From contig JAPPFB010000012.1 of the NCBI GenBank assembly GCA_028875225.1, positions 1 to 64,000 of the forward strand: DNA of 64,000 nt, in the 5' to 3' direction. The translations under genes and the position numbers were made by a program. Shown here one piece after another: positions 1-64,000 of this stretch. Positions within the stretch are counted from its first letter, which is position 1; each line of letters starts with the position of its first letter. The notes below the pieces were generated by a model. It searched no databases, was not told the DNA's origin, and saw only the letters and a program-made list of their open reading frames with translations. Source of the DNA: Chloroflexota bacterium. GTDB taxonomy: Bacteria > Chloroflexota > Dehalococcoidia > Bin125.

Positions 1-52
1 CTTGACCCGTTACCGGCCATGATCGCATATCCACCGGTTTACGCGCAGGTCT

Positions 53-82
53 CCTGAGGGAGAGGGTTAGGGTGAGGGCCCC
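53..82. repeat. GC-rich dispersed repeat, copy 1
   Basis: The reverse complement reads GGGGCCCTCACCCTAACC followed by CTCTCCCTCAGG. The same sequence recurs at 22444-22481, and a diverged relative lies at 35884-35941. It is intergenic and partly palindromic. Dispersed elements of this look are common in bacterial genomes; no function can be read from it. Confidence 0.6.
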
Positions 83-100
83 GCAACGACCGGATCGAGT

Positions 101-256
101 CGAACAAGCCCGAACAGACCCGAACAACTCCAGCCTCCATCGCGTGCGCCTGGATCCTCCAGGTCCTTCCAACACCAACCACCAACCACCGGCCCGCCAA
201 CCCGCTCCTGCCCACGTCCGAACCGGACCGAACGCGACCGAACACAGCCGAACAGC
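101..256. repeat. 10-bp-phased CCGAAC repeats, locus A
   Basis: CGAAC occurs at 101, 111 and 121. CCGAAC occurs at 218, 228, 238 and 248, exactly one unit per 10 bp. The four bases between cores vary. The intervening part is C/A-rich with weaker periodicity. The reverse-complement motif with the same period occurs at 34751-34790. Confidence 0.65.
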
Positions 257-493
257 ATCACCTGCTAATGGCTGCTCTCAGACCAACAAAAGTGGTCCAA
301 CATTGTGCAAAAGTGACCACCCGAAATCGCCAATCCCCGGCAAAACACTGGAGAACCTACCGTTCAGGCCCCGAAGAAAAAAACTCTCGCCGGACACCCG
401 AAGCTCGAACAATCCTCTCGTCCCGAACAGCGCCCCGCCAGCGGGCTGAGGGGCGTATCCTGAGAATCCGACAAGCAACGAGGAGCGGCACCG

Positions 494-1093
494 ATGACCA
501 CCACCAGCGAACAACCGGTCAAGAACCGAGTCGGCAACTTCAACGTCGGCGGCATCAATCACCTCGCACTCGTCTGCCGCGACATGCAGCAGACCGTGGA
601 TTTCTACGAGGGCGTGCTGGGCTTCCCGCTGGTCAAGACGATTGAGCTGCCCGGCGACATGGGTCAGCACTTCTTCTTCGACATCGGCAACGGCGACTGC
701 CTCGCCTTCTTCAACTTCCCCAACGCGCCCGAGCCGGCGCCCGGCGTCGCCTCGCCCGATCCGAACACATTCTTCGACCCCTCGGCCGAGCTCGTGACTG
801 CGATCGCTTCCATGAACCATGTCGCCTTCGACGTTGACCCGGAGGAGATCGAAGAGATGCGCGAGCGGCTGATCGAGGCCGGCATCCGTTGCACGCCGAT
901 CCTCAACCACGACGACTCGCCGCGCGGCATCGCCCGAGAGAATCACGAAGGCGTGTTCGTGCGCTCCGTCTACTTCTACGATCCCGACGGCATCATGCTC
1001 GAACTGGCCGCCTGGACCCGCGCAATGCGCCCCGACGACGTCCGTCATGCGCCGGCCCGAGCAGCGAGCGCGGCGGCGGTTTTGGCGGACTGA
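494..1093 (+). CDS. VOC family protein (glyoxalase/dioxygenase fold)
   Basis: This is a 199-residue protein with two beta-alpha-beta-beta-beta modules, from about residues 18-75 and 105-175. Candidate metal ligands fall at the positions expected for the fold: H23 in INHLAL, D68, H109 in MNHVAF and E170 in the strand DGIMLELAAW. The family includes lyases, isomerases and extradiol dioxygenases, so the substrate cannot be named. The ATG is preceded by AGGAG at 481-485, eight bases upstream. The C-terminal 20 residues are Ala/Arg-rich and probably disordered. It stands alone, upstream of the sigma factor gene on the same strand. Confidence 0.85.
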   Translation: MTTTSEQPVKNRVGNFNVGGINHLALVCRDMQQTVDFYEGVLGFPLVKTIELPGDMGQHFFFDIGNGDCLAFFNFPNAPEPAPGVASPDPNTFFDPSAELVTAIASMNHVAFDVDPEEIEEMRERLIEAGIRCTPILNHDDSPRGIARENHEGVFVRSVYFYDPDGIMLELAAWTRAMRPDDVRHAPARAASAAAVLAD

Positions 1094-1335
1094 CCGCCAA
1101 CACCTGAGGCCGGCTGACTTCCACTCAGTCGCCCGCGCTACACCAGATCTGTCACTGGTAGACGCTGCCACGTCCCGAGTGGCGGCGGACGCATGTTCGG
1201 CGTACAGCGGATTGCAGTCGCTGTTGCCATCGGGAACAATTGCGTGCCCGTTTTCGTACTGTTGGTGAGCGCACTGATCCGCTGGTGCACGACGCATCGA
1301 GCGGGCGCAGCAGTACTGAATGAAAGGGGGATCGG

Positions 1336-2973
<1,638 letters not shown>

Positions 2974-2998
2974 TCCACTGACCCCATCCCTCCGCGCT

Positions 2999-3021
2999 CT
3001 CCCCCCGCTTCGCGGGGGGAG
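2999..3021. terminator. Perfect 10-bp GC hairpin after the sigma factor
   Basis: The arms CTCCCCCCGC and GCGGGGGGAG enclose a TTC loop, 25 bases after the sigma factor stop codon. There is no T-run, so it could be a Rho-independent-like or mRNA-stabilising hairpin, or part of a dispersed GC repeat. The following AGATGCCGAGGGCAGAGGGG resembles repeat flanks seen elsewhere in metagenomic genomes. Confidence 0.45.
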
Positions 3022-3072
3022 ATGCCGAGGGCAGAGGGGGGAAGCGGCAGGCCGCTAAGCTGAACTCGGCCA

Positions 3073-3162
3073 GCGGGGGTAGCTCAGGGGTAGAGCTCCT
3101 GCCTTCCAAGCAGGTTGCCGCGCCCCAAAAGAACCGACCAGCGAATCCCGTCCCCCGCTCCA
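3073..3162 (+). pseudogene. Aberrant tRNA-Gly(TCC) copy 1, T arm disrupted
   Basis: The acceptor stem, D arm and anticodon arm (loop CTTCCAA, anticodon TCC) are the same as in the intact copy at 3301. In the T arm, the four bases GGTT are replaced by a 19-base segment (3123-3141), which destroys the 5' half of the T stem and the TTC of the T loop. The 3' acceptor half and an encoded CCA remain. Length is 90 instead of 75. It is probably non-functional in translation, or a specialised variant. Confidence 0.7.
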
Positions 3163-3186
3163 TCCGGTACGCTCATCCAAACCCAA

Positions 3187-3276
3187 GCGGGGGTAGCTCA
3201 GGGGTAGAGCTCCTGCCTTCCAAGCAGGTTGCCGCGCCCCAAAAGAACCGACCAGCGAATCCCGTCCCCCGCTCCA
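3187..3276 (+). pseudogene. Aberrant tRNA-Gly(TCC) copy 2, T arm disrupted
   Basis: This copy is identical to copy 1 as far as I can read, including the 19-base T-arm replacement (3237-3255) and the spacer that follows it. The repeat period is exactly 114 bp (3073, 3187, 3301). Identity of the two copies points to recent tandem duplication or to selection. An assembly artefact is also possible. Confidence 0.7.
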
Positions 3277-3300
3277 TCCGGTACGCTCATCCAAACCCAA

Positions 3301-3375
3301 GCGGGGGTAGCTCAGGGGTAGAGCTCCTGCCTTCCAAGCAGGTGGCCGCGGGTTCGAATCCCGTCCCCCGCTCCA
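3301..3375 (+). tRNA. tRNA-Gly (TCC), intact
   Basis: The full cloverleaf is visible: acceptor GCGGGGG/CCCCCGC, D arm GCTC-GAGC, anticodon arm CCTGC-CTTCCAA-GCAGG with anticodon TCC (reads GGA), T arm GCGGG-TTCGAAT-CCCGT, discriminator T and an encoded CCA. It is the third member of a tandem array whose first two copies have a broken T arm. Confidence 0.95.
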
Positions 3376-3380
3376 ACAAT

Positions 3381-3418
3381 CGAACTCGTCATACCCGCGC
3401 TTGCCGCGGGTATCTCGC
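3381..3418. repeat. REP-type palindrome, single copy
   Basis: The hairpin ATACCCGCG-CTTGC-CGCGGGTAT lies at 3391-3413, preceded by CGAACTCGTC and followed by CTCGC. The same palindrome with the same flanks forms the left half of the two-hairpin element at 17522-17633. It lies between tRNA-Gly and the convergent GyrI-like gene and may also serve as a transcription end. Confidence 0.7.
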
Positions 3419-3430
3419 TGAACAACGCAC

Positions 3431-3883
3431 CTACTGCAGTGGCAACAGAATCTCCGTGTGCCACTTCGACGTGTCCGGCTCCGCCTCGGGATCGGTGATG
3501 TAGCGCTCGATCGGTCCGCCGGCGGGCGCCCGGCCAATCTCCTCGACGTACTGCCAGACTTGCTCATGCGTCCGGCCGAGCTCCTCGTATGGACCGAAGT
3601 GGTCGGCCTTGACCGCGTCGCAGGCGGGCAACTCAAGCAGCTCGATCTCACCAGGCGGCTCCACCCCGTCACCGATCTCTATCCCGGCCGACAGGGTCAT
3701 CTGGTTGGCGTCCATCGTGTGATAGACGGCGATGACATGCCCCATGTCGCTGACGCCCTGCTCCGTCAGCGCGGCGTACACGGCCGGGAAGATCCGCGCA
3801 AAGGTCGCGGGCAACTCCTCGGTCGACGCCTCCGCCTGCATGACGGCCGCCCTGCGGGCTTCAAGTTGGACAATCTCCGGCAT
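3431..3883 (-). CDS. GyrI-like small-molecule-binding domain protein (paralog 2)
   Basis: This is a stand-alone effector-binding domain of about 150 residues, of the GyrI/AraC C-terminal type that binds small hydrophobic ligands in a cleft. The family-like C-terminal signature GPIERYITDPEAEPDTSKWH is present. It is clearly paralogous to the next gene upstream (3920-4378): both share LSAGIE/LSAGME, a DHFGPY motif and SKWHTEI near the C terminus. No DNA-binding domain is attached, so it is more likely a binding or hydrolase-like protein than a regulator. Start ATG at 3883; a GTG codon lies directly before it (3886). GGAGA precedes both. It is the last gene of the long minus-strand train. Confidence 0.75.
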   Translation of the reverse strand: MPEIVQLEARRAAVMQAEASTEELPATFARIFPAVYAALTEQGVSDMGHVIAVYHTMDANQMTLSAGIEIGDGVEPPGEIELLELPACDAVKADHFGPYEELGRTHEQVWQYVEEIGRAPAGGPIERYITDPEAEPDTSKWHTEILLPLQ

Positions 3884-3919
3884 CACGCTCTCCGTTCGGC
3901 ATCTCGCTTCATTGCGATG

Positions 3920-4378
3920 CTACGCCAACGGCAGCCAGATCTCCGTGTGCCACTTCGACTGGTCCGGTTCCGCATCGGGCATCGTCAGATACCGCTCGAT
4001 GACCATGCCGCTGGGATATCGACCGAGATCCGCAAGCGCCGCTTCCAGCTTCACCTGAGTGCGCCGAAAGTCGTCGAACAGATACGGACCGAAGTGATCG
4101 ATCATGCCGGCCTCGCAGCCGCCCAGTTCGAGCGGCGACAACGGCTCGCCGGGCGCAAACTCCCCGACAACCTCCATCCCCGCTGAAAGCACCAACTCGT
4201 CGTCGCTAATCGAGTGGTACACGGCGAGCACCTCGCCCAACTCGGGCGGACCCTGCTCATGCAGCGCGTCCCAGACTCCCGGATACATCTGAGCGAACGC
4301 ACCAACCAGTTCAGCGTGCGTCGTCACCGCATGGAACACGGCCGCCTGCCGCCGCGGCATCCAGCGAATCAGCGACAT
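3920..4378 (-). CDS. GyrI-like small-molecule-binding domain protein (paralog 1)
   Basis: This 152-residue protein belongs to the GyrI-like/effector-binding fold and is a tandem paralog of the gene 36 bases downstream. Recognisable stretches are AVYHSISDDELVLSAGMEV, MIDHFGPY and GMVIERYLTMPDAEPDQSKW. The start codon overlaps the last 10 bases of the upstream 5-formyltetrahydrofolate cyclo-ligase gene, so the two are probably translationally coupled. The function is unknown beyond likely binding of a small ligand. Confidence 0.75.
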   Translation of the reverse strand: MSLIRWMPRRQAAVFHAVTTHAELVGAFAQMYPGVWDALHEQGPPELGEVLAVYHSISDDELVLSAGMEVVGEFAPGEPLSPLELGGCEAGMIDHFGPYLFDDFRRTQVKLEAALADLGRYPSGMVIERYLTMPDAEPDQSKWHTEIWLPLA

Positions 4379-4932
4379 CGAATCACTCGAAGCTCGGTCA
4401 CGATCAGGTCGACTCGGTGGTCATACGCCGACATCGGCAGCGCGTCGACCAGTTGCATCTCAAACGCCAACCCGACGGCCGGTGCGGAGGCCTGCGCCAG
4501 AAAGCGATCGTAGTACCCGCCGCCCATGCCCAACCGTCCACCCTCAACATCGAAGGCCACTCCGGGCACGACGATCAGATCGGCGACCTGCGGATCGACT
4601 GGAGGTGCAAGTTCCGGATCGGGCTCACGCAGACCAAACGCCGCGTCCACCAGATCAGAGGGCGCCGAAATCTCCCGATGCTCCATCTGTCCATGCGCGC
4701 GAATCCTGGGACACAGAACCCGCCTCCGCTCCGCCAGAAATTGAGAGATCAGGCCGTCGGTACTGACCTCGCCGGGCAGGGAGCTGGCATAACAATGGAT
4801 CGCCTCGGCGCGGTGGACCTCGTCCAAGCCGACCATACGGGCCGTGACCGACGCAGACCAGCCTTGTATGACCTCGTCAGACAACGCGGCACGCCGCCGG
4901 CGCAATGTGCTCCGCAGTTCGGCCTTCGGCAT
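4369..4932 (-). CDS. 5-formyltetrahydrofolate cyclo-ligase
   Basis: This cytosolic enzyme converts 5-formyl-THF plus ATP to 5,10-methenyl-THF and returns a dead-end folate to the one-carbon pool. At 187 residues it is full length. An N-terminal basic helix (LRSTLRRRRAALS) is followed by the substrate region and by the diagnostic ATP-binding motif GRLGMGGGYYDRFL at about residues 132-145. The C-terminal YDHRVDLIVTE is also typical. It starts 17 bases after the SMP-30-like gene and overlaps the following gene by 10 bases. Confidence 0.9.
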   Translation of the reverse strand: MPKAELRSTLRRRRAALSDEVIQGWSASVTARMVGLDEVHRAEAIHCYASSLPGEVSTDGLISQFLAERRRVLCPRIRAHGQMEHREISAPSDLVDAAFGLREPDPELAPPVDPQVADLIVVPGVAFDVEGGRLGMGGGYYDRFLAQASAPAVGLAFEMQLVDALPMSAYDHRVDLIVTELRVIRCR

Positions 4933-4949
4933 GTCAGCTGGAACGGCGC

Positions 4950-5795
4950 CTACGGCAATCCGGCGCCGCCGACCTCAACATCGAACGCGCGAATCCGTCC
5001 GCGCCGCGGATCGCCCGGTTGAGGATTCGAGGTGGGCGCCTCCAACGAGAACAGAATCTTGCGCTCCTCGCCGCCGAGCATGCAGGCGTACACACCCATG
5101 TCGGGCACATCAATCCGTTCCAGGATCTCGCCGCCCTCGGCGACCCGTACCAGCGCGCCGGGATTGGTCGGCACCGCGACCCAGATCGCGCCCTCGGCGT
5201 CGAGCGCGATGCCGTCAGGCGGGAACCCGAGTTCCGCCCAGACTCGTTGGTTCGACAGCGATCCGTCGGCCGCGATATCGAACGCTGTGAGCCGCTGGCC
5301 CCAGCTCTCACCCACGACCAGCGTCTTGCCATCCGGAGTGATCACCGTGCCATTGGGGAACTGCAAACCATCGGCCACCACAGATGACTCACCGTCGGGG
5401 GTGACCATGACCATCGTCGTCGCACGAGGCGGAGAACCATCGGTGATGTCGAAGCCGAAGTTGCCGATGTAGCAGTTGCCCTCGGAGTCGGTCACCATGT
5501 CGTTGCAGTGGTAGGGCGCCATGTCGGAGATGTCGGCGACCTCCCAGAGGCCGTCCGGGTCGAGTCGCAACAGTTTGCGGTCGGTCATCGAGACGATCAG
5601 CAGACGTCCGTCGGGCAGAAAGCCCAGCCCCGATGGCTGATTGGGAACCTCGACGATCGTCTCGCGCTCGCCGTCGGGAGTGACGGCAACCACCTCATGC
5701 GCATGCATGTCCGAGAACCAGAGCCGGCCCTCGTACCACCGCGGCCCCTCGGGGAAGACAAGATCGTTGAGTATCAGGCGAGCTTCTCGAGGCAT
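4950..5795 (-). CDS. SMP-30/gluconolactonase-like beta-propeller hydrolase
   Basis: This 281-residue protein has six-bladed propeller repeats of the SMP-30/LRE type. It keeps the expected divalent-metal ligands: a Glu in FPEGPRW near residue 16, an Asn in FPNGTVITPDG and an Asp in PPDGIALDAEG. The substrate is usually a sugar lactone, but the family is broad. It lies 14 bases after the antitoxin-like gene in the minus-strand train, with no obvious link to pyrimidine synthesis. Confidence 0.85.
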   Translation of the reverse strand: MPREARLILNDLVFPEGPRWYEGRLWFSDMHAHEVVAVTPDGERETIVEVPNQPSGLGFLPDGRLLIVSMTDRKLLRLDPDGLWEVADISDMAPYHCNDMVTDSEGNCYIGNFGFDITDGSPPRATTMVMVTPDGESSVVADGLQFPNGTVITPDGKTLVVGESWGQRLTAFDIAADGSLSNQRVWAELGFPPDGIALDAEGAIWVAVPTNPGALVRVAEGGEILERIDVPDMGVYACMLGGEERKILFSLEAPTSNPQPGDPRRGRIRAFDVEVGGAGLP

Positions 5796-5809
5796 GGGAT
5801 AAGTCCCGG

Positions 5810-6070
5810 TTAGTCCGTCTGCGGCAGCTCTTCACGCTCGCGTTCAGCCGCCAGCCTGTCCGCCTCCGCAAGCGCGGCGTTCTTGATGAATCGGGTAATG
5901 CCGATCGGGCCGTAGGGAATACCGGCGTACATTCGGTCGATCTCCTCCATGTTGAATGTCACTTCAATCGTGAACGATCCTCGGCCCATGTCCGCCGGGT
6001 CGTATGGAATTTCGACCGCCTCCTCTATCGGCGGGTTCATCGTGTGCCACTCATCGCCTTGCCTGGTCAT
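5810..6070 (-). CDS. Putative ribbon-helix-helix-type antitoxin
   Basis: This 86-residue protein ends in a short CopG/RHH-like segment (GPIGITRFIKNAALAEADRLAA) like that of many antitoxins. Its N-terminal half contains a beta-strand-like part (SFTIEVTFNMEEIDRMY). The ATG at 6070 overlaps the TGA of the upstream toxin-like gene as ATGA, which argues for coupled translation and for this start over a longer frame. Toxin-first order is also found in BrnTA. The antitoxin role is inferred from size, fold and partner. Confidence 0.6.
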   Translation of the reverse strand: MTRQGDEWHTMNPPIEEAVEIPYDPADMGRGSFTIEVTFNMEEIDRMYAGIPYGPIGITRFIKNAALAEADRLAAEREREELPQTD

Positions 6071-6405
6071 CGGCGTCGCATCCTTCCTCCTGGTTGATGG
6101 TAGCGGGATTGCTCTGCGGAAGTTGACGGCCATCCCGTCACGACATGCGACTCCCGCAAGGCGTCGGGCAACTCCAGAACGATCGTCAACAGGCGCCCAC
6201 CCCGGTCCGGACCAATCATGATCGTCCGTTCCGCCCGCTTCCCTATCCGACCGTACCCATCATCTTCGAGCGACTCGGGCTGTTCAAAGTACTTTGCCGG
6301 GCCAACCCACACCTCAATGGCATCGGCAAATCTGAGGCCGTGCTTCCAAAGGTGTTCATCAGTCGCATCATTTCCGCGAACACCACCATGAGGAATCTCA
6401 GGCAT
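6067..6405 (-). CDS. BrnT-like toxin candidate
   Basis: This 112-residue protein has the BrnT-like pattern: an N-terminal HLWKHGLRFADAIEVW segment, then RTIMIGPDRGGRLLTIVLEL and the C-terminal VVTGWPSTSAEQSRY. BrnT proteins are RelE-fold ribonucleases. The gene is followed by a small RHH-like partner with a four-base overlap. It begins 13 bases after pyrK, so it sits at the tail of the pyrimidine operon transcript. Family assignment is by motif and gene pairing. Confidence 0.6.
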   Translation of the reverse strand: MPEIPHGGVRGNDATDEHLWKHGLRFADAIEVWVGPAKYFEQPESLEDDGYGRIGKRAERTIMIGPDRGGRLLTIVLELPDALRESHVVTGWPSTSAEQSRYHQPGGRMRRR

Positions 6406-6417
6406 CGAATGCTCGCC

Positions 6418-7224
6418 TCAGCCGTTGGGGTAGACGTCCAACAGCTCGAAACGGGGGCCGTCCTTGCAGCAGAGCTTGACTCCCTGTTTGGTGAAGACGG
6501 CGCAGCCGTAGCAGATGCCGGTGCCGCAGGCCATTTCCGTCTCCATCAGGATCTGCACCGGCCGATTCATGCCGTCGCGGCGGACGATCGGCGTCATCGC
6601 TCGGAACATCGGGACGGGGCCGCAAGCGAACGACTGGTCGGCCCAGGAGAGATAGTCGGCGAACAGTTCTGTGACGAAGCCTTGCCGACCCATCGATCCG
6701 TCCTCGGTCGCGACCTGGTACTCGACCTGCGGCGGCAAGAGTTCGGCCGGATAGACGCCGTCGGCGCTCCGCGCGCCGAAGCAGAGCACAATCGACCGTG
6801 ATCGCGACGACTGTTCGGACTCGGCGTCGGCGAGCGCGACGAGCGGCGCAATCCCGACGCCGCCGCCGACCAGCAACAGGTTGGAGGCAGTGCGTCGCAC
6901 GTCGAAGCCGCGACCCAGCGGACCGGTCATCCAGGCCCGTTCGCCCGGTTGCATCGAAGCCATCTGCTCGGTCACGCGACCGATCACGGTGTAGAGCAGC
7001 GCGAACTGGCGCTCAGAATCCCCGGTCGAAGCATGCCGGAAGCGGTAGTAGGAGAACGCCCGAGGCAGCAACGGATCGAATGCGCCGCGCTCCGCGCCCG
7101 GATCGACCATGACAAATTGGCCGGGCTGCGCGTGTTGAGTCAGCGCCGGAGCGTCGTACCAGGTCACAAACGTGCCGGGATAAATCTCTTCGGTTTCGAT
7201 CACCCGGGCGGCGGCGCGACGCAC
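6418..7224 (-). CDS. pyrK: Dihydroorotate dehydrogenase electron transfer subunit PyrK
   Basis: This is the FAD and [2Fe-2S] protein that passes electrons from the PyrD subunit to NAD in type 1B dihydroorotate dehydrogenase. It is 268 residues long. The N-terminal FAD-binding barrel has LLPRAFSYY. The NAD domain carries LLLVGGGVGIAPLVALAD. The cluster-binding Cys set CGTGICYGC is followed by GVKLCCKDGP near the C terminus. A GTG start is likely. It lies 20 bases after carB. No pyrD is in the window, so the catalytic subunit must be encoded elsewhere. Confidence 0.9.
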   Translation of the reverse strand: MRRAAARVIETEEIYPGTFVTWYDAPALTQHAQPGQFVMVDPGAERGAFDPLLPRAFSYYRFRHASTGDSERQFALLYTVIGRVTEQMASMQPGERAWMTGPLGRGFDVRRTASNLLLVGGGVGIAPLVALADAESEQSSRSRSIVLCFGARSADGVYPAELLPPQVEYQVATEDGSMGRQGFVTELFADYLSWADQSFACGPVPMFRAMTPIVRRDGMNRPVQILMETEMACGTGICYGCAVFTKQGVKLCCKDGPRFELLDVYPNG

Positions 7225-7244
7225 CAGTCTGACTTCCGAACCTT

Positions 7245-10200
7245 CTACACCCGGCCGGCTGTGTAGTCGGGCAGCGGCGCGATGTTGTAGTCGGCGCCGC
7301 CTTCGAGCATGGCCCCAACGGCGTGGTGCGCGGTATCGATCGAGGTGAAACAGGGAATACGCTGCTCGGCCGCGGCTCGGCGGATGTGGAAGCCGTCGCG
7401 AATGTTGCTGCTGATCTGTTCGGGCGTGTTGATCACCATGTCGATCTGGCCTGAGCGAATCAGGTCGATCACATCTGGATCGCCGCCGACCTCGCGCTTG
7501 GGCGCTTCGTGCGCCTCGTAGCCCAGGCCGCGGATCAGGCTGGCCGTGCCGACCGTGGCATGAAGCTCGTAGCCCGCCTCGCCCAGCTCGCGAATCAACG
7601 CCATGGCGCCGGGTTTGTCCTGGTCGGCGATGCTGAGCAGCGCGCGACCCCTGGGCGGGACGGCCATGCCCGCGGCAATCAGCGCCTTGTTCAGTGCCTT
7701 GTCGTAGTCAATGTCGACACCCATCACTTCGCCGGTCGACTTCATTTCCGGACCGAGATGAGTGTCGACGCCGGAGAGCTTGGACATCGAGAAGACCGGC
7801 GCCTTGACCGCCACCAGCGGCGTCGGCGGCCAAAGTCCGCTCGAGAATCCCTGTTCCGACAGTGACTCGCCCAGCATGGCGCGAACGGCGACCTCGACCA
7901 TCGGCACTCCCGTCACCTTGCTCAGGAAGGGCACGGTGCGACTGGCTCGTGGGTTGACCTCGAGGACGAAGACATCTCCGTCCACGTCGTCGGCTTCGCG
8001 CATGATCACGTATTGGATGTTCATCAGTCCGGTCACGCCGAGGCCGTTGCCGATTTGCCGGGTGTACTCGATCAGCGTCGCCACCTCTCCGGCGCGCAGA
8101 TTGGGCGCCGGATAGACCGCCATCGAGTCGCCCGAGTGGACGCCGGCCCGCTCGATGTGCTCCATGACTCCGGGAATCAGCACGGCGTCGTCGCCTGGTC
8201 CGCCGCAGATCGCGTCGACCTCGACTTCGATTCCGGCGAGATACTTGTCGATCAGGATCGGCTTGCCGGGCGCGGCGGCCTGGGCCTGCGTGACGTAGCG
8301 GGCGAGGTCACCGACGCCCTGCACGATCTCCATCGCGCGGCCACCGAGGACGTAGGACGGTCGGACCAGCACCGGATAGCCGATCGCGTCCGCGGCGAGC
8401 ACTGCTTCGTCGACGCTGTTGACTGCCGTTCCCGGCGGTTGAGGAATTCCCAGGTCGGCGAGGAAGCGCTCGAATCGCCGGCGATCCTCGGCCAGGTCAA
8501 TCACTTCTGCCGAAGACCCGAGGATGGGTCGGGCAGCAGTGGTCAATGGCCCGGCGAGGTTGATCGCCGTCTGACCGCCGAATTGCAGGATCGACGCGAC
8601 TTCACCCTGAGGGCCGCCGTTGCCATTGAGGCCGCTGTCCTCGTTCTGGAGAATGTCGCGCACGGCTTCTTCGTCGAGCGGCTCGAAGTAGAGACGATCG
8701 GATGTATCGAAGTCGGTCGAGACGGTTTCCGGATTGCTGTTCGCCATCACCGCGCCCCAGCCGGCGGCCCGAAGCGCCTGCGCGGCCTTGACCGAGGCGT
8801 AGTCGAACTCGATGCCCTGGCCAATCCGGATCGGGCCCGAGCCGACGACCAGCGCTCGATTGCCCTGCTCGGGCACTGCTTCGTTTTCATCTTCGTAGGT
8901 TGAGTAGAAGTATGGTGTGACGGCGTCAAACTCGGCCGCGCAGGTGTCGACCATCTTGTAGACGGGCGCGATTCCCCAGCTCAGGCGTTGCTCACGGATT
9001 CGTTCGTCCACACTGCCGGCCAGGTTGGCGATCTGCTCATCGGCAAACCCCATGCGCTTCGCTTGCCGCATCAGGTCGGGGCTGAGCGGCTCGGCCAGCA
9101 GTCGGCGTTCCATGTGGACGAGCGTCTGGAGGCGCTCGAGGAACCAGGGATCGACGCCGGATCGCTGCGCAATCTCGTCGAGCGGAATGTCGGCGCGCAC
9201 CGCTGCGAGCAGGTGCCAGAGCCGGATATCCGTGGGCGTTTCCGCGCCCAGCATCGGTTCGTGCTCGACCTCGGCGTCTTCCCAGAGGACCGTCCGACCG
9301 CCGAACTCCAATGAGCGAATCGCCTTCTGCAGCGCGGCCTCGAATGTTCGGTCGATCGCCATCACCTCGCCGGTGGCCTTCATCTGCGTGCCCAGCACCC
9401 GGTCTCCGGCCTCGAACTTGTCGAAGGGCCAGCGCGGGATCTTGACCACGCAGTAGTCCAGTGCCGGCTCGAAGGCGGCCTGGGTGCGTCCGGTGACCTG
9501 GTTCGGGATCTCATCGAGCCGTTTACCGGCGGCGATCTTGGCCGCGACCCGGGCGATCGGGTAACCCGTCGCCTTGGAGGCCAGAGCGGATGACCGGCTG
9601 ACGCGAGGATTGACTTCGATGACGTAGTACGGCAGCGGTTCGTCGTGCGGCACGCCGACGCCCCCTCCGTCTCGCACCGATTCGGCCGGCCAGGCGACCA
9701 CGTCCTGACGAGGGGCAAGCGCCAGTTGGACGTTGCAGCCGCCCTCGATGCCCAATGAACGAATGATGTTCAGCGAGGCCGAACGCAGCATGTGATAGTC
9801 CTTGTCGGACAGGGTCTGCGACGGCGCAACGACGATGGAATCGCCCGTGTGGACGCCCATCGGGTCGAGATTCTCCATGTTGCAGATAGTGATGCAGGTG
9901 TCCGCGGCGTCGCGCATCACCTCGTACTCGACCTCTTTCCAGCCGAGCAATGAGCGCTCGACCAGAACCTGGGAGATCGGCGAAGCGTCGAGGCCGGTCT
10001 GGACGACCCGCTCGAATTCCTCCATGGTGCGAACGAACCCGCCGCCCGTGCCTCCCAGCGTGTACGCGGGCCGAATTGCCACCGGCAATCCGATCTCCGC
10101 GATCGCTTCGCGGGCTTCCTCCATCGAGTTCGCGATTGCCGATGGCGGCGTCGGTTCGCCGATCTCGCGCATCGCCTCGCGAAACAGTTGACGGTCCTCG

Positions 10201-10583
10201 GCTCGCCGGATCCCGTCCAACTGTGTGCCCAGTACGCGGACGTTGAATTCGTCCAGCACACCAGCGTCTTGCAACTCCACAGCGAGGTTGAGTCCGACCT
10301 GACCGCCCAGGGTCGGCAGCAAACTCTCCGGTCGTTCTTTTTCGATGATGCGACGCAGGACCGGAACGGTCAGCGGCTCGATGTAGACGGCGTCGGCGAC
10401 GCCCTCGTCAGTCATGATCGTGGCCGGATTCGAGTTGACCAGGATCGAACGCACGCCCTCCTCGGCCATCGCCTTGCAGGCCTGGGTCCCGGCGTAGTCG
10501 AACTCGGCCGCCTGGCCAATCACTATGGGGCCGCTGCCAATGATCAGTACCGATTCAGGTGTCTTCACGTTCACCGCATCCAT
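7245..10583 (-). CDS. carB: Carbamoyl-phosphate synthase large subunit
   Basis: This 1112-residue enzyme makes carbamoyl phosphate from bicarbonate, ATP and ammonia delivered by CarA. It has two homologous ATP-grasp halves: [22 protein letters not shown] near the N terminus and [21 protein letters not shown] at about residue 580. Both synthetase cores ([20 protein letters not shown] and [19 protein letters not shown]) and the C-terminal MGS-like allosteric domain are present. An insertion of about 20 residues ([18 protein letters not shown], about residues 288-310) lies just before the IEVNPR motif of the first half and is not usual in the family. The start overlaps the preceding small membrane ORF by 29 bases. 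Confidence 0.97.
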
Positions 10584-10809
10584 GTGATTCGTCCAGACAT
10601 TCGGACTCGACCGGCGCGGGACGACCGAAGGCTCGGCCGATTGCGCCCAAACCTACGCCCAGCGGTACCGCCACCAGTGGACCCAGCAACCAGAGCTCGC
10701 ATTGCCCGCCGACCAGCCCTGCCATGCAGCACAGCGCCAGCGTGAGCGTGCCCGCGCCGGCCAGCGCGCACACGAGTGCGGCGACGAGTAACCATCGTCC
10801 CAGGTTCAA
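10555..10809 (-). CDS. Small predicted membrane protein between GNAT and carB
   Basis: This possible 84-residue protein has two hydrophobic stretches (about residues 7-33 and 40-60) and a charged tail [16 protein letters not shown]. The start would be TTG at 10809, with no clear Shine-Dalgarno. The end overlaps carB by 29 bases. The long hydrophobic pattern in the operon's own strand and register favours a real gene, but the weak start and overlap leave doubt. No family is recognised. Confidence 0.4.
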
Positions 10810-10821
10810 TCGAACGACCCG

Positions 10822-11301
10822 TCACAGCGGCAGCTCGAATCGTGAGTCGGGATTGATCAGCGGCGCGAGCGCACCGATGGCGCTGAGGAAGGAGAGCGCC
10901 GCTTCGTTGTTGTCGGGAAGCGAACCGACGACGCGGCGGAAGTTCTGCTCCCGGGCGTGAGACAGGAGGTACTCGGCGAGCACGGTGCCAATCCCGCGCC
11001 GTCGCCATTCCGAGCGCAGCCAGACGCCGAGCGTGCAGGTCTCGGGCTGACGCGTGTTGTAGTCGAGCGCGCCGAACCCGATCAGCGTGCCGCCCTCGAT
11101 GGCGACGTAGATCGCTCCGCTGTTGCCCAGGCGTCTGCGCCACATTGAGACTTCCTCAATGCTCCAGGGTCGGTCGAACACGACCGGATTCGGACCCTCG
11201 ACCACGTCGCGGATGACGTCGGCGATGGCGGCGGCGTCGTCGGCCGTGGCCAGTCGATATTCGGGTTCGGCGCCCTCGCCTGGGCCGTTGGCGTGCGACA
11301 T
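10822..11301 (-). CDS. GNAT family N-acetyltransferase
   Basis: This 159-residue acetyltransferase carries the acetyl-CoA binding signature GVWLRSEWRRRGIGTVLAEYLL and a preceding strand IYVAIEGGTLIGFGALDY. ATG at 11301 comes one base after the carA stop codon, with AGGGAG inside the end of carA as ribosome site, so it is coupled to carA. Having a GNAT gene between carA and carB is unusual. The acetyl acceptor is unknown. Confidence 0.85.
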   Translation of the reverse strand: MSHANGPGEGAEPEYRLATADDAAAIADVIRDVVEGPNPVVFDRPWSIEEVSMWRRRLGNSGAIYVAIEGGTLIGFGALDYNTRQPETCTLGVWLRSEWRRRGIGTVLAEYLLSHAREQNFRRVVGSLPDNNEAALSFLSAIGALAPLINPDSRFELPL

Positions 11302-11302
11302 G

Positions 11303-12424
11303 TCAAGCTCCCTGAACTTCGGCGACCAGGTCGAGGAACCGGTCGAAGAGGTGTCCGTTGTCCAGTGGTCCCGGCGACGCCTCTGCGTGGTACTGAATCG
11401 AAAACACTGGCTCTGATCGGCTGGCCAATCCCTCAACGGTCTGGTCGTGCAGGTTGATGTGCGTCACCTCGACGTCGGGCGCCAGACCATCCGGGTCGAC
11501 GGCGTATCCATGATTCTGCGCCGTAATCGCGACCCGCCCCGTCGGCACTTCGAGTACCGGATGGTTTCCGCCGCGGTGGCCAAACTTGAGCTTGAACGTG
11601 TCGGCGCCGAAGGCGCGGCCCAGCACCTGATGTCCCATGCAGATCCCCATGATCGGCAGTTTGCCGATCAGCGATGTGGCGGTCTTGACCTGGAACTTGC
11701 GAAGCTGCGGATCGCCCGGACCCGGCGAGAGCAGAACGCCCTGCGGGTTGAGCGCGAGGATGTCCTCAACGCCCGACGACGGGGGCATCGCCGTGACCCG
11801 GCAGCCGCGACTGCGCAGGTTGCGCAAGATGTTGTACTTGAGCCCCTCATCGAGCACGACGATGTGCGGTCCCGCTTCGGCGGCGCCATTGGTCAGGGCC
11901 TGCGGTCTTCCGTCGCTCCAGCTGTATGGCTGCTCGACGCCGACGTCGATGAAGTCCTGCGAGTCGTACGCGGGCAAATCAGCAAGCCGATGCCGTGCCG
12001 CGTCGACCTGGTCGGCGGGCACAATCATGCCCATCATCACGCCTTCGTGCCGAATCCGGCGGGTGATGGCGCGCGTGTCGACGCCGGCAACCCCGGGAAT
12101 GCCGGCCGAGGCGAGGTAGTCGTGCAAGCGCATACCGCCTCGGGGATGTGAGGGCGAATCGCACTCCGAACGGACGATCAGTCCGCGGACCTGGATCTGT
12201 CTCGACTCATCGATCGGCGGATCGATTCCGTAGTTGCCGATCAGGGGATAGGTGAGCACGAGGATCTGTCCCGCGTAAGACGGGTCGGTCAGCATTTCCT
12301 GGTAGCCGGTCATCGAGGTGTTGAAGACGACCTCGCCCCAGGTGTCGGCAGCGGCGCCCAGTGCGATGCCGCGGAACACCGCGCCATCGGCCAACACCAC
12401 TGCCGCCTCTGCATGTTCGGTCAT
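11303..12424 (-). CDS. carA: Carbamoyl-phosphate synthase small subunit (glutaminase)
   Basis: CarA hydrolyses glutamine and channels ammonia to CarB. The N-terminal CarA-specific domain (LADGAVFRGIALGA, VFNTSMTGYQEMLTDPSY) is followed by a class I amidotransferase domain. The nucleophile is in GICMGHQVLG, and the His/Glu dyad is in YHAEASPGP. The chosen ATG at 12424 overlaps the TAA of pyrC as TAATG. A longer frame upstream would run through pyrC and lacks the family's N terminus. The length of 373 residues is normal. Confidence 0.95.
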   Translation of the reverse strand: MTEHAEAAVVLADGAVFRGIALGAAADTWGEVVFNTSMTGYQEMLTDPSYAGQILVLTYPLIGNYGIDPPIDESRQIQVRGLIVRSECDSPSHPRGGMRLHDYLASAGIPGVAGVDTRAITRRIRHEGVMMGMIVPADQVDAARHRLADLPAYDSQDFIDVGVEQPYSWSDGRPQALTNGAAEAGPHIVVLDEGLKYNILRNLRSRGCRVTAMPPSSGVEDILALNPQGVLLSPGPGDPQLRKFQVKTATSLIGKLPIMGICMGHQVLGRAFGADTFKLKFGHRGGNHPVLEVPTGRVAITAQNHGYAVDPDGLAPDVEVTHINLHDQTVEGLASRSEPVFSIQYHAEASPGPLDNGHLFDRFLDLVAEVQGA

Positions 12425-13743
12425 TACTGCTCCCGACCGTCCCAGACGATTCGTCCCTGTGAGATCGTCGCCGCGACTACGCCGCATAGCGTGCGTCCCG
12501 CGAGCGGTGTGTTCTTGCCCTTCGATGCCCACGATGCGGGCTGTACTCGCGAAACCGCGTCCGTCGAAAGCAAGGTGATGTCGGCTGGAGCCCCGACCTG
12601 GAGCGTGCCCAATCCTGAGAGAGCTCCCCGGTCGAGATTCCAGGCACGGACCGGACCGATGGTCAAGCGCTCGATTGCATCAGAGAGGCTCAACCGTCCC
12701 GACTCCACCAATGAGTTGACTACGCCCCAGGCTGACTCCAGGCCCGAGATGCCAAACGCGGCGGCGTCGAACTCGCACTGCTTGTCGATGGCGGCGTGCG
12801 GAGCATGATCGGTGGCAACCGCGTCGACGACGCCGGCCGCCAATGCGTCGATGCAGGCCTGAACATCGGAGTCGGTGCGCAGCGGCGGATTGACCTTGGC
12901 GTTGGTGTCGTAGAGCAATTCGTCGCCGCTGCCGGCGACGACATCGTGGGTCAGGAACAGGTGATGAGGAGTCACCTCGGCCGTGACATGCAGACCACGG
13001 GCCTGCGCGTCGGCGATCGTTTGCAGCGCCGGCTCTGTTGAGATGTGACAGGCGTGGAACTGCGCGCCGGCCGCCTCGGCGAGCGCGATGTCGCGCTGGA
13101 CAATCGACAACTCTGCTGCCGCCGGTTGACCGCGCAGGCCGAGCCGTGCCGAGACCGCGCCGTCGTGCATCACGCCGCCCTGCGAAATGGCCGGATCCTC
13201 GCAATGTTCGGCGAGGGGAATGTCGAGGTCGGAGAGGTACTCGAAGGCCCGACGCGCGAGCGACGCATCGGCAACCGCGTCGCCATCGTCCGAGACGGCA
13301 ACGGCGCCGGCTTCTCGCAATGCGGCAAGCTCGGTCAGTTCGCGACCAAGGCGGCCCTTGCTCACTGCGCCGATCGGGAGCACGCGGCAATCGACGCCCT
13401 GCGCGCGTTGCAGCACGCCATCGACGATCGCGGCCGAGTCCATCGCCGGTTCGGTGTTGGGCATGGCGCAAATCGTGGTGAACCCTCCGCGGGCTGCGGC
13501 GCGCGCGCCGGAGGCGATGGTCTCCTTGTGTTCTTGTCCGGGCTCTCGCAGGTGCGTGTGCAAGTCGACGAAGCCCGGTGCGACCACCAGGCCCAATGCT
13601 GCCAGTCGCTCAGAGCCTGCGGGAGCCGAGAGATCCGCGCCGAGCTCGGCGATCCGTCCATCGATGATGAGCAGATCGAGTCGCTCGTCGATTCCCGAAG
13701 CGGGATCAATCACACGGCCGCCGTGGACGAGGATGCGACTCAT
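12424..13743 (-). CDS. pyrC: Dihydroorotase, class I
   Basis: This zinc amidohydrolase interconverts carbamoyl aspartate and dihydroorotate. At 439 residues it has metal ligands in DLHTHLREPG, the His in ACHIS, and the catalytic Asp in ATDHAPH. The AMPNTEPAMDS and YDTNAKVNPPLR stretches bind the substrate. The length and the HLREPG motif place it in class I. The ATG overlaps the TGA of pyrB by four bases, and its own stop overlaps the carA start. Confidence 0.96.
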   Translation of the reverse strand: MSRILVHGGRVIDPASGIDERLDLLIIDGRIAELGADLSAPAGSERLAALGLVVAPGFVDLHTHLREPGQEHKETIASGARAAARGGFTTICAMPNTEPAMDSAAIVDGVLQRAQGVDCRVLPIGAVSKGRLGRELTELAALREAGAVAVSDDGDAVADASLARRAFEYLSDLDIPLAEHCEDPAISQGGVMHDGAVSARLGLRGQPAAAELSIVQRDIALAEAAGAQFHACHISTEPALQTIADAQARGLHVTAEVTPHHLFLTHDVVAGSGDELLYDTNAKVNPPLRTDSDVQACIDALAAGVVDAVATDHAPHAAIDKQCEFDAAAFGISGLESAWGVVNSLVESGRLSLSDAIERLTIGPVRAWNLDRGALSGLGTLQVGAPADITLLSTDAVSRVQPASWASKGKNTPLAGRTLCGVVAATISQGRIVWDGREQ

Positions 13744-14765
13744 GCGCCGCCTCGAATCAGCAGGAAGAGGACGGCCATGCGGACTGCCAATCCGGCCGAG
13801 ACCTGCGCCTCGATTCGGCTCTGCGGTCCGTGCGCGACATCGACGGCGATTTCCACGCCTTCGTTCATCGGCCCGGGATGCATGACAATGGCGTTCCTGG
13901 AAGCCAGCGCGAGGCGCTCGGCGGTGAGCTGATATCGGCGGGCATATTCGGCCGACGAAGGAAGTAGCTTGCCCCGCAGCCGCTCGTTCTGGATTCGCAG
14001 TGCCATCACCGCGTCGGCGCCCACGATCGCCTCGTCGAGGTTCGATTCCACTCGAACCGACGGCAATGCCAGTGGATGTTCTGGTTCGTCAGCGCCCGGC
14101 GCCATAGATGCCGGAATCAGCGGGCGCGGCGCGACCAGGGTGACCTCGGCGCCGAGCGTTGTCAGCGACCAGAGATTGGATCGGGCGACCCGGGAATGGA
14201 GAATGTCGCCGACGATGACGATCTTGCGCCCCGCCAGGTCGCCAAACTCCTGCAACAGGATGTAGGCGTCCAGCAGGGCCTGCGTCGGATGCGCGTGCTG
14301 TCCGTCGCCGGCGTTGATGATGTGTCCCTCAATCGTGCGAGCCGCCAACCAGGGCGCTCCCGAGGCGTGGTGACGCATGACGACCGCATCGGCGCCGACG
14401 GCGGAAAGCGTGTTCAGCGTCTCGACCAGCGACTCGCCCTTTTCCACCGACGAGCCGGAGCCGGACACGTTGATCACGTCCGCGCCGAGGATCTTGCCGG
14501 CCAGTTCGAAGGATGAGCGCGTGCGCGTGGAAGCTTCGTAAAAGAGGTTGAAAATCGTCACGCCGCGCAGCGCCGGCGTCCGCGCGACTGAACGGTCCAG
14601 CACCTCAGCCATCGCGCTCGCCGTCGAGAGAACGCGCAGGATCTCTTCCCTGGTCAACGTGTCCACGTCGAGCAGGTGTCGATGACGCCAGTCCGTGATC
14701 GGCTCGTCGAACGGCACGCGAGGCGCCGGCGCGGCGAGAGGTTCCACCATCGGTTCAGAAACCAC
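13740..14765 (-). CDS. pyrB: Aspartate carbamoyltransferase catalytic subunit
   Basis: This enzyme condenses carbamoyl phosphate with aspartate. The carbamoyl-phosphate motif [13 protein letters not shown], the [16 protein letters not shown] motif and the C-terminal [12 protein letters not shown] are all present. No pyrI regulatory gene accompanies it, consistent with control by PyrR. The start is ambiguous. GTG at 14765 has AGGAGAGG seven bases upstream and overlaps pyrR by 11 bases. ATG at 14783 and ATG at 14750 are alternatives in the same frame. Confidence 0.95.
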
Positions 14766-15297
14766 GTGACATCCTCTCCTCATACACGCCGACGCAGTCC
14801 TGTCCGTCGGATTCGACCAGCGAAACGCGCACGTCGTCGCCGCGTTGTGTGGGAATGTTCTTACCGACGTAGTCGGCGCGAATCGGCAACTCCCGATGAC
14901 CTCGGTCGATCAGCACGGCGAGCTCGATCTCCGCGGGCCGGCCGTAGTGGATCAGCGCGTCGAGGGCGGCGCGGATGGAGCGGCCCGTGAACAACACATC
15001 GTCAACGAGCACGATCACGGCGCCGTCAATGTCCTCAGGGATTCTTGAGGGCTGCATCCGCGCATGCGGGCGCTGGGCGAGATCGTCGCGGTAGAGCGAG
15101 ATATCGATCGCGCCAACGGGAATCCGTCGACCATCGATGCCTTCGATCCTGACTGCCAGCCGTTCCGCCAGCGGAACGCCCCGCGTGCGCATGCCAACCA
15201 GCATGAGCGGCTGCGGATCGGGATGTCGCTCCACGATCTCGTGCGCGACCCGTGTGATGGCCCGGTTCATGGCGGCGGCGTCCATTGAGGCCATCAT
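14755..15297 (-). CDS. pyrR: Pyrimidine operon regulator / uracil phosphoribosyltransferase PyrR
   Basis: PyrR binds UMP and attenuator RNA to stop transcription of the pyr operon, and can also have uracil phosphoribosyltransferase activity. The PRPP loop is [20 protein letters not shown]. The N-terminal [16 protein letters not shown] and the DISLYRDD stretch are diagnostic. ATG at 15297 was chosen because AGGAG lies eight bases upstream; an in-frame ATG at 15315 abuts the terminator T-run and has no ribosome site. It is the first gene of the operon, directly behind the leader attenuator. Confidence 0.95.
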
Positions 15298-15316
15298 GCC
15301 TCGCGCTCCTGACATG

Positions 15317-15343
15317 AAAAAACCAGCGGCGAGCGCTGGTTTT
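15317..15343 (-). terminator. pyr leader intrinsic terminator (attenuator)
   Basis: On the minus strand, AAAACCAGCG-CTCGC-CGCTGGTT is followed by an uninterrupted run of T, a textbook Rho-independent terminator placed just before pyrR. Together with the PyrR-box-like sequence upstream it forms a pyrimidine-responsive attenuator. Confidence 0.85.
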
Positions 15344-15402
15344 GCAGCTGATACCCATGTACGTCAGGAGTGGGCAGGAGCTCTGGATACATCTGGTTGA
15401 CC

Positions 15403-15425
15403 TTCCCGGCCTCGCGGGACCGGAT
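15403..15425 (-). promoter_or_regulatory. PyrR-binding anti-antiterminator
   Basis: The minus strand reads CCGGTCCCGCGAGGCCGG. The core TCCCGCGAGGCC (15408-15419) fits the known PyrR recognition pattern UCCNGNGAGGYU at 11 of 12 positions, differing only in the last base. The palindromic CCGG arms allow the hairpin. It lies about 60 bases upstream of the terminator, the usual arrangement in which UMP-PyrR stabilises this hairpin and permits termination. Confidence 0.75.
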
Positions 15426-15500
15426 TAAAGTCCAACTGGGGTTCTGCCGAGCTTACATCTCCAAATCCAGCCTCACTATCACTCCCGACACCATCCCACA

Positions 15501-15525
15501 CGATCCACGGCTGACCTGTGGATCG
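15501..15525. terminator. Dyad between the Trm112-like gene and the pyr leader
   Basis: A perfect inverted repeat CGATCCAC...GTGGATCG with a nine-base loop follows the stop codon of the Trm112-like gene on the minus strand. There is no T-run. It may end or slow the upstream transcript before the pyr promoter region, or be an operator; the sequence alone does not decide. Confidence 0.4.
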
Positions 15526-15546
15526 TGGATCGTCCGAACAGGTTGC

Positions 15547-15750
15547 TCAGACGGCCTCGTCGGGACGGCGCTGCATGTCGGGCGGCAGAAGATTGGGAAT
15601 CCCGTCCTCGATCGGATAGCGGAAATTGATCCGTTCCGAGAAGAGCGCTCCTTCGATCACGTCGCCATGTTCGTCTTCGCGCGTGACCTCCAGCGTGAGC
15701 GGCTCCCGGGTGATGGGACAGACCAGCTGATCGACCAGTTCTTTTCTCAT
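15547..15750 (-). CDS. Trm112-like (UPF0434) small protein
   Basis: This 67-residue protein of the Trm112/YcaR type has LVCPITREPLTLEV near the start and the family ending FRYPIEDGIPNLLPPDM. It keeps only one Cys (C11), so the zinc ribbon of the eukaryotic form is not complete. The bacterial role is unclear; Trm112 itself activates methyltransferases. It lies upstream of the pyr leader on the same strand and is divergent from the biotin carrier gene. Confidence 0.85.
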   Translation of the reverse strand: MRKELVDQLVCPITREPLTLEVTREDEHGDVIEGALFSERINFRYPIEDGIPNLLPPDMQRRPDEAV

Positions 15751-15886
15751 GTCTCACCCCGCTTCGGCTGCTAGTGCGCGTACAGAGGACTGCGGGCATA
15801 CTGCAATACTGTACGCCAACTCGTACGACCGTCCGGCGCGTTCACGCCGGGATCACGCGCATTCCAGGAGAGCGGAGCAGTCAACC

Positions 15887-16102
15887 ATGGCCGAAGTCAA
15901 GTCGCCGATGGCCGGCACCATTTTCGAGTTGATCGCCGCCGTCGGCGATGCGGTCGAGGAGGGCGACGAACTGGTCATCCTCGAGTCGATGAAGATGGAG
16001 ATTCCGGTCGAAGCGCCCGGCGACGGCACGGTCGCCGAGATTCACATTGCCCAGGGCGACCAGGTCCAGGAAGGCGACCTGCTCGTCACGATCGGCGACT
16101 AG
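15887..16102 (+). CDS. Biotin/lipoyl carrier protein (BCCP-type domain)
   Basis: This 71-residue single biotinyl domain has the biotinylation motif ESMKMEIPVEAP, with the target lysine at about residue 33. It lacks the long linker of canonical AccB. ATG at 15887 follows a GGAGAGCGGAG ribosome site; a longer frame to 15749 is not domain-like. The next gene, 24 bases on, encodes biotin carboxylase, so the two probably serve one acyl-CoA carboxylase. The carboxyltransferase is not in the window. Confidence 0.85.
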   Translation: MAEVKSPMAGTIFELIAAVGDAVEEGDELVILESMKMEIPVEAPGDGTVAEIHIAQGDQVQEGDLLVTIGD

Positions 16103-16126
16103 TCAGCCGGACCCATTGCATCCGCC

Positions 16127-17479
16127 ATGTTCCAACGAGTTCTGATCGCCAACCGCGGCGAGATCGCCGCTCGGGTGTCGCGCACCTGCCGACGACTCGG
16201 GATCGAGTCGCACGCGGTCTACTCCGTCGCCGACGCCGACGCGCTGCATGTGCGCGAGGCGGATGGCGCCACGCATATCGGCGCGGCGCCGGTCGCGGAG
16301 TCCTACATCAACGTCGAGGCAGTGCTCGACGCGGCCGTCGAAGCCGGCTGCGACGCGGTGCATCCCGGCTATGGTCTGCTCTCGGAGAACGGTCACTTCG
16401 CCCAGGCCTGCGACGAGCGAGGGATCACGTTCATTGGTCCGGACGCCGCGCACATGGAGCTGATGGGGAACAAGAACCAGGCTCGGGCGACGATGCGCGA
16501 ACTGAACATGCCAGTGATTCCCGGCTCCGCCGCCACTGTCGCCGACGAGGACGCGGAAGCGGAGGCAGAGAGGGTTGGCTACCCGCTCCTGATCAAAGCT
16601 TCATACGGCGGCGGCGGGATCGGCATGGCGACGGTCAAGCGGCCGAACCAGTTCAGTCGTTCACTGCGCCGAGCACGCTCGTCGGCGCTGCGAGCCTTTG
16701 GTTCGGACGAGGTCTACCTGGAACGATTGCTGGTTGAGCCCCATCACATCGAACTGCAAGTCTTCGGCGACGGCCAGGGCAATGCGGCGATCCTCGGCGA
16801 CCGCGAATGCAGCGTGCAGCGGCGTCACCAGAAGGTCATCGAGGAAGCGCCGGTGCCCGCGCCGCATCTGACGGACGAACTGCGCGGCAGACTCTATGGC
16901 CAGGTGCGCAGCGCCGTTGCCGGGCTGAACTACCGCAATGCGGGCACGGTTGAGTGCCTGCTCGATGCATCGGGCGAGATCTTCTTCCTCGAGATGAACA
17001 CGCGCCTGCAGGTCGAGCATCCCGTGACCGAGATGGTGACGGGACTCGATCTGGTGGAGTGGCAGATCAGAATCGCCGCCGGCGAGCCGCTGACGGAGTT
17101 GCCGGGCTACGGCGATCCGCCGCCGATCTCCGGACACGCCATCGAAACGCGGATCTACGCCGAGGATCCGGAGACGCTGCTACCTAGCCCCGGCTCGATT
17201 GATCTACTCGAGGTGCCGGACCAGCCGTGGCTGCGACTGGACGCCGGCGTCGCTTCTGGCGACGAGGTCTCGCACTTCTACGACCCGCTGATGGCCAAGC
17301 TGATTGTTCACGGCGACGACAGGGAGCAGGCGCTGGAACGACTGCGGATCGCGCTCGACGGCTCGCGGATCGAAGGGCTGAAACACAACATCCCCTTCCT
17401 CCAGCGAGTGCTCGACGCCCAGCCATTCATCGACGGCAACTACGACGTCACCCTGACCGACGGCCTGCTCAAGGCGTAG
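16127..17479 (+). CDS. accC: Biotin carboxylase (acetyl/acyl-CoA carboxylase subunit)
   Basis: This enzyme carboxylates biotin on the carrier protein using ATP and bicarbonate. It is 450 residues long. The N-terminal VLIANRGEIAARV is followed by HPGYGLLSEN and the Gly-rich lid KASYGGGGIGM. The ATP-grasp core with FFLEMNTRLQVEHPVTE and the C-terminal domain complete it. Length and motifs are normal. It pairs with the preceding BCCP-type gene. Whether the substrate is acetyl-, propionyl- or another acyl-CoA depends on the missing carboxyltransferase. Confidence 0.93.
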   Translation: MFQRVLIANRGEIAARVSRTCRRLGIESHAVYSVADADALHVREADGATHIGAAPVAESYINVEAVLDAAVEAGCDAVHPGYGLLSENGHFAQACDERGITFIGPDAAHMELMGNKNQARATMRELNMPVIPGSAATVADEDAEAEAERVGYPLLIKASYGGGGIGMATVKRPNQFSRSLRRARSSALRAFGSDEVYLERLLVEPHHIELQVFGDGQGNAAILGDRECSVQRRHQKVIEEAPVPAPHLTDELRGRLYGQVRSAVAGLNYRNAGTVECLLDASGEIFFLEMNTRLQVEHPVTEMVTGLDLVEWQIRIAAGEPLTELPGYGDPPPISGHAIETRIYAEDPETLLPSPGSIDLLEVPDQPWLRLDAGVASGDEVSHFYDPLMAKLIVHGDDREQALERLRIALDGSRIEGLKHNIPFLQRVLDAQPFIDGNYDVTLTDGLLKA

Positions 17480-17521
17480 GCTACTTGTCCCGGCGTACAG
17501 TGCTGGCATACCGGCACAACC

Positions 17522-17633
17522 CAACTCCGTCATACCCGCGCTTGCCGCGGGTATCTCGCCGATTTGAGCACGCCGGCCATCCCCCAACGCTGCGAGATTG
17601 CCGCGGCAAGCGCGGCAATGACGGTGGAGTTTT
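17522..17633. repeat. Two-hairpin inverted element (REPIN-like)
   Basis: The left hairpin ATACCCGCG-CTTGC-CGCGGGTAT (17532-17554) is flanked by CAACTCCGTC and CTCGC. The right hairpin ATTGCCGCG-GCAAG-CGCGGCAAT (17597-17619) lies in inverted orientation with GCGAG to its left and TGACGGTGGAGTT to its right. The two halves are imperfect inverted copies, as in REP doublets. A single related unit lies at 3381-3418. Confidence 0.75.
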
Positions 17634-17648
17634 GAGAGGCGTAAAGCA

Positions 17649-18482
17649 ATGAAACTCGGCATCTTCAACATGGGGACCGGCGTCTCCGATCCTGGGTCGC
17701 TGCGCAGGATCGCGGAGTCGGCTGAAGCGTCCGGTCTGGAGTCGCTCTGGTGCGGCGAACACGTCGTGCTGCCCAAGCCCCGCGTCGCGCCGTCGCCGGC
17801 CGATCCGGAGCATCACTTCCTGCATCCCTCGGTCGTGCTCGGCTACCTCGCCGCCTGCACCGAGACCCTGAAGCTGGGCACGGGCATCGTTCTGATCGCA
17901 CAGCGCAACCCGCTGGTCCTGGCCAAGGAGTTCGCGTCGGTCGATGTGGTCTCGAACGGTCGGGCGATCCTCGGGATTGGCGCGGGCTATCTGCAACCGG
18001 AGTTTGATGCGATCGGCGCGCCCTTCCGTGAGCGTGGCCGGCGCACGGACGAGGCGATCGACGCCATGCGTGCGCTCTGGAACGAAGACGATCCCAGCTT
18101 CGACGGTGACTTCTGGCAGTTCAGCGGAATCGATGCTCATCCCCGGCCGACCAGTCCCGGCGGCGTGCCGATTCACATCGGCGGGCACTCCGATGCGGCG
18201 CTCAAGCGAGCTGCCGAGCGCGGACAGGGATGGTACGGATGGATGCAGGACCCGGAGCAGACGGCCGACTATGTGCGCAGGCTGAACGAGCTATCGGAGC
18301 AGGTCGGTCGTCCAGATGCGATGGGGGAGTTGGAGATCACGATCACTCCGCCGGCGCGTCTCACCGCTGAAGCAATCGAGCAGTACGCCGAGGCGGGAGC
18401 GCATCGTCTGGTCTCGCTGGCGACGCCGAACGAGCGCAGCATGCTCCATGCGGTCGAGCACCTGGGATCGTTGGCGGGTTAG
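17649..18482 (+). CDS. LLM-class (F420- or FMN-dependent) oxidoreductase
   Basis: This 277-residue luciferase-like monooxygenase-fold protein has the SLWCGEHVVLP segment early, KLGTGIVLIAQRNPLVLAKE (the LLM core strand), GRAILGIGAGYLQPEF and the IHIGGHSDAAL motif. These fit the F420-type subfamily, but FMN use cannot be excluded. GAGAGG lies upstream of the ATG. Such genes are numerous in SAR202-type genomes, where they have been linked to oxidation of recalcitrant organics. The substrate is unknown. Confidence 0.88.
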   Translation: MKLGIFNMGTGVSDPGSLRRIAESAEASGLESLWCGEHVVLPKPRVAPSPADPEHHFLHPSVVLGYLAACTETLKLGTGIVLIAQRNPLVLAKEFASVDVVSNGRAILGIGAGYLQPEFDAIGAPFRERGRRTDEAIDAMRALWNEDDPSFDGDFWQFSGIDAHPRPTSPGGVPIHIGGHSDAALKRAAERGQGWYGWMQDPEQTADYVRRLNELSEQVGRPDAMGELEITITPPARLTAEAIEQYAEAGAHRLVSLATPNERSMLHAVEHLGSLAG

Positions 18483-19418
18483 TTATTCGCCGAGGTACAT
18501 GAGGGCGCTTTCGGAGACGCGCTCGACGTCGGCCCAGGAGTACCAGGGCGGGGCGTCGCCGATTTCCGACCAGATCCGGTGGATGACGGCCAGCTTGTAC
18601 ATCTGGTGCAGCATCCAGTAGCGCAGGTCGTGGGCGTCTCGCCCGGACCGCTCGAAGGCGGGCGCGGCGAGCGGATGATCCTCGGGCGGGGCATTGAGTC
18701 CCTTGAGCGAGGCGAGGGCCGTGATCAGGCCCCAGTCGGAGAGCGGATCGCCGAGATTCGCCTGTTCCCAGTCGACCACGCCGGCAATCGAGCCGTCTTC
18801 GCCGACCAGGTAGTTGAACACGTTGATGTCGCCGTGGCAGAGCCGGGCCTCCGGGCTGTCGGGCAAGTGCTGATTCAGGATCGCGCCGATTTCGGCAATC
18901 AGGTGCACATGATGGCAGTTGAAGGCGACGGCTCTCGCCCGCACCGCGTCGAGATCTCGCAGCGCTGATTCATGACCGGCCGGAGGCGGGTCGAGGAATT
19001 CGAGACCATACTGACGCCAGTCGAGCGAGTGAATGGCTTGAACCATCGTTCGGTAGTTGTGGGTCACGGCCGGCGTCATCGGGGCCATGCCCATGTGCGG
19101 ATACGGCATCCAGGACAGCACCACGTAGGGCGCGCCGAGGGGTGAGTCGGCACCCTGTTCGCCAAGGACTTCCGGCACCGGAATCGGCGACGCCTCGAGG
19201 CAGCGCATCACCCGAGCCTCGCGGCGGACGTCGTAAGGCTGAAAGATGCCGACCTTTCGCTCCAGCCGCAGTACCACGGGCAGGTCGTCGTCTCGCCCGA
19301 TCTGCCACGTCAGGTTGGAGACCCCGCCGTCCAGGCGCTCGGCCCAGACCGCTTGTCCACCGACTCCACAGGACTGCAGCGCCTCGGTCGCCAGCGCGGG
19401 CGTCAACTCGATTTCCAT
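18483..19418 (-). CDS. APH-type phosphotransferase (acyl-CoA dehydrogenase-associated type), paralog 1
   Basis: This 311-residue kinase-fold protein has the catalytic Brenner-type motif LCHGDINVFNYL and the metal site GVVDWEQANLGDPLSDWG. The strand PVVLRLERK, with an N-terminal segment ahead of it, corresponds to the nucleotide-binding lobe. Relatives of this subfamily phosphorylate 4-hydroxyacyl-CoA (as in the ACAD10/11 pathway) rather than antibiotics; that role is inferred. It overlaps nothing, converges with the LLM gene, and its start is 5 bases from the next gene upstream in the operon (thioesterase, 19423). Confidence 0.85.
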   Translation of the reverse strand: MEIELTPALATEALQSCGVGGQAVWAERLDGGVSNLTWQIGRDDDLPVVLRLERKVGIFQPYDVRREARVMRCLEASPIPVPEVLGEQGADSPLGAPYVVLSWMPYPHMGMAPMTPAVTHNYRTMVQAIHSLDWRQYGLEFLDPPPAGHESALRDLDAVRARAVAFNCHHVHLIAEIGAILNQHLPDSPEARLCHGDINVFNYLVGEDGSIAGVVDWEQANLGDPLSDWGLITALASLKGLNAPPEDHPLAAPAFERSGRDAHDLRYWMLHQMYKLAVIHRIWSEIGDAPPWYSWADVERVSESALMYLGE

Positions 19419-19422
19419 GGGT

Positions 19423-19848
19423 TCAGCCGGTCTGCGAGATGGAATAGGTGACCCGGGCCTTGGCGATCAGTTTGCCCTGATCGCTGCGCAGGTCGACGTC
19501 GCCGACGGCGAGGGTGCGGCCTTTCTTGATCACGTTCGATTCGACCCGCACCTTCGAGCCGACTGCCGGTCGCAGGTAGGAGATGTTCAGCTCGGACGTG
19601 CCCTGCATTTGCTCGCCGACGCGGCAGGTCGAGAGCACTGCGGCGACGACGCCGATGTCGGCGAGGGAGGCGAGCACGCCGCCATGGACGCCGCCTCTGG
19701 CGCCGCCGGCGGTGGTTGCAGTGATCGGCATTTCCAGGACCGTGCGGCCGCGGGAGATCTCGGTGAAGCGCTCGCCGAAGATCGAATTGGTCCCGTAGCG
19801 AGACTTGATTTCGGGCAGGGGAACCAGCCACCGGATGTCGTCGGGCAT
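19423..19848 (-). CDS. PaaI-type hotdog thioesterase
   Basis: This 141-residue hotdog-fold acyl-CoA thioesterase has the PaaI/YdiI motif GGVHGGVLASLADIG, in which the helix start and Asp/Gly residues form the active site. The C-terminal strands VRVESNVIKKGRTLAVGDVDL follow. It lies between two APH-type kinase genes on one strand, consistent with an acyl-CoA salvage or degradation operon. Substrate chain type is not readable. Confidence 0.88.
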   Translation of the reverse strand: MPDDIRWLVPLPEIKSRYGTNSIFGERFTEISRGRTVLEMPITATTAGGARGGVHGGVLASLADIGVVAAVLSTCRVGEQMQGTSELNISYLRPAVGSKVRVESNVIKKGRTLAVGDVDLRSDQGKLIAKARVTYSISQTG

Positions 19849-19881
19849 ACCGCGGAGTCTAAGGGCAGACCTGGCGGAGTC

Positions 19882-20847
19882 CTATTGGGACAACAAACGG
19901 TCCGTCGGCTCGGCGTACATGGCGGCGATCTGGTCGGGGTCCCAGCCTCGGAGGACGATCAGGGCTCCGGTGGCTGAGGAGTGCTTGTAGAGCTGGTGGA
20001 GGGTCCAGTAGTGGAGGTCGTCCTCGCTGCGGCCGTAGCGGCGCAGCGCTTCGGTCATGACTTGCCGCGCGCCCGCTGAGAGGTCGAGGTTGCCGAGCAG
20101 GTCTTCGGCGGCGAGCCGGCCCCAGTCGGACAGGGGATCGCCGAGGTGGGTCTGTTCCCAGTCGAGCACAGCGGCCACGCGCGGGGGGTCTCCTGGATGC
20201 AGGATGACGTTGCCGAAGTTGACGTCGCCGTGGACGAGCATTGGCGCGGGACTGTCCGGAACGCGGCCGTCGAGCGCTTTGCGCAGGCGCTTGATGTGGG
20301 GCAGGTCGGCGACGCCGAACGAGTGCAAGCGCTGCAGGATCTCGGCCCGTTCGCGGATCGCGGGTCCCGATTCGGGCGGTTCCGGCAACCAGTCGAGTCC
20401 GGCCGCTCGCCAGTCGAGGGTGTGAATCTGGCGAAGGGTCTCGCAATAGGCGCGGGCGGCGTCGGCCTGGAGTTGGCCTCGGATCAGCACATCGCCGTCG
20501 ATCCACTCGATGACGATGGCGGCGCGGCCCGTCAACTCCGGGTCCTCGAGATCCGATGAGACGCCGAGCACCTCAGGCACGGGAATGCCGGCCCGGGCGA
20601 GTTGCTGGAGGAGTCTGGCCTCCACCGGGAGGTCGTAGGGCGGGAGGATGCCCCGGGATGGCTCGATCCTGAGCACGACCGGCGGCGCACCCTCGCGTTC
20701 GACACGCCAGCTCTCGTGAGACTGACCCTTGAGCCGCTCCACGGCGCGGACGACGCCCTCGACACCGCAGGCCGATAACGCGGCCTGAGCACGACGCAGT
20801 TGCACTCGTTCTGATTGGGACTCGTCACTCACCGCAGCGTCCGCCAC
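19882..20847 (-). CDS. APH-type phosphotransferase (acyl-CoA dehydrogenase-associated type), paralog 2
   Basis: This 321-residue paralog of the kinase-fold protein at 18483-19418 has MLVHGDVNFGNVI and AAVLDWEQTHLGDPLSDWGR as catalytic and metal motifs. Both proteins share the ILPPYDLPVEARLLQQL-type nucleotide lobe and a C-terminal helical part with LHYWTLHQLYK. The start is GTG at 20847. Duplication around the thioesterase suggests sub-specialised substrates in one acyl-CoA pathway. Confidence 0.85.
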   Translation of the reverse strand: MADAAVSDESQSERVQLRRAQAALSACGVEGVVRAVERLKGQSHESWRVEREGAPPVVLRIEPSRGILPPYDLPVEARLLQQLARAGIPVPEVLGVSSDLEDPELTGRAAIVIEWIDGDVLIRGQLQADAARAYCETLRQIHTLDWRAAGLDWLPEPPESGPAIRERAEILQRLHSFGVADLPHIKRLRKALDGRVPDSPAPMLVHGDVNFGNVILHPGDPPRVAAVLDWEQTHLGDPLSDWGRLAAEDLLGNLDLSAGARQVMTEALRRYGRSEDDLHYWTLHQLYKHSSATGALIVLRGWDPDQIAAMYAEPTDRLLSQ

Positions 20848-20880
20848 CCGACCCGCCTGTACTCGGCTGCAGCTGTCCGC

Positions 20881-20997
20881 CTAGCCCTGGCGCTGCTTGT
20901 TGCGCGGATTTCTCTTGTTGATGATGTAGACACGGCCCTTGCGACGCACGATCTGGTCGTCGCGGGAGCGCTTCTTGACTGAGGCTCTGACCTTCAT
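20881..20997 (-). CDS. rpmJ: 50S ribosomal protein bL36, zinc-free form
   Basis: This 38-residue protein begins [19 protein letters not shown] and ends NPRNKQRQG, matching bL36 along its length. All four zinc ligands of the canonical form (C11, C14, C27, H32) are replaced, here by S11, D14, N27 and N33, so this is a C-minus paralog. It stands alone, not in the usual infA-rpsM context, and is divergent from the RNase D gene. A zinc-containing second copy may exist elsewhere, as in organisms that switch paralogs under zinc limitation. Confidence 0.92.
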
Positions 20998-21100
20998 GAG
21001 GGCTCCGATTGCTGCTCTGGGAAGATCGTAACACGCGGCGGGGACGACCGACGCTGACGAGTCTGTTGCAGACGTATCACGGACTTGTCGCTATCCTCGA

Positions 21101-22390
21101 ATGGATCGACGGACGAGGCTTCAACTGCATATGCCCTTGAGCCCATCGGATAGCGACCGCGGATTGGTTGCCGGCGGACTGGTTGCTGGCGCGCAGCTGC
21201 TCGACCGACACGAGGATGTCGCAGCACTTGCCGACCGTATTCGCGACGACGGCATCATGGGCCTCGACACGGAGTTTGTCGGCGAACGCACCTATCAGCC
21301 GCAACTCTGCCTCCTGCAGGTGTCGACGCGCGACGAGATCTACCTGATCGATCCGCTCTCCGAGCACATTCAGAAAGCGCCCGATCAGCCGATCTGGGAC
21401 GCGATGGCCAGCCCGTCGGTGCGCACGGTCGTGCATTCGTTGGACCATGAGGCGCAGTTCTGCCTGCAGCGCACGGGCAAGACACCGGGCGACCTGTTCG
21501 ACGTGCAGCTCGCGGCGGCGTTCAGCGGCCACTACTACCCGATTGCCTACGACAAGCTGGTCGGACGCGAGCTGCGCCGCGGGGTGGGACCGTCGCAGTC
21601 GCGGACGAACTGGCTGCAGCGGCCGTTGACGTCGGCGCAGTGCCGCTACGCGGCCGACGATGTGCGCTGGTTAATCCGGCTGCACGACCGCTTCCTCAGT
21701 CGGATGAGCGACGATCCGCAACAGCGGCGGGTTGACTGGCTGCGAGAGGAGACCGAGGCGCGGCTGAGCCGGCTCAGCACGCGCGAGACCGACCGCTGGC
21801 GGCGCCTCTCGGGCGCGAACAAGCTGTCGCCCCGCTCGCTGGCGGCGCTGCGCGAGCTCTCATCCTGGCGCGAGTCGGAGGCGAACACGCGGAACGTTCC
21901 CTTCCGGCGGGTCGCGTCGGACGGTCTGCTGGTGGCGATTGCCTCGAGTCGGCCGACGTCGGCGGCGGAGCTGTCGAGCGTTCGAGGGATCAAGCAAATC
22001 AAGCAGGAGCACCTGCCGGACGTGCTCGGCGCGGTCGCAGCAGCGCTGGCGATTCCTGAGGACGAACTGCCGGCCCGCCCCGCGCGGCATCACGGCGGGA
22101 AGCCGTCGCGGATGGTGGTGCTGTTCCTCGAGTCGGTGCTGGCGGCGGCCTGCGCGCGGCATCAGATCGATTCGGAACTGGTCGGCACCAGTTCGCAACT
22201 GCGGGCGCTGGTCTCGTGGAACGAGAACGGTCGGCCGGCAGGGCTGACCCCGCAGCTGCTCAAGGGCTGGCGCGGCGAGGTCTGCGCCGAACCGCTGCTC
22301 GACGCGCTGGAGGGCCGAATCAGCCTGCGGATCAACGACCCGCTGTCGGCCAATCCACTGGCGGTGGGCGGCCTGCCGACGTCTGGGTAG
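21101..22390 (+). CDS. rnd: Ribonuclease D
   Basis: This 429-residue 3'-5' exoribonuclease of the DEDD type processes tRNA 3' ends. Exo I is GLDTEFVGERTYQPQLCLLQ (D56, E58), and Exo III is CRYAADDVRWL. Exo II reads VVHSLDHEAQFC, where Glu117 seems to sit at the usual Asp position. An HRDC domain follows (LAALRELSSWRESEANTRNVPF), then a C-terminal extension. An internal ATG (MPLSPSD) is an alternative start. It lies upstream of tRNA-Asn, but this may be chance. Confidence 0.88.
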   Translation: MDRRTRLQLHMPLSPSDSDRGLVAGGLVAGAQLLDRHEDVAALADRIRDDGIMGLDTEFVGERTYQPQLCLLQVSTRDEIYLIDPLSEHIQKAPDQPIWDAMASPSVRTVVHSLDHEAQFCLQRTGKTPGDLFDVQLAAAFSGHYYPIAYDKLVGRELRRGVGPSQSRTNWLQRPLTSAQCRYAADDVRWLIRLHDRFLSRMSDDPQQRRVDWLREETEARLSRLSTRETDRWRRLSGANKLSPRSLAALRELSSWRESEANTRNVPFRRVASDGLLVAIASSRPTSAAELSSVRGIKQIKQEHLPDVLGAVAAALAIPEDELPARPARHHGGKPSRMVVLFLESVLAAACARHQIDSELVGTSSQLRALVSWNENGRPAGLTPQLLKGWRGEVCAEPLLDALEGRISLRINDPLSANPLAVGGLPTSG

Positions 22391-22443
22391 TGCTGGCCGG
22401 TTGGATCGGCCGTCTCGACGCTCGAGGGATTCAAGCAGGAGTT

Positions 22444-22481
22444 GAGGGCCCTCACCCTAACCCTCTCCCTCAGGGAGAGGG
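22444..22481. repeat. GC-rich dispersed repeat, copy 2
   Basis: This reads GAGGGCCCTCACCCTAACCC then TCTCCCTCAGGGAGAGGG. It is the inverse-orientation copy of the element at 53-82 and forms a CTCTCCCT/AGGGAGAG hairpin. Both full copies lie next to 10-bp-phased repeat tracts. Confidence 0.65.
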
Positions 22482-22560
22482 GATGGGAAAGGGGTGAATT
22501 CTGGTCGATTTCTTCTGATCTCCTGTCCTGGACTGAGGATCGTGCGTTCTGGCGTCCGGG

Positions 22561-22670
22561 AGAGTCCGGATTTGTCCAGATTTGTCCAGATTGTGCCAGT
22601 TTTGGCTGGTTTTGAGCAGGATATGTGCGGCTGAGAGCAGGGATGTGCTGGTGGGAGCCGGATTTTGCGC
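22561..22670. repeat. 10-bp-phased degenerate repeats, locus B
   Basis: Cut into blocks of ten from 22561, the sequence shows CC or GC at nearly the same phase for eleven blocks: TCCGGA, then TTTGTCCAGA twice exactly, then TGCCAG, GCTGG, AGCAGG, TGCGG and so on. The period matches loci A and C, but the core sequence differs. Confidence 0.55.
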
Positions 22671-22808
22671 CGATCATGGCGGGCGCCTTTCGGGGAAGAT
22701 ACGGTCATATGTTCTTATGGTAGGCAGATTCGGCGCCCCGGAGTGAGTCGGCTGCGTCAGTGGCGGGGTGATCGAGGTGGCGGGGTCGCGCTAAGATGTC
22801 GATGGCGA

Positions 22809-22884
22809 TGCCCGGTAGCTCAATTGGTAGAGCGGGCGGCTGTTAACCGCTAGGTTGCGGGTTCAAGTCCTGCCCGGGCAGCCA
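22809..22884 (+). tRNA. tRNA-Asn (GTT)
   Basis: The acceptor TGCCCGG/CCGGGCA, D arm, anticodon arm GGCGG-CTGTTAA-CCGCT with anticodon GTT, T arm GCGGG-TTCAAGT-CCTGC, discriminator G and encoded CCA are all visible. It forms the left border of a lower-GC segment. Confidence 0.95.
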
Positions 22885-22893
22885 CTGTTCGAC

Positions 22894-23952
22894 TCAACGT
22901 ACGCAAGTGAGAGCCTCAATCTGCCTCAAGTACGGCGAGAAATCGAGAAGCGCCGTCGAATATGCCGTATATGGGTTGAGTGCTCCAGGTGCACTCACGT
23001 ATCCTGAGGGAAACTCAAGCACGGTTGAACGTCCGTCCTCCACGTCATCCCTGAGCCAGCCGATGAACTCCACCGGATCATGCACAACATCGTGTCGACC
23101 GGGCCTCCTTAGCAATTCTTTGTTCGTGGACAACCTACCCGAGGCGTCCCAATTGTTGTTCACCTTCCAAGATACTCGTTGCCCGCTTATGCGCACATAG
23201 GAATCACTGCCTTGTTGCGCGGATATCGACGCAGCACTATAGGAACTCCACCCACCGCTCTCTAAGTCGATCAGGCCGACATCGACGTTCAGCTCCCCAC
23301 CTTCTCCGCAGCCCACCTCCACAACTAAGTGATTGTACCAGCTGCTACCCTCATATCCTCTGGTAGTAAAGATCCGGACTGACTCGTCGCCAATGCATGC
23401 AAAGATCTCGTCGTATGCAAGGCCAGAGGACCCCCTAGGAGAGTGGCAATCGTCTTCGATTCTGTACACTTCAGCAGGTCTGTTCCAACCATCCCTATCG
23501 TGCTCTCCCCAGCTGTGTATGGGCACGTCCAGCTTCACCACGCTAGAAGAGTACCATCTGTTCGGCCTCGCGCTGACCGGAAGAAATCGTGTATCCGGGA
23601 AGACCATATCACTCCATCGATTTCCGGAACCAAGCTGCAAACCGAACTCGATACGATCATCATCGTGCCTGAAGGCATTGATGTATGTATCTTCATAGCC
23701 ATTCAAAGCAATCGGCGTGGAGGCAAGCCACTTGCCTGCCGGCGCGCTAGTGTTCAGAAATCTACCTCTGGGCAAGATTCTCTCGCTCCACGCCTCGTTC
23801 GTCCTCAGTTGCAACGCAAACTCCACCCGCCCACTCTCGTGCTTGTACGCCTGGATGCGCGCGACCGTTCCTTCCTGTTCCTGAGTCGCAATGAGCCCTG
23901 AGGGCACGACAATAGCTGAGAGCAGAGCTACGACGAGTCCAAGTTTCAACAC
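22894..23952 (-). CDS. Secreted orphan protein with duplicated N-terminal module
   Basis: This 352-residue protein has an N-terminal signal peptide (hydrophobic residues 3-20, cleavage near ATQ). Two repeats of about 50 residues follow, the first with RVEFALQL, ERILPRGRFL and GKWLAS and the second with RIEFGLQL, DMVFPDTRFL and NRWYSS. The remaining 200 residues match nothing I recognise and contain three or four Cys that may form disulfides. The W-RILP-RF pattern recurs in exported proteins of Chloroflexota, by memory. The gene and its surroundings have visibly lower GC than the rest of the window. It converges on tRNA-Asn. Confidence 0.75.
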   Translation of the reverse strand: MLKLGLVVALLSAIVVPSGLIATQEQEGTVARIQAYKHESGRVEFALQLRTNEAWSERILPRGRFLNTSAPAGKWLASTPIALNGYEDTYINAFRHDDDRIEFGLQLGSGNRWSDMVFPDTRFLPVSARPNRWYSSSVVKLDVPIHSWGEHDRDGWNRPAEVYRIEDDCHSPRGSSGLAYDEIFACIGDESVRIFTTRGYEGSSWYNHLVVEVGCGEGGELNVDVGLIDLESGGWSSYSAASISAQQGSDSYVRISGQRVSWKVNNNWDASGRLSTNKELLRRPGRHDVVHDPVEFIGWLRDDVEDGRSTVLEFPSGYVSAPGALNPYTAYSTALLDFSPYLRQIEALTCVR

Positions 23953-24179
23953 GTGGGTCCCCTTCCGGCGACGGGATTCACTGTCGCCACACAGAGGTGT
24001 TTCCGCACCACATGCTCGGAAGGGGACACGCAGACAGTGCCTCCCGACGTTGACAAATGGTCACGAATAACCACCTCTGTTTGGCAATCTGTGGCATAGG
24101 GCAAGAAATCCGACTGGTGATTTGCCGGACCGAGGTGACTACTGCTCCGCCACTCAGCGACCGGCACGCCTGCGGAGTT
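23953..24179. other. Gap in the low-GC island
   Basis: About 230 bases of near-balanced GC lie between two minus-strand orphan genes. The part next to 23952 should hold the promoter and ribosome site of the secreted protein (GGAAGGGGACC lies just upstream of its ATG). No other feature is seen. Confidence 0.4.
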
Positions 24180-24674
24180 TCAGCTGTTAGGGACGCGCCA
24201 GTTCTTCAAGGCACTGCCTGGGATCGACTTCGATACGCCTCTCGGACGGGACGTGACAAGAAGTTGCTTACCCCTCTCTCTCGTGATTGTGACAGCGCGG
24301 CTCTTATCCGAGCCTATGTCATCTAGGCCGTAAACCTCCCGCAATTGGTCTGGGGTGAGAAGGCAAACCTCAGTTGAATGAGCCGTGCTCATGTTACCGG
24401 AACTACAAACCAGTGCAACATGGCACCGCTCGGTCTGGAGATAGCTCAGCGCTTCTCTATTGAACTGAAATGTCCAAGATTGTCGATTGTTGGAAGTTCT
24501 CTTGTTGCGTGGTGTCCTGTAGACCACGTGAATCGTTTCCTTATCGTCGATCCTGTAGGTAGAGGCGTTCTTGTCCAAGTCGGTCTCTATCATCCTTAGT
24601 GCAGGGCGTTGGCCTCCTCGCACGATCTGTGCAAGCACAGCGCCATGAATCAGCTCTTTTGTTGTGATCGACAT
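24180..24674 (-). CDS. Hypothetical protein of low-GC island
   Basis: This 164-residue protein has no recognisable family. Visible features are a basic middle (TPRNKRTSNNRQSWTFQF), a strand with two Cys (HVALVCSSGNM), a CLLTPDQLREVYGLD segment and a basic C terminus. GAGAGG precedes the ATG by nine bases, supporting expression. Base composition is lower in GC than the neighbours, as for the secreted protein next to it. The compact alpha/beta pattern could be a nuclease-like or DNA-associated protein, but nothing shows this. Confidence 0.6.
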   Translation of the reverse strand: MSITTKELIHGAVLAQIVRGGQRPALRMIETDLDKNASTYRIDDKETIHVVYRTPRNKRTSNNRQSWTFQFNREALSYLQTERCHVALVCSSGNMSTAHSTEVCLLTPDQLREVYGLDDIGSDKSRAVTITRERGKQLLVTSRPRGVSKSIPGSALKNWRVPNS

Positions 24675-24846
24675 CCGGCTGTCCTCTCGTTGGGCGCAAC
24701 AGGGAGTTGCGAGATTCCGGGATTGTATACAGCAATCCTCACGGCAGGGTCAAGCCTCCATCTCTAGTGAAGATGCGGAGTGTCTTCTGTGCATAACAGT
24801 CGGTCGATTGTTAAATCGCGAAGGTATAGATACAAGAGGCGTATGT

Positions 24847-24920
24847 TGGCTGCCGAGCCAGGATTCGAACCTGAACTGAGGGATCCAAAGTCCCTAGTGC
24901 TACCGTTACACTACTCGGCA
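24847..24920 (-). tRNA. tRNA-Gln (TTG)
   Basis: On the minus strand: acceptor TGCCGAG/CTCGGCA, anticodon arm AGGGA-CTTTGGA-TCCCT with anticodon TTG, T arm with TTCGAAT, discriminator G and encoded CCA. It is 14 bases downstream of tRNA-Leu and probably co-transcribed with it. Confidence 0.95.
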
Positions 24921-24934
24921 AGTGGAGATGAGCT

Positions 24935-25021
24935 TGGTACCGAGGGCCGGACTCGAACCGGCACGGGCTTTACGCCCAATGGTTTTTGAGACCATCGCGT
25001 CTACCATTCCGCCACCTCGGC
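24935..25021 (-). tRNA. tRNA-Leu (CAA)
   Basis: This 87-base class II tRNA on the minus strand has acceptor GCCGAGG/CCTCGGT, anticodon arm ATGGT-CTCAAAA-ACCAT with anticodon CAA, a long variable arm (GGGCGTAAAGCCC), T loop TTCGAGT, discriminator A and encoded CCA. It is the first gene of a two-tRNA unit. Confidence 0.95.
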
Positions 25022-25038
25022 ACGCTTCCATCAGACTA

Positions 25039-26337
25039 TCAGGACTCCCGGAGGCCGTCGCTGTCGTCGCCGCTGCGGTGGGCCTGGATTGGGTTCAGCT
25101 TGCGAAAGCGGACCAGGCGGATGCGGCGCTGGTCGGACTCGGCGACGGTCCAGCGGTAGCCGTGGAGGTCGATTGACTCCTCGGCCTGGGGGATGCGGCG
25201 GAAGCGTTGCAGGAGCATGCCGGCGACGGTTTCCGCCTCCTCGTCGGAGAAGTCGAGCTCCAGTTCGGCGCCGAGGTCGGTCAGGCCGCGGCGGCCCTCG
25301 ACGAACTGTTCGCCGGCGATGCTGACCGGGACCGGTTCGGAACCGGCCCGTGTCTCGCTGCGGATGTTGCCGACGACCAGCTCGAGGATGTCCTCGAGCG
25401 TGACCATTCCGGTCGTCGCACCGAACTCGTCGATCAGCAGCATGAGCTGTTGGCCGGTGGTCTGCATTGCGGTCAGCACGCGCTGGACGGAGGCGCGTTC
25501 GGACTCAATCGGGGCCTCGCGCATCACCTCGCGCACGCGGTCCTCGCGCCGGCCGCGACCGAGCTCGGCGACGACGTCGGAGCCATGCAGGTAGCCGATG
25601 TAGTCGTCGGCCGAACCGAAGCGGACGGGCAGACGCAGGAATCCCGCTTCGCCGAAGGCGCGTCCGGCCTCCTCCAGCGTGGCGGCGGAGTCGATCGAGT
25701 AGATCTGCGGGCGCGGCGTCATGATCCGGCGGATCTGCGTCTCGCCCAAGCGCAGCGCGCCGAGCAGGACCGACGTGTCCTGGCGCTCGAGTTCGCCTTC
25801 TTCGCGGGACTGCACAATCGCCGTGCGCAGCTCGCCCAGCGACAGGGCGGAGTGGGCCTCCTCCTCGCCGCCGACGATGCGCAACCAGATTCGCGACAGC
25901 CAGTCGAGGGCGGCCACGGCGGGGGCAATCAGCCGTGACCACCAGATCAGAGGTAGCGAGTAGTAGCGGGCAACTGTCATGTTGTGGTGCAGGGCGACTG
26001 ACTTGGGTCCGATCTCGCCGAAGATGACGAGCAGGACAGTGACCGTGACGGTCGCCACGACGATGCTCAGGCCGCCGCTGCCGCCGACCAGTTCCTGCGC
26101 GATCACCGCGCCGACGGTTGCGGCGCCGGTGTTGACGAGGTTGTTGCCCACGAGGATCGAGGCGAGCAGGCGTCGGGGCTCGGCGAGCAGGCGAGCGGCG
26201 CGGTCGGCGCCGGGCAGCCGGCGGCGCCGTTCGTGCTCGAGTCGAACGCCCTCGATCGACAGGTAGGCCGTTTCGGAGCTGGAAAAAAACGCCGACAGCG
26301 CCAGCAGCCCTGCCAGCAGCACGAAATACTCAATCAC
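25039..26337 (-). CDS. CNNM/HlyC-type membrane protein (DUF21-CBS-CorC_HlyC)
   Basis: This 432-residue hemolysin-family protein is probably a divalent cation (Mg2+ or Co2+) transporter or regulator. The DUF21 membrane part (about residues 1-175) has FFSSSETAYLSIEG and LVGNNLVNTGAATV. Two CBS domains follow (TPRPQIYSIDS, LLIDEFGATTGMVTLEDILE), then the CorC_HlyC domain (about 350-415). The start GTG at 26337 has AGGGAG seven bases upstream; a longer reading would add a non-membrane N terminus. It is separated from tRNA-Leu by 17 bases. Confidence 0.9.
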   Translation of the reverse strand: MIEYFVLLAGLLALSAFFSSSETAYLSIEGVRLEHERRRRLPGADRAARLLAEPRRLLASILVGNNLVNTGAATVGAVIAQELVGGSGGLSIVVATVTVTVLLVIFGEIGPKSVALHHNMTVARYYSLPLIWWSRLIAPAVAALDWLSRIWLRIVGGEEEAHSALSLGELRTAIVQSREEGELERQDTSVLLGALRLGETQIRRIMTPRPQIYSIDSAATLEEAGRAFGEAGFLRLPVRFGSADDYIGYLHGSDVVAELGRGRREDRVREVMREAPIESERASVQRVLTAMQTTGQQLMLLIDEFGATTGMVTLEDILELVVGNIRSETRAGSEPVPVSIAGEQFVEGRRGLTDLGAELELDFSDEEAETVAGMLLQRFRRIPQAEESIDLHGYRWTVAESDQRRIRLVRFRKLNPIQAHRSGDDSDGLRES

Positions 26338-26427
26338 GGAGGGACTCCCTGCACGTTCCGTCGCACAACGGACAGTGCCGCCCCCGAAACCGCCGGGGGC
26401 CATGAATCCCTACGCTACTCTTCTGGC

Positions 26428-26556
26428 ATGGTTGCACCGACCGAACCACTCAGCATCAGCAATGCGGCGGACATCCTGAATGTTGACGCCGATGCGCTCC
26501 TGGACGAAATCCGTCAAGCAGCGGCCGAAGCCGAGCGTCCCTCGGCGCGGGATTGA
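26428..26556 (+). CDS. Possible 42-residue protein
   Basis: This short acidic frame from ATG at 26428 (SISNAADILNVDADALLDEI) looks like an amphipathic helical peptide, with a normal stop at 26556. There is no recognised family and no strong Shine-Dalgarno. It sits in the gap between the divergent CNNM-type gene and the HAD gene. Support is only codon pattern and lack of any other content there. Confidence 0.3.
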   Translation: MVAPTEPLSISNAADILNVDADALLDEIRQAAAEAERPSARD

Positions 26557-26579
26557 ACGATTCCCGGACCGGCGCTCAG

Positions 26580-26664
26580 TGTGAGCGTCTTCGTCAACGG
26601 CAAGCTGGCAGTCTGCGAGCGGGACCAGCCCGGCTCCGACGACTGGCGGGTCCAGTTCAAGTGA
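26580..26664 (+). CDS. Possible 27-residue leader peptide before HAD gene
   Basis: A GTG-initiated frame encodes VNGKLAVCERDQPGSDDWRV and ends in TGA at 26662-26664. That stop overlaps the GTG at 26661, a possible start of the downstream HAD gene (GTGA). It could be a coupling ORF or chance. No family is recognised. Confidence 0.2.
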
Positions 26665-26672
26665 TCAACGGC

Positions 26673-27326
26673 ATGAGGCCGCACTATCGGTCGGTCGTGT
26701 TCGACCTCGACGGCACGCTGGCGGACACGGAGCCGCTGGTGTTGGGCTGCATGCTGGAGACGATCAACGCGCACGGCCACGCGGTCGACGAGGAGTTGCT
26801 GCTCAAGTACATCGGGCCGCCGCTGCCGATCATGCTGCACAACATGCTGGGTCTCGACCTGGAGCAGGCGCAGCCGATTTACATGGACTACCTGCGCCGC
26901 TACGAGGACGTCTACATGCCTCAGACTCGCCCCTTGCCGGGCGCGGAGTCGTTGCTGGACGCGCTCGGCGAGGCGAACGTGCCGCTGGCGGTCGTCACGA
27001 ACAAGCGTGAGGACGCCGGTCGCAAGACGGTCGCGCTGTTGGAATGGACGGAGCGGTTCGAGACGATCATCGGGGCCGACACGGCCAGCGACCCGAAGCC
27101 TCATCCGGCGCCGCTGCTGCATGCGCTGGAGATCCTCGAGGGCGAGCCGGAGTCGGCCGTGATGGTCGGCGATACGGAGTCGGACATGGGAGCGGGGCGG
27201 AACGCGGGGTTTGCCGGCGTGATCGGGATTATCGGGGTCAGGGACGAGGAGTATCTGCGTCGGTTTGGGGCGACACACACGGCGGGAGATCTTGCGGGCG
27301 TTCAGAAGTTGCTCTTCGAGGCCTAG
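26673..27326 (+). CDS. HAD-superfamily phosphatase, phosphoglycolate-phosphatase-like
   Basis: The protein of about 217 residues has motif I VVFDLDGTLADTEPL, the cap domain, motif II LAVVTNKRE, the motif III lysine in SDPKPHPAP and motif IV VMVGDTESDMGAGRNAG. This is the Gph/PGP-like HAD-IA subgroup; the substrate cannot be fixed. ATG at 26673 was taken; GTG at 26661, overlapping a short upstream frame, is a possible start adding four residues. Confidence 0.88.
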   Translation: MRPHYRSVVFDLDGTLADTEPLVLGCMLETINAHGHAVDEELLLKYIGPPLPIMLHNMLGLDLEQAQPIYMDYLRRYEDVYMPQTRPLPGAESLLDALGEANVPLAVVTNKREDAGRKTVALLEWTERFETIIGADTASDPKPHPAPLLHALEILEGEPESAVMVGDTESDMGAGRNAGFAGVIGIIGVRDEEYLRRFGATHTAGDLAGVQKLLFEA

Positions 27327-27330
27327 CCAC

Positions 27331-27507
27331 CGATGCCCCGCGCTCAGACGCGGGGTCCAGAGCTCGGACCTGGGCTCGAGTAGGCCGTTTGAATTGCTAC
27401 GGACATTGAGGTTGGGCTGCCCGCTAGCTATGTGAGAGCCGGGTATCGCCCATTTCTCAGATCGTACCTGGGTGCGCTGGGCCCCGCGTCGGAGCGCGGG
27501 GCATCGG
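27331..27507. repeat. MITE-like element with hairpin termini, copy 1
   Basis: The left end has CGATGCCCCGCG...CGCGGGG (27331-27356) and the right end GCCCCGCG...CGCGGGGCATCG (27481-27506). The ends are inverted copies and each folds into its own 8-bp hairpin. The interior of about 125 bases has no gene. A second element of the same design lies at 52472-52637, and a lone end at 35010-35034. Confidence 0.7.
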
Positions 27508-27549
27508 AGCATGAGTGCCCGGGCAGAGGCTTCAGGCGGTCCCTTCCGA

Positions 27550-28341
27550 CTACTGGTTGAAGACAGGTTCTCGTTTTTCCAGGAAAGCGGTGACGGCTTC
27601 GGCGTGTGAGGGGAGGCGGCGGGATTCGCGGTCTCGGGCGCCCTCTCGTTCCATCACGCGATCGAGGTTTGGCTCGGTGACGTTGTCGTTGAGCAGCGTC
27701 TTGATCTTGCGCACGACAGCCGTGGGATTGTTGGCGTACTCCTCGGCCTTGGCCAGGGCGGTCGCGAAGAGATCTTCCTTTGGCACGACCGCTGAGACGA
27801 GACCGATTCGGTAGGCCTCGTCGGCGGGGACCATGCGTCCGGAGAGGCAGATGTCGGTGGCGTGGCCAAGGCCGACCAGTTGCGCGAGAAGGCGGGTGGA
27901 ACCGAGCTCGGGCACGAGGCCGACCTTGACGAAGCGGATCGAGAGCCTGGTGTCCTCGGCGGCGTAGCGGACGTCGCAGGGCAGCGCCAGGGTCAGGCCA
28001 ACGCCGACCGCGTAACCGTGGATCGCCGCGATGACCGGCTTCGACTCGCGGATCAGCCTGGTCCAGTTGGTGCCGACGCGCATCCCGCGATCGCGGTTCT
28101 GGGCCTCGGGGTCATCGGCCAGGCGTTGGTTGAAGCCCTGCAAGTCGGCGCCGGCGCAGAAGGCGCGGCCTTCGCCCGCGATCACGATGGCCCCGATGCC
28201 GTCGTCGTCGTTCCAGGCCTGAATCTGTTCGGCCATCTCCGACGCCATCTGGTCGGTCCAGGCGTTCAGCTTCTCGGGACGATTGAGCCGGATCACTCCG
28301 ACGCGGCCGACGGTTTCGGTGAGGATTTGCTCATAGGTCAT
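27550..28341 (-). CDS. Enoyl-CoA hydratase/isomerase family protein (PaaG-like)
   Basis: This 263-residue crotonase-fold protein has the oxyanion-hole motif GRAFCAGADL and the core helix GYAVGVGLTLALPCDVRYA. By eye, the two hydratase glutamates (E144 and E164 of rat hydratase) are replaced (Thr and Phe), while an acid is kept in GLVPELGST where isomerases of the PaaG type carry theirs. It is therefore more likely an isomerase or dehydratase-like enzyme acting on acyl-CoA. It is flanked by a repeat element and divergent from the DUF4097-like gene. Confidence 0.88.
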   Translation of the reverse strand: MTYEQILTETVGRVGVIRLNRPEKLNAWTDQMASEMAEQIQAWNDDDGIGAIVIAGEGRAFCAGADLQGFNQRLADDPEAQNRDRGMRVGTNWTRLIRESKPVIAAIHGYAVGVGLTLALPCDVRYAAEDTRLSIRFVKVGLVPELGSTRLLAQLVGLGHATDICLSGRMVPADEAYRIGLVSAVVPKEDLFATALAKAEEYANNPTAVVRKIKTLLNDNVTEPNLDRVMEREGARDRESRRLPSHAEAVTAFLEKREPVFNQ

Positions 28342-28455
28342 CGCGCAACGCCATCTTCCGTTGTGTGCTCTGATGGGCCAAGTCTATATGTCGCAGGGAA
28401 CATCAACGGTTGAGTCGGCCGACCTGAGGCGAGCGACATCCCTAGGCTCCAATGC

Positions 28456-29172
28456 ATGAGCCGCACCGTTGAACTGCGAGACGCCGACGGCCTGGAGATC
28501 ACGACCCGCTCCGGAGCGCTCGTGGTAATCGCCGAGGACGGGCGCGTCGACATCGAAGTCGATGGTCTTGAGGAGCGAGCGAAGCGCCGGCAGATCTGGC
28601 GTGAGAAGGGTCGCCTGCACATTCGCTCCGGCAGCGGCAGCAACGCATTGACGGTGAAGTGCCCGCCGGGCACCGACATCGGCGCCGGCAGCGACTCGGG
28701 CAGGGTCGAACTGCGCGGCGATTTCGGCGACGTCAAGCTCAAGAGCAGTAGCAGCACGATCAGCGTCGAGAGCGCCCGCAGCGCCGAGGCGAAGACGCGC
28801 GACGGCAAAATCAACATCGCCCAGATCCACGGCCGCGCGTCAGCCGGGACCATTTCCGGCGCGATCGAGGTGGTTCAGGCGCGCAGCGCGCGAGCGGCGA
28901 CCGTCAGCGGCAAGATCAAGATGCGACGAGTCGTCGGATCGGCGGAGGCGATGAGCGTGAGCGGCAACATCGACATCAAGTCGGAGGGTGCGGGCGACAT
29001 CAGCGCGGCGACGGTATCGGGCGCGATCAAGGTGCGCATCCCCGAGCACCGCGCCCCCGAGATCAAGTGCCACCGCAAGTCCGGCAGCCTCGATGTGGAT
29101 TGCACCGAGGGCAAGGACCTGCGGATCACGGTGGCCACGGTCTCGGGCAAGATCAAGGTCGGCACGCACTAG
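28456..29172 (+). CDS. DUF4097-like beta-repeat protein
   Basis: This 238-residue protein has repeating short strands ending in SGxI or SGxIxV (TISGAIEV, TVSGKIKM, SVSGNIDI, TVSGAIKV, TVSGKIKV), the pattern of a DUF4097-type parallel beta-helix. No signal peptide or membrane segment is seen, so it is probably cytosolic. The family is often found with PspC or sigma/anti-sigma genes, but here its neighbours are an enoyl-CoA hydratase-like gene and a cyclase-domain gene. The function is unknown. Confidence 0.75.
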   Translation: MSRTVELRDADGLEITTRSGALVVIAEDGRVDIEVDGLEERAKRRQIWREKGRLHIRSGSGSNALTVKCPPGTDIGAGSDSGRVELRGDFGDVKLKSSSSTISVESARSAEAKTRDGKINIAQIHGRASAGTISGAIEVVQARSARAATVSGKIKMRRVVGSAEAMSVSGNIDIKSEGAGDISAATVSGAIKVRIPEHRAPEIKCHRKSGSLDVDCTEGKDLRITVATVSGKIKVGTH

Positions 29173-29246
29173 TCCTGGATATCGCGCAACACGGCCTGGA
29201 CGACGACCGGGCAGACTCGAGCAGACAGATCAGCGACCAGCCTTCG

Positions 29247-29783
29247 ATGACCGATTCAGCCCGTGCCGCCGCGCCGACCAACTCGATCGAAGGCGCGGTC
29301 GTCTTCACCGACATCGTCAGCTTTACCGAGTTCAACGCGGTGGAGGGCGACGAAGCCGCGAATGAATTGCTCTCGGCCCAGGAAATGATCGTCAACCAGT
29401 TCCTGCCCGCCGGTTCCTGGCTGGTCAAGGAACTGGGCGACGGGCTGATGCTCTGGTTTCCCGACGCCGACGCGGCGGTCGCCACCTGTCTTCGGCTGAT
29501 GCAGCGCTTCGAGGAGTACTCCCTTGAGACTCTGCAGCCGCTGTGGGTCCGGATGGGGATCCACTGGGGCCGACAGACGCGCAGGCGGGCCGATCTGATC
29601 GGTCACGACGTCAATCTGGCGGCGAGGATCGCCAACGAGGCGGGCGCCACCGAACTGTTGCTGTCCGAGGCCACGCTGGCCGAGGTGCACGATGCGTCAG
29701 TCGCCGAGTTCGAAGAGCTCGGTCCCGTGATCATGAAGGGCATTCCCGACCCGGTGCGCCTGTTCCGCGCCGTCGCTCGTTAG
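29247..29783 (+). CDS. Stand-alone class III adenylate/guanylate cyclase domain
   Basis: The protein of about 178 residues contains just the catalytic domain. The first metal Asp is in AVVFTDIVSFTEF, the second in KELGDGLMLWF, and the transition-state Asn/Arg are in GHDVNLAARIANEAG. No sensor or membrane part is attached. It could make cAMP or cGMP as a dimer. ATG at 29247 was chosen at the family N terminus; a longer frame would overlap the DUF4097-like gene. Confidence 0.85.
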   Translation: MTDSARAAAPTNSIEGAVVFTDIVSFTEFNAVEGDEAANELLSAQEMIVNQFLPAGSWLVKELGDGLMLWFPDADAAVATCLRLMQRFEEYSLETLQPLWVRMGIHWGRQTRRRADLIGHDVNLAARIANEAGATELLLSEATLAEVHDASVAEFEELGPVIMKGIPDPVRLFRAVAR

Positions 29784-29824
29784 CAAAAGGGAAGCTCGGT
29801 TCGCCAACGCCCTACCCTGCCTGA

Positions 29825-31162
29825 GTGAGTTCCTTCTCCGGCCTCAACGGCGTTGATGAACGGCCGCGCTGGCGGCGCAACATTCGTCTCTATCCGTTGT
29901 TCTACTTCTGCCACGATCTGCAGTTCTGGATGCCGATCTGGATCATCTTTGCGACGGAGGATGTTGGTCTCACCTTTGCCCAACTGGGTGCGATTGGTCC
30001 GGCCTTCTATGTGATCATGTCGTTCGGACAGCCTCCGGCTGGCGCGATCGCGGATCGCTTCGGACGTGTTCGCACGATGCGCGTATCGGTGGCGATCTTC
30101 CTGATCTTCACTATCTGGTTCGCGCTCACCAACTCGTTCTGGATGGCCGGCGTGGCTTGGGCGTTGTGGGGTCTGGCCAATGTGTTGATCACCGGTTCGG
30201 ATAGCGCCTTCCTGCACGACTCGCTCCAGGCGTTGGGCAGAGAACGCGACTTCGAACGGCTCGCCGGACGGGCATTCGCTGTGCGGTCGGTCGCGATGGT
30301 TCTGGCGACGATTGCCGGCGGGGTGATCGCCGGGCTGATCGGCGGCCAGGCAACCGTGCTCACGGGAACCATTGGAATCGCCCTGGCGCTGCTGATCACA
30401 CTGGGATTTCGAGAACCGCCCCGACATGAACAGCGGAGCGGACAGGCAGGTCCGTCTTACCTGGAGCTGCTCAAGCAGACGCTCCGCCTCGCTGGCCGGA
30501 CGCCAACGATCCGGTACTCGCTGATCTTCTCGGCGCTATTGATTGCAGCGTTGGTGCCGGAGTTCTACCTGTTGCAACCATTCCTTCGGGAACAGGGACT
30601 TGAAGTCGGGTGGGTCTTCTCAACGTTGCAGGCGCCGGCGCGGATTGCGACGGTGTTTGCAGCGGTGCTGGCATACTGGCTTGCGGTTCGCTTCGGGGTG
30701 GTACGCACTCTGGCCTCAATGCCGTTCTGGGTCGTGCTGGTGTATGTGGGGATTGCGTGGCTGGATCATCTCGGGGCGATTGCGTTATTCGTCATCCTCG
30801 GCCTGGCCCGAGGCGCGCAGATGCCGCTGATGGAGGGCTACCTCAATCGCCGGGTGCCGTCGCATCTGAGAGCGACGGCACTGTCGTTGAATCACATGGG
30901 CTGGGCGCTGATCATGCTGCCCTTCCTGCCGGTGTTCGGGAGCGTGGTCGATGCATACCCGCTCCCGACAGTCTTCCTGGGCCTGGCCGTGTTCTACGGA
31001 CCGCTGCTGCTGATCTTCATGATCCTCTGGGTGCGGGCGGACCGGCGGGAAGGAAGCGGAGGCCTTCGGCTCCCGCCTGCGGTGCCGGCGCTACTCAGGG
31101 AAGTGCAGTGGAAGCGTCAGCACCGGTCTGAGGAACTGCCTCGACCGACTCATCTCGACTGA
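29825..31162 (+). CDS. MFS transporter
   Basis: This 445-residue protein has about twelve hydrophobic helices. The motif A-like loop between helices 2 and 3 reads GAIADRFGRVRTMRV, and a charged loop lies near residue 200 between the two halves. The start is GTG at 29825. The C-terminal 45 residues are basic and cytoplasmic. It is followed 19 bases later by an SDR gene. It is not closely related to the three tandem MFS genes at 54-58 kb. Substrate unknown. Confidence 0.88.
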   Translation: MSSFSGLNGVDERPRWRRNIRLYPLFYFCHDLQFWMPIWIIFATEDVGLTFAQLGAIGPAFYVIMSFGQPPAGAIADRFGRVRTMRVSVAIFLIFTIWFALTNSFWMAGVAWALWGLANVLITGSDSAFLHDSLQALGRERDFERLAGRAFAVRSVAMVLATIAGGVIAGLIGGQATVLTGTIGIALALLITLGFREPPRHEQRSGQAGPSYLELLKQTLRLAGRTPTIRYSLIFSALLIAALVPEFYLLQPFLREQGLEVGWVFSTLQAPARIATVFAAVLAYWLAVRFGVVRTLASMPFWVVLVYVGIAWLDHLGAIALFVILGLARGAQMPLMEGYLNRRVPSHLRATALSLNHMGWALIMLPFLPVFGSVVDAYPLPTVFLGLAVFYGPLLLIFMILWVRADRREGSGGLRLPPAVPALLREVQWKRQHRSEELPRPTHLD

Positions 31163-31181
31163 GAATCGAACGGAGCGAACG

Positions 31182-31961
31182 ATGCCAGACCGACTTGCCG
31201 GCAAATCTGCGATCGTCACTGGCGCGGGTTCCCGCGCTGAGGGGATCGGCAACGGGCGGGCGACCGCGATCCTGTTTGCCCGTGAAGGGGCGAATCTGCT
31301 GCTCGTGGACCGAGACGAGGCGGCGGTCCAGGCGACGCTGGACATGATTCGCGCGGAAGGCAACGACGCGGCGATTGCGGTCGCCGACGTGACCTCGACC
31401 GAGGACTGTGCGCGGATCGTGGCCGACGCGGTCAGCCGATATGGGAAGCTCGATGTGCTCCACAACAACGTCGGGATAGGCGGACGGGGGACGGTCGAGG
31501 AGGTATCGGAGGTTGAGTGGGAGCATGTCCAGCGAGTCAACGTGACCTCGATGATGCTGACCTGCAAGCACGCGGTTCCGGCGCTGCGCGAGAGCGGCGG
31601 CGGGGCGATCACGAATGTGTCGTCGATCGCCGCGTTGCGGCCTCGCGGTCTGACGGCGTACAGCGTGAGCAAGGCGGCGGTGGCGACGCTGACGCAGGCG
31701 CTGGCGGTCGACCATGGTCGCGACCGGATCCGGGCGAACTGCATCATGCCCGGTCCGGTGTACACACCGATGGTCTATGCGGCGGGGATGCCGGACGAGC
31801 TGCGTGAGCGGCGCAAGAATGCCAGCCTGCTCAAGCAGGAGGGCGAGCCCTGGGACATCGCCTGGGCGGCGGTGTACCTCGCCAGCGACGAGGCGAAGTA
31901 CGTGACCGGCGTGATTCTGCCCGTTGACGGCGGCGTGACGGTCCGAGGGCCGGATCGCTAG
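31182..31961 (+). CDS. Short-chain dehydrogenase/reductase
   Basis: This 259-residue Rossmann enzyme has a modified nucleotide motif GAGSRAEGIGNGRA, catalytic Ser in NVSSIAALRP and the Tyr/Lys pair in YSVSKAAV. LHNNVGIGGRG is the NNAG-like segment, and the C-terminal VTGVILPVDGGVTV is typical. It oxidises or reduces an alcohol/ketone with NAD(P); the substrate is unknown. It converges on the propeller lipoprotein gene with no intergenic space. Confidence 0.9.
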   Translation: MPDRLAGKSAIVTGAGSRAEGIGNGRATAILFAREGANLLLVDRDEAAVQATLDMIRAEGNDAAIAVADVTSTEDCARIVADAVSRYGKLDVLHNNVGIGGRGTVEEVSEVEWEHVQRVNVTSMMLTCKHAVPALRESGGGAITNVSSIAALRPRGLTAYSVSKAAVATLTQALAVDHGRDRIRANCIMPGPVYTPMVYAAGMPDELRERRKNASLLKQEGEPWDIAWAAVYLASDEAKYVTGVILPVDGGVTVRGPDR

Positions 31962-33638
31962 CTACTCGTCTGCCGAGCCACCATTTTGGCCGCCATCTTC
32001 ATCGTTGGTGGGAAGCTCATAGACGGCGGCCGAGCCGGCGTCGAGGCCGCCCGCATCAGTGTCGGCCAGCCAGGCGCCGACGACGGCGGTGGTTTCATGG
32101 ATCTCGGTGACCCAGCCGAACTCGGCCCGCTCACCGGCCTCAACGGCGTCGACGGGGCCGAGCACGCCGACCTCGAGCCACTGGTCGTCGGTCAGCTCGA
32201 ATGCGTAGGCCGCGCCGCTGCGATAGGTGCCGGTCTCGGGGTGGGCCCGATGGGGCGCGCCGATGACCATGAAGTCGCCCTGGATATCGACCGAGTAGCC
32301 GAACCAGTCGCCGGGTTGCATGTCCGAGGCTTCGAGTTTGGCGTGGAAGTCCCAGAGGTTGTCCAGCTTCCAGACGTAGGTGGCGCCGGCGCTCCAGAAC
32401 GGATCGTCGTGGTCGTAGGCGCCGGCCGCGAGCCAGGGCTGGTGCAGCGCGACCTGCGAACCAAGCCGGTCGTGGGCGATACCGTCGGCGGCGACCAGCT
32501 TGCCGGCAAAATTCCATTCCTCGCCGTAGTAGTGCCAGACGTAGACCGCGCCGGCGTCCTCGGCGATGGTGTCGTCGCCGGGCGCGCCGACTGCCAGGAC
32601 GTTGCCCTGCAGTTCGATGTCCCGGCCGAACATCATGCGCTCGCTTGCCTCTGCGGGCTGCAGCACCGCTTCGGCTCGCCAGAGTCCTTTGTGCTGCGTG
32701 AAGATGGTCACTGATCCGGTCTGCATGCCGAACAGTGGGTCTTCCCAGGCTGACACCGCGATCCGCTCGCCGGAGATGGCGACGCTCCAGCCGAACGACG
32801 CGCCCGAATTCGGCGTCTGCGGGAGCAGCGTGCCCGTACGCGTCCACTCGCCGTTGACGTTCTCGTAGACATACGCGACGCCGGAATCGTCGATTCGGCT
32901 GCCGTCCTCACGCAGTCCGTCCTCATATGGCGCGCCGATGACGATTCGTCCGTTGTCGATCGCGAGCCAGCGACCGAACCAGCCGAGCGGGTCGGGGAAG
33001 GGCGGCAACAGGTAAGCGGTCTCGATCCACTCGCCGTCGATCCGCTCGAAGATGAACACCGCGCCGGTGTCCTCGCCGAGTTCGTCGTGGTACGGCGCGC
33101 CGACGGCGATGACGTCGCCCTCGATCACTGCGGACCAGCCGTACTCGTCGCTCTCGGCGGGGACGCTGGGCTCCAGGGCGACGCCCTCGGCCAGCCACTG
33201 ACGCACCGGCGGCACCGGGGTGATTGGTTGGTCGTCTTGCCCGTCGTCCTCCTCGCCGTACGGATCGGCTGCGCCGTAGCTCTGTGTCTGTTGCTGCGAT
33301 TTCTGTTGATCGCGTTGCATGGCATCGGCTGCCGACGACCGGGGCTGATCTTCTTGCTGCTGATCCGGGGTCCCTGTGGTCTGGACGTCCTGTGGTTGTT
33401 CCTCCTCGGCGTCACTTTCCGAGGCCGCAGGCTCCTGCGACGGATCGTCCTGTTCCTGAATCTGCTCTTGCTGACGTTGAGTTTGCGACTGCTCGTCTTG
33501 CGAGACTTCGTCCGTGCAGGCGACCAACGCGAACAGCGGCAGCGCCAGGAGCAACCACGCGGTCAGCCACACGGCAGGTGGTGCCCCGCGTGGGGACAGC
33601 ATCAGACGCAGGGGCATAGGAGGAAGCCTGCCAATCAT
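31962..33638 (-). CDS. Lipoprotein with Gln/Glu-rich linker and FG-GAP-like beta-propeller
   Basis: This is a 558-residue exported protein. A hydrophobic leader ends in the lipobox LFALVAC (Cys near residue 41), so it is anchored to the outer face of the membrane. Residues of about 45-150 are a Gln/Glu/Asp/Pro-rich linker. The rest has about seven repeats with FGWSVAISGERIAVSA- and VIAVGAPYHDE-type cores, as in FG-GAP/integrin-alpha propellers. The partner is unknown. The linker style resembles that of the Aap binding protein at 40079-41311. Confidence 0.85.
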   Translation of the reverse strand: MIGRLPPMPLRLMLSPRGAPPAVWLTAWLLLALPLFALVACTDEVSQDEQSQTQRQQEQIQEQDDPSQEPAASESDAEEEQPQDVQTTGTPDQQQEDQPRSSAADAMQRDQQKSQQQTQSYGAADPYGEEDDGQDDQPITPVPPVRQWLAEGVALEPSVPAESDEYGWSAVIEGDVIAVGAPYHDELGEDTGAVFIFERIDGEWIETAYLLPPFPDPLGWFGRWLAIDNGRIVIGAPYEDGLREDGSRIDDSGVAYVYENVNGEWTRTGTLLPQTPNSGASFGWSVAISGERIAVSAWEDPLFGMQTGSVTIFTQHKGLWRAEAVLQPAEASERMMFGRDIELQGNVLAVGAPGDDTIAEDAGAVYVWHYYGEEWNFAGKLVAADGIAHDRLGSQVALHQPWLAAGAYDHDDPFWSAGATYVWKLDNLWDFHAKLEASDMQPGDWFGYSVDIQGDFMVIGAPHRAHPETGTYRSGAAYAFELTDDQWLEVGVLGPVDAVEAGERAEFGWVTEIHETTAVVGAWLADTDAGGLDAGSAAVYELPTNDEDGGQNGGSADE

Positions 33639-33726
33639 CGATCATGACGCCCGGCCACGTCAGAGTCTCAACGACGCAGCCCACCCCGCACTACGCATCA
33701 GCCTATCGAGGATTTGCAATCCGGGG

Positions 33727-34524
33727 TTAACGGCGGTAATCGGGCTGGCGCTTCTCGCGGAATGCCGCCTGTGCTTCAGCGGCGTCGGGGCCGGACATGG
33801 TTGCCTCTTCCATCGACAGCGAGAGCGGCAGGACGAGATTGGAGACGTGCTTGATCCACTTGTTGATCGGCACCTTGGATGCGGAGATGGCAGCCAGCGG
33901 GCCATTCGACAACCGCTCGGCCAGGGCCAGCGCCGTGGGCATCAGATCGTCGTCCTCGACGACATCCTGGACCAGTCCGAGTTCCCTGGCCTGCTCGGCG
34001 CGAATGTGCTCACCGGTCATGAGGAAGTACTTGGCCCGCGAGGGCCCGACCAGCATCGGCCAGATCACGCCGCCGCCGTCGCCGGCGCCGATGCCCATAT
34101 TGACGTGGGTGTCTCCGAGGACGCCGGAGCGTCCGATATAGACGACGTCGGCCATCAGCGCGACCGTGGCGCCCAGACCGAGGGCGTAGCCATTGACGGC
34201 GCAGACCACTGGCTTCTCGCAGTCGAGCCAGTTGTCGACGATCAGACGGGCTTCATTCATCCGATTCAGATAGCGGCCGCCCATCGGCTCGTCGCGATCG
34301 GCGGAGAAGTCGCCGCCGGCGCAAAATGCGCGTCCGGCGCCGGTGAGCACCAGGACGCGGACCTCATGGTCGCGGTTGGCGTCGACGGGCAGCGCCGCCA
34401 ACTCGCGGTGCATCGCCGAGTTGACGGCGTTGAGCTTCTCCGGCCGGTTCAGCGTGGCGACGGTCACGCCGTCGGAACGCTTGTCGATGTCGATGGTGGT
34501 GTAGGCGTCGGGGTTGAGGGTCAT
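33727..34524 (-). CDS. Enoyl-CoA hydratase/isomerase family protein
   Basis: This 265-residue crotonase-fold protein has GRAFCAGGDFSADRDEPMGG, then the core helix GYALGLGATVALMADVV. The hydratase glutamates are not visible. A single acid lies in GIGAGDGGG, at the place where isomerase-type members keep theirs. The C-terminal AEAQAAFREKRQPDYR is typical. The reaction on acyl-CoA cannot be fixed. It is monocistronic, preceded upstream by a large repeat-filled gap. Confidence 0.87.
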   Translation of the reverse strand: MTLNPDAYTTIDIDKRSDGVTVATLNRPEKLNAVNSAMHRELAALPVDANRDHEVRVLVLTGAGRAFCAGGDFSADRDEPMGGRYLNRMNEARLIVDNWLDCEKPVVCAVNGYALGLGATVALMADVVYIGRSGVLGDTHVNMGIGAGDGGGVIWPMLVGPSRAKYFLMTGEHIRAEQARELGLVQDVVEDDDLMPTALALAERLSNGPLAAISASKVPINKWIKHVSNLVLPLSLSMEEATMSGPDAAEAQAAFREKRQPDYRR

Positions 34525-34710
34525 TGGTCACTCCAGGTGCAGCTCAAGCGTGTACAGACTAGCGACCGATGGCTGTCGAATTTGACTTGCCTGACGATGG
34601 TTTCAGGTGTTCGGCGAGACCTTTTTTCTGGGCGGGACAACGACCGCAACGGACGCGATGTCCTGCAAAACACTAGAGATCGTGGACTCTGAGGGTTCAA
34701 CAATTTTCAG

Positions 34711-34800
34711 GTTTTTTCGGATTTTTTCGGGCCTCTTCGGGCGTCGAGAGGTTCCGATATGTTCGGTGCTGTTCGGATCCGTTCGCGGCTGTTGGCGTCG
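34711..34800. repeat. 10-bp-phased TTCGG repeats, locus C
   Basis: TTCGG ends at 34720, 34730 and 34740, the first two behind six-T tracts. GTTC or GTTG then starts at 34751, 34761, 34771, 34781 and 34791. Spacing is exactly 10 bp. The core is the reverse complement of the CCGAAC unit in locus A. Phased T-tracts predict curved DNA. Confidence 0.65.
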
Positions 34801-35020
34801 AAGCAGGTTGAGGTAGGCATTGAGAGTGACTCCGACAACTTCACACGCACTGGCGTTCTGATTGTATCGGGTGAAGCAGCGCGGTGCGGATCCGGGCTGA
34901 AGCGTTGGGGTCTTGTGGTTGACGATCTCGCTTGAGGCGGTTGTTGAGGGCAGGCGTCGATATGAGCCGGGGTTGACCTCCTGCTCCGGTTCGACGTTCG
35001 AGGCCTGGGCCCCGCATCAA

Positions 35021-35146
35021 GTGCGGGGCATCGGGACGGGAGTGCGGGGGATCGGGGCGGGAGTGCGGGGCATCGGGATGGGAGTGCGGTGCTTCGGAGC
35101 GGGAGTGCGGGGCATCGGGACGGGAGTGCGGGGGATCGGAGCAGGG
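35021..35146. repeat. Six 21-bp tandem repeats
   Basis: The unit is GTGCGGGGCATCGGGACGGGA, given here as GTGCGGGGCATCGG plus GACGGGA. Units start at 35021, 35042, 35063, 35084, 35105 and 35126 with few substitutions. The first unit coincides with the right arm of a GCCCCGC hairpin like those ending the elements at 27331 and 52472. Confidence 0.85.
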
Positions 35147-35165
35147 TTGTGGAAGCGGGCGGTGT

Positions 35166-35882
35166 TTAGTAGTTGAGTTGGTTGGCGAGGTCGTGGAAGT
35201 CGGTGGCGACGATGTCGAAGGAGGGATCGGGGGTGAGGTCGACGGGAAAGTTGGGTCCGGCTTCGTCCGGGCGGGGGACGAAGGCTGTGCGCATACCGGT
35301 CTGGGCGGCGGCGAGCAGGTCGCCCTGGTGGGCGGCGACCATCATCACCTCGTGTGATTCGCAGCCGAGCAGTTCCGCTGCTCGCTGGTAACACTGCGGC
35401 TCGGGTTTGAACGCTCCGGTGATCTGGGCGGAGAGGACACAGTCCCAGGGCAGACCACCGAACTTGGCCATGTTGACTAGCAGATCGACGTTGCCGTTCG
35501 AGAGCGTGGAGACGACGAAGCGCGAGCGCAATCGCTGCAATCCGCCGGGCGAGTCGATCCATGGATGGAGTCGGTGCCAGGCGCGGTTCAACTCCTCGAC
35601 TTCCGCTTCGTCTGCCTCGATGCCCAACTCATCAAGCAGGATCTTGACCATGCGCAGGTGGAGCTGATCGGCGGTCTGGAAGGGCAGTTCGCCGTCCCTC
35701 ACCAGGCGCATGCCGCCGGCGTAGCCCTCGCGGCGCCAACGGTCGGTAAACATTCCGGCATCGGCCTCGACGCCGTGGCGGGTGAGAAATGCGGCGACCT
35801 CGGCGGTGACCGAGGAGCGCCAGTCGACGACGGTGCCGAAGACATCGAAGGTCAGAGCCTTGACGCTGTTGAGATCAGTCAT
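35166..35882 (-). CDS. Haloacid dehalogenase type II-like hydrolase
   Basis: This 238-residue HAD protein has nucleophile motif LTFDVFGTVVDWRSS, motif II VSTLSNGN, the lysine motif FKPEPQCYQ and motif IV MVAAHQGDLLAA. The DVFGT...VDW form and the AHQGDL motif are typical of type II L-2-haloacid dehalogenases, which release halide from 2-halocarboxylates. Related phosphatases share much of this, so activity is inferred. It lies downstream of the Aap ATPase gene on the same strand, with a GC-rich repeat between. Confidence 0.82.
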   Translation of the reverse strand: MTDLNSVKALTFDVFGTVVDWRSSVTAEVAAFLTRHGVEADAGMFTDRWRREGYAGGMRLVRDGELPFQTADQLHLRMVKILLDELGIEADEAEVEELNRAWHRLHPWIDSPGGLQRLRSRFVVSTLSNGNVDLLVNMAKFGGLPWDCVLSAQITGAFKPEPQCYQRAAELLGCESHEVMMVAAHQGDLLAAAQTGMRTAFVPRPDEAGPNFPVDLTPDPSFDIVATDFHDLANQLNY

Positions 35883-35883
35883 A

Positions 35884-35941
35884 GAGCCCTCGCCCTCGCC
35901 CCCCGCCTTCGCGGGGGCAGGCTCTCTCCCAGGGGGAGAGG
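35884..35941. repeat. GC-rich dispersed repeat, diverged copy
   Basis: CCCTCGCCCTCGCCCCCCGC is followed by the hairpin CCCCCGC-CTT-CGCGGGGG and CTCTCCCAGGGGGAGAG. It is related in layout to the repeats at 53-82 and 22444-22481 and lies between two minus-strand genes, where it may also act as a terminator for the ABC ATPase gene. Confidence 0.5.
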
Positions 35942-35944
35942 AGA

Positions 35945-36796
35945 TCAGAGAATCTGGCTGAGGAACAGCTTGGTGCGATCCTCGCGCGGGTTGGTGAAAA
36001 AGTGTTCGGGCGTGCCCTGTTCGACCAACGCTCCCTCGTCGAAGAAGACGAGCCGGTCGGCGACCTCGCGGGCGAAGCCCATCTCGTGGGTGACGACGAT
36101 CATGGTCATGCCGGACTCGGCCAGCTCCTGCATCACGTCGAGCACTTCCTTGATCATCTCAGGATCGAGGGCCGAAGTCGGCTCGTCGAACAGCATGATC
36201 TTGGGCTGCATTGCCAGGGCTCGCGCGATCGCGACGCGCTGCTGCTGACCGCCGGAGAGCTGGGAGGGGAACTTGTCGGCCTGTTCGGGGATACCGACAC
36301 GCTCGAGCAGCTGCATGGCCAGCTGCTCGGCCTCGAGCTTGGGCATGTGCCGCACTTTCTGCGGGCCAAGGGTGATGTTGCTGAGCACGGACAGGTGCGG
36401 GAAGAGATTGAACTGCTGGAAGACCATCCCGACTTCCTCGCGAATCGCCGCCATCGCGCGGACGTCTTCATTGAGTTCGATGCCGTCGATCACGATTCGT
36501 CCGGCGTCGTGTTCTTCCAACCGGTTGAGGCAGCGAATGTAGGTCGATTTGCCGGATCCGGAGGGTCCGAGAATGACGACGATCTCATGCTCCTTGATGC
36601 GCAAGGAGACATCGTCGAGGGCCTGGAAATCGCCGAACCACTTGTCGACGTGTTCGGTGATGATCATGTCCTTCGAACCGGCCAGTCGAGGCGAGAAGAC
36701 CTCGGCGTCGCCGTTCGCTTCCGCTGTTGCGGAGGATGCCGCCTTGGGTCCTGCCGACTCGGCAATGATTTCCGCCGGCGATAGTTCGTCTGGCAT
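35945..36796 (-). CDS. aapP: Amino acid ABC transporter ATP-binding protein (AapP-like)
   Basis: This 283-residue polar-amino-acid ABC ATPase carries Walker [21 protein letters not shown], the Q-loop [14 protein letters not shown], signature [16 protein letters not shown], Walker [15 protein letters not shown] and the switch His in VVTHEM. An N-terminal tail of about 40 residues precedes the core. ATG at 36796 has AAGGA six bases upstream; ATG at 36820 is an alternative. It belongs to the permease and binding-protein genes at 37.4-41.3 kb but is cut off from them by a plus-strand hicAB pair. Confidence 0.9.
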
Positions 36797-36906
36797 TGCG
36801 CGTCCTTCGACCTTCGTCATCCTGCTGCGATGCTAATGGTACTCAGGCCGGAACGCGACGTGGTCCCGATGTGAAACAGCAGGATTTCTGATAGCGTCTG
36901 CGACCG

Positions 36907-37110
36907 ATGCCCAAAGTCAGGAAGGCCATCGAAGTCGTTGAGGCGGACGGCTGGTACTTCGTGCGTCAGCGAGGAAGTCATCGGCATTACAAACACCCGA
37001 CAAAGCGGGGCACCGTGACGATTGCCGGACGGCCCTCAATAGATCTGAAGATCAAGACCTGGAGAGGTATTCTGGACCAAGCTGGTCTCAAGGAAGAGGA
37101 TGTCCGATGA
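36907..37110 (+). CDS. hicA: HicA family mRNA interferase toxin
   Basis: This 67-residue double-stranded-RNA-binding-fold toxin has its catalytic histidine in RQRGSHRHYKHP (H25), followed by GTVTIAGRPSIDLKIKTW, the family's C-terminal half. It cleaves mRNA when not bound by HicB. Its last four bases overlap hicB (ATGA). It is divergent from the Aap ATPase gene, 110 bases away. No strong Shine-Dalgarno is seen before the ATG. Confidence 0.9.
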   Translation: MPKVRKAIEVVEADGWYFVRQRGSHRHYKHPTKRGTVTIAGRPSIDLKIKTWRGILDQAGLKEEDVR

Positions 37111-37400
37111 AGTACGTTGTGGTGTTTGAACAGGCCCCTAACAATTGGTGCGCATTCGTACCGGACTTGCCAGGTTGCGTCGCGGCTGCCGACACCTTCG
37201 AGGAGACGAAGGAGATGATCCGCGAAGCGATCGAGTTCCACATTGAGAGTTACGTAGAGGACGACGAGGCGCTGCCGGCGCATACCTGCGTGGACGCCGC
37301 CGTGGTCGAGGTCAACGTTCCCGAGGGCGCCCGGTTCGCTGAGCCCGAGTACCCGCTAATGGAGCCTGAGGCGAGTCAGGCAGCTGAGGTGGCCGACTGA
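37107..37400 (+). CDS. hicB: HicB family antitoxin
   Basis: This 97-residue antitoxin has the degenerate RNase H-like HicB fold: YVVVFEQAPNNWCAFVPDLPGC, then DTFEETKEMIREAIEFHIE. The acidic C terminus lacks an obvious helix-turn-helix or ribbon-helix-helix domain, so it may not autoregulate by itself. It ends four bases before the stop of the convergent aapM-like permease gene. Confidence 0.88.
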   Translation: MKYVVVFEQAPNNWCAFVPDLPGCVAAADTFEETKEMIREAIEFHIESYVEDDEALPAHTCVDAAVVEVNVPEGARFAEPEYPLMEPEASQAAEVAD

Positions 37401-37404
37401 GGAA

Positions 37405-38682
37405 CTAGCGCTCTCCGACTCCCTGGGCGCGCTCGACTCGTTGGGAGATTCGGGACATGGCGAAGGCGACAATCCAGAAGATGACGGCGACGAAGACGTA
37501 GGCCTCGATCCGGTCGGGCGTGAACTCGAATTGTGCGATCGCCGAGTCGGCGTTGCCCTTCAACTCGCGCAGAGGCAGAATCACGGTCACCAACGTGGTG
37601 TCTTTCCAGATGGAGATAGCCTGGCCGACCATGGGCGGAATCGAGATGCGCAGCGCCTGAGGCATGATGATCAGGCGGGTGCGCTGCAGCTCCGTGAGAC
37701 CGACGGCCTGCGCCGCCTCGTATTGTCCGCGCGGCAGCGCCTGCAGCGCGCCGCGAATGTACTCGGCCATGTAGGCGCCGGTGAATACGGCCATCACGAC
37801 CATGGCGCGAATGATCAGGTCGCCGCCGATCACGTCGTCGAGGATGAAGAGGGCCACAAAGAGCCAACCGAGCAAGGGCGCGCCGCGCACGATCTCGATG
37901 TAGGCCGTGCAGGTCAGTGAGATCGATCGCAGCCGCGAGGCGCGACCCAGCGCCAGCGGGATGCCCAGCACGATGCCGCCGACGATCCCGACCGGCGCGA
38001 GGATGAGGTTCAGGACGAATCCGTCGAGGTGACGCGGGCCCACCTCACCGCCGACGAGCAGGATGATCAGGACGAGCGGCAGCGAAACCGCCAATAGCCC
38101 GCCGACCACTCGTTGCTGGAAGGTCCGGAGCGTCGATGTCTCGCGCGGCATCCAGATGGTCACCGCGTAGCCCAGGTACATGCACCCAATGGCGATCAGG
38201 AAGTAGACCGTCGACCAGATGGCCGCACCTCCGTGGGCCATAAGGAAGATCACGAAGCCGCCGACCAGAAGGACGAACAGGTGGTCGCGCCGGCCGAACG
38301 ACGACCAGGTGCCGTAGGCGGCGCCGATCAGGGCAAAGACGACGGCGATGCTGACCCAGAGTCGCCAGGCTTCTTCATGGGGGAAGCCACCGGCGAACAG
38401 CAGCCAGCGGTTGTGCGTGATGACTTCCCAGTTCGCGCCGAAGAAGACGAAAATCACGATTCCAACGACGATCGCTCCCATGATCCCAGCGGCGATCAGG
38501 GTCAGCAGCGTGCCTCCGGTCGAGGGGAACAGATTCTTGCGCACCCACTCGCGCACGCGAACCGAACGCGGACGTCGCGCGCGCTCACGATGGGGCGGTA
38601 GCACAATCCGGCGCTGGTCTGCGCCGGGAGCCGGAGGCAATGGACGCTGCTCGGGGCGTGGGATTGGCGGCTGTTCAGACAT
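37405..38682 (-). CDS. aapM: Amino acid ABC transporter permease (AapM-like)
   Basis: This 425-residue inner-membrane permease has a basic N-terminal tail of about 60 residues, then several hydrophobic helices, and the ABC permease coupling motif EYIRGALQALPRGQYEAAQAVGL in the C-terminal third. The long N-terminal part with extra helices is typical of the AapQ/AapM and BztB/BztC family for general L-amino acid uptake. It is 12 bases after the AapQ-like gene. A convergent hicB gene ends four bases from its stop. Confidence 0.9.
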   Translation of the reverse strand: MSEQPPIPRPEQRPLPPAPGADQRRIVLPPHRERARRPRSVRVREWVRKNLFPSTGGTLLTLIAAGIMGAIVVGIVIFVFFGANWEVITHNRWLLFAGGFPHEEAWRLWVSIAVVFALIGAAYGTWSSFGRRDHLFVLLVGGFVIFLMAHGGAAIWSTVYFLIAIGCMYLGYAVTIWMPRETSTLRTFQQRVVGGLLAVSLPLVLIILLVGGEVGPRHLDGFVLNLILAPVGIVGGIVLGIPLALGRASRLRSISLTCTAYIEIVRGAPLLGWLFVALFILDDVIGGDLIIRAMVVMAVFTGAYMAEYIRGALQALPRGQYEAAQAVGLTELQRTRLIIMPQALRISIPPMVGQAISIWKDTTLVTVILPLRELKGNADSAIAQFEFTPDRIEAYVFVAVIFWIVAFAMSRISQRVERAQGVGER

Positions 38683-38694
38683 GGCGGGCCCCGC

Positions 38695-39918
38695 TCACAC
38701 CCCGACCCGCGTGACGCGGGCGTTGATGAAGTTCATCACGGCAGAGATCACCAGTGAGATCAACATGTATGTGACGATGATGACAAAGAACATCTCCAGG
38801 GCGTGGCCGGCCTTGTTCTGGATGATTCCGGCGACGCGGAAGAGATCGTCGTACAGGACCGCATAGGCGAGTGACGAGTTCTTGTTGACGTTCAGGTACT
38901 GGTTGGTGATCGAGGGGATCATCTGGCGCAGCGCCTGAGGCAGGATGACCAGGGTCAGCCGTTGGTAGCCGGACAATCCGATCGCGTTGGCCGCTTCGGT
39001 CTGACCTGTCGGGAGCGCCTGGATGCTACCTCGAACGATCTCTGCGTTGAATGCGCCGGTGTACAGCGTGAGGCCGATGGTTAGGGCCGCAAACTCAGGC
39101 CTGATGACCATGCCTTCGAGGTATCGCGTGCCCTCGATGTAGGGGCGGTCGATGCTGACCGGCAGGCCCAGCACGATGAAGGTGACCAGCGCACCGACGG
39201 CGAAGATGCCGAAGGCCCAGCGATTGGCGAACTGCGGCTGTCCTGTTTCTCGTTCCCGGTTCTGACGCGAGCGACGGATGGTCATCGCGACTGTGCCGAT
39301 TGCGAGCAGGAGCGCCACCCAGACGCCGACGAACCAGTCCGGGACTCCCCAGAGGCCATCGCTGGGTACGGGCCACGGGATCGCCAGTCCGCGGTTGGAG
39401 ATAAAGGCAAAGTCGCCAATGTTGACGACCTCCTGGATGATTGGCGCGCCGACGAGGAAGATGGCGTAGACCAACACGACCTGCACGAGCAGCGGCGTGT
39501 TGCGGAAGATCTCGACGTAGAGCATCGCCAGTCGGGCCACCAGCCAGTTCGAGGACAGGCGCGAGACACCAACCAGGACGCCGACCAGCGTCGAGAGCAG
39601 AATGGCGACGAACACCACTCGCAGCGACGACCAGACCCCGACGAGGTACATCGTGATCCGATTCTCGGTGACGCCGTCAATGTCGGTGAGCCACTGATTG
39701 CCGACTTTGAACGCGGCCGGCTCGTCGAGGAACCCGAAGCCGAACTCGCGCAGATTCAAGGCGTCGTAGACGTACCAGAACACGAGCCCGGTGACGGCGA
39801 CGTACAGACCCTGTTGCAGCAAGCGGCGAAACCCACGCCGATAGAACAGCGGAACGCCGTCCGAGGGCGGCGGTCCGCCGGCGGAGGGCGATGGAGGCGC
39901 GGGCGCTTGCGCAGACAT
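38695..39918 (-). CDS. aapQ: Amino acid ABC transporter permease (AapQ-like)
   Basis: This 407-residue membrane permease is paralogous to the next gene. Its coupling motif is EIVRGSIQALPTGQTEAANAIGL. A large segment between the first helices and the permease core (FKVGNQWLTDIDGV, then RVVFVAILLSTLVGVLVGVSRL) matches AapQ layout. It forms the heterodimeric channel with the AapM-like protein. A strong hairpin upstream separates it from the binding-protein gene. Confidence 0.9.
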   Translation of the reverse strand: MSAQAPAPPSPSAGGPPPSDGVPLFYRRGFRRLLQQGLYVAVTGLVFWYVYDALNLREFGFGFLDEPAAFKVGNQWLTDIDGVTENRITMYLVGVWSSLRVVFVAILLSTLVGVLVGVSRLSSNWLVARLAMLYVEIFRNTPLLVQVVLVYAIFLVGAPIIQEVVNIGDFAFISNRGLAIPWPVPSDGLWGVPDWFVGVWVALLLAIGTVAMTIRRSRQNRERETGQPQFANRWAFGIFAVGALVTFIVLGLPVSIDRPYIEGTRYLEGMVIRPEFAALTIGLTLYTGAFNAEIVRGSIQALPTGQTEAANAIGLSGYQRLTLVILPQALRQMIPSITNQYLNVNKNSSLAYAVLYDDLFRVAGIIQNKAGHALEMFFVIIVTYMLISLVISAVMNFINARVTRVGV

Positions 39919-40021
39919 CAGGTGCTATTCACAATCCGAGTCGGCATTCGGTTTCGCCACAGGTTAACCGAGACGCCCAACCTATTGGCCCCTGCATCAA
40001 TTGACAACAGAAAACGCGCAT

Positions 40022-40056
40022 AGCAAGAGGGCCGCCCCAGCGGGCGGCCCCTTGCT
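40022..40056 (-). terminator. Long hairpin between aapJ-like and aapQ-like genes
   Basis: On the minus strand AGCAAG and GGGCCGCCC pair with GGGCGGCCC and CTTGCT around a four-base loop, with one unpaired base, making a stem of about 15 bp. There is no long T-run. Such hairpins after binding-protein genes stabilise that part of the message or attenuate downstream permease genes. Confidence 0.7.
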
Positions 40057-40078
40057 CGATTGACCTGACGGTATCGAT

Positions 40079-41311
40079 TTAGCGGTACGGCAGGGCGTAC
40101 ATGATGCCGCCCTCACCGGGACCACAGTCAACGGCCTCGCTGGGCAGCGGCCGCGCGAGCGCGTTGAGGGTGCAGTCGCGCTCGATCGCGTCGCCGATCT
40201 CTCGGTCGTAGATCTCGCCGTAGTTGCCGACTGCGGCGATCGCGCGCTGGATGAACTGCGCGTCAACCACATCGAAGCCGAGCGTTGCGACTTCACCGTC
40301 ACCGAACGGGACGCCCAACAGTCGAGCGACCTCGGTGTTCGGCGGGTCGGCAGCCATCGCCGCCACGTTCGCCTGGGTGATACCGATTTCCTCGGCGCGG
40401 ATCAGACCGTGAACGACCCAGTTGACGACGTCTTTCCAGTCGCTGTCGTAGTCGCGCACGCCAGGAGCCAGCGGCTCCTTGGAGATGATCTGCGGGAGGA
40501 TCTTGTAGTCATCGGCGTCGTCGCGGACGACAATGCGCGAGGCGAGGTCGGAAGCGTCAGCGGTCAGCACGTCGCAGCGGCCCTCGAAGAAGGCGGCGGC
40601 CACGTCCTGGCTCAGACCACCGGTCGGCTCGTAGTCGAGACCGATGTCGGTGAAGTGGTCGGCCACGTTCTGCTCGGTGGTCGTACCGGTCTGCACACAG
40701 ATGCTGGCGTTGGCCATGTCGCTGGTCGAGTCGATACCCGAGTCCTTGCGGACGGCGAATCCCTGGCCGGTGTAGAAGGTGGTCTGCGCGAAGTCCACGT
40801 CCAGTTCCATGTCACGGGAGCTGGTGATGGTCGTCGTGCGGATCAGGATGTCGATCTGGCCGTCGGCGAGCAACTCGAATCGAGTCGAGGCGTCGGAGGC
40901 GTCAACGTACTCAACGGCGTCGGCGTCCTTGAGCACTGCGGCTGCGATGGCCTTGCAGAACTCGATGTCGAAGCCGGTCACGTTGCCCTGATCATCTCGG
41001 AATCCGAAGAGCGGCTGGGTCTGCTTTACCCCGCATTTGAGGGTGCCGCGATCCTGGACGAGCTGGATGGTGTTGCCGCGAGGCTCGCCGGAGTCCTGCG
41101 CTCTGGGAGCGGCGCGCTGCTGCTCCTGCTGCTGTTCCGCCGCAGGCTGGTCCTGCTGCTCCATCTGTTGCTGTTGTTGTTCCGTCGCTTGCGCCTGCTG
41201 ATCGTCTTCATCCGACGTACAGGCGCCAATCACGGCGCCGGCAACCAACGCTGCGCCGGCAAACAGCATGGCGCTGACGAGCCGACGTCCTCTCAAACTT
41301 GGCAATCTCAT
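40079..41311 (-). CDS. aapJ: Amino acid ABC transporter substrate-binding lipoprotein (AapJ-like)
   Basis: This 410-residue binding protein is a lipoprotein: leader with lipobox VIGAC (Cys about 31), then a Gln-rich linker to about residue 75. The solute-binding domain has TLKCGVKQTQPLFGFRDDQG, GFDIEFCKAIAAAVL, TRFELLADGQIDILIRTTTI and VGNYGEIYDREIG, as in AapJ/BztA. It captures L-amino acids for the AapQ/AapM/AapP complex. It is the first gene of the operon. Members of this family in Gram-negative bacteria are usually periplasmic, so the lipid anchor suits a monoderm envelope. Confidence 0.92.
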   Translation of the reverse strand: MRLPSLRGRRLVSAMLFAGAALVAGAVIGACTSDEDDQQAQATEQQQQQMEQQDQPAAEQQQEQQRAAPRAQDSGEPRGNTIQLVQDRGTLKCGVKQTQPLFGFRDDQGNVTGFDIEFCKAIAAAVLKDADAVEYVDASDASTRFELLADGQIDILIRTTTITSSRDMELDVDFAQTTFYTGQGFAVRKDSGIDSTSDMANASICVQTGTTTEQNVADHFTDIGLDYEPTGGLSQDVAAAFFEGRCDVLTADASDLASRIVVRDDADDYKILPQIISKEPLAPGVRDYDSDWKDVVNWVVHGLIRAEEIGITQANVAAMAADPPNTEVARLLGVPFGDGEVATLGFDVVDAQFIQRAIAAVGNYGEIYDREIGDAIERDCTLNALARPLPSEAVDCGPGEGGIMYALPYR

Positions 41312-41436
41312 GGCAACCAGGTCCTTTCAATGCCTTCCGAATGCTCGCCCGAAGGCCGCTGTGCTAATCGCGGATTATACACACATTTGCACGGCGGTTT
41401 GCACGGTGATGAGCGCGCTGCGCGCCTTCGCCTCCG

Positions 41437-42660
41437 TTACAGGAGTTTCGACTCCGGTACCTCGAAGTTGAACAGTCTGGCCCCATTGAGTCCGAGGATC
41501 TTGGCGCGTTCCTCGTCGCTCAAATCGCCCATCGTGCGTTCGATCGCCGCCGCCGAGTGCGGCCAGGAGCCCTCGTGATGCGGATAGTCGTTGGCCCAGA
41601 GCAGGTTGTCGACCAGGTCATACTTGCGCGCCAGGTCGATGCCGGGCCCGTCGTCCTGGAACGAACCGAAGCAGTGGGCTCGGTAGTAGTCCGAGGGCAG
41701 GCCCTCGAGCTTGGGGAACGCCCACATGTGGTGCTTGTGGTAGGCCTCGTCCATCGCCGTGAGCGCCCACGGGATCCAGCCGATTCCGGCCTCAATGGTT
41801 CCCGCTCGCAAACCCGGGAAGCGCTGGAAGACGCCCGAAGCGCACATGTTGATGATCGGTTCCATGGTCATCGCCAGCGAATGGAAGACGTAGTTGGTCA
41901 CCGCGCCGCCGTTGCCGCGCGCGCCGCGCGGGTCGCGTCCGGTTGAGACGTGGAAGGTAATCGGCAGGCCGGTTTCCTCGACCGCCGCCCAGAGCGGGTC
42001 GAACTCCGGCAGGTTGTAGTTGCGGGAATCCTCGCCCGTCGGTCCCCAGACCGGCTTGGCCGGGAAGGAGAAGCCGCGGAAACCGCGCTCGGCCGAGCGC
42101 TGAATCTCGGCGATCGCGCCGGGAATGTCGCCGGTGGCGACGCAGGCCAGCGGTGACGAGCGGTCGTAGGTGTCGCCGAAGGTCTCCCAGGCCCAGTCGT
42201 TCCAGGCGCTGCACATCGCGTTGGCAAAGACCGGATCAGAGGTCGCCCACATCGAGAGGCCCTTGTTGGGGAAGATGATCTCGGCGTCGACGCCGTCACG
42301 GTCCATGTCGCGGACCCGCTCCTCGGGGAAGGCGTTGCCGTGCTTGTCACGGACCAGGTCTTCGCCGGCCAGTTTGAGGTCGCGGATCTTGGTCGGCCGG
42401 TGACCCTCGGTCACCTGCCAGCGAACGCCGTCCTCGTCGACCTCGATGCGGGGCAGCCGGTGGCGATATCGCTCCTCGACCCGTCGCTCCCAGAGATCGA
42501 CGGGCTCATGCACGTGGCAGTCGGCCGAGACCATGAAGTACTTGTTCGGGTCTCCCGGCCGCGCCGTGCGGGTCCAACCCTCGACGCCGGGCGTCAGGGT
42601 GCGGTGTTCGGGAATCTCATACCCAACCGGGTCGGCCGAAGCTCGTTCAGCGGTAACCAT
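41437..42660 (-). CDS. Amidohydrolase 2 family protein
   Basis: This 407-residue metal-dependent hydrolase or decarboxylase of the ACMSD-like amidohydrolase-2 group has DCHVHEPVDLWERR near residue 45, the central His in LPITFHVSTGRDPRG and the catalytic Asp in LLWANDYPHHEGSWP. Large insertions relative to ACMSD are typical of marine Chloroflexota/actinobacterial homologs. ATG at 42660 follows GGAAGGA; a longer reading adds nine residues without a ribosome site. Likely role: cleavage or decarboxylation of an aromatic or cyclic acid. Confidence 0.87.
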   Translation of the reverse strand: MVTAERASADPVGYEIPEHRTLTPGVEGWTRTARPGDPNKYFMVSADCHVHEPVDLWERRVEERYRHRLPRIEVDEDGVRWQVTEGHRPTKIRDLKLAGEDLVRDKHGNAFPEERVRDMDRDGVDAEIIFPNKGLSMWATSDPVFANAMCSAWNDWAWETFGDTYDRSSPLACVATGDIPGAIAEIQRSAERGFRGFSFPAKPVWGPTGEDSRNYNLPEFDPLWAAVEETGLPITFHVSTGRDPRGARGNGGAVTNYVFHSLAMTMEPIINMCASGVFQRFPGLRAGTIEAGIGWIPWALTAMDEAYHKHHMWAFPKLEGLPSDYYRAHCFGSFQDDGPGIDLARKYDLVDNLLWANDYPHHEGSWPHSAAAIERTMGDLSDEERAKILGLNGARLFNFEVPESKLL

Positions 42661-42854
42661 GCGCAATTCCTTCCAGGCAGGGGCCAAGACTTGCCCTCAA
42701 TCGTCAGTTGGTCAGAGTCTACCCGACTGCTCGAGCGCAGAGACAGAGGCGCACACGCCGCCCGCCTCCGGGCTGGCCGTCGAGACGCGTTCAGCGCGGC
42801 TGTTCGTAGGGGTGTCTTTTGTTCGACGCCAGCAGACGATTGAGGGCGGCCTTC

Positions 42855-43223
42855 TCAGATCGGCAATATCCGGACACGGCTTCGGTGGGTGTCGACGACG
42901 ACCAAAGCCCCTGAGATCAAGTCGGCTTCGTGTTGCTCGAGCGCCGCCACTACCGGACCTACCATGGCCTCAGGTAACGCATCTTCATTGCGAACCTGCA
43001 GGACGCTGGGGCCACTTTCATGCGAGAGCGCGAGCATCGTGCCGAAGTCCAGATCGTGAGTAAACACGACGAGCTGTCGTGCCGCTGCCCATTCCATGAT
43101 CTCCTGGTCGCTGGCCTTCGGGTCGCCAACTTCGGATCAGTGAATCGCTTGCCAGCCGTGCTGCTGGAGCGCCGGAACCCACTTTGGCGACAGGTTCATA
43201 TCGACGAGCAGCCTTGGCCTCAT
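42855..43223 (-). pseudogene. DUF5615 PIN-like toxin, broken by an in-frame TGA
   Basis: From ATG at 43223 the frame reads RPRLLVDMNLSPKWVPALQ and reaches TGA at 43139-43137 (codon 29). It then continues in the same frame with SEVGDPKASDQEIMEW and VVFTHDLDFGTMLAL, matching DUF5615 proteins over their whole length. Members normally have Trp where the stop lies, so a TGG to TGA change is the simplest reading. The ATG overlaps the upstream DUF433 stop as ATGA. It would be 122 residues if intact. Re-initiation at ATG 43097 could give an 80-residue fragment. Confidence 0.8.
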
Positions 43224-43450
43224 GACGTGGGCAACGGTACCTCCCGCTCCTCCAGCCGCCACGCAGCGTAGGCCAGGGATTGGTCAATGTCCTCCGCTTC
43301 AAGATACGGATAGGCCTCAAGAATTTCTGATGCTGAGCGGCCAGCCGCCAGAAGGCCCACAACAGTGCCAACAGTCACCCGCATCCCGCGGATGCAAGCT
43401 TTACCGCCCATGACGGAAGGGTCCACGGTGATCCGGTCCATCGACATCAT
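43220..43450 (-). CDS. DUF433 antitoxin-like protein
   Basis: This 76-residue DUF433 protein has the family core ITVDPSVMGGKACIRGMRVT, then LEAYPYLEAEDIDQSLAYAA, a winged-helix-like DNA-binding fold. DUF433 genes commonly precede DUF5615 PIN-like genes and are regarded as antitoxins. Here the partner follows with a four-base overlap but is disrupted. Several Met codons (43450, 43447, 43441) are possible starts. Confidence 0.85.
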   Translation of the reverse strand: MMSMDRITVDPSVMGGKACIRGMRVTVGTVVGLLAAGRSASEILEAYPYLEAEDIDQSLAYAAWRLEEREVPLPTS

Positions 43451-43596
43451 TGCGGTATCCCTCCGGTGGTGGCGACGCCTCCGAGATTCAGTGTACTCAG
43501 CGATGTTGTGGAACTGAGGCGGCTGGGAACGGTTCTCATCTCTCTCTGGCTCCACACAGGAATGCGATGCAGGGCTGCAAGTGTTTCGGCAATCGG

Positions 43597-43908
43597 CTAT
43601 TGCTGCGAAAGATCCAATCGCGTATGCGGACCGGGATGGTCGTAGTCGAGGCTGATGGTCTCGATCAGGCCGTTGTCGGGCAGCGGGAGGTCGATGTATT
43701 CGGGATCCAGGCCTTCCGACGGCCAGAACCGCAGCCGCACGCCGACCGCCTCGTCCGGCGGCTCATGCGCCGTCTCGGCCGCGCCGCGGCCGGAGTGGAA
43801 CCAGTCACCTTCGGTCTCGCCGTCGCCAACCAACCACGATCCAAACCAGGGCATCGGTTGACCGAAGTCGGAGGTTTGCTCGTGCCAGACGATCTTGAGG
43901 GTCGACAT
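43597..43908 (-). CDS. Hypothetical 103-residue protein
   Basis: I do not recognise this protein. It is acidic, rich in Trp and Pro (QPMPWFGSWLVGDGETEGDW, RFWPSEGLDPEYIDLPLPD) and has no signal or membrane segment. It starts three bases after the stop of the upstream enoyl-CoA hydratase-like gene, so it is probably co-translated and may be an accessory factor of that pathway. Confidence 0.6.
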   Translation of the reverse strand: MSTLKIVWHEQTSDFGQPMPWFGSWLVGDGETEGDWFHSGRGAAETAHEPPDEAVGVRLRFWPSEGLDPEYIDLPLPDNGLIETISLDYDHPGPHTRLDLSQQ

Positions 43909-43911
43909 GGC

Positions 43912-44784
43912 CTACGTGTCCGTGAAGTTGGGCAGGCGCTTCTCGGAGAAGGCCTTCGGACCTTCGATCGAATCGTTCATACCCTGCAGATTCTGCTCGA
44001 TCGCGGCGCCAAACTGTTGCGCCATCAAGGGCTCCATGTAGTAGCCCCGATACAGCGCCTGTTTCATGTTTCGCACTGCGCGCGGGGCCAGGTAGAGCAT
44101 GCGCCGGGCGTAGGCGAGGGCCGTCTCCATCAGCAACTCCTGCGGCACCACGCGCTGGACCCAGCCGAGCTGGTGGCAGCGTTCGGCGTCGTACTGGGTG
44201 TCGCCCCAGAGCGTGAGCTCCATCGCCGATCCGAGTCCGATCTGGCGGGTGAGCGGGATCATCCATCCGGCCCCGCCCATGTTCCAGCGCGCCTCGGCGA
44301 TGCCGACCTTCGCTTCCTCGGACATGATCCGGATGTCGCACTGCATTGCGAACATGAAGCCGCCGGCAACTGCCCAGCCGTTGATCGCGGCGATCGTCGG
44401 TTTCCACAGATTGAGCGCCTCCGACAGTGGCACGGCGCTCTTGCGCCGGTCGGGAACGTGGACCGGCGATGGTCGGCCCTCTCGCTCCGCCTCACGAGTC
44501 GCGGCCGTGTTGATCAGGTCGGCGCCGGCGCAGAACGCCCGTCCGGCGCCGGTCAAGACGGCGCAGCGGGCATTTGGGTCGTCGCGGTACTCGACGAACG
44601 CGTCGTACAACGCTTCGCCCAACCCGTCGCCGATCGAGTTCAGGCGATGGGGCCGATTCAGCGTGATCAGGTAGATCCCACCGTCCTCGAGCTTGTCGAC
44701 CTTGACGACCGGGCCAAAGGTCTCTTGCGGGGTTGAGCGGTTGTGGATCGCCGGATCGTAGGTCTCGTACTGTTGCTCGGCCAT
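43912..44784 (-). CDS. Enoyl-CoA hydratase/isomerase family protein
   Basis: This 290-residue crotonase-fold protein has GRAFCAGADLINTAATREAE, the core helix GWAVAGGFMFAMQCDIRIM and KVGIAEARWNMGGAG. By eye one hydratase glutamate (position 164 type, in IAEARW) is kept and the other is replaced by Met. The C-terminal EGPKAFSEKRLPNF is typical. It is one of three such paralogs in the window; substrate unknown. A hypothetical gene follows three bases later. Confidence 0.87.
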   Translation of the reverse strand: MAEQQYETYDPAIHNRSTPQETFGPVVKVDKLEDGGIYLITLNRPHRLNSIGDGLGEALYDAFVEYRDDPNARCAVLTGAGRAFCAGADLINTAATREAEREGRPSPVHVPDRRKSAVPLSEALNLWKPTIAAINGWAVAGGFMFAMQCDIRIMSEEAKVGIAEARWNMGGAGWMIPLTRQIGLGSAMELTLWGDTQYDAERCHQLGWVQRVVPQELLMETALAYARRMLYLAPRAVRNMKQALYRGYYMEPLMAQQFGAAIEQNLQGMNDSIEGPKAFSEKRLPNFTDT

Positions 44785-44896
44785 CGTTCTGTCCTCAAGC
44801 CGTCGATAGATTCTGTGTCTGCCTGAGCGGTATTGCTCGGCATCCGCACGATAATCTACCGTCCGAATCCACTCGAAGAATCGGAGTCAAACCGCA

Positions 44897-45511
44897 ATGA
44901 CGGATCTGGGCAACGGACAATCTCCGATCGATATCAGCGATTGGCTCGCGTCCAACGATGCGGCGCCGGAGTTCGCCTACGGCTCCAATGCATCCAGGGT
45001 CGAGCGCGTCCAGGGTCTGCCGATGATCCACTTCCATTCGGGCAGTGAGGTGCGTCTTGGAGCGGACCGCTACCGGCTGCTCCAGCTCCATTGGCACACT
45101 CCAGCCGAACACACGACTGAGGCTGAGGAGTTCGATGCCGAGCTGCACTTCGTGCATATCAATGAACAGGACGATCTGTTGGTGGTCGGCGTCGTCTATC
45201 GACTCGGCAAGACGGACGAGAACCTGCAACAAATCATCGACCAGACGCCGCCAGCAGGAGCAGAGGACGGCAAAGTACCGTCGCTGTCCGCTGGCGGCCT
45301 CGCGCCACGGTCGGACGGCTTCTATCACTACACGGGTTCGCTCACCGCGGCGCCGTTCAGCGAGCCCGTCCAGTGGTACCTGGCCCGAACCGTGAGGACA
45401 GTGTCACAGCGACAGGTCGAGCAGTTGCAATCATTGACCGGCGGTCCCAACGCTCGCGCACTCCAGGATCGGAACGAGCGCCGGATCATCTGCGTTGGCT
45501 GCTCCGAGTAG
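44897..45511 (+). CDS. Alpha-type carbonic anhydrase
   Basis: This 204-residue protein interconverts CO2 and bicarbonate. It starts almost at the family motif NGQSPIDISDW. Zinc histidines lie in LLQLHWHTPAEHT (two) and AELHFVHINE (one), and the ending VSQRQVEQLQSL fits. Bacterial alpha-class enzymes are usually exported, yet no signal peptide precedes the domain, so this one seems cytosolic unless the start is misjudged. It is followed at once by a carboxylesterase gene on the same strand. Confidence 0.9.
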   Translation: MTDLGNGQSPIDISDWLASNDAAPEFAYGSNASRVERVQGLPMIHFHSGSEVRLGADRYRLLQLHWHTPAEHTTEAEEFDAELHFVHINEQDDLLVVGVVYRLGKTDENLQQIIDQTPPAGAEDGKVPSLSAGGLAPRSDGFYHYTGSLTAAPFSEPVQWYLARTVRTVSQRQVEQLQSLTGGPNARALQDRNERRIICVGCSE

Positions 45512-45566
45512 CGACGAGCTGGCGCTACCATCGAGCCAGCTCAGCTCACTAGCGCGGACGACGAAC

Positions 45567-47099
45567 ATGCCTCCTCAGGTCAGCACATCTCTCGGCAAAC
45601 TCCAGGGCGCGGAGGATGACGGCTGCCTCGTCTTTCGCGGGGTTCCCTTCGCTGAGCCCCCAATCGGTGAACTGCGCTGGCGGCCGCCCGAGCCGATTCA
45701 GCCATGGGACAGCGTGCGCGACGCGACCGAGTTCTCAGCCTCGGCGATGCAACGGCAGGTGGCCGGCGACGTCGGCGACCTGATCGGTATTCCTGCGCAG
45801 ACGCAGTCCGAGGACTGCCTCTACCTCAACGTCTGGACGCCCGCCTGCGACGACCGCAAGCGTCCGGTGATGGTCTGGATCCACGGCGGCGGCAACACGG
45901 TCGGTTCCGGCACCCAGCCGCGCATCAATGGCCGCAAGCTGGCCATGACCGGCGATGTGGTTGTCGTGACGCTCAACTATCGTCTTGGCGTGTTCGGCTG
46001 GCTGCACGCGCCGATTCTCGGCGCCTACGGCAACGAAGGCCTGCTCGACCAGACCGCCGCGCTGTTCTGGGTCCGACGCGAGATCGAAGCCTTCGGCGGC
46101 GACCCGCAGAATGTGACCGTCTTCGGACAATCGGCCGGCGGATTCGATATCGCCCACCTGATGGCGATGCCGGCCGCGACCGGCGCCTTCGACAAGGCGA
46201 TCCCCATGAGCGGTTCGCTGATCGACACGATCACCAAGGTCGAGGCGCGCGCCGTGGCCGAACGATTCCTGATGCGTTTCGGCGGCTGGGACGATCCGGA
46301 GCGAATGCGCGGCGTCAGCGCCGAAGATCTGCTCGACTACCAGGTCGAACTGACCGGCGGTGGATTTGGCGGCGCACGGTTCGGTCCGGTGGCCGACGGG
46401 TACTCGCTCGGTCTCGACGCCGCGGCCCGAATCGGCGCCGGCATCCAGACCCGCGGCATGCCGCTGATGATTGGTCACACCAAGGACGAGTTCAACCTCT
46501 TCACCGCCGCGGCCCAGGCGGAGCGCGCGATGACCGACAACGACCTGCTCGCCGCCGCCACCGCTCCGTTCGGCGGGATGCGCGCGGCGGAGGGGGTCGA
46601 CCGCTATCAACGGGCTCGCGATGCCCGGGGCGAGGCGACCGACAACCACTCGGTCTGGAACGCGATCATGACCGACTCGATGTTCCGCATCCCGGCCGTC
46701 CGGACGGCGGAGGCTCAGGGCCGGCACACGCCCGAGGTCTGGAGCTACCGATTCGACTACCCGTCGCCAGCGCATGACGGCAAGCTCGGCAGTTGTCACT
46801 CGCTGGACATCCCCTTCGTCTGGGGCACCTACGAGGCCGAAAACATGAAACGGTTCTGCGGCGAGTCCTCGCCCGAGCTGGCTGCATTGTCCGAGACGAT
46901 GATGCGGACCTACCTCGCCTTCGCGAAGACGGGCAACCCAAACAACGAGCATCTCCCCGAATGGCCGACGTACAACCCGGCCGACCGCGCCGTGATGACC
47001 CTCAACCACGACTGCGAAGTCGTCAACGCCCCCGGAGACGAAGAGCGAGACTTCTGGGCCTCGTTAGCGCCGAGGGAGCTGTCGCGGGTGGGTGGCTAG
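45567..47099 (+). CDS. Type B carboxylesterase
   Basis: This 510-residue alpha/beta hydrolase of the carboxylesterase/para-nitrobenzyl esterase family has the oxyanion motif VWIHGGGNTVGSG, the nucleophile in TVFGQSAGGFDIAHL, the acidic residue in the KDEFNLF region and the His in GSCHSLDIPFVWG. Its start matches the family motif LGKLQG...FRGVPFAEPP. No signal peptide is present. Its TAG stop is interlocked with the stop of the convergent PIN gene (CTAG). Confidence 0.92.
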   Translation: MPPQVSTSLGKLQGAEDDGCLVFRGVPFAEPPIGELRWRPPEPIQPWDSVRDATEFSASAMQRQVAGDVGDLIGIPAQTQSEDCLYLNVWTPACDDRKRPVMVWIHGGGNTVGSGTQPRINGRKLAMTGDVVVVTLNYRLGVFGWLHAPILGAYGNEGLLDQTAALFWVRREIEAFGGDPQNVTVFGQSAGGFDIAHLMAMPAATGAFDKAIPMSGSLIDTITKVEARAVAERFLMRFGGWDDPERMRGVSAEDLLDYQVELTGGGFGGARFGPVADGYSLGLDAAARIGAGIQTRGMPLMIGHTKDEFNLFTAAAQAERAMTDNDLLAAATAPFGGMRAAEGVDRYQRARDARGEATDNHSVWNAIMTDSMFRIPAVRTAEAQGRHTPEVWSYRFDYPSPAHDGKLGSCHSLDIPFVWGTYEAENMKRFCGESSPELAALSETMMRTYLAFAKTGNPNNEHLPEWPTYNPADRAVMTLNHDCEVVNAPGDEERDFWASLAPRELSRVGG

Positions 47100-47503
47100 A
47101 CGCTGAAGAGTTCAACACCAGATCCGGATGCGACCCGAAGCAGATCTCTGTCAAGCGTCGCCAAGGGAGGACCCGTTCGCAGAGCCAACTCTAGATAGAC
47201 CGCGTCGTACAGGGTCAGGCCATGCGAAGTGGCGAGGTCGAGAGATAGCTCAATGTCGGGTGAGTCATCCAGGTGGATTGGTAGACCGCTGAGCGAGCGG
47301 ATCTGTTGTTTGGCGCGTCCAGGCTGCAACCGACCCCTTCGCTCGGCGAACAGGAGCGAATTCGCGACTTCGAAGTGCCAGTGTCGCGGAACGATCGCTC
47401 CCTCGCGATGAACCTGAGCTTGAACGGCCAACGAGCGATTGTCTTGTTCGTCTTCTAGCAACCAGCCAGTAGTGATCGACGCATCCAGAATGACCTCATT
47501 CAC
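47096..47503 (-). CDS. PIN-domain ribonuclease toxin (VapC-like)
   Basis: This 135-residue PIN protein has its acidic active-site residues in VILDASITTGWLL, HFEVANSLL, LYDAVYLELALR and ATLDRDLL. It cleaves RNA when free of antitoxin. The start overlaps the upstream antitoxin gene as ATGA. The gene ends inside the CTAG shared with the convergent carboxylesterase stop. Confidence 0.88.
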   Translation of the reverse strand: MNEVILDASITTGWLLEDEQDNRSLAVQAQVHREGAIVPRHWHFEVANSLLFAERRGRLQPGRAKQQIRSLSGLPIHLDDSPDIELSLDLATSHGLTLYDAVYLELALRTGPPLATLDRDLLRVASGSGVELFSV

Positions 47504-47799
47504 CGCTTGTGACCCTCGTGCCGCCAGGCAAGAATCTCCTCGCGCGTGGCATTCGTGGGCTCACCGTCTCTCAACTCCGCGACCCTCTCCAAGAAGAGGA
47601 GTGACTTTGAGTCCACGTCAGGCCGTTCGGTCGGCGGTGAGAACTGGGCGATGACGCGTCCTCCTTGGTGAATGAGAACGGTTTCTCCTCGCTCCACCTG
47701 CTCGAGCATCTGATCGAATCGGTGCCGCGCCACAATGGCAGGACAATATTTCACCAATTCGCAATGTTCGCCTTCTGATTCAGCCGCCATGCCGGTCAT
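47500..47799 (-). CDS. Antitoxin of the PIN module (Phd/YefM-type)
   Basis: This 99-residue protein has the Phd/YefM-like segment FDQMLEQVERGETVLIHQGG and RVIAQFSPP, with a C-terminal helical tail that would bind the PIN toxin. GGAGCAAGG precedes the ATG. Antitoxin-first order with a four-base overlap is the standard VapBC layout. An N-terminal extension of about 25 residues with two Cys is a little unusual. Confidence 0.8.
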   Translation of the reverse strand: MTGMAAESEGEHCELVKYCPAIVARHRFDQMLEQVERGETVLIHQGGRVIAQFSPPTERPDVDSKSLLFLERVAELRDGEPTNATREEILAWRHEGHKR

Positions 47800-47933
47800 C
47801 CTTGCTCCGTTGGCAACAGCCTACCTTGGTTCTCTCACCAGTGTCGTCTCTGTCGTTAGGGGCGGTGACGGCTATAGCATGCTGACTGTCGACCGACATG
47901 AGTGCGGCGACTGCCCGGAAAGGCCATTCAACC

Positions 47934-49031
47934 ATGAAAATCGAAACCGGATTCGGCGGCGGCTGGCTCGGTGGCATCCCTGAGCAAGTGAAAGCGCTCG
48001 AGGCCCGCGGCTTCGACTCCATCGTCGTGCCCGAAACCAAGCACAACTCGCTCTTCCACATGATGCTCGCGGCTGAGCACACCGAACGAGTGGAAATCTC
48101 CTCCTCGGTCACGATCGCCTTCCCGCGTACGCCGATGATCATGGCCCAGGCCGCCTGGGACATGCAGGAGCTGTCCAAGGGCCGGATCAACCTCGGACTG
48201 GGTAGCCAGGTCAAAGGACACAACGTGCGTCGTTTCGGCGGCACCTGGTCGCCGCCGGCCAAGCGCATGGAGGACTACATCAACATGATGCGAGCCGTCT
48301 GGCACTCCTGGCAGACCGGCGAGCGTCCCGAGTACATCTCCGACAACTACACCTACACGCTGATGACCCCGATGTTCGATCCGGGCCCGATTCCCTACGA
48401 CCCGCCCAAGATCTCCTTGGCCAACGTCGGTCCGCTGATGGCCCAGGTCGCCGGCGCCTGCGCCGACGGTCTGCGCCCGCACGGATTCATGACCCACAAG
48501 GTGATGATGGAGACGGTCATCCCGAATGTGGAAAAGGGCGCCAAGCGCGCTGGCCGCACACTCGATGACATCGACCTCGGCGTGGGCGGATTCATGGCCT
48601 TCGGCGAAACCGAATCGGAGGTTGAGCAATCGATCGACGGCCTGCGCCGCGCGATCTCCTTCTACGGCTCGACCCGCTCATACCACCACATCTTCGAGGC
48701 GCATGGCTTCGACTCCCTGGGTATGCAGCTGCACGAGCTCTCGCTCAAGGGCGAATGGGACAAGATGGCCGACGCCGTCAACTTCGAGGTTGCGGCCGAG
48801 ATGGCTCACGCCACCACCTGGGACGACCTGCCCAAGTACGTCAACAACAACCTCAGCTACGCCAGCCGGATCGGCCTGGGCCAGTACGTGCGTCAGGAAC
48901 AGGAAGGTCGCAGCAGCTTCGGTTACCCCGGTTCCCGAGACGGTCACGCACCGCCAACCCTGACCGAAGAGCGCCTCACCTGGCTGATGGACGAGCTGCG
49001 GCCACTGGGCGCAAATCCGATAGTGGACTGA
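47934..49031 (+). CDS. LLM-class F420-dependent oxidoreductase (TIGR03617-like)
   Basis: The protein of about 365 residues has a luciferase-like barrel: FDSIVVPETKHNSLFH, VEISSSVTIAFPRTPMIMAQ, GRINLGLGSQVKGHNVRRFG, KISLANVGPLMAQVAGACAD and the C-terminal LTWLMDELRP. The layout fits the TIGR03617 F420-type group. ATG at 47934 with GGAAAGG upstream was chosen. The substrate is unknown; together with the following CoA-transferases it suggests a catabolic cluster. Confidence 0.87.
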   Translation: MKIETGFGGGWLGGIPEQVKALEARGFDSIVVPETKHNSLFHMMLAAEHTERVEISSSVTIAFPRTPMIMAQAAWDMQELSKGRINLGLGSQVKGHNVRRFGGTWSPPAKRMEDYINMMRAVWHSWQTGERPEYISDNYTYTLMTPMFDPGPIPYDPPKISLANVGPLMAQVAGACADGLRPHGFMTHKVMMETVIPNVEKGAKRAGRTLDDIDLGVGGFMAFGETESEVEQSIDGLRRAISFYGSTRSYHHIFEAHGFDSLGMQLHELSLKGEWDKMADAVNFEVAAEMAHATTWDDLPKYVNNNLSYASRIGLGQYVRQEQEGRSSFGYPGSRDGHAPPTLTEERLTWLMDELRPLGANPIVD

Positions 49032-49040
49032 TCGAGCAGA

Positions 49041-49157
49041 GCTCCCCCTCCGGGGGAGCTGCCGCGTAGCGGCTGAGGGGGCCCGCCCGTAGCGGTCGCG
49101 ACAACCCTGAAGAGCCCCCACTGTCACTTCATGACACCTGCCCCTCTGGGGGAGGTG
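49041..49157. repeat. Two-hairpin inverted element carrying a ribosome site
   Basis: The left hairpin GCTCCCCC-TCC-GGGGGAGC (49041-49059) is followed by TGCCGCGTAGCGGCTGAGGG. The right part is an inverted, diverged copy ending in the hairpin CACCTGCCCC-TCT-GGGGGAGGTG (49135-49157). The GGAGG of the right arm lies eight bases before the ATG of the next gene and would be its Shine-Dalgarno, hidden when the hairpin forms. Confidence 0.65.
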
Positions 49158-49163
49158 TGAGAG

Positions 49164-49952
49164 ATGCACATGCCCGACCCCTACCAACAACTCATCGACG
49201 ACCTCGTCGCCGAGCAGCAATATCTCGATGCACAGCTCGCCGACCTGCCCGACGATGTCTGGCAGAACGACACGCCCTGCCGAGGTTGGATGGTCCGCGA
49301 TGTGATCGCCCATCTAGCGGAGGTCGACGAGTCCGCGACGGCTGTGGCCAGCGGCACACAACAGACAATGTCCGGCGGTGATCGATCCGAGGACGGCACG
49401 AGATCGGCCTTGCAGGACAGCTCACGCCACATGACGCGGACACAGCTGGTCGACTGGTGGCGCGCCGCTCGGAATCGAATGGAAACCGCCCTGCGAGCCC
49501 GCGATGGCCGTGATCGATTGCCCTGGGCCGGACCGCCGATGAGCGCGCGCTCCTTCGCCACGGCCCGCCTGATGGAATGCTGGTCACACGGCCTCGACGC
49601 CCTCGACGGCGCGGGCATCGAGCCGATCCACTCGGATCGACTCCAGCACATCGCCCATCTCGGCTTCATCACGAGGACCTTCGCCTATCAAACACGAGGC
49701 CTGGAGCCGAACACGGAACCGTTGAGAATTGATCTGGCTCTGCCGTCCGGCGCGAGTTGGTCGCGCGGTGACGAAGACGCTTCAAACGTCATTTCCGGCA
49801 CCGCCGTCGACTTCTGCCGAGTCGCGACCCAGCGAATCCACTACCGGGACACCGACCTCACTTACACCCCCGGAGCCGCCGAGGAGTTCCTCCAGGTCGC
49901 CCAGACCTTCGCCGGCCCACCCGGAGAAGGCCGCCCGCAGCAGAGCAACTGA
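49164..49952 (+). CDS. DinB/maleylpyruvate-isomerase-N-type protein (TIGR03084-like)
   Basis: This 262-residue protein has a four-helix metal-binding domain. Likely ligands are in VRDVIAHLAEVDESA and in RLMECWSHGLDAL, and DDVWQNDTPCRGWMVRD is typical of the mycothiol maleylpyruvate isomerase N-terminal family. The C-terminal part contains a small sterol-carrier-like domain. It lies 24 bases before the CoA-transferase pair and probably acts in the same pathway. The thiol partner, if any, is unknown. Confidence 0.8.
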   Translation: MHMPDPYQQLIDDLVAEQQYLDAQLADLPDDVWQNDTPCRGWMVRDVIAHLAEVDESATAVASGTQQTMSGGDRSEDGTRSALQDSSRHMTRTQLVDWWRAARNRMETALRARDGRDRLPWAGPPMSARSFATARLMECWSHGLDALDGAGIEPIHSDRLQHIAHLGFITRTFAYQTRGLEPNTEPLRIDLALPSGASWSRGDEDASNVISGTAVDFCRVATQRIHYRDTDLTYTPGAAEEFLQVAQTFAGPPGEGRPQQSN

Positions 49953-49976
49953 CAGACTCGCGCTACCCTGCCGCTC

Positions 49977-51215
49977 ATGCTGTCTCCCTACCGAGTCATC
50001 GACCTCACCGACGAGCGCGGCGTCCTCGCTGGACAGATGCTCGCCGACCTCGGCGCCGACGTGATCCAGGTCGAACCTCTGGCCGGATCGACCGGGCGCA
50101 GCATCGCGCCATTCTTCGCCGACCGTCCCGACCAGTCGATCTACTGGGCCGCCTACACGAGAGGAAAGAGCGGCATCACCTGCGATCTCAGCGACCCACG
50201 CGGACGCGACCTGCTCCTGCGCCTGCTCGAATCCGCGGACTTCCTCATCGAGTCGTCCGACGTCGGCGTAATGGCCGAGCTCGGGCTGGACTACGAGACC
50301 CTGCGCGACCGATTCCCGCGACTGATTTACACCTCGATCAGCGCTTTCGGCCAGACTGGCCCGAAGGCGCATTATGTCGGCTCCGATCTCGCCATCTGGG
50401 CCGCAGGCACGCCGCTGTTGATGAGCGGCGACGATGATCGCGCTCCCGTGCGGATCTCCCAGCCGCAGGCCTGGGGCCACGCCTCCGGCGACGCCGCCGG
50501 CGGCTCGATGCTGGCCCTGCATGCCCGTCACCAGACCGGACGCGGACAGCACGTCGATGTCTCGGCGCAGGTCTCGGCGGCGCAGGCGACGCTGGCCCAG
50601 GTGCTCGCCTACCAGCTGGGGGCGGCCGACCCCGAGCGCTACGGCGGCGGAGTCAAGATTCGCGGCCAGGCGATCCGCGGCACGGCCGACGTGGCCGACG
50701 GTTACATCGTGCTGCTCATGGGTCCGGGACCGGCGGTCGGGCACTTCGCCAACCACGCCGTCAAGTGGCTGGTCGACATCGGCGCGGCGGAACCGGAGCT
50801 GCTGGACGAAGATCTCGTCACCTACGCCGATCGTGTCGCAGCCGGCAAGGCGGACCCGGCGCTCTTCCCCCGCATCCAGGACATCATGCGCGCAGCCGTG
50901 GCGACCCGCACCAAGCAGGAAATGCTCGACATCTCGATCGAGTACGACTTGTTGCTCGCGCCCGTGCTCGACATCGTCGACCTCGGAGACAGCCCGCAAC
51001 TCGATCATCGCGGCTTCTGGCAGGAGATTGAGCACGCCGATGGCCGCCGCGTCACCTATCCGGGACCGCCCCTGAACATCCTGGTCGATGGTCAACAACA
51101 GGGCATTTGTCGGCGTCCCCCGCCCGAGCTCGGCCAGCACAACGACGAAATCTACGGCGAACTGGGACTCAGCCCCGCCGAGATCGATCGCCTACGTTCG
51201 GAGGGCGCCATATGA
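49977..51215 (+). CDS. CaiB/BaiF CoA-transferase family III, subunit without catalytic Asp
   Basis: This 412-residue family III CoA-transferase has VLAGQMLADLGADVIQVEPL and FSAFGQTGP-like ISAFGQTGPKAHY. The C-terminal half carries HQTGRGQHVDVSAQVSAAQA. Aligning its TGRGQ motif to formyl-CoA transferase, the position of the catalytic Asp169 falls on Trp (QPQAWGHASGD), so this chain seems catalytically incomplete. Its stop codon overlaps the start of the next gene, which keeps the Asp. The two are probably subunits of one heteromeric enzyme. Confidence 0.88.
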   Translation: MLSPYRVIDLTDERGVLAGQMLADLGADVIQVEPLAGSTGRSIAPFFADRPDQSIYWAAYTRGKSGITCDLSDPRGRDLLLRLLESADFLIESSDVGVMAELGLDYETLRDRFPRLIYTSISAFGQTGPKAHYVGSDLAIWAAGTPLLMSGDDDRAPVRISQPQAWGHASGDAAGGSMLALHARHQTGRGQHVDVSAQVSAAQATLAQVLAYQLGAADPERYGGGVKIRGQAIRGTADVADGYIVLLMGPGPAVGHFANHAVKWLVDIGAAEPELLDEDLVTYADRVAAGKADPALFPRIQDIMRAAVATRTKQEMLDISIEYDLLLAPVLDIVDLGDSPQLDHRGFWQEIEHADGRRVTYPGPPLNILVDGQQQGICRRPPPELGQHNDEIYGELGLSPAEIDRLRSEGAI

Positions 51216-52432
51216 CGCTGCCCCAGGGCACGGGCCCGCTGGCCGGGGTGAACGTCCTCGACCTCAGTTGGATCGTGGCCGGACCGACCGTCGGTCGGGC
51301 GATGGCCGACTACGGCGCGACCGTCATCCGAGTGGAATCCCCGACCCGAATCGACACGGCTCGCGTCGTTGGCCCCTTCCACGCCGACGAACCCGGCGTC
51401 GAGAACTCCGGGCTCTACGGCAATGTCAACGCGGGCAAGTGGGGATTAACGCTCGATCTGCGCGTGCCCGAAGCGCAATCAATCTTCCGCCGCCTGGCCG
51501 TCTGGGCCGACATCGTCTGCGAGTCGTTTACCGCAGGCGTGCTCGCTCGCTGGCAGCTCGACTACGCCCACCTCCGCGAACTCAAGCCCGAGCTGATCAT
51601 GCTCAGCAGCACCCTGCTCGGTCAGAACGGCCCCTACAACCAGGTCAGCGGATTCGGCAGCCAGGGCGCAGGCATGGCCGGGATCCAGGATCTCGCCGGC
51701 TGGCCCGACCGCGCGCCGGCCGGTCCCTTCGGGCCCTACACCGACTACCCGGCCCCGCGCTTCGCCCTGACCGCGCTGCTGGCCGCGCTCGACCATCGCA
51801 ATCGCACCGGCGAAGGCGTCTTTATCGACCAAGCGCAAGCCGAAAGCAGCATGCAGCTGCTCGCTCCCGCCCTCATCGATTACAAGAACGGCGGACCGGC
51901 CCTCCAGCGCCGAGGCAACGACGATCCGCAGATGTACCCCCACGGCGTGTTTCCCTGCCTCGTGCCCGAAGGCCGCGAGGAATCCTGGGTCGCCATCGCC
52001 GTCGCCTCCGACGAACAATGGACTCGACTCGCCGAGTGGCTCGACGCAGACGCCTCGCTCTCACTCGATCAGCGCCGGCAACAGCAGCCGGAGATCGAGG
52101 CCGCCTTGAGCCATTGGACATCAAGCCGCTCGGCAGCGGAGGTCGAGGAAACCCTCCAGGCCGCCGGCATCGCCTCCCACCGCCTCGCAACCACCGAGGA
52201 CGCCGCCAACGATCCGCAGCTCGCCCACCGCAACCACTTCCGCCGCCTGCCCCATTCCCTCCACGGCGAGACCGTCGTCGAAGGCCCGCGCTACATCCTC
52301 TCCGAGACGCCCATCGATCCCGCCCGACCCGCGCCGCAGTACGGCGAACACAACGAACTCATCCTGCGAGACGTGCTCGGGCTGAGCGACAGTGAAATCG
52401 GCGAGCTGGCGGCTTCAGGGGCTCTCAGTTAA
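51212..52432 (+). CDS. CaiB/BaiF CoA-transferase family III, catalytic subunit
   Basis: This 406-residue family III CoA-transferase has VLDLSWIVAGPTVGRAMADY, the LDLRVPEAQSIFRRL segment and NRTGEGVFIDQAQAESS. The catalytic Asp is D178 in GPYTDYPAP, ten residues ahead of the helix start as in formyl-CoA transferase. ATG overlaps the previous stop as ATGA. It moves CoA between carboxylates, probably activating an acid for beta-oxidation-like degradation. The combination with an Asp-less upstream partner mirrors the fused protein at 59518-62082. Confidence 0.9.
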   Translation: MTLPQGTGPLAGVNVLDLSWIVAGPTVGRAMADYGATVIRVESPTRIDTARVVGPFHADEPGVENSGLYGNVNAGKWGLTLDLRVPEAQSIFRRLAVWADIVCESFTAGVLARWQLDYAHLRELKPELIMLSSTLLGQNGPYNQVSGFGSQGAGMAGIQDLAGWPDRAPAGPFGPYTDYPAPRFALTALLAALDHRNRTGEGVFIDQAQAESSMQLLAPALIDYKNGGPALQRRGNDDPQMYPHGVFPCLVPEGREESWVAIAVASDEQWTRLAEWLDADASLSLDQRRQQQPEIEAALSHWTSSRSAAEVEETLQAAGIASHRLATTEDAANDPQLAHRNHFRRLPHSLHGETVVEGPRYILSETPIDPARPAPQYGEHNELILRDVLGLSDSEIGELAASGALS

Positions 52433-52471
52433 GCCGAGCACGATCGAATCGAAGGCAGCCACAGACTCTGT

Positions 52472-52637
52472 TGCCCCGTGCTTGACACGGGGCCTAGAGC
52501 ACGTCCATTGCTAGCCAGACGAAGCCATCATCGGCTCAGCTGCAGAGCGCAGACTTCCACTTCCATGTCTGGGGAAACGGCAAACATCACTCCCCGCGCT
52601 TTGTTTGCAGACTGGGCCCCGCGTCAAGCGCGGGGCG
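52472..52637. repeat. MITE-like element with hairpin termini, copy 2
   Basis: The left hairpin GCCCCGTG-CTTGA-CACGGGGC (52473-52493) and the right hairpin GCCCCGCG-TCAAG-CGCGGGGC (52616-52636) are inverted relative to each other, the loops being CTTGA and its complement. About 120 bases lie between, without a gene. The design matches the element at 27331-27507. Confidence 0.7.
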
Positions 52638-52655
52638 ACGAAGGACTTGTGTGCA

Positions 52656-54221
52656 CTAGATCTCGGCCGAAATCCATTCGGCGATTCGTTCGCCCATCAT
52701 CATGCAGGTGAAGTTGGTGTTGGCTCTGACCAGCGTGGGCATGATCGAACCGTCGACGACCCTGAGATTCTCGACGCCGTGTACCCGGCCCTCGCTGTCG
52801 ACGACGGCGCCCTCCGACGGATCGGCGCCCATGGGACAGGTGCAGGTCGGGTGGGCCATGCTGGTGGCCGTGGCGTGGATCCACTCGTCCAGCTTCTCGT
52901 CGTCGTCGACGGTCTCCTGATCGATGTCGATCGCGCCCTGATGGAACGAACTCATCTCGTCGGAGTGAGCCAGGTTCCAGGCAAGCCGTGCGCCTTCTCG
53001 CAGTCGCACCCGATCTCCCTCGTGTTCGTCAAACTTCAGGTCGATGTTCGGGTGTTGGGTGTAGTCCGCGCTCTGCAGGGTCACCGAGCCGAACGAGTTT
53101 GGCAGCTGCACCCCCGGCGCGATGCCCCAGACCCAGTCCGACTCCGGCGCCTGCTCATCTTCTCCGACCCAGGCGCCGAATCTCGCTTCCGGACCGATCA
53201 GAATGTGGCCGAGCAGGTAGACCTGCATGTCGTTGAACTCGCCCGTCTCCGACGTGTAGCGCAGCAGCGTCTGGGCCAGCGGACGATCCGGATCAACCGT
53301 GCCCGGCGTCGGCCAGAACAGCATCGGCGTCATCGGATGATCCATCAGGTGCTTGCCCACGCCGGGCAGGTCGACGACCGAGGGGATGCCCAGCTGCGCC
53401 AGCTCCCCGGCCGGCCCGACGCCGCTGCGCAGCAGAATCGCCGGACTCATGATCGCGCCTGCCGAGAGGATGATCTGCTGGCCGCGAACTTCTTGCAGCT
53501 CGCCGTCACACTCCACAGCCAGACCAACCGCCCGATTGCCCTCGAACAACACCCGGTCCACCAGGCAGTGTCCGCGCACGGTCAGATTGAGCCGATTGCG
53601 CGCCTGCGAAAGGAAGCCAAGGTTGGCCGACCAGCGGGTCATCTCTTGCGGCCCGTCGCGGTTCATCGCCAGCGGCGAGATTCCGGTCGACTCCGGATCA
53701 TTCTGATCGTTGGTCTGCTCGAAGCCGTGCGCGACGCAGGCGTCGTAGAAACCTCGCTGCACCGCCTCCATCTCGTCGAGCGTCCAGCGACGCACCGGGA
53801 TCGGTCCGCCCTGACCGTGGAAATCACCGCCCTCGTCCTTGTCGTCCTCGATCCCACGGAAGTAGGGCAGGCACTCCGACCAGGCCCAGCGCTCGTCGCC
53901 GGTCATCTCGGCCCAGACGTCATAGTCGCCGGGCGCGCCGCGGATCGCGACGCCGGTGTTGATCGCCGACGATCCGCCGACCAGCTTGCCCCGCGGCAAC
54001 GGCGCGTCGCGCCCGGGCACGAATGTGGCGTTGAAGCCCCAGTCGTGATGGACGACCGACGGCTCGTGGATACTGTTCACGTCTCCGGGCAGCTCATCCA
54101 GCGACCGGTAGTCGGGACCGGCGTCGAGCAACAGGACCGAGCGCGAACGGTCCTCGCTCAATCGGGTTGCCAGCACAGCGCCCGACGATCCGGCGCCCAC
54201 GATGATCACGTCATATTCCAT
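52656..54221 (-). CDS. GMC-family FAD oxidoreductase (choline-dehydrogenase-like)
   Basis: This 521-residue flavoprotein alcohol dehydrogenase/oxidase has the FAD motif YDVIIVGAGSSGAVLATRLS at the N terminus. GMC signatures are GKLVGGSSAINTGVAIRGAP and LSAGAIMSPAILLRSGVGP. Catalytic His is in SMAHPTCTCPMGADPSEG, followed by LRVVDGSIMPTLVRANTN. ATG at 54221 has AGGAGGAG upstream. It oxidises an unknown alcohol. The three MFS genes upstream on the same strand may import its substrate. Confidence 0.92.
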   Translation of the reverse strand: MEYDVIIVGAGSSGAVLATRLSEDRSRSVLLLDAGPDYRSLDELPGDVNSIHEPSVVHHDWGFNATFVPGRDAPLPRGKLVGGSSAINTGVAIRGAPGDYDVWAEMTGDERWAWSECLPYFRGIEDDKDEGGDFHGQGGPIPVRRWTLDEMEAVQRGFYDACVAHGFEQTNDQNDPESTGISPLAMNRDGPQEMTRWSANLGFLSQARNRLNLTVRGHCLVDRVLFEGNRAVGLAVECDGELQEVRGQQIILSAGAIMSPAILLRSGVGPAGELAQLGIPSVVDLPGVGKHLMDHPMTPMLFWPTPGTVDPDRPLAQTLLRYTSETGEFNDMQVYLLGHILIGPEARFGAWVGEDEQAPESDWVWGIAPGVQLPNSFGSVTLQSADYTQHPNIDLKFDEHEGDRVRLREGARLAWNLAHSDEMSSFHQGAIDIDQETVDDDEKLDEWIHATATSMAHPTCTCPMGADPSEGAVVDSEGRVHGVENLRVVDGSIMPTLVRANTNFTCMMMGERIAEWISAEI

Positions 54222-54245
54222 CCTGCTCCTCCTCACTCGGTGGTC

Positions 54246-55553
54246 TCAACTGCGAGCCTGAGGGTAAGACATCGCCTGCTCCGGCCGGTCGACGTCCGTT
54301 GGCTCATCCGGAAGTCGAGGACGAGTCGCCAGGGCCAGCCAGACCAGACCGCTCGCCGTGCCGATGCCAGCGACCAGGAACGGCAGCGCCCAGCCATCGC
54401 TCAGGTCCCGCAGCGCACCGGTCAGCAAACTGCCGCCGGCCGAGTAGATCATCATCACCACCGAAGCCCAACCCATAATCTGGCCAATATTGGCCGGTCC
54501 AAAGTAATCGGCCCGCAAGGTGTTGATGTTGGGACCGCGACCACCCCAGGCCGTCCAGTGCAGAACGGCGCCCAGAATGATCATCGGGAACGAGTCGGCG
54601 ATCGCCAGCACGACCGCCGCCGCAGTATGTCCGGCCAGACAGATCGCAATAATCACGCGCTTCGAGATCAGATCTCCCGCATAGCCGCCGATGAGCTGCG
54701 CCGCGATCTGGCAGACCGTGCCGATCACGATCGCGATCGCCGCGTGTCCCGCGCCCAGTCCCTCGATCTCGCCCACGCGTAGGACGAAGAAGCCGCTCAC
54801 CGCCGCGACCATCAGCAGCGGCGACCCGTGAGCAAAGGCGAGCGCCCAGAACGAACGCGTGCGCAATGCCTCTCGAGCGGTGAAGTCACGTCGTTGCACA
54901 ACAGCCGCGGCAGGCGCATCGGGCCGCGCGACGGTCGCCCTGCGGGCCGGCTCGGGCGATTCACCGCGATCTCCAGGTCGGACGATCAACGTCGCGATCA
55001 GTTGCCCCACGACCATCAGCAGAATGCCCGATCCGATTGACGTCGCGCGCCATCCGACGCCGTCGATCAGGAACGAGATCAGCGGCGCGAGAAAACTGCC
55101 GATCGCCAGGCCGGTCATCAGATAGCCCATCGCTCGCGCGCGGGTGCGCTGGAACCAGTGCACGACGGCCACGGTGAGCGTCATGAAGCCGCCGACGCCA
55201 GCCCCGATCGAGACGATGAAGTAGAAGATGAAGAACGTGGCCTGATTGTTGATGAAGCCGAACAGGATCAGTCCGATGGCCGTCGAGGCAATGCCAAGAC
55301 GCATCATCATCCGAGGACCGTACCGGTCGATCGCCCAGCCCTGGACCGGTCCCAGCGCGCCCGACTCGATCCGCGTCATCGCCAGCGCCAGACCAAACAG
55401 CGTCGCCGACCACATGAACTCTTCCTGCAGCGCGGCAACGTAGAAGCCCGCCGCGTGCATCACCAGTCCGCCGAGCAGGATCTGTACCACGATCCCGCCG
55501 GAGACGATGTACCAGCCAAAGAACACGCGTCCGGTGGCGAAGCGGCGTACCAC
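54246..55553 (-). CDS. MFS transporter, tandem paralog 1
   Basis: This 435-residue protein with twelve predicted helices is of the oxalate/formate-antiporter-like or monocarboxylate-type MFS. Characteristic stretches are FFGWYIVSGGIVVQILLGGL at the N terminus, LGPVQGWAIDRYGPRMMMRL (motif A), and the GGRGPNINTLRADYFGPANI loop in the second half. These are shared with the next two genes, so the three arose by tandem duplication. It ends 25 bases before the GMC oxidoreductase start. Substrate probably a carboxylate; unproven. Confidence 0.88.
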   Translation of the reverse strand: MVRRFATGRVFFGWYIVSGGIVVQILLGGLVMHAAGFYVAALQEEFMWSATLFGLALAMTRIESGALGPVQGWAIDRYGPRMMMRLGIASTAIGLILFGFINNQATFFIFYFIVSIGAGVGGFMTLTVAVVHWFQRTRARAMGYLMTGLAIGSFLAPLISFLIDGVGWRATSIGSGILLMVVGQLIATLIVRPGDRGESPEPARRATVARPDAPAAAVVQRRDFTAREALRTRSFWALAFAHGSPLLMVAAVSGFFVLRVGEIEGLGAGHAAIAIVIGTVCQIAAQLIGGYAGDLISKRVIIAICLAGHTAAAVVLAIADSFPMIILGAVLHWTAWGGRGPNINTLRADYFGPANIGQIMGWASVVMMIYSAGGSLLTGALRDLSDGWALPFLVAGIGTASGLVWLALATRPRLPDEPTDVDRPEQAMSYPQARS

Positions 55554-55578
55554 TCAGATCAACCTAGCGTGCGGCCGA

Positions 55579-56931
55579 TCAGGGGCTGCCAGGCCGATTG
55601 GGACGAGAGACGGCAATCAGTTGCGCGGCGCCCGGCGCCAGATGCCTGGCCGCCGCCACCGCTTGCGCGAGTCGCGGTCGCGTGGCCATCGCCACCCAGA
55701 GCACGCCCGACCCCGCCCCGATGCCGACCACGAGGAAGCCGAGCATGAAGTCGCCGCTGACGTCCCTGAGCGTGCCGACGATCAGCGAACCGGCCACCAT
55801 GAACAGCATCATCACTGTCGACGACCAGCCCATGATCTGGCCAAAGCTGGACGCGCCGAAGTAGTCGGCGCGGAGCGCCGTGATCAGCGGTCCGCGCGCA
55901 CCCCACGCAAGGCCATTGACCACCGAACAGAGCAGCACCAGCAGGTAGCTGTCGGCGATCCCCAGCAACACTCCCGCTGCGCCGTGACCGAGCATGCAGA
56001 AGTACAGGATCAACCGCTTCGAGATGACGTCGCCCAGGTATCCCATCGTCAACTGGCCGACGAGCTGACAGGCGGACATCACCAGCCAGGCGACCCCGGC
56101 GTCGGCCGCCGAGAGGCCTTCAATCTCCTGCACACGCGTGGCGAAGTAGACCATCATGCCCGACACGACCATCAGCGGCGTGCCGTGCGCCAGCGCGAGC
56201 GCCCAGAAGGATCGTGTCCGCAGCGCTTCGCGGGCCGTGAAGTCGCGGTGCCGGTAGGCGTTCTCGGGCCGGGCGGCCCGGGACGCCGCCGATGTCCCAT
56301 CGCCCGACCCCGCGACCGGTCCGCCGTCCGGCTCCATGCCCTTCTCTCGCGGGTGCCGAACAAACAGCGACGACAGCGCCAGTCCCACGACCATCAGCAA
56401 CATGCCTGTACCGAGCGCGGTCCAGCGCCAGCCGACGGCATCGATCATCGTTCCGACCACCGGCGCAAAGAATCCGCCCAGGCCGAATCCCATAGCCATG
56501 AATCCCAGCGCACGGGAACGCAGCCGCTCGAACCAGGTGACGGTGACAACTGAGATCGTCATGAACCCGCCGACCGACGCCCCGATCGATATGAGGAAGT
56601 AGAACCCGATGAAGCTGCCCGGATCCCAGAGACGACTAAAGGCGATCATGCCGACCGCCGTCAGCGCGACGCCCCAGCGAATCATGGTTTTGGGGCTGAA
56701 GCGGTCGATCAGCCAACCCTGGATCGGTCCCAGCACGCCGCTTTCGACACGGGTCAGGGTGAAGGCGAAGGCGAACAGCGACGCCGACCAGAGGTACTCG
56801 GCCTTGAGCTCGGCCACGTAGAAGCTGAAGGAATGAAAGACCAGGCCGCCGATCAGCATGTTGATCACCATGCCGGCGGCGACGATGTACCAACCAAAGA
56901 AAATGTTGCGCGGATGCAGGCGCGAGGGCAT
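55579..56931 (-). CDS. MFS transporter, tandem paralog 2
   Basis: This 450-residue paralog of its two neighbours has IFFGWYIVAAGMVINMLIGG, LGPIQGWLIDRFSPKTMIRW and WGARGPLITALRADYFGASS. A central cytoplasmic loop (about residues 200-235, with EPDGGPVAGSGDGTSAASRA) is the most variable part. The gap to paralog 1 is 25 bases. Distinct loop sequences suggest the copies diverged in specificity or regulation rather than being very recent duplicates. Confidence 0.88.
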   Translation of the reverse strand: MPSRLHPRNIFFGWYIVAAGMVINMLIGGLVFHSFSFYVAELKAEYLWSASLFAFAFTLTRVESGVLGPIQGWLIDRFSPKTMIRWGVALTAVGMIAFSRLWDPGSFIGFYFLISIGASVGGFMTISVVTVTWFERLRSRALGFMAMGFGLGGFFAPVVGTMIDAVGWRWTALGTGMLLMVVGLALSSLFVRHPREKGMEPDGGPVAGSGDGTSAASRAARPENAYRHRDFTAREALRTRSFWALALAHGTPLMVVSGMMVYFATRVQEIEGLSAADAGVAWLVMSACQLVGQLTMGYLGDVISKRLILYFCMLGHGAAGVLLGIADSYLLVLLCSVVNGLAWGARGPLITALRADYFGASSFGQIMGWSSTVMMLFMVAGSLIVGTLRDVSGDFMLGFLVVGIGAGSGVLWVAMATRPRLAQAVAAARHLAPGAAQLIAVSRPNRPGSP

Positions 56932-56959
56932 TCACCCAGTATCAGGGATGGCCGGGTCG

Positions 56960-58351
56960 CTACCGATCGAGGCTGGCGCGCTGGGACGCGGATCGTGCCG
57001 ACGGACTGCCGGCCGGCCGGTTGGGCCGGAACATGGCGATCGGTTGAGCCCGTTGCAACGGACCGCGGGCCGCCATCACCCGCACGCCCGGCAGACGCGG
57101 GCGGCCGGCCATCAGCACCCAGATCGCGCCGGTCAATGCGCCCAGGCCGAGCACGGTGAAGGGAATCCCGTAGCTTCCGGTCGCATCGAAGAGCACGGAG
57201 GAGAGGAACCCGCCGACGGTCATGAAGGTCGACATCACGATCGAGGACCAGCCCATGATCTGCCCAAAGTTCGATGCGCCGAAGTAGTCGGCCCGCAAGG
57301 CGGTGATCAACGGCGCGCGGGAACCCCACGCCAGTCCGTTGATGGTTGCAGCCAGCAGGATCATCTCGAAGGACGCGGCGAAGGCCAGCATGATCGCCGC
57401 CGCGCAGTGTCCGAACATCGCAGGCACCAGGAGCAGCCGCTTCGAGAAGCGATCGCCGAGATAGCCCATACCCAGCTGTCCGACCAGTTGGGCCACGTTC
57501 ATCGCCGTGTAGGCGATCCCCGCGTGGGTCAGGTTGAGGCCCTCCACCTCGGTGACGAGCAATGTGAAGTGAACGAACACGCCCGAGACCACCAGCAGCG
57601 GCGCGCCGTGGGCCAGCGCCAATCCCCAGAACGCCCGGGTGCGCAGCGCCTCGCGGACGGTGAAGTCACGGTGACGATGTGGATTCGCGGGCGGTTGGGA
57701 TCGAGACGCGCCCTCGGTAGACTCAACATTGCTTCCGCCGTCCTTGACCAGTCCACGATCTTCCGGTCGACGGACAAACAGCGTGGCAAGAATCTGCCCG
57801 ACGCCGAACAACACAATGGCCGAGAGCAGCGCCGCGTTACGCCAGCCGATCTCCTGGATCATGATCCCCACCGGCAACGCCAGGAAGCCGCCCAGGGCAA
57901 AGCCGGTTGACATGTAACCCAGCGCGCGAGACCGCCTGCGCTCGAACCAGGTCACAACTGCGACTGAAACGGTCATAAAGCCGCCAACCGACGCCCCGAT
58001 CGCCACGACGAAGTAGAAGGCGATGAACGTCCCCTGGCTCCAGAGCTGGGAGAACGCCAGCAACCCGATCGTGGTCGACGCGATGCCGATCCGCATCATC
58101 GTCTGCGGACCGAAACGGTCGATCAGCCATCCCTGGATGGGTCCCAGCACGCCGGATTCGATTCGGGTGATCATGAAGGCCAGGCCGAAGATCGTCGCCG
58201 GCCAGAGGAACTCGGCCTTGAGTTCGGCCACGTAGAAGTGAAAGGCGTGCATGATCAACCCGCCCATCAGCATGTTGATCACGATGCCGGCGGCGACGAT
58301 GTACCAGCCGTAGAAGATCTTGCGGTCGGATCCGAAGAGCGCGGGCAGCAC
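56960..58351 (-). CDS. MFS transporter, tandem paralog 3
   Basis: This 463-residue paralog is the first gene of the minus-strand unit. It has IFYGWYIVAAGIVINMLMGG, LGPIQGWLIDRFGPQTMMRI and WGSRAPLITALRADYFGASN. It is closest to paralog 2 by these motifs. The C-terminal tail is basic. It is divergent from the cyclase-family gene at 58556, with 204 bases between that must hold both promoters. Confidence 0.88.
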   Translation of the reverse strand: MLPALFGSDRKIFYGWYIVAAGIVINMLMGGLIMHAFHFYVAELKAEFLWPATIFGLAFMITRIESGVLGPIQGWLIDRFGPQTMMRIGIASTTIGLLAFSQLWSQGTFIAFYFVVAIGASVGGFMTVSVAVVTWFERRRSRALGYMSTGFALGGFLALPVGIMIQEIGWRNAALLSAIVLFGVGQILATLFVRRPEDRGLVKDGGSNVESTEGASRSQPPANPHRHRDFTVREALRTRAFWGLALAHGAPLLVVSGVFVHFTLLVTEVEGLNLTHAGIAYTAMNVAQLVGQLGMGYLGDRFSKRLLLVPAMFGHCAAAIMLAFAASFEMILLAATINGLAWGSRAPLITALRADYFGASNFGQIMGWSSIVMSTFMTVGGFLSSVLFDATGSYGIPFTVLGLGALTGAIWVLMAGRPRLPGVRVMAARGPLQRAQPIAMFRPNRPAGSPSARSASQRASLDR

Positions 58352-58555
58352 GCGGGGTCTTCCTCCTGAAGCCTCCCATGCCCGCTGAGCGCCGTCCGAT
58401 GCCTGGTGACGCGCTGTCGGTCGGCTCGAATCGGTACAGGTGACCGCCAGTCACTCTATCCGCCGCACACCCGATGGTCTGCGCTCTGGCATACTGCCAG
58501 CCGATTGCCCAACACACTGCAACGCCGCAAGCGCTGCCTGGAAAGGAACCCAACG

Positions 58556-59491
58556 ATGGCTACTCAGACCGGAACCCGCGCCGATGTCGACGCGATGGCG
58601 CAGCAACTCTCCAACTGGGGTCGCTGGGGACCCGACGACGAGCGCGGGGCGCTGAACTTCATCACGCCCGAAGTCTCTGCCGCGGCCGCGGCCCTGGTCT
58701 CGGATGGCGTGACCGTGAGCTGTGCCCTCGAACTGGCCAAGACGCCCGCCGCCGACAATCCCACCCCGGTGATGCATTTCATGACCGGCGCCGGCGACGT
58801 CAGCGACCAGGGCCGGCTGCGCGGCCTGGAAGCGACTGGCGACGGGTTCATGATCTCGCCGCACGGCATGGCCAACACGCACATCGACGCGCTTTGCCAC
58901 ATCCTCGACGACGGCAAGATGTACAACGGCTTTCCCGCCTCGGACGTGCTCTCCACCGGCGCCGAGCGAAACTCGATCATGGGCCTGGAACAGGGCATCT
59001 CCACCCGCGGAGTCCTGCTCGACATCGCCCGGGTGAAAGGCGTGGACTGGCTGGAGCTGGGCGAGGGAATCTCGGTGGCCGACCTCGAAGCAGCGGAGGC
59101 GGCACAGGGAGTCACCGTACGGTCGGGAGACATCCTGCTGATCCGCACCGGCCGCGACTCACGACGAGAGGCCGAGGGCGCCTGGCCGCCGTTCAGCGGT
59201 ATGGCCGGTCTGCTGATGGAGACGTTGCCCTGGATCCGCGAGCGCGAAGTAGCCATTCTCGGCTGCGACGGCGTCTCGGACATGGTGCCGTCCAACATTG
59301 AGGACTCGCCGCTGCCGATTCACCACATCATCATCACCTACATGGGCGTCCACCTGATCGACAATGCCCGGCTCGGACCGCTGGGCGAGGCCTGCGCCGA
59401 GCGCAATCGCTGGGAGTTCCTGCTCACCATCGCGCCGCTACGCCTGGTCGGAGGGACGGCTTCGCCAATCAATCCGATTGCGATGTTCTGA
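58556..59491 (+). CDS. Cyclase-family metal-dependent hydrolase (kynurenine-formamidase-like)
   Basis: This 311-residue protein of the cyclase/KynB-type fold has the metal-binding motif HGMANTHIDALCH (about residues 101-113), then the FPASDV segment and GDILLIRTGRD, GMAGLLMETLPWI and LGCDGVSDM. Such enzymes hydrolyse amides or lactones in the degradation of cyclic compounds. The ATG follows GGAAAGGA. It is 26 bases upstream of the fused CoA-transferase, suggesting ring-cleavage product processing. Confidence 0.88.
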   Translation: MATQTGTRADVDAMAQQLSNWGRWGPDDERGALNFITPEVSAAAAALVSDGVTVSCALELAKTPAADNPTPVMHFMTGAGDVSDQGRLRGLEATGDGFMISPHGMANTHIDALCHILDDGKMYNGFPASDVLSTGAERNSIMGLEQGISTRGVLLDIARVKGVDWLELGEGISVADLEAAEAAQGVTVRSGDILLIRTGRDSRREAEGAWPPFSGMAGLLMETLPWIREREVAILGCDGVSDMVPSNIEDSPLPIHHIIITYMGVHLIDNARLGPLGEACAERNRWEFLLTIAPLRLVGGTASPINPIAMF

Positions 59492-59517
59492 CCCGTTGGA
59501 GTTTGAAGAGGAATTCC

Positions 59518-62082
59518 ATGACTGAGTCACTGCCGCTGAGCGGCGCCGTCGTGCTCGACCTGGCCGACGAACCGATGATCAGCGCCGGACGCTATCTCGC
59601 CGACTTGGGCGCGCGGGTTGTCCGGGTCGAGTCCGCCAACGGCGATCGGATTCGCCGGATTGGACCATGGGTCGACGGCGAACCTGGCAATGAGCGCGCG
59701 CTGCGGCATCTGCTCTACAACCAGGGCAAGGAATCGCTGGCCCTCGACCTCGACGCCGCTGAGTCATGGGACATTATCGAGCAGATCGCTTCACAGAGCG
59801 ACGTCGTGATCGCGCCACTCGAGAAGTCCGCCCATGCTGAACGACTCGTCAGCCAGCTACACGAATCTGCACAGCGAGACGAAGGGCCGTCGATCATCGA
59901 TGTCGTCTTTCGCCGCAACGATCCGTCGGAGCAGGTGACGGACCTGATCGCGATGGCGGCCGGCAGCCAGTTGGTCTGCAACGGCTTCCCCGACATCGCA
60001 CCGGACTATCCCGCCGGCAAGCTGGGCTACAAGCAGTCGTCGAACCTCGCGGTCGCGGCCGCGGTCGCGTCGATCTTCCAACGCGCACGGGGCGGTCCCG
60101 CCGTCTCCTCCACGATCTCGCTGCAAGAGGCGGTGATCTCGACGATCATCCAGGCCGCCAATCCGAATCTCTACAACTGGCACGGGATGGTCGCCGAGCG
60201 GACGGGGACCGGCGGCCTCAGGTATCCGATCGTTGGCCGAGGTCCCGGATCATTCGAGTCGGGCGAGTTTGAGAGCGGCGAGATCGTCTTCATCGACACG
60301 CCGGGCGTGACGTTTGAAACCGCCGATGGGCTCTGGGTTACGTACCTGCAGTCGCCCACGAATCTGACCTGGCAGGCGTTCCCTGAGTGGTACGCGGAGG
60401 TGACCGGCGACGATCAACTGATCGGCGAGCCGTGGAGCGAACCGTCCTACCGAATCACGCACCAGGTCGAAATGCAGGAGTTCGTCACCCGATTCTGCAA
60501 GGCGCAGGAACGGGACGCCTTAATCGAGCGAGCGCAGCGAAACACTGATCTCGCGCTGCCGGTCCAGACCGGCCTGGACATCGCCGGCGATGAGCATCTG
60601 CACGAACGCGGCTTCTTCCCCCAGGTCGAGCATCCGGTTCTCAATCGAACTTTGCCGTTGCCACGGACTCCCTACCGTTCCAGCGGCCTCGAGACGACTC
60701 CTCATCCTGCGCCCGGCCTGGGAGAGCATTCGGCCGCCGTCCTGCGTGAGCTCGGCGGTTGCTCGGACAAGCAGATCATAGAGCTGATTGAGCTCGGCAT
60801 CGTCAGAGGCGAACGACCCGCCCGCCAGGTTCCGACCGAGGCGCTTATGCGCTCACCGATTGCGATCGAACCGCGACCTCCTACCAGGCTGCCGCTCGAA
60901 GGCGTCCGCGTCCTCGACTTCTGCTGGATGGCAGCGGGCCCACTGATCACCGAGATGCTGGCCAACCTGGGCGCCGATGTGATCAAGATCGAATCGGTCT
61001 CCGGGATCGACACGGTCCGAGAGTTTTCCCATCCGCCCCAGGGCTTCACCATCGACACGGGCGCGTTCTTCAACGACACCAACACCGACAAGCGTTCCCT
61101 GACACTCAATCTGCATCATCCGAAGACGCGGGAGCTGATCCTGGAGATGCTGCCCCATTTCGATCTGGTCACGAACAACTTCGCTCCGGGGGCAATGGAA
61201 AAGTTCCACCTGACCTACGACGAACTGCGCGAGCACAAGCCCGACCTGATCTACGCATCGTTCCCGGTGATGGGCACCTTCGGGCCGAAGAAGTCGTACC
61301 GCGGGATCGGCAACGGCGTGACGGCGCTATCCGGGGTCGCCGGACACACGGGACAGCCGGACCGCGCGCCGATCGGAATTGGCACCCTGCATACCGACTT
61401 CACCCTGGCGCCGATTGCGTCATCGCTGTTGATTTCGGCCCTCATCCACCGTGGGCGCACCGGAGAGGGACAACAGATCGAGATCGCCCAGTACGAGGCC
61501 GCCGTCCACCTGCTCGATCACGAGCTAATGGACGCCCTGATCAACGGCGTCGATACGCCCCGGATCGGCAACCGCTCGACCGACTACTGCCCGCACGGCC
61601 TGTTTCCGGCGTCGGGCGACGATTCGTGGCTGGCCGTGGCCGTCCGCGACCGTCGCGAATGGCGTGAACTCTGTGACCTCATCGGTCGCGACGACCTGCT
61701 GCAGCGGGAGGATCTGGTGACCCTCGAGGGCCGCAAGGCCGCCGAGGACGAGATCGAAGCGGCGCTCTCGGAGTGGTCGGCGCTGCATGAGGTCTGGGAA
61801 GCCTCTTCGATGCTGCAAAGTCGCGGCATTCCGGCGTCGCCGGCGGAGACGGCGGCCGATCTTGCCATCCACGACCAGGGCGCGGAGGACCTCTTCTTTC
61901 GCTACGACCGCGGCGAGGTGCCGTTCATCACCCAGCACCAACCGTTCACCTGGAACGGCGAGCGTCTCGGCAGCCGCCCGTCACCGGGGCTCGGTGAGCA
62001 TTCCGAGGAGATTCTCAAGGGCGAGTTCGGCGTTGACGACGAGCGCTACGTCGAACTGCTGATCGAGCAGGTGATCTTTTGA
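59518..62082 (+). CDS. Fused two-domain CaiB/BaiF CoA-transferase
   Basis: This 854-residue protein consists of two family III CoA-transferase domains in tandem. Domain 1 (about 1-430) has the N-terminal VLDLADEPMISAGRYLADLG core, but Tyr falls on the catalytic Asp position (GYKQSSNLA). Domain 2 (about 455-854) has VLDFCWMAAGPLITEMLANL, RGRTGEGQQIEIAQYEAA and keeps the Asp (D627 in LHTDFTLAP). Single-domain members form interlocked dimers, so the fusion may act as a covalent heterodimer with one active site. AAGAGGAA precedes the ATG. Confidence 0.9.
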   Translation: MTESLPLSGAVVLDLADEPMISAGRYLADLGARVVRVESANGDRIRRIGPWVDGEPGNERALRHLLYNQGKESLALDLDAAESWDIIEQIASQSDVVIAPLEKSAHAERLVSQLHESAQRDEGPSIIDVVFRRNDPSEQVTDLIAMAAGSQLVCNGFPDIAPDYPAGKLGYKQSSNLAVAAAVASIFQRARGGPAVSSTISLQEAVISTIIQAANPNLYNWHGMVAERTGTGGLRYPIVGRGPGSFESGEFESGEIVFIDTPGVTFETADGLWVTYLQSPTNLTWQAFPEWYAEVTGDDQLIGEPWSEPSYRITHQVEMQEFVTRFCKAQERDALIERAQRNTDLALPVQTGLDIAGDEHLHERGFFPQVEHPVLNRTLPLPRTPYRSSGLETTPHPAPGLGEHSAAVLRELGGCSDKQIIELIELGIVRGERPARQVPTEALMRSPIAIEPRPPTRLPLEGVRVLDFCWMAAGPLITEMLANLGADVIKIESVSGIDTVREFSHPPQGFTIDTGAFFNDTNTDKRSLTLNLHHPKTRELILEMLPHFDLVTNNFAPGAMEKFHLTYDELREHKPDLIYASFPVMGTFGPKKSYRGIGNGVTALSGVAGHTGQPDRAPIGIGTLHTDFTLAPIASSLLISALIHRGRTGEGQQIEIAQYEAAVHLLDHELMDALINGVDTPRIGNRSTDYCPHGLFPASGDDSWLAVAVRDRREWRELCDLIGRDDLLQREDLVTLEGRKAAEDEIEAALSEWSALHEVWEASSMLQSRGIPASPAETAADLAIHDQGAEDLFFRYDRGEVPFITQHQPFTWNGERLGSRPSPGLGEHSEEILKGEFGVDDERYVELLIEQVIF

Positions 62083-62097
62083 TGCGGGATCTGCAAG

Positions 62098-62118
62098 GGC
62101 ACCCACAAGGGGTGCCCC
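62098..62118. terminator. Hairpin after the fused CoA-transferase
   Basis: GGGCACCC-ACAAG-GGGTGCCC is a perfect 8-bp stem 16 bases after the stop, followed by CTACAGAATG without a T-run. It may be a terminator between convergent genes or a lone dispersed repeat; similar GGGCACCC palindromes are common in several phyla. Confidence 0.5.
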
Positions 62119-62157
62119 TACAGAATGAGCGTCAGAGGCAGAGATGTGCCGAGATGC

Positions 62158-62499
62158 TTAGAGCACCTCGCGGCCGCGTTCGCCGGTTCGGACTCGGACG
62201 GCCTCTTCGACGTCGGTGACGAAGATTTTGCCGTCTCCGGTGCGGTCGGAGCGTGCGCCGGCGATGATTGCTTCAATCGCCGGTTCCACGTTGAAGTCCG
62301 ATATGACGGTGATGATCTTCACCTTGGGGATCATGTCGACGGTGTAGAACTGTCCGCCTCGGCCGGCCTGCACGACGCCGCCCTGGTAGCCGTGACCGGC
62401 GACCCGCTCGACGTGCAGCCCGGTGATCCCCGCCTCGATCAGCTGGCGCTTGACCGGTTCCAGCGATTCGGGCCGGATGATTGCTTCGATCTTTTTCAT
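62158..62499 (-). CDS. glnK: PII nitrogen regulatory protein (GlnK/GlnB type)
   Basis: This 113-residue trimeric signal protein senses 2-oxoglutarate and ATP/ADP and gates the ammonium channel. It begins MKKIEAIIRPESLEPVK. The T-loop reads GRGGQFYTVDMIPKVKI, and the ATP-binding GDGKIFVTDVEEAVRVRTGE closes the chain. The loop is one residue longer than in E. coli GlnB, placing Phe at 51 and Tyr at 52, so uridylylation at the usual Tyr51 is uncertain. ATG overlaps the amtB stop by four bases. Confidence 0.93.
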   Translation of the reverse strand: MKKIEAIIRPESLEPVKRQLIEAGITGLHVERVAGHGYQGGVVQAGRGGQFYTVDMIPKVKIITVISDFNVEPAIEAIIAGARSDRTGDGKIFVTDVEEAVRVRTGERGREVL

Positions 62500-63812
62500 G
62501 ACAGCAACCTCTTCAGCGCTTCGGTTCCGGAGGGGATTTCCTCGTCAATCGTATCGCTGGCGTCCCAGCCAAAGCCGATCTCGTCGAACTCGTAAGCCGG
62601 CTCGCCATGCGTGCTGCGGTCGAGTCCGATCATCTCCTCGGTTTCGTCGACCCGGAGCGGCATCAGCTTCTGAACCAGGATGAACAGGACCGAGGACAAG
62701 ACCAACGACCAGCCCAGTGCGGCGAGGACACCGACGAGCTGACGCCAGATCAAGTCGGCGCTGCCGCCGATGAACCCATTCGCTCCGCCGGTCACCTCGG
62801 CGACGGCGAAGATGCCAATCGCCAGCGCTCCCCACATGCCGCCGACGCCGTGCACCGCAAAGACGTCCAGCGTGTCATCCATGTCGCGCCAGTTGTGGAG
62901 CAGTCGCACGGCGTAGAAGCCGAGGATTGAGGCGACCACGCCGATGCAAAGCGCGGGGAAGAAGTTGAGGTAGCCGTCGGTCGCCGGCCACAGGCCGACC
63001 GCGCCGGCAGCCGGTGTGATCGCCACGAGTCCGGCGACGGCGCCGGTCGCCGCGCCGATGATCGAGGGATGCCCGGTGTAGCGCCAGGAGAGGAACGTCC
63101 AGGCGAGCAGCCCACCGGCGGCGGAGATCTGCGTCTGCACGAAGGCATTGATCGCGGACTCGTTGGCGGCAAGCGCTGAACCGGCGTTGAACCCGAACCA
63201 GCCGAACCAGAGCAAGCCAGCGCCAATCACGACCTTGGACACGTCGTGCGGCCTGGTCTCCGCGACCGAGTCGCGTCGGCGTCCGACGAAGAGGGCGCCG
63301 GCCAAAGCCGCTGCCCCGGCGTTGATGTGGACCACGGTGCCGCCGGCGAAGTCCAGCGCATCGAGCTGGAACAACCAGCCGTCTCCGTGCCAGACCCAGT
63401 GGCAGATCGGCGCGTAGACGACCGTGATCCAGAGGACCGTGAAGACCAGCAGGGCCTTGAACGAGATGCGCTCAACGAACGCGCCGGTGATCAGCGCGGG
63501 CGTGATGATCGCGAACATCATCTGGAAGACCATGAAGGCCAGACCGTCGGCCGTCGGCTCGAGACCGCGCAGGCCGAAATTGGTCAGATTGCCGACGAAT
63601 CCGCCTAGATCGGTGCCGAAGGCCAGCGAGTAACCCCACATGATCCAGACGACCGTCGCCACGCCGGCCATCACGAACGACTGCATGATCGTCGCGGCGG
63701 CGGACTTGGTTCGCACCAGACCCGAGTAGAAGAAGGCGAGGCCCGGCGTCATCAACAGCACGAGGGCCGCAGACGTCAACAACCAGGCAGTGTTTCCGGA
63801 ATCCATACGCAA
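62496..63812 (-). CDS. amtB: Ammonium transporter
   Basis: This 438-residue Amt/Rh channel with eleven helices has GLAFFYSGLVRTKSAAATIMQS near the start, QMMFAIITPALITGAFVER, the DFAGGTVVHINAGAAALAGA signature with a pore His, and the C-terminal VDETEEMIGLDRSTHGEPAY tail that contacts PII. It conducts NH4+/NH3 under nitrogen limitation. It forms an operon with glnK through ATGA overlap. The second Met (63806) is an alternative start. Confidence 0.95.
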   Translation of the reverse strand: MRMDSGNTAWLLTSAALVLLMTPGLAFFYSGLVRTKSAAATIMQSFVMAGVATVVWIMWGYSLAFGTDLGGFVGNLTNFGLRGLEPTADGLAFMVFQMMFAIITPALITGAFVERISFKALLVFTVLWITVVYAPICHWVWHGDGWLFQLDALDFAGGTVVHINAGAAALAGALFVGRRRDSVAETRPHDVSKVVIGAGLLWFGWFGFNAGSALAANESAINAFVQTQISAAGGLLAWTFLSWRYTGHPSIIGAATGAVAGLVAITPAAGAVGLWPATDGYLNFFPALCIGVVASILGFYAVRLLHNWRDMDDTLDVFAVHGVGGMWGALAIGIFAVAEVTGGANGFIGGSADLIWRQLVGVLAALGWSLVLSSVLFILVQKLMPLRVDETEEMIGLDRSTHGEPAYEFDEIGFGWDASDTIDEEIPSGTEALKRLLS

Positions 63813-63963
63813 CCCCCATAGTCGGGCGCAGTTGACATAGAGAGGCTAGATCAACCGGAATGCGCCCGTCCGCAGAACCAGTGAGCGTAGTGTCGCCGAC
63901 GGACTCAATCGACTGGTTACGGATAGATGAATTCGAGTTCGGGATCGGTGATAGCCTCGCCCC

Positions 63964-64000
63964 ATGCCCGACTCGGATTCCCTCTCCCTCTCTGGTGAAG
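63964..64000 (+). CDS. Possible start of a further gene, cut by the window end
   Basis: ATG at 63964 opens a frame (PDSDSLSLSGE) that runs off the end. Only 12 codons are visible, so neither reality nor family can be judged. The preceding 150 bases, upstream of amtB, hold the amtB promoter region and no other visible feature. Confidence 0.2.
   Translation, partial: MPDSDSLSLSGE

Follow-up and report, generated by a model that had tools for sequence, protein, structure and literature searches.

Tandem arrays in which the core CGAAC recurs at exact 10-bp steps precede about 30 genes in this uncultured Chloroflexota bacterium, and several arrays fall within the open reading frames of a multi-copy helix-turn-helix (HTH) family. 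Judged from sequence comparison, the arrays are probably binding sites of these lineage-specific HTH proteins, serving as operators or insulators 5′ of genes, with the intragenic copy providing self-control.

Phased arrays in the window

The window is the whole 64-kb stretch of DNA (64,000 nucleotides) that was analysed. It contains the following features:

100-129, plus strand: distal phased array of locus A, CGAAC at 101, 111 and 121
218-258, plus strand: proximal phased array of locus A, CGAAC at 219, 229, 239 and 249 (CCGAAC from 218)
287-321, plus strand: second phased block of locus A, AAAGTGGTCC AACATTGTGC AAAAGTGACC, in the position held by CCTGAAA or CCGACCA blocks elsewhere
334-356, plus strand: palindrome block of locus A, TCCCCGGCAAAACACTGGAGA (genome family TCTCCNGCAAAACACTGG)
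371-402, plus strand: A-rich block of locus A, CGAAGAAAAAAACTC...CACCCGAA, which closes the composite element
453-464, plus strand: GCGTATCCTGAG of locus A, near-invariant across array-bearing orthologues and largely kept in several array-less ones
494-1093, plus strand: VOC-family gene 3′ of locus A (name read from the sequence)
34761-34787, minus strand: three CGAAC units of locus C, 5′ of a minus-strand enoyl-CoA-hydratase-like gene (33727-34524)
34704-34750, minus strand: second phased block of locus C, CCCGAAAAAATCCGAAAAAACCTGAAAA
34656-34685, minus strand: palindrome block of locus C, GTCCTGCAAAACACTAGAGATCGT as written on the plus strand
22564-22604, minus strand: phased array with another core (CTGGAC type), AATCTGGACAAATCTGGACAAATCCGGAC, preceded by GAACATATG and ATG

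The spacer bases between the CGAAC cores of locus A differ from unit to unit. The first 500 bp contain five CGAAC pairs at 10 bp; 5,000 dinucleotide shuffles gave 0.006 on average and never more than 1. CGAACN5CGAAC has 7 matches in the whole window (0.25 expected), 2 of them at locus C. A previous sequence-only reading of this DNA had reported exact 10-base CGAAC steps with variable spacers at locus A and a reverse-complement copy with the same step some 34 kb away; the former were found again at their coordinates, with a pair count that the shuffles never reach, and the latter lies at 34761-34785. The GCGTATCCTGAG sequence at 453-464 would be the -10 region of the downstream gene.

Several other repeats share the window. 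At 56-85 there is a GAGGGAGAGGGTTAGGGTGAGGGCCC repeat, possibly a REP-like element, which recurs beside arrays and upstream of many HTH genes (L050, L054, C2:299 kb). The gap adjoining locus C holds a GC-rich 21/42-bp tandem repeat (AGTGCGGGGCATCGGGACGGG) at 35020-35142. On the minus strand at 22400-22720, GAACATATG, a ribosome-binding-like stretch and an ATG are followed by the CTGGAC-type array, and the HTH domain is missing; by its sequence, this stretch looks like the relic of an HTH gene. Two tandem 114-bp tRNA-Gly-like copies with extra bases (3073-3273) lie ahead of an intact tRNA-Gly (3301-3375). An Rfam search of window positions 1-40000 returned tRNAs only, and a known RNA family was thus rejected as an explanation of the arrays.

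Composite structure and position relative to genes

Many arrays are part of a composite with a fixed order: CGTCCA/CGCACA units, CGAAC units, a second phased block of the AAACCTGAAA, AAACCGACCA or AAATTGTGCA type, the palindrome CGATCTCCnGCAAAACACTGGAGATCG, an A-rich block terminating in CCGAAAACCTGAAA, and then the gene. Across the genome the palindrome core is present 20 times, mostly next to arrays. The genes 3′ of the arrays are diverse housekeeping genes, including gltX, uvrB, yajC, efp, sucD and fumC (names read from sequences). Of 29 intergenic arrays, 25 have CGAAC in the sense orientation relative to the following gene (p = 1e-4) and 4 in the antisense orientation. Co-directional gaps are preferred (20 of 24 arrays against an expected fraction of 0.54, p = 0.003). 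Start codons follow the arrays at distances of about 15-300 bp, often with co-directional genes on both sides; in a second array class, likewise frequent between co-directional genes, the distance is 13-74 bp. A coding repeat was ruled out, as 10 bp is no multiple of 3 and most arrays are intergenic. A terminator of the upstream gene was likewise ruled out: the hairpin is not followed by a T-run, convergent gaps hold 1 of the 29 arrays, and several arrays lie in divergent gaps.

The array strand has a base composition of A 0.29, C 0.36, G 0.21 and T 0.14, compared with 0.20, 0.32, 0.31 and 0.18 in all upstream regions. An A/C-rich, G-poor transcript with a YC step every 10 nt could act at the RNA level, as a Rho-loading (rut) or other RNA-protein site that insulates neighbouring genes. 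The co-directional preference fits such a role, as do the arrays that end 13-34 nt ahead of a start codon and the fact that all arrays in HTH genes are sense. This last bias, however, is also expected from the hydrophilic linker that those arrays encode, and YC steps suffice for Rho, which does not require GAAC or GATC. A role in RNA would also leave unexplained both the concerted change of CGAAC to CGATC and the tie to a DNA-binding HTH family that are described below, and it is decidedly improbable.

Distribution in the genome and among relatives

Three CGAAC cores at exact 10-bp steps have 63 matches in the 3.2-Mb genome; the reversed pattern, as a control, has 0. In intergenic DNA, distances between CGAAC pairs peak only at 10, 20 and 30 bp, and lag-10 windows stand out against other lags, with none in the coding sample; these intergenic and coding statistics are based on two contigs (0.74 Mb) and on gene calls made by a simple home-made caller. 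Autocorrelation across the whole of the intergenic DNA has no strong lag-10 peak, which excludes a general intergenic 10-bp periodicity and restricts the signal to the arrays. The sequence-only reading had proposed a genomic family rather than a single slippage event, to be checked by a motif search against background and by lag-10 autocorrelation. The family is supported by the 63 matches against 0 and by the further relatives that carry the pattern; the lag-10 signal holds for local windows and fails for intergenic DNA as a whole.

Among 41 relatives compared, the three-unit pattern is frequent in G000, G001, G002, G005, G006, G010, G013 and G014, which belong to the same genus, and in G017 of a sister genus. 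About half of the genus, together with one sister genus, carries it commonly; the remaining genus members have few copies (0-5), other family genomes 0 and the rest of the class none save for one chance-like match, all of these genomes being metagenome assemblies in which absence weighs less than presence. GTDB-wide, most of the four-unit arrays outside Chloroflexota are single per genome among the matches listed. A second dispersed array family, with CTGGAC at 10 bp, is found in the same genomes as the CGAAC arrays.

Selection on cores at locus A

Orthologues of the locus A gene from 13 genomes were compared. Five of the 13 loci carry the array and the remainder have a shorter, array-less gap. 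In the five array-bearing species core positions are 96% pairwise identical and spacers 47%, and the palindrome and GCGTATCCTGAG are also kept. Filled and empty versions of locus A both exist; a MITE- or REP-type insertion would have defined ends and a target duplication, and here the flanks are too diverged to fix the ends. Intrinsic curvature, in which helix-phased A-rich steps bend promoters and no dedicated protein takes part, might be read from the A-runs that recur every 10 bp in second blocks (e.g., AAACCTGAAAAAACCTGAAA). Many arrays nevertheless have G/C-rich spacers around an intact core, and bending would not predict a switch from GAAC to GATC in all units, making curvature a very improbable account.

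A helix-turn-helix family with arrays in its own genes

In the HTH proteins, an N-terminal HTH and a helical segment lead into a long P/T/N/Q-rich linker, which is followed by a short C-terminal part. Part of the linker is encoded by the array sequence, which is always sense in these genes. The HTH domain matches Pfam HTH_23 and sigma-70 region 4 with weak scores, and PHROGs scans of the family gave HTH, transposase and terminase, again with weak scores. In an AlphaFold model the N-terminal domain is predicted to be mainly helical (mean pLDDT 80); a fold search with this model gave no significant structural match, which tempers the proposal that the proteins line up on arrays. A literature search for phased-array HTH systems found nothing matching.

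Different subfamilies carry different cores. CGAAC occurs in FPNYP-type and MNPAQRA-type HTH genes, YGGAC in the PTPRRCRRIL type and CCTGAA in the NISPRRRRR type. The NISPRRRRR-type genes contain the entire composite (CCTGAAA units, palindrome and A-rich block) in frame, where it reads NLKEPE...SKTLEIV...EKNSFPNLN. In G017, where some arrays reach a dozen or more consecutive units, 7 of the 11 CGAAC array clusters fall within HTH genes, which make up about 0.3% of the genome (p about 3e-16). Array-rich genomes have 5-17 HTH genes, G009 and G011 have 2-3, and nine genomes with 0-5 arrays have none; over 20 family genomes, HTH copy number and array number have a Spearman correlation of 0.86, with counts that are not phylogenetically independent. 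YGGAC arrays are numerous mainly in genomes with the PTPRRCRRIL-type subfamily, G009 being an exception. Against this association, a few intergenic arrays occur in G007, where no HTH gene was found, and in G009, where no matching HTH type was seen; the joint presence of an HTH subfamily and an array type within one gene could also reflect common descent alone. Nucleoid proteins, which the sequence-only reading had put forward as readers, find no support, and the evidence favours the lineage-specific multi-copy HTH family as the candidate reader.

HTH genes diverge fast at fixed loci (50-63% identity). The two examined in context have metabolic neighbours. Phage and plasmid records gave no relative of the two HTH queries used, which speaks against a phage or plasmid origin of the family. 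An upstream motif around GAACATAYRTAC or ACATGTACAT, which may be an HTH-gene promoter or operator, is shared among HTH genes (L271-L369; 27/61 vs 32/693 other genes), and a comparable stretch precedes locus A in orthologues L050 and L054. In G007, the genome without a detected family member, two array composites (L308, L309) are near-identical. A CGAAC array also falls within the low-complexity linker of a lipoprotein-like, non-HTH gene (L015, G000:C3:45.2 kb).

Concerted change of the core

In G006, an HTH orthologue syntenic with the CGAAC-bearing orthologues of G001, G005 and G013 has CGATC as its array core. This led to the prediction, made before the search and unregistered, that dispersed CGATC arrays would occur in G006. 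There are 10 such arrays in G006, 8 in G013 and 57 in G017, and 0-1 in G000, G001, G002, G005 and G010; G013 has its own CGATC-bearing HTH gene (L397). At the uvrB, yajC and phyH-like loci, the arrays of G000 are built on CGAAC and their G006 orthologues on CGATC, a switch that takes in all cores. Around the switched cores the sequence still aligns, at uvrB over the palindrome and promoter region and at yajC and the phyH-like locus over the flanks. On these comparisons, it is difficult to see how all units at dispersed loci could change in parallel unless some trans-acting factor reads them. Cores that are kept, spacers that drift and cores that change jointly would together indicate a sequence-reading protein on one DNA face, in agreement with the conserved core on one face of the DNA and free spacers that the sequence-only reading had described.

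Intergenic arrays could also derive from the 3′ half of HTH genes, as functionless relics or copies that these genes spread or left behind in the form of mobile or decaying DNA. Compared with array-less orthologues locus A is an insertion, its orthologues have an HTH-gene-like upstream motif, window 22400-22720 resembles an HTH gene minus its HTH domain, composite blocks are common to HTH genes and intergenic DNA, and HTH genes evolve fast at fixed loci, all of which such an origin would accommodate. Relics, however, would decay alike at all positions, and at locus A the cores are conserved while the spacers drift; the orientation of arrays toward the downstream gene and the joint core switch at alignable loci also count against it. 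Had arrays been copied from the HTH gene, core types could also agree between species, but the alignable spacers and flanks seen at yajC would not be expected. An origin as functionless relics is considered unlikely.

Proposed mechanism

If HTH proteins are the readers, each paralogue would recognise its own core of 5-6 bp, repeated every 10 bp on one helix face, and several molecules would stand next to one another along the array, one to each turn. Arrays upstream of genes would work as operators or insulators, either by themselves or together with palindrome and A-rich blocks. The preference for co-directional gaps would suit a roadblock or insulator, and a regulatory operator is equally possible. 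Through the intragenic array, the HTH protein would bind within its own gene and limit its own transcription.

Relation to known systems

The closest analogue of the HTH family, in gene organisation, would be the phage O-type initiators with an origin inside their own gene. The lambda origin lies within the O gene (PMC5043065). Phage lambda O-type and DnaD-type initiators likewise have an N-terminal DNA-binding domain and a linker encoded by tandem intragenic sites, and the HTH genes carry tandem phased arrays, here putative binding sites, in the same place. In contrast to O-type initiators, the HTH family is chromosomal and multi-copy, with many sites ahead of unrelated host genes, and the lambda iterons are 19-bp inverted repeats. 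PHROGs scans listed no initiator family and thus detected no homology to replication initiators, so that the HTH family is like the initiators in one respect and is not classed with them. Phage initiator genes often have CGAAC at 10 and 11 bp, sense-oriented and within the region that encodes the linker. Of 80 viral contigs with four CGAAC at 10 bp, 27 have them in initiator-like genes, 26 of these sense, compared with 0/92 for two other cores. IMG/VR loci L398-L477 and L575-L654 have CGAAC at 10-/11-bp steps in replication initiator genes of many unrelated phages, far above control cores, which looks like a widespread intragenic origin code. The sense bias in HTH genes and phage initiators alike is probably due to the hydrophilic linker R-T-x-x-N-x-x-E encoded by the sense strand.

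The operator repeats of MraZ are also spaced by the helical turn, and its protein fold differs from that of the HTH family. MraZ is a transcription regulator that reads direct repeats and controls its own gene (PMC8475190), two features that the HTH family would share. MraZ sites gather at one promoter, in contrast to dozens of arrays with several core types and a copy within the coding sequence. A MraZ-type (double SpoVT/AbrB-like) fold was rejected, as Pfam and AlphaFold give an all-helical HTH domain.

Gram-positive LexA (SOS) boxes, CGAAC-N4-GTTCG, have the same half-site letters as the array core. They consist of inverted half-sites and the arrays of direct repeats at 10 bp, which excludes SOS boxes, and the array-linked genes are mostly not concerned with DNA repair. 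Some phage small terminases, which are also HTH proteins, have their recognition site within their own gene. Identity with a small terminase was rejected, the similarity being weak and at the HTH level, with no large-terminase gene noticed beside the two HTH genes examined. Pac-like sites in host DNA can be used by a phage terminase system (PMC11226127).

Significance

A broader and more tentative proposal, which is quite possible without being the safer bet, is that of a self-addressed regulator family. HTH paralogues would carry their own DNA code in the gene and read it at dozens of genomic places, with code words that change in step and an evolvable recognition of one core per turn, possibly derived from phage initiator logic. 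As the gene of the presumed reader holds a sample of the site that it reads, pairs of protein and DNA code could be read from sequence. The natural CGAAC to CGATC switches between sister species are ready-made tests of co-change between regulator and site. For sponge-associated Chloroflexota, the arrays suggest an undescribed protein family that organises the DNA upstream of genes, and CGAAC at 10-11 bp is seen again within the replication initiator genes of phages.
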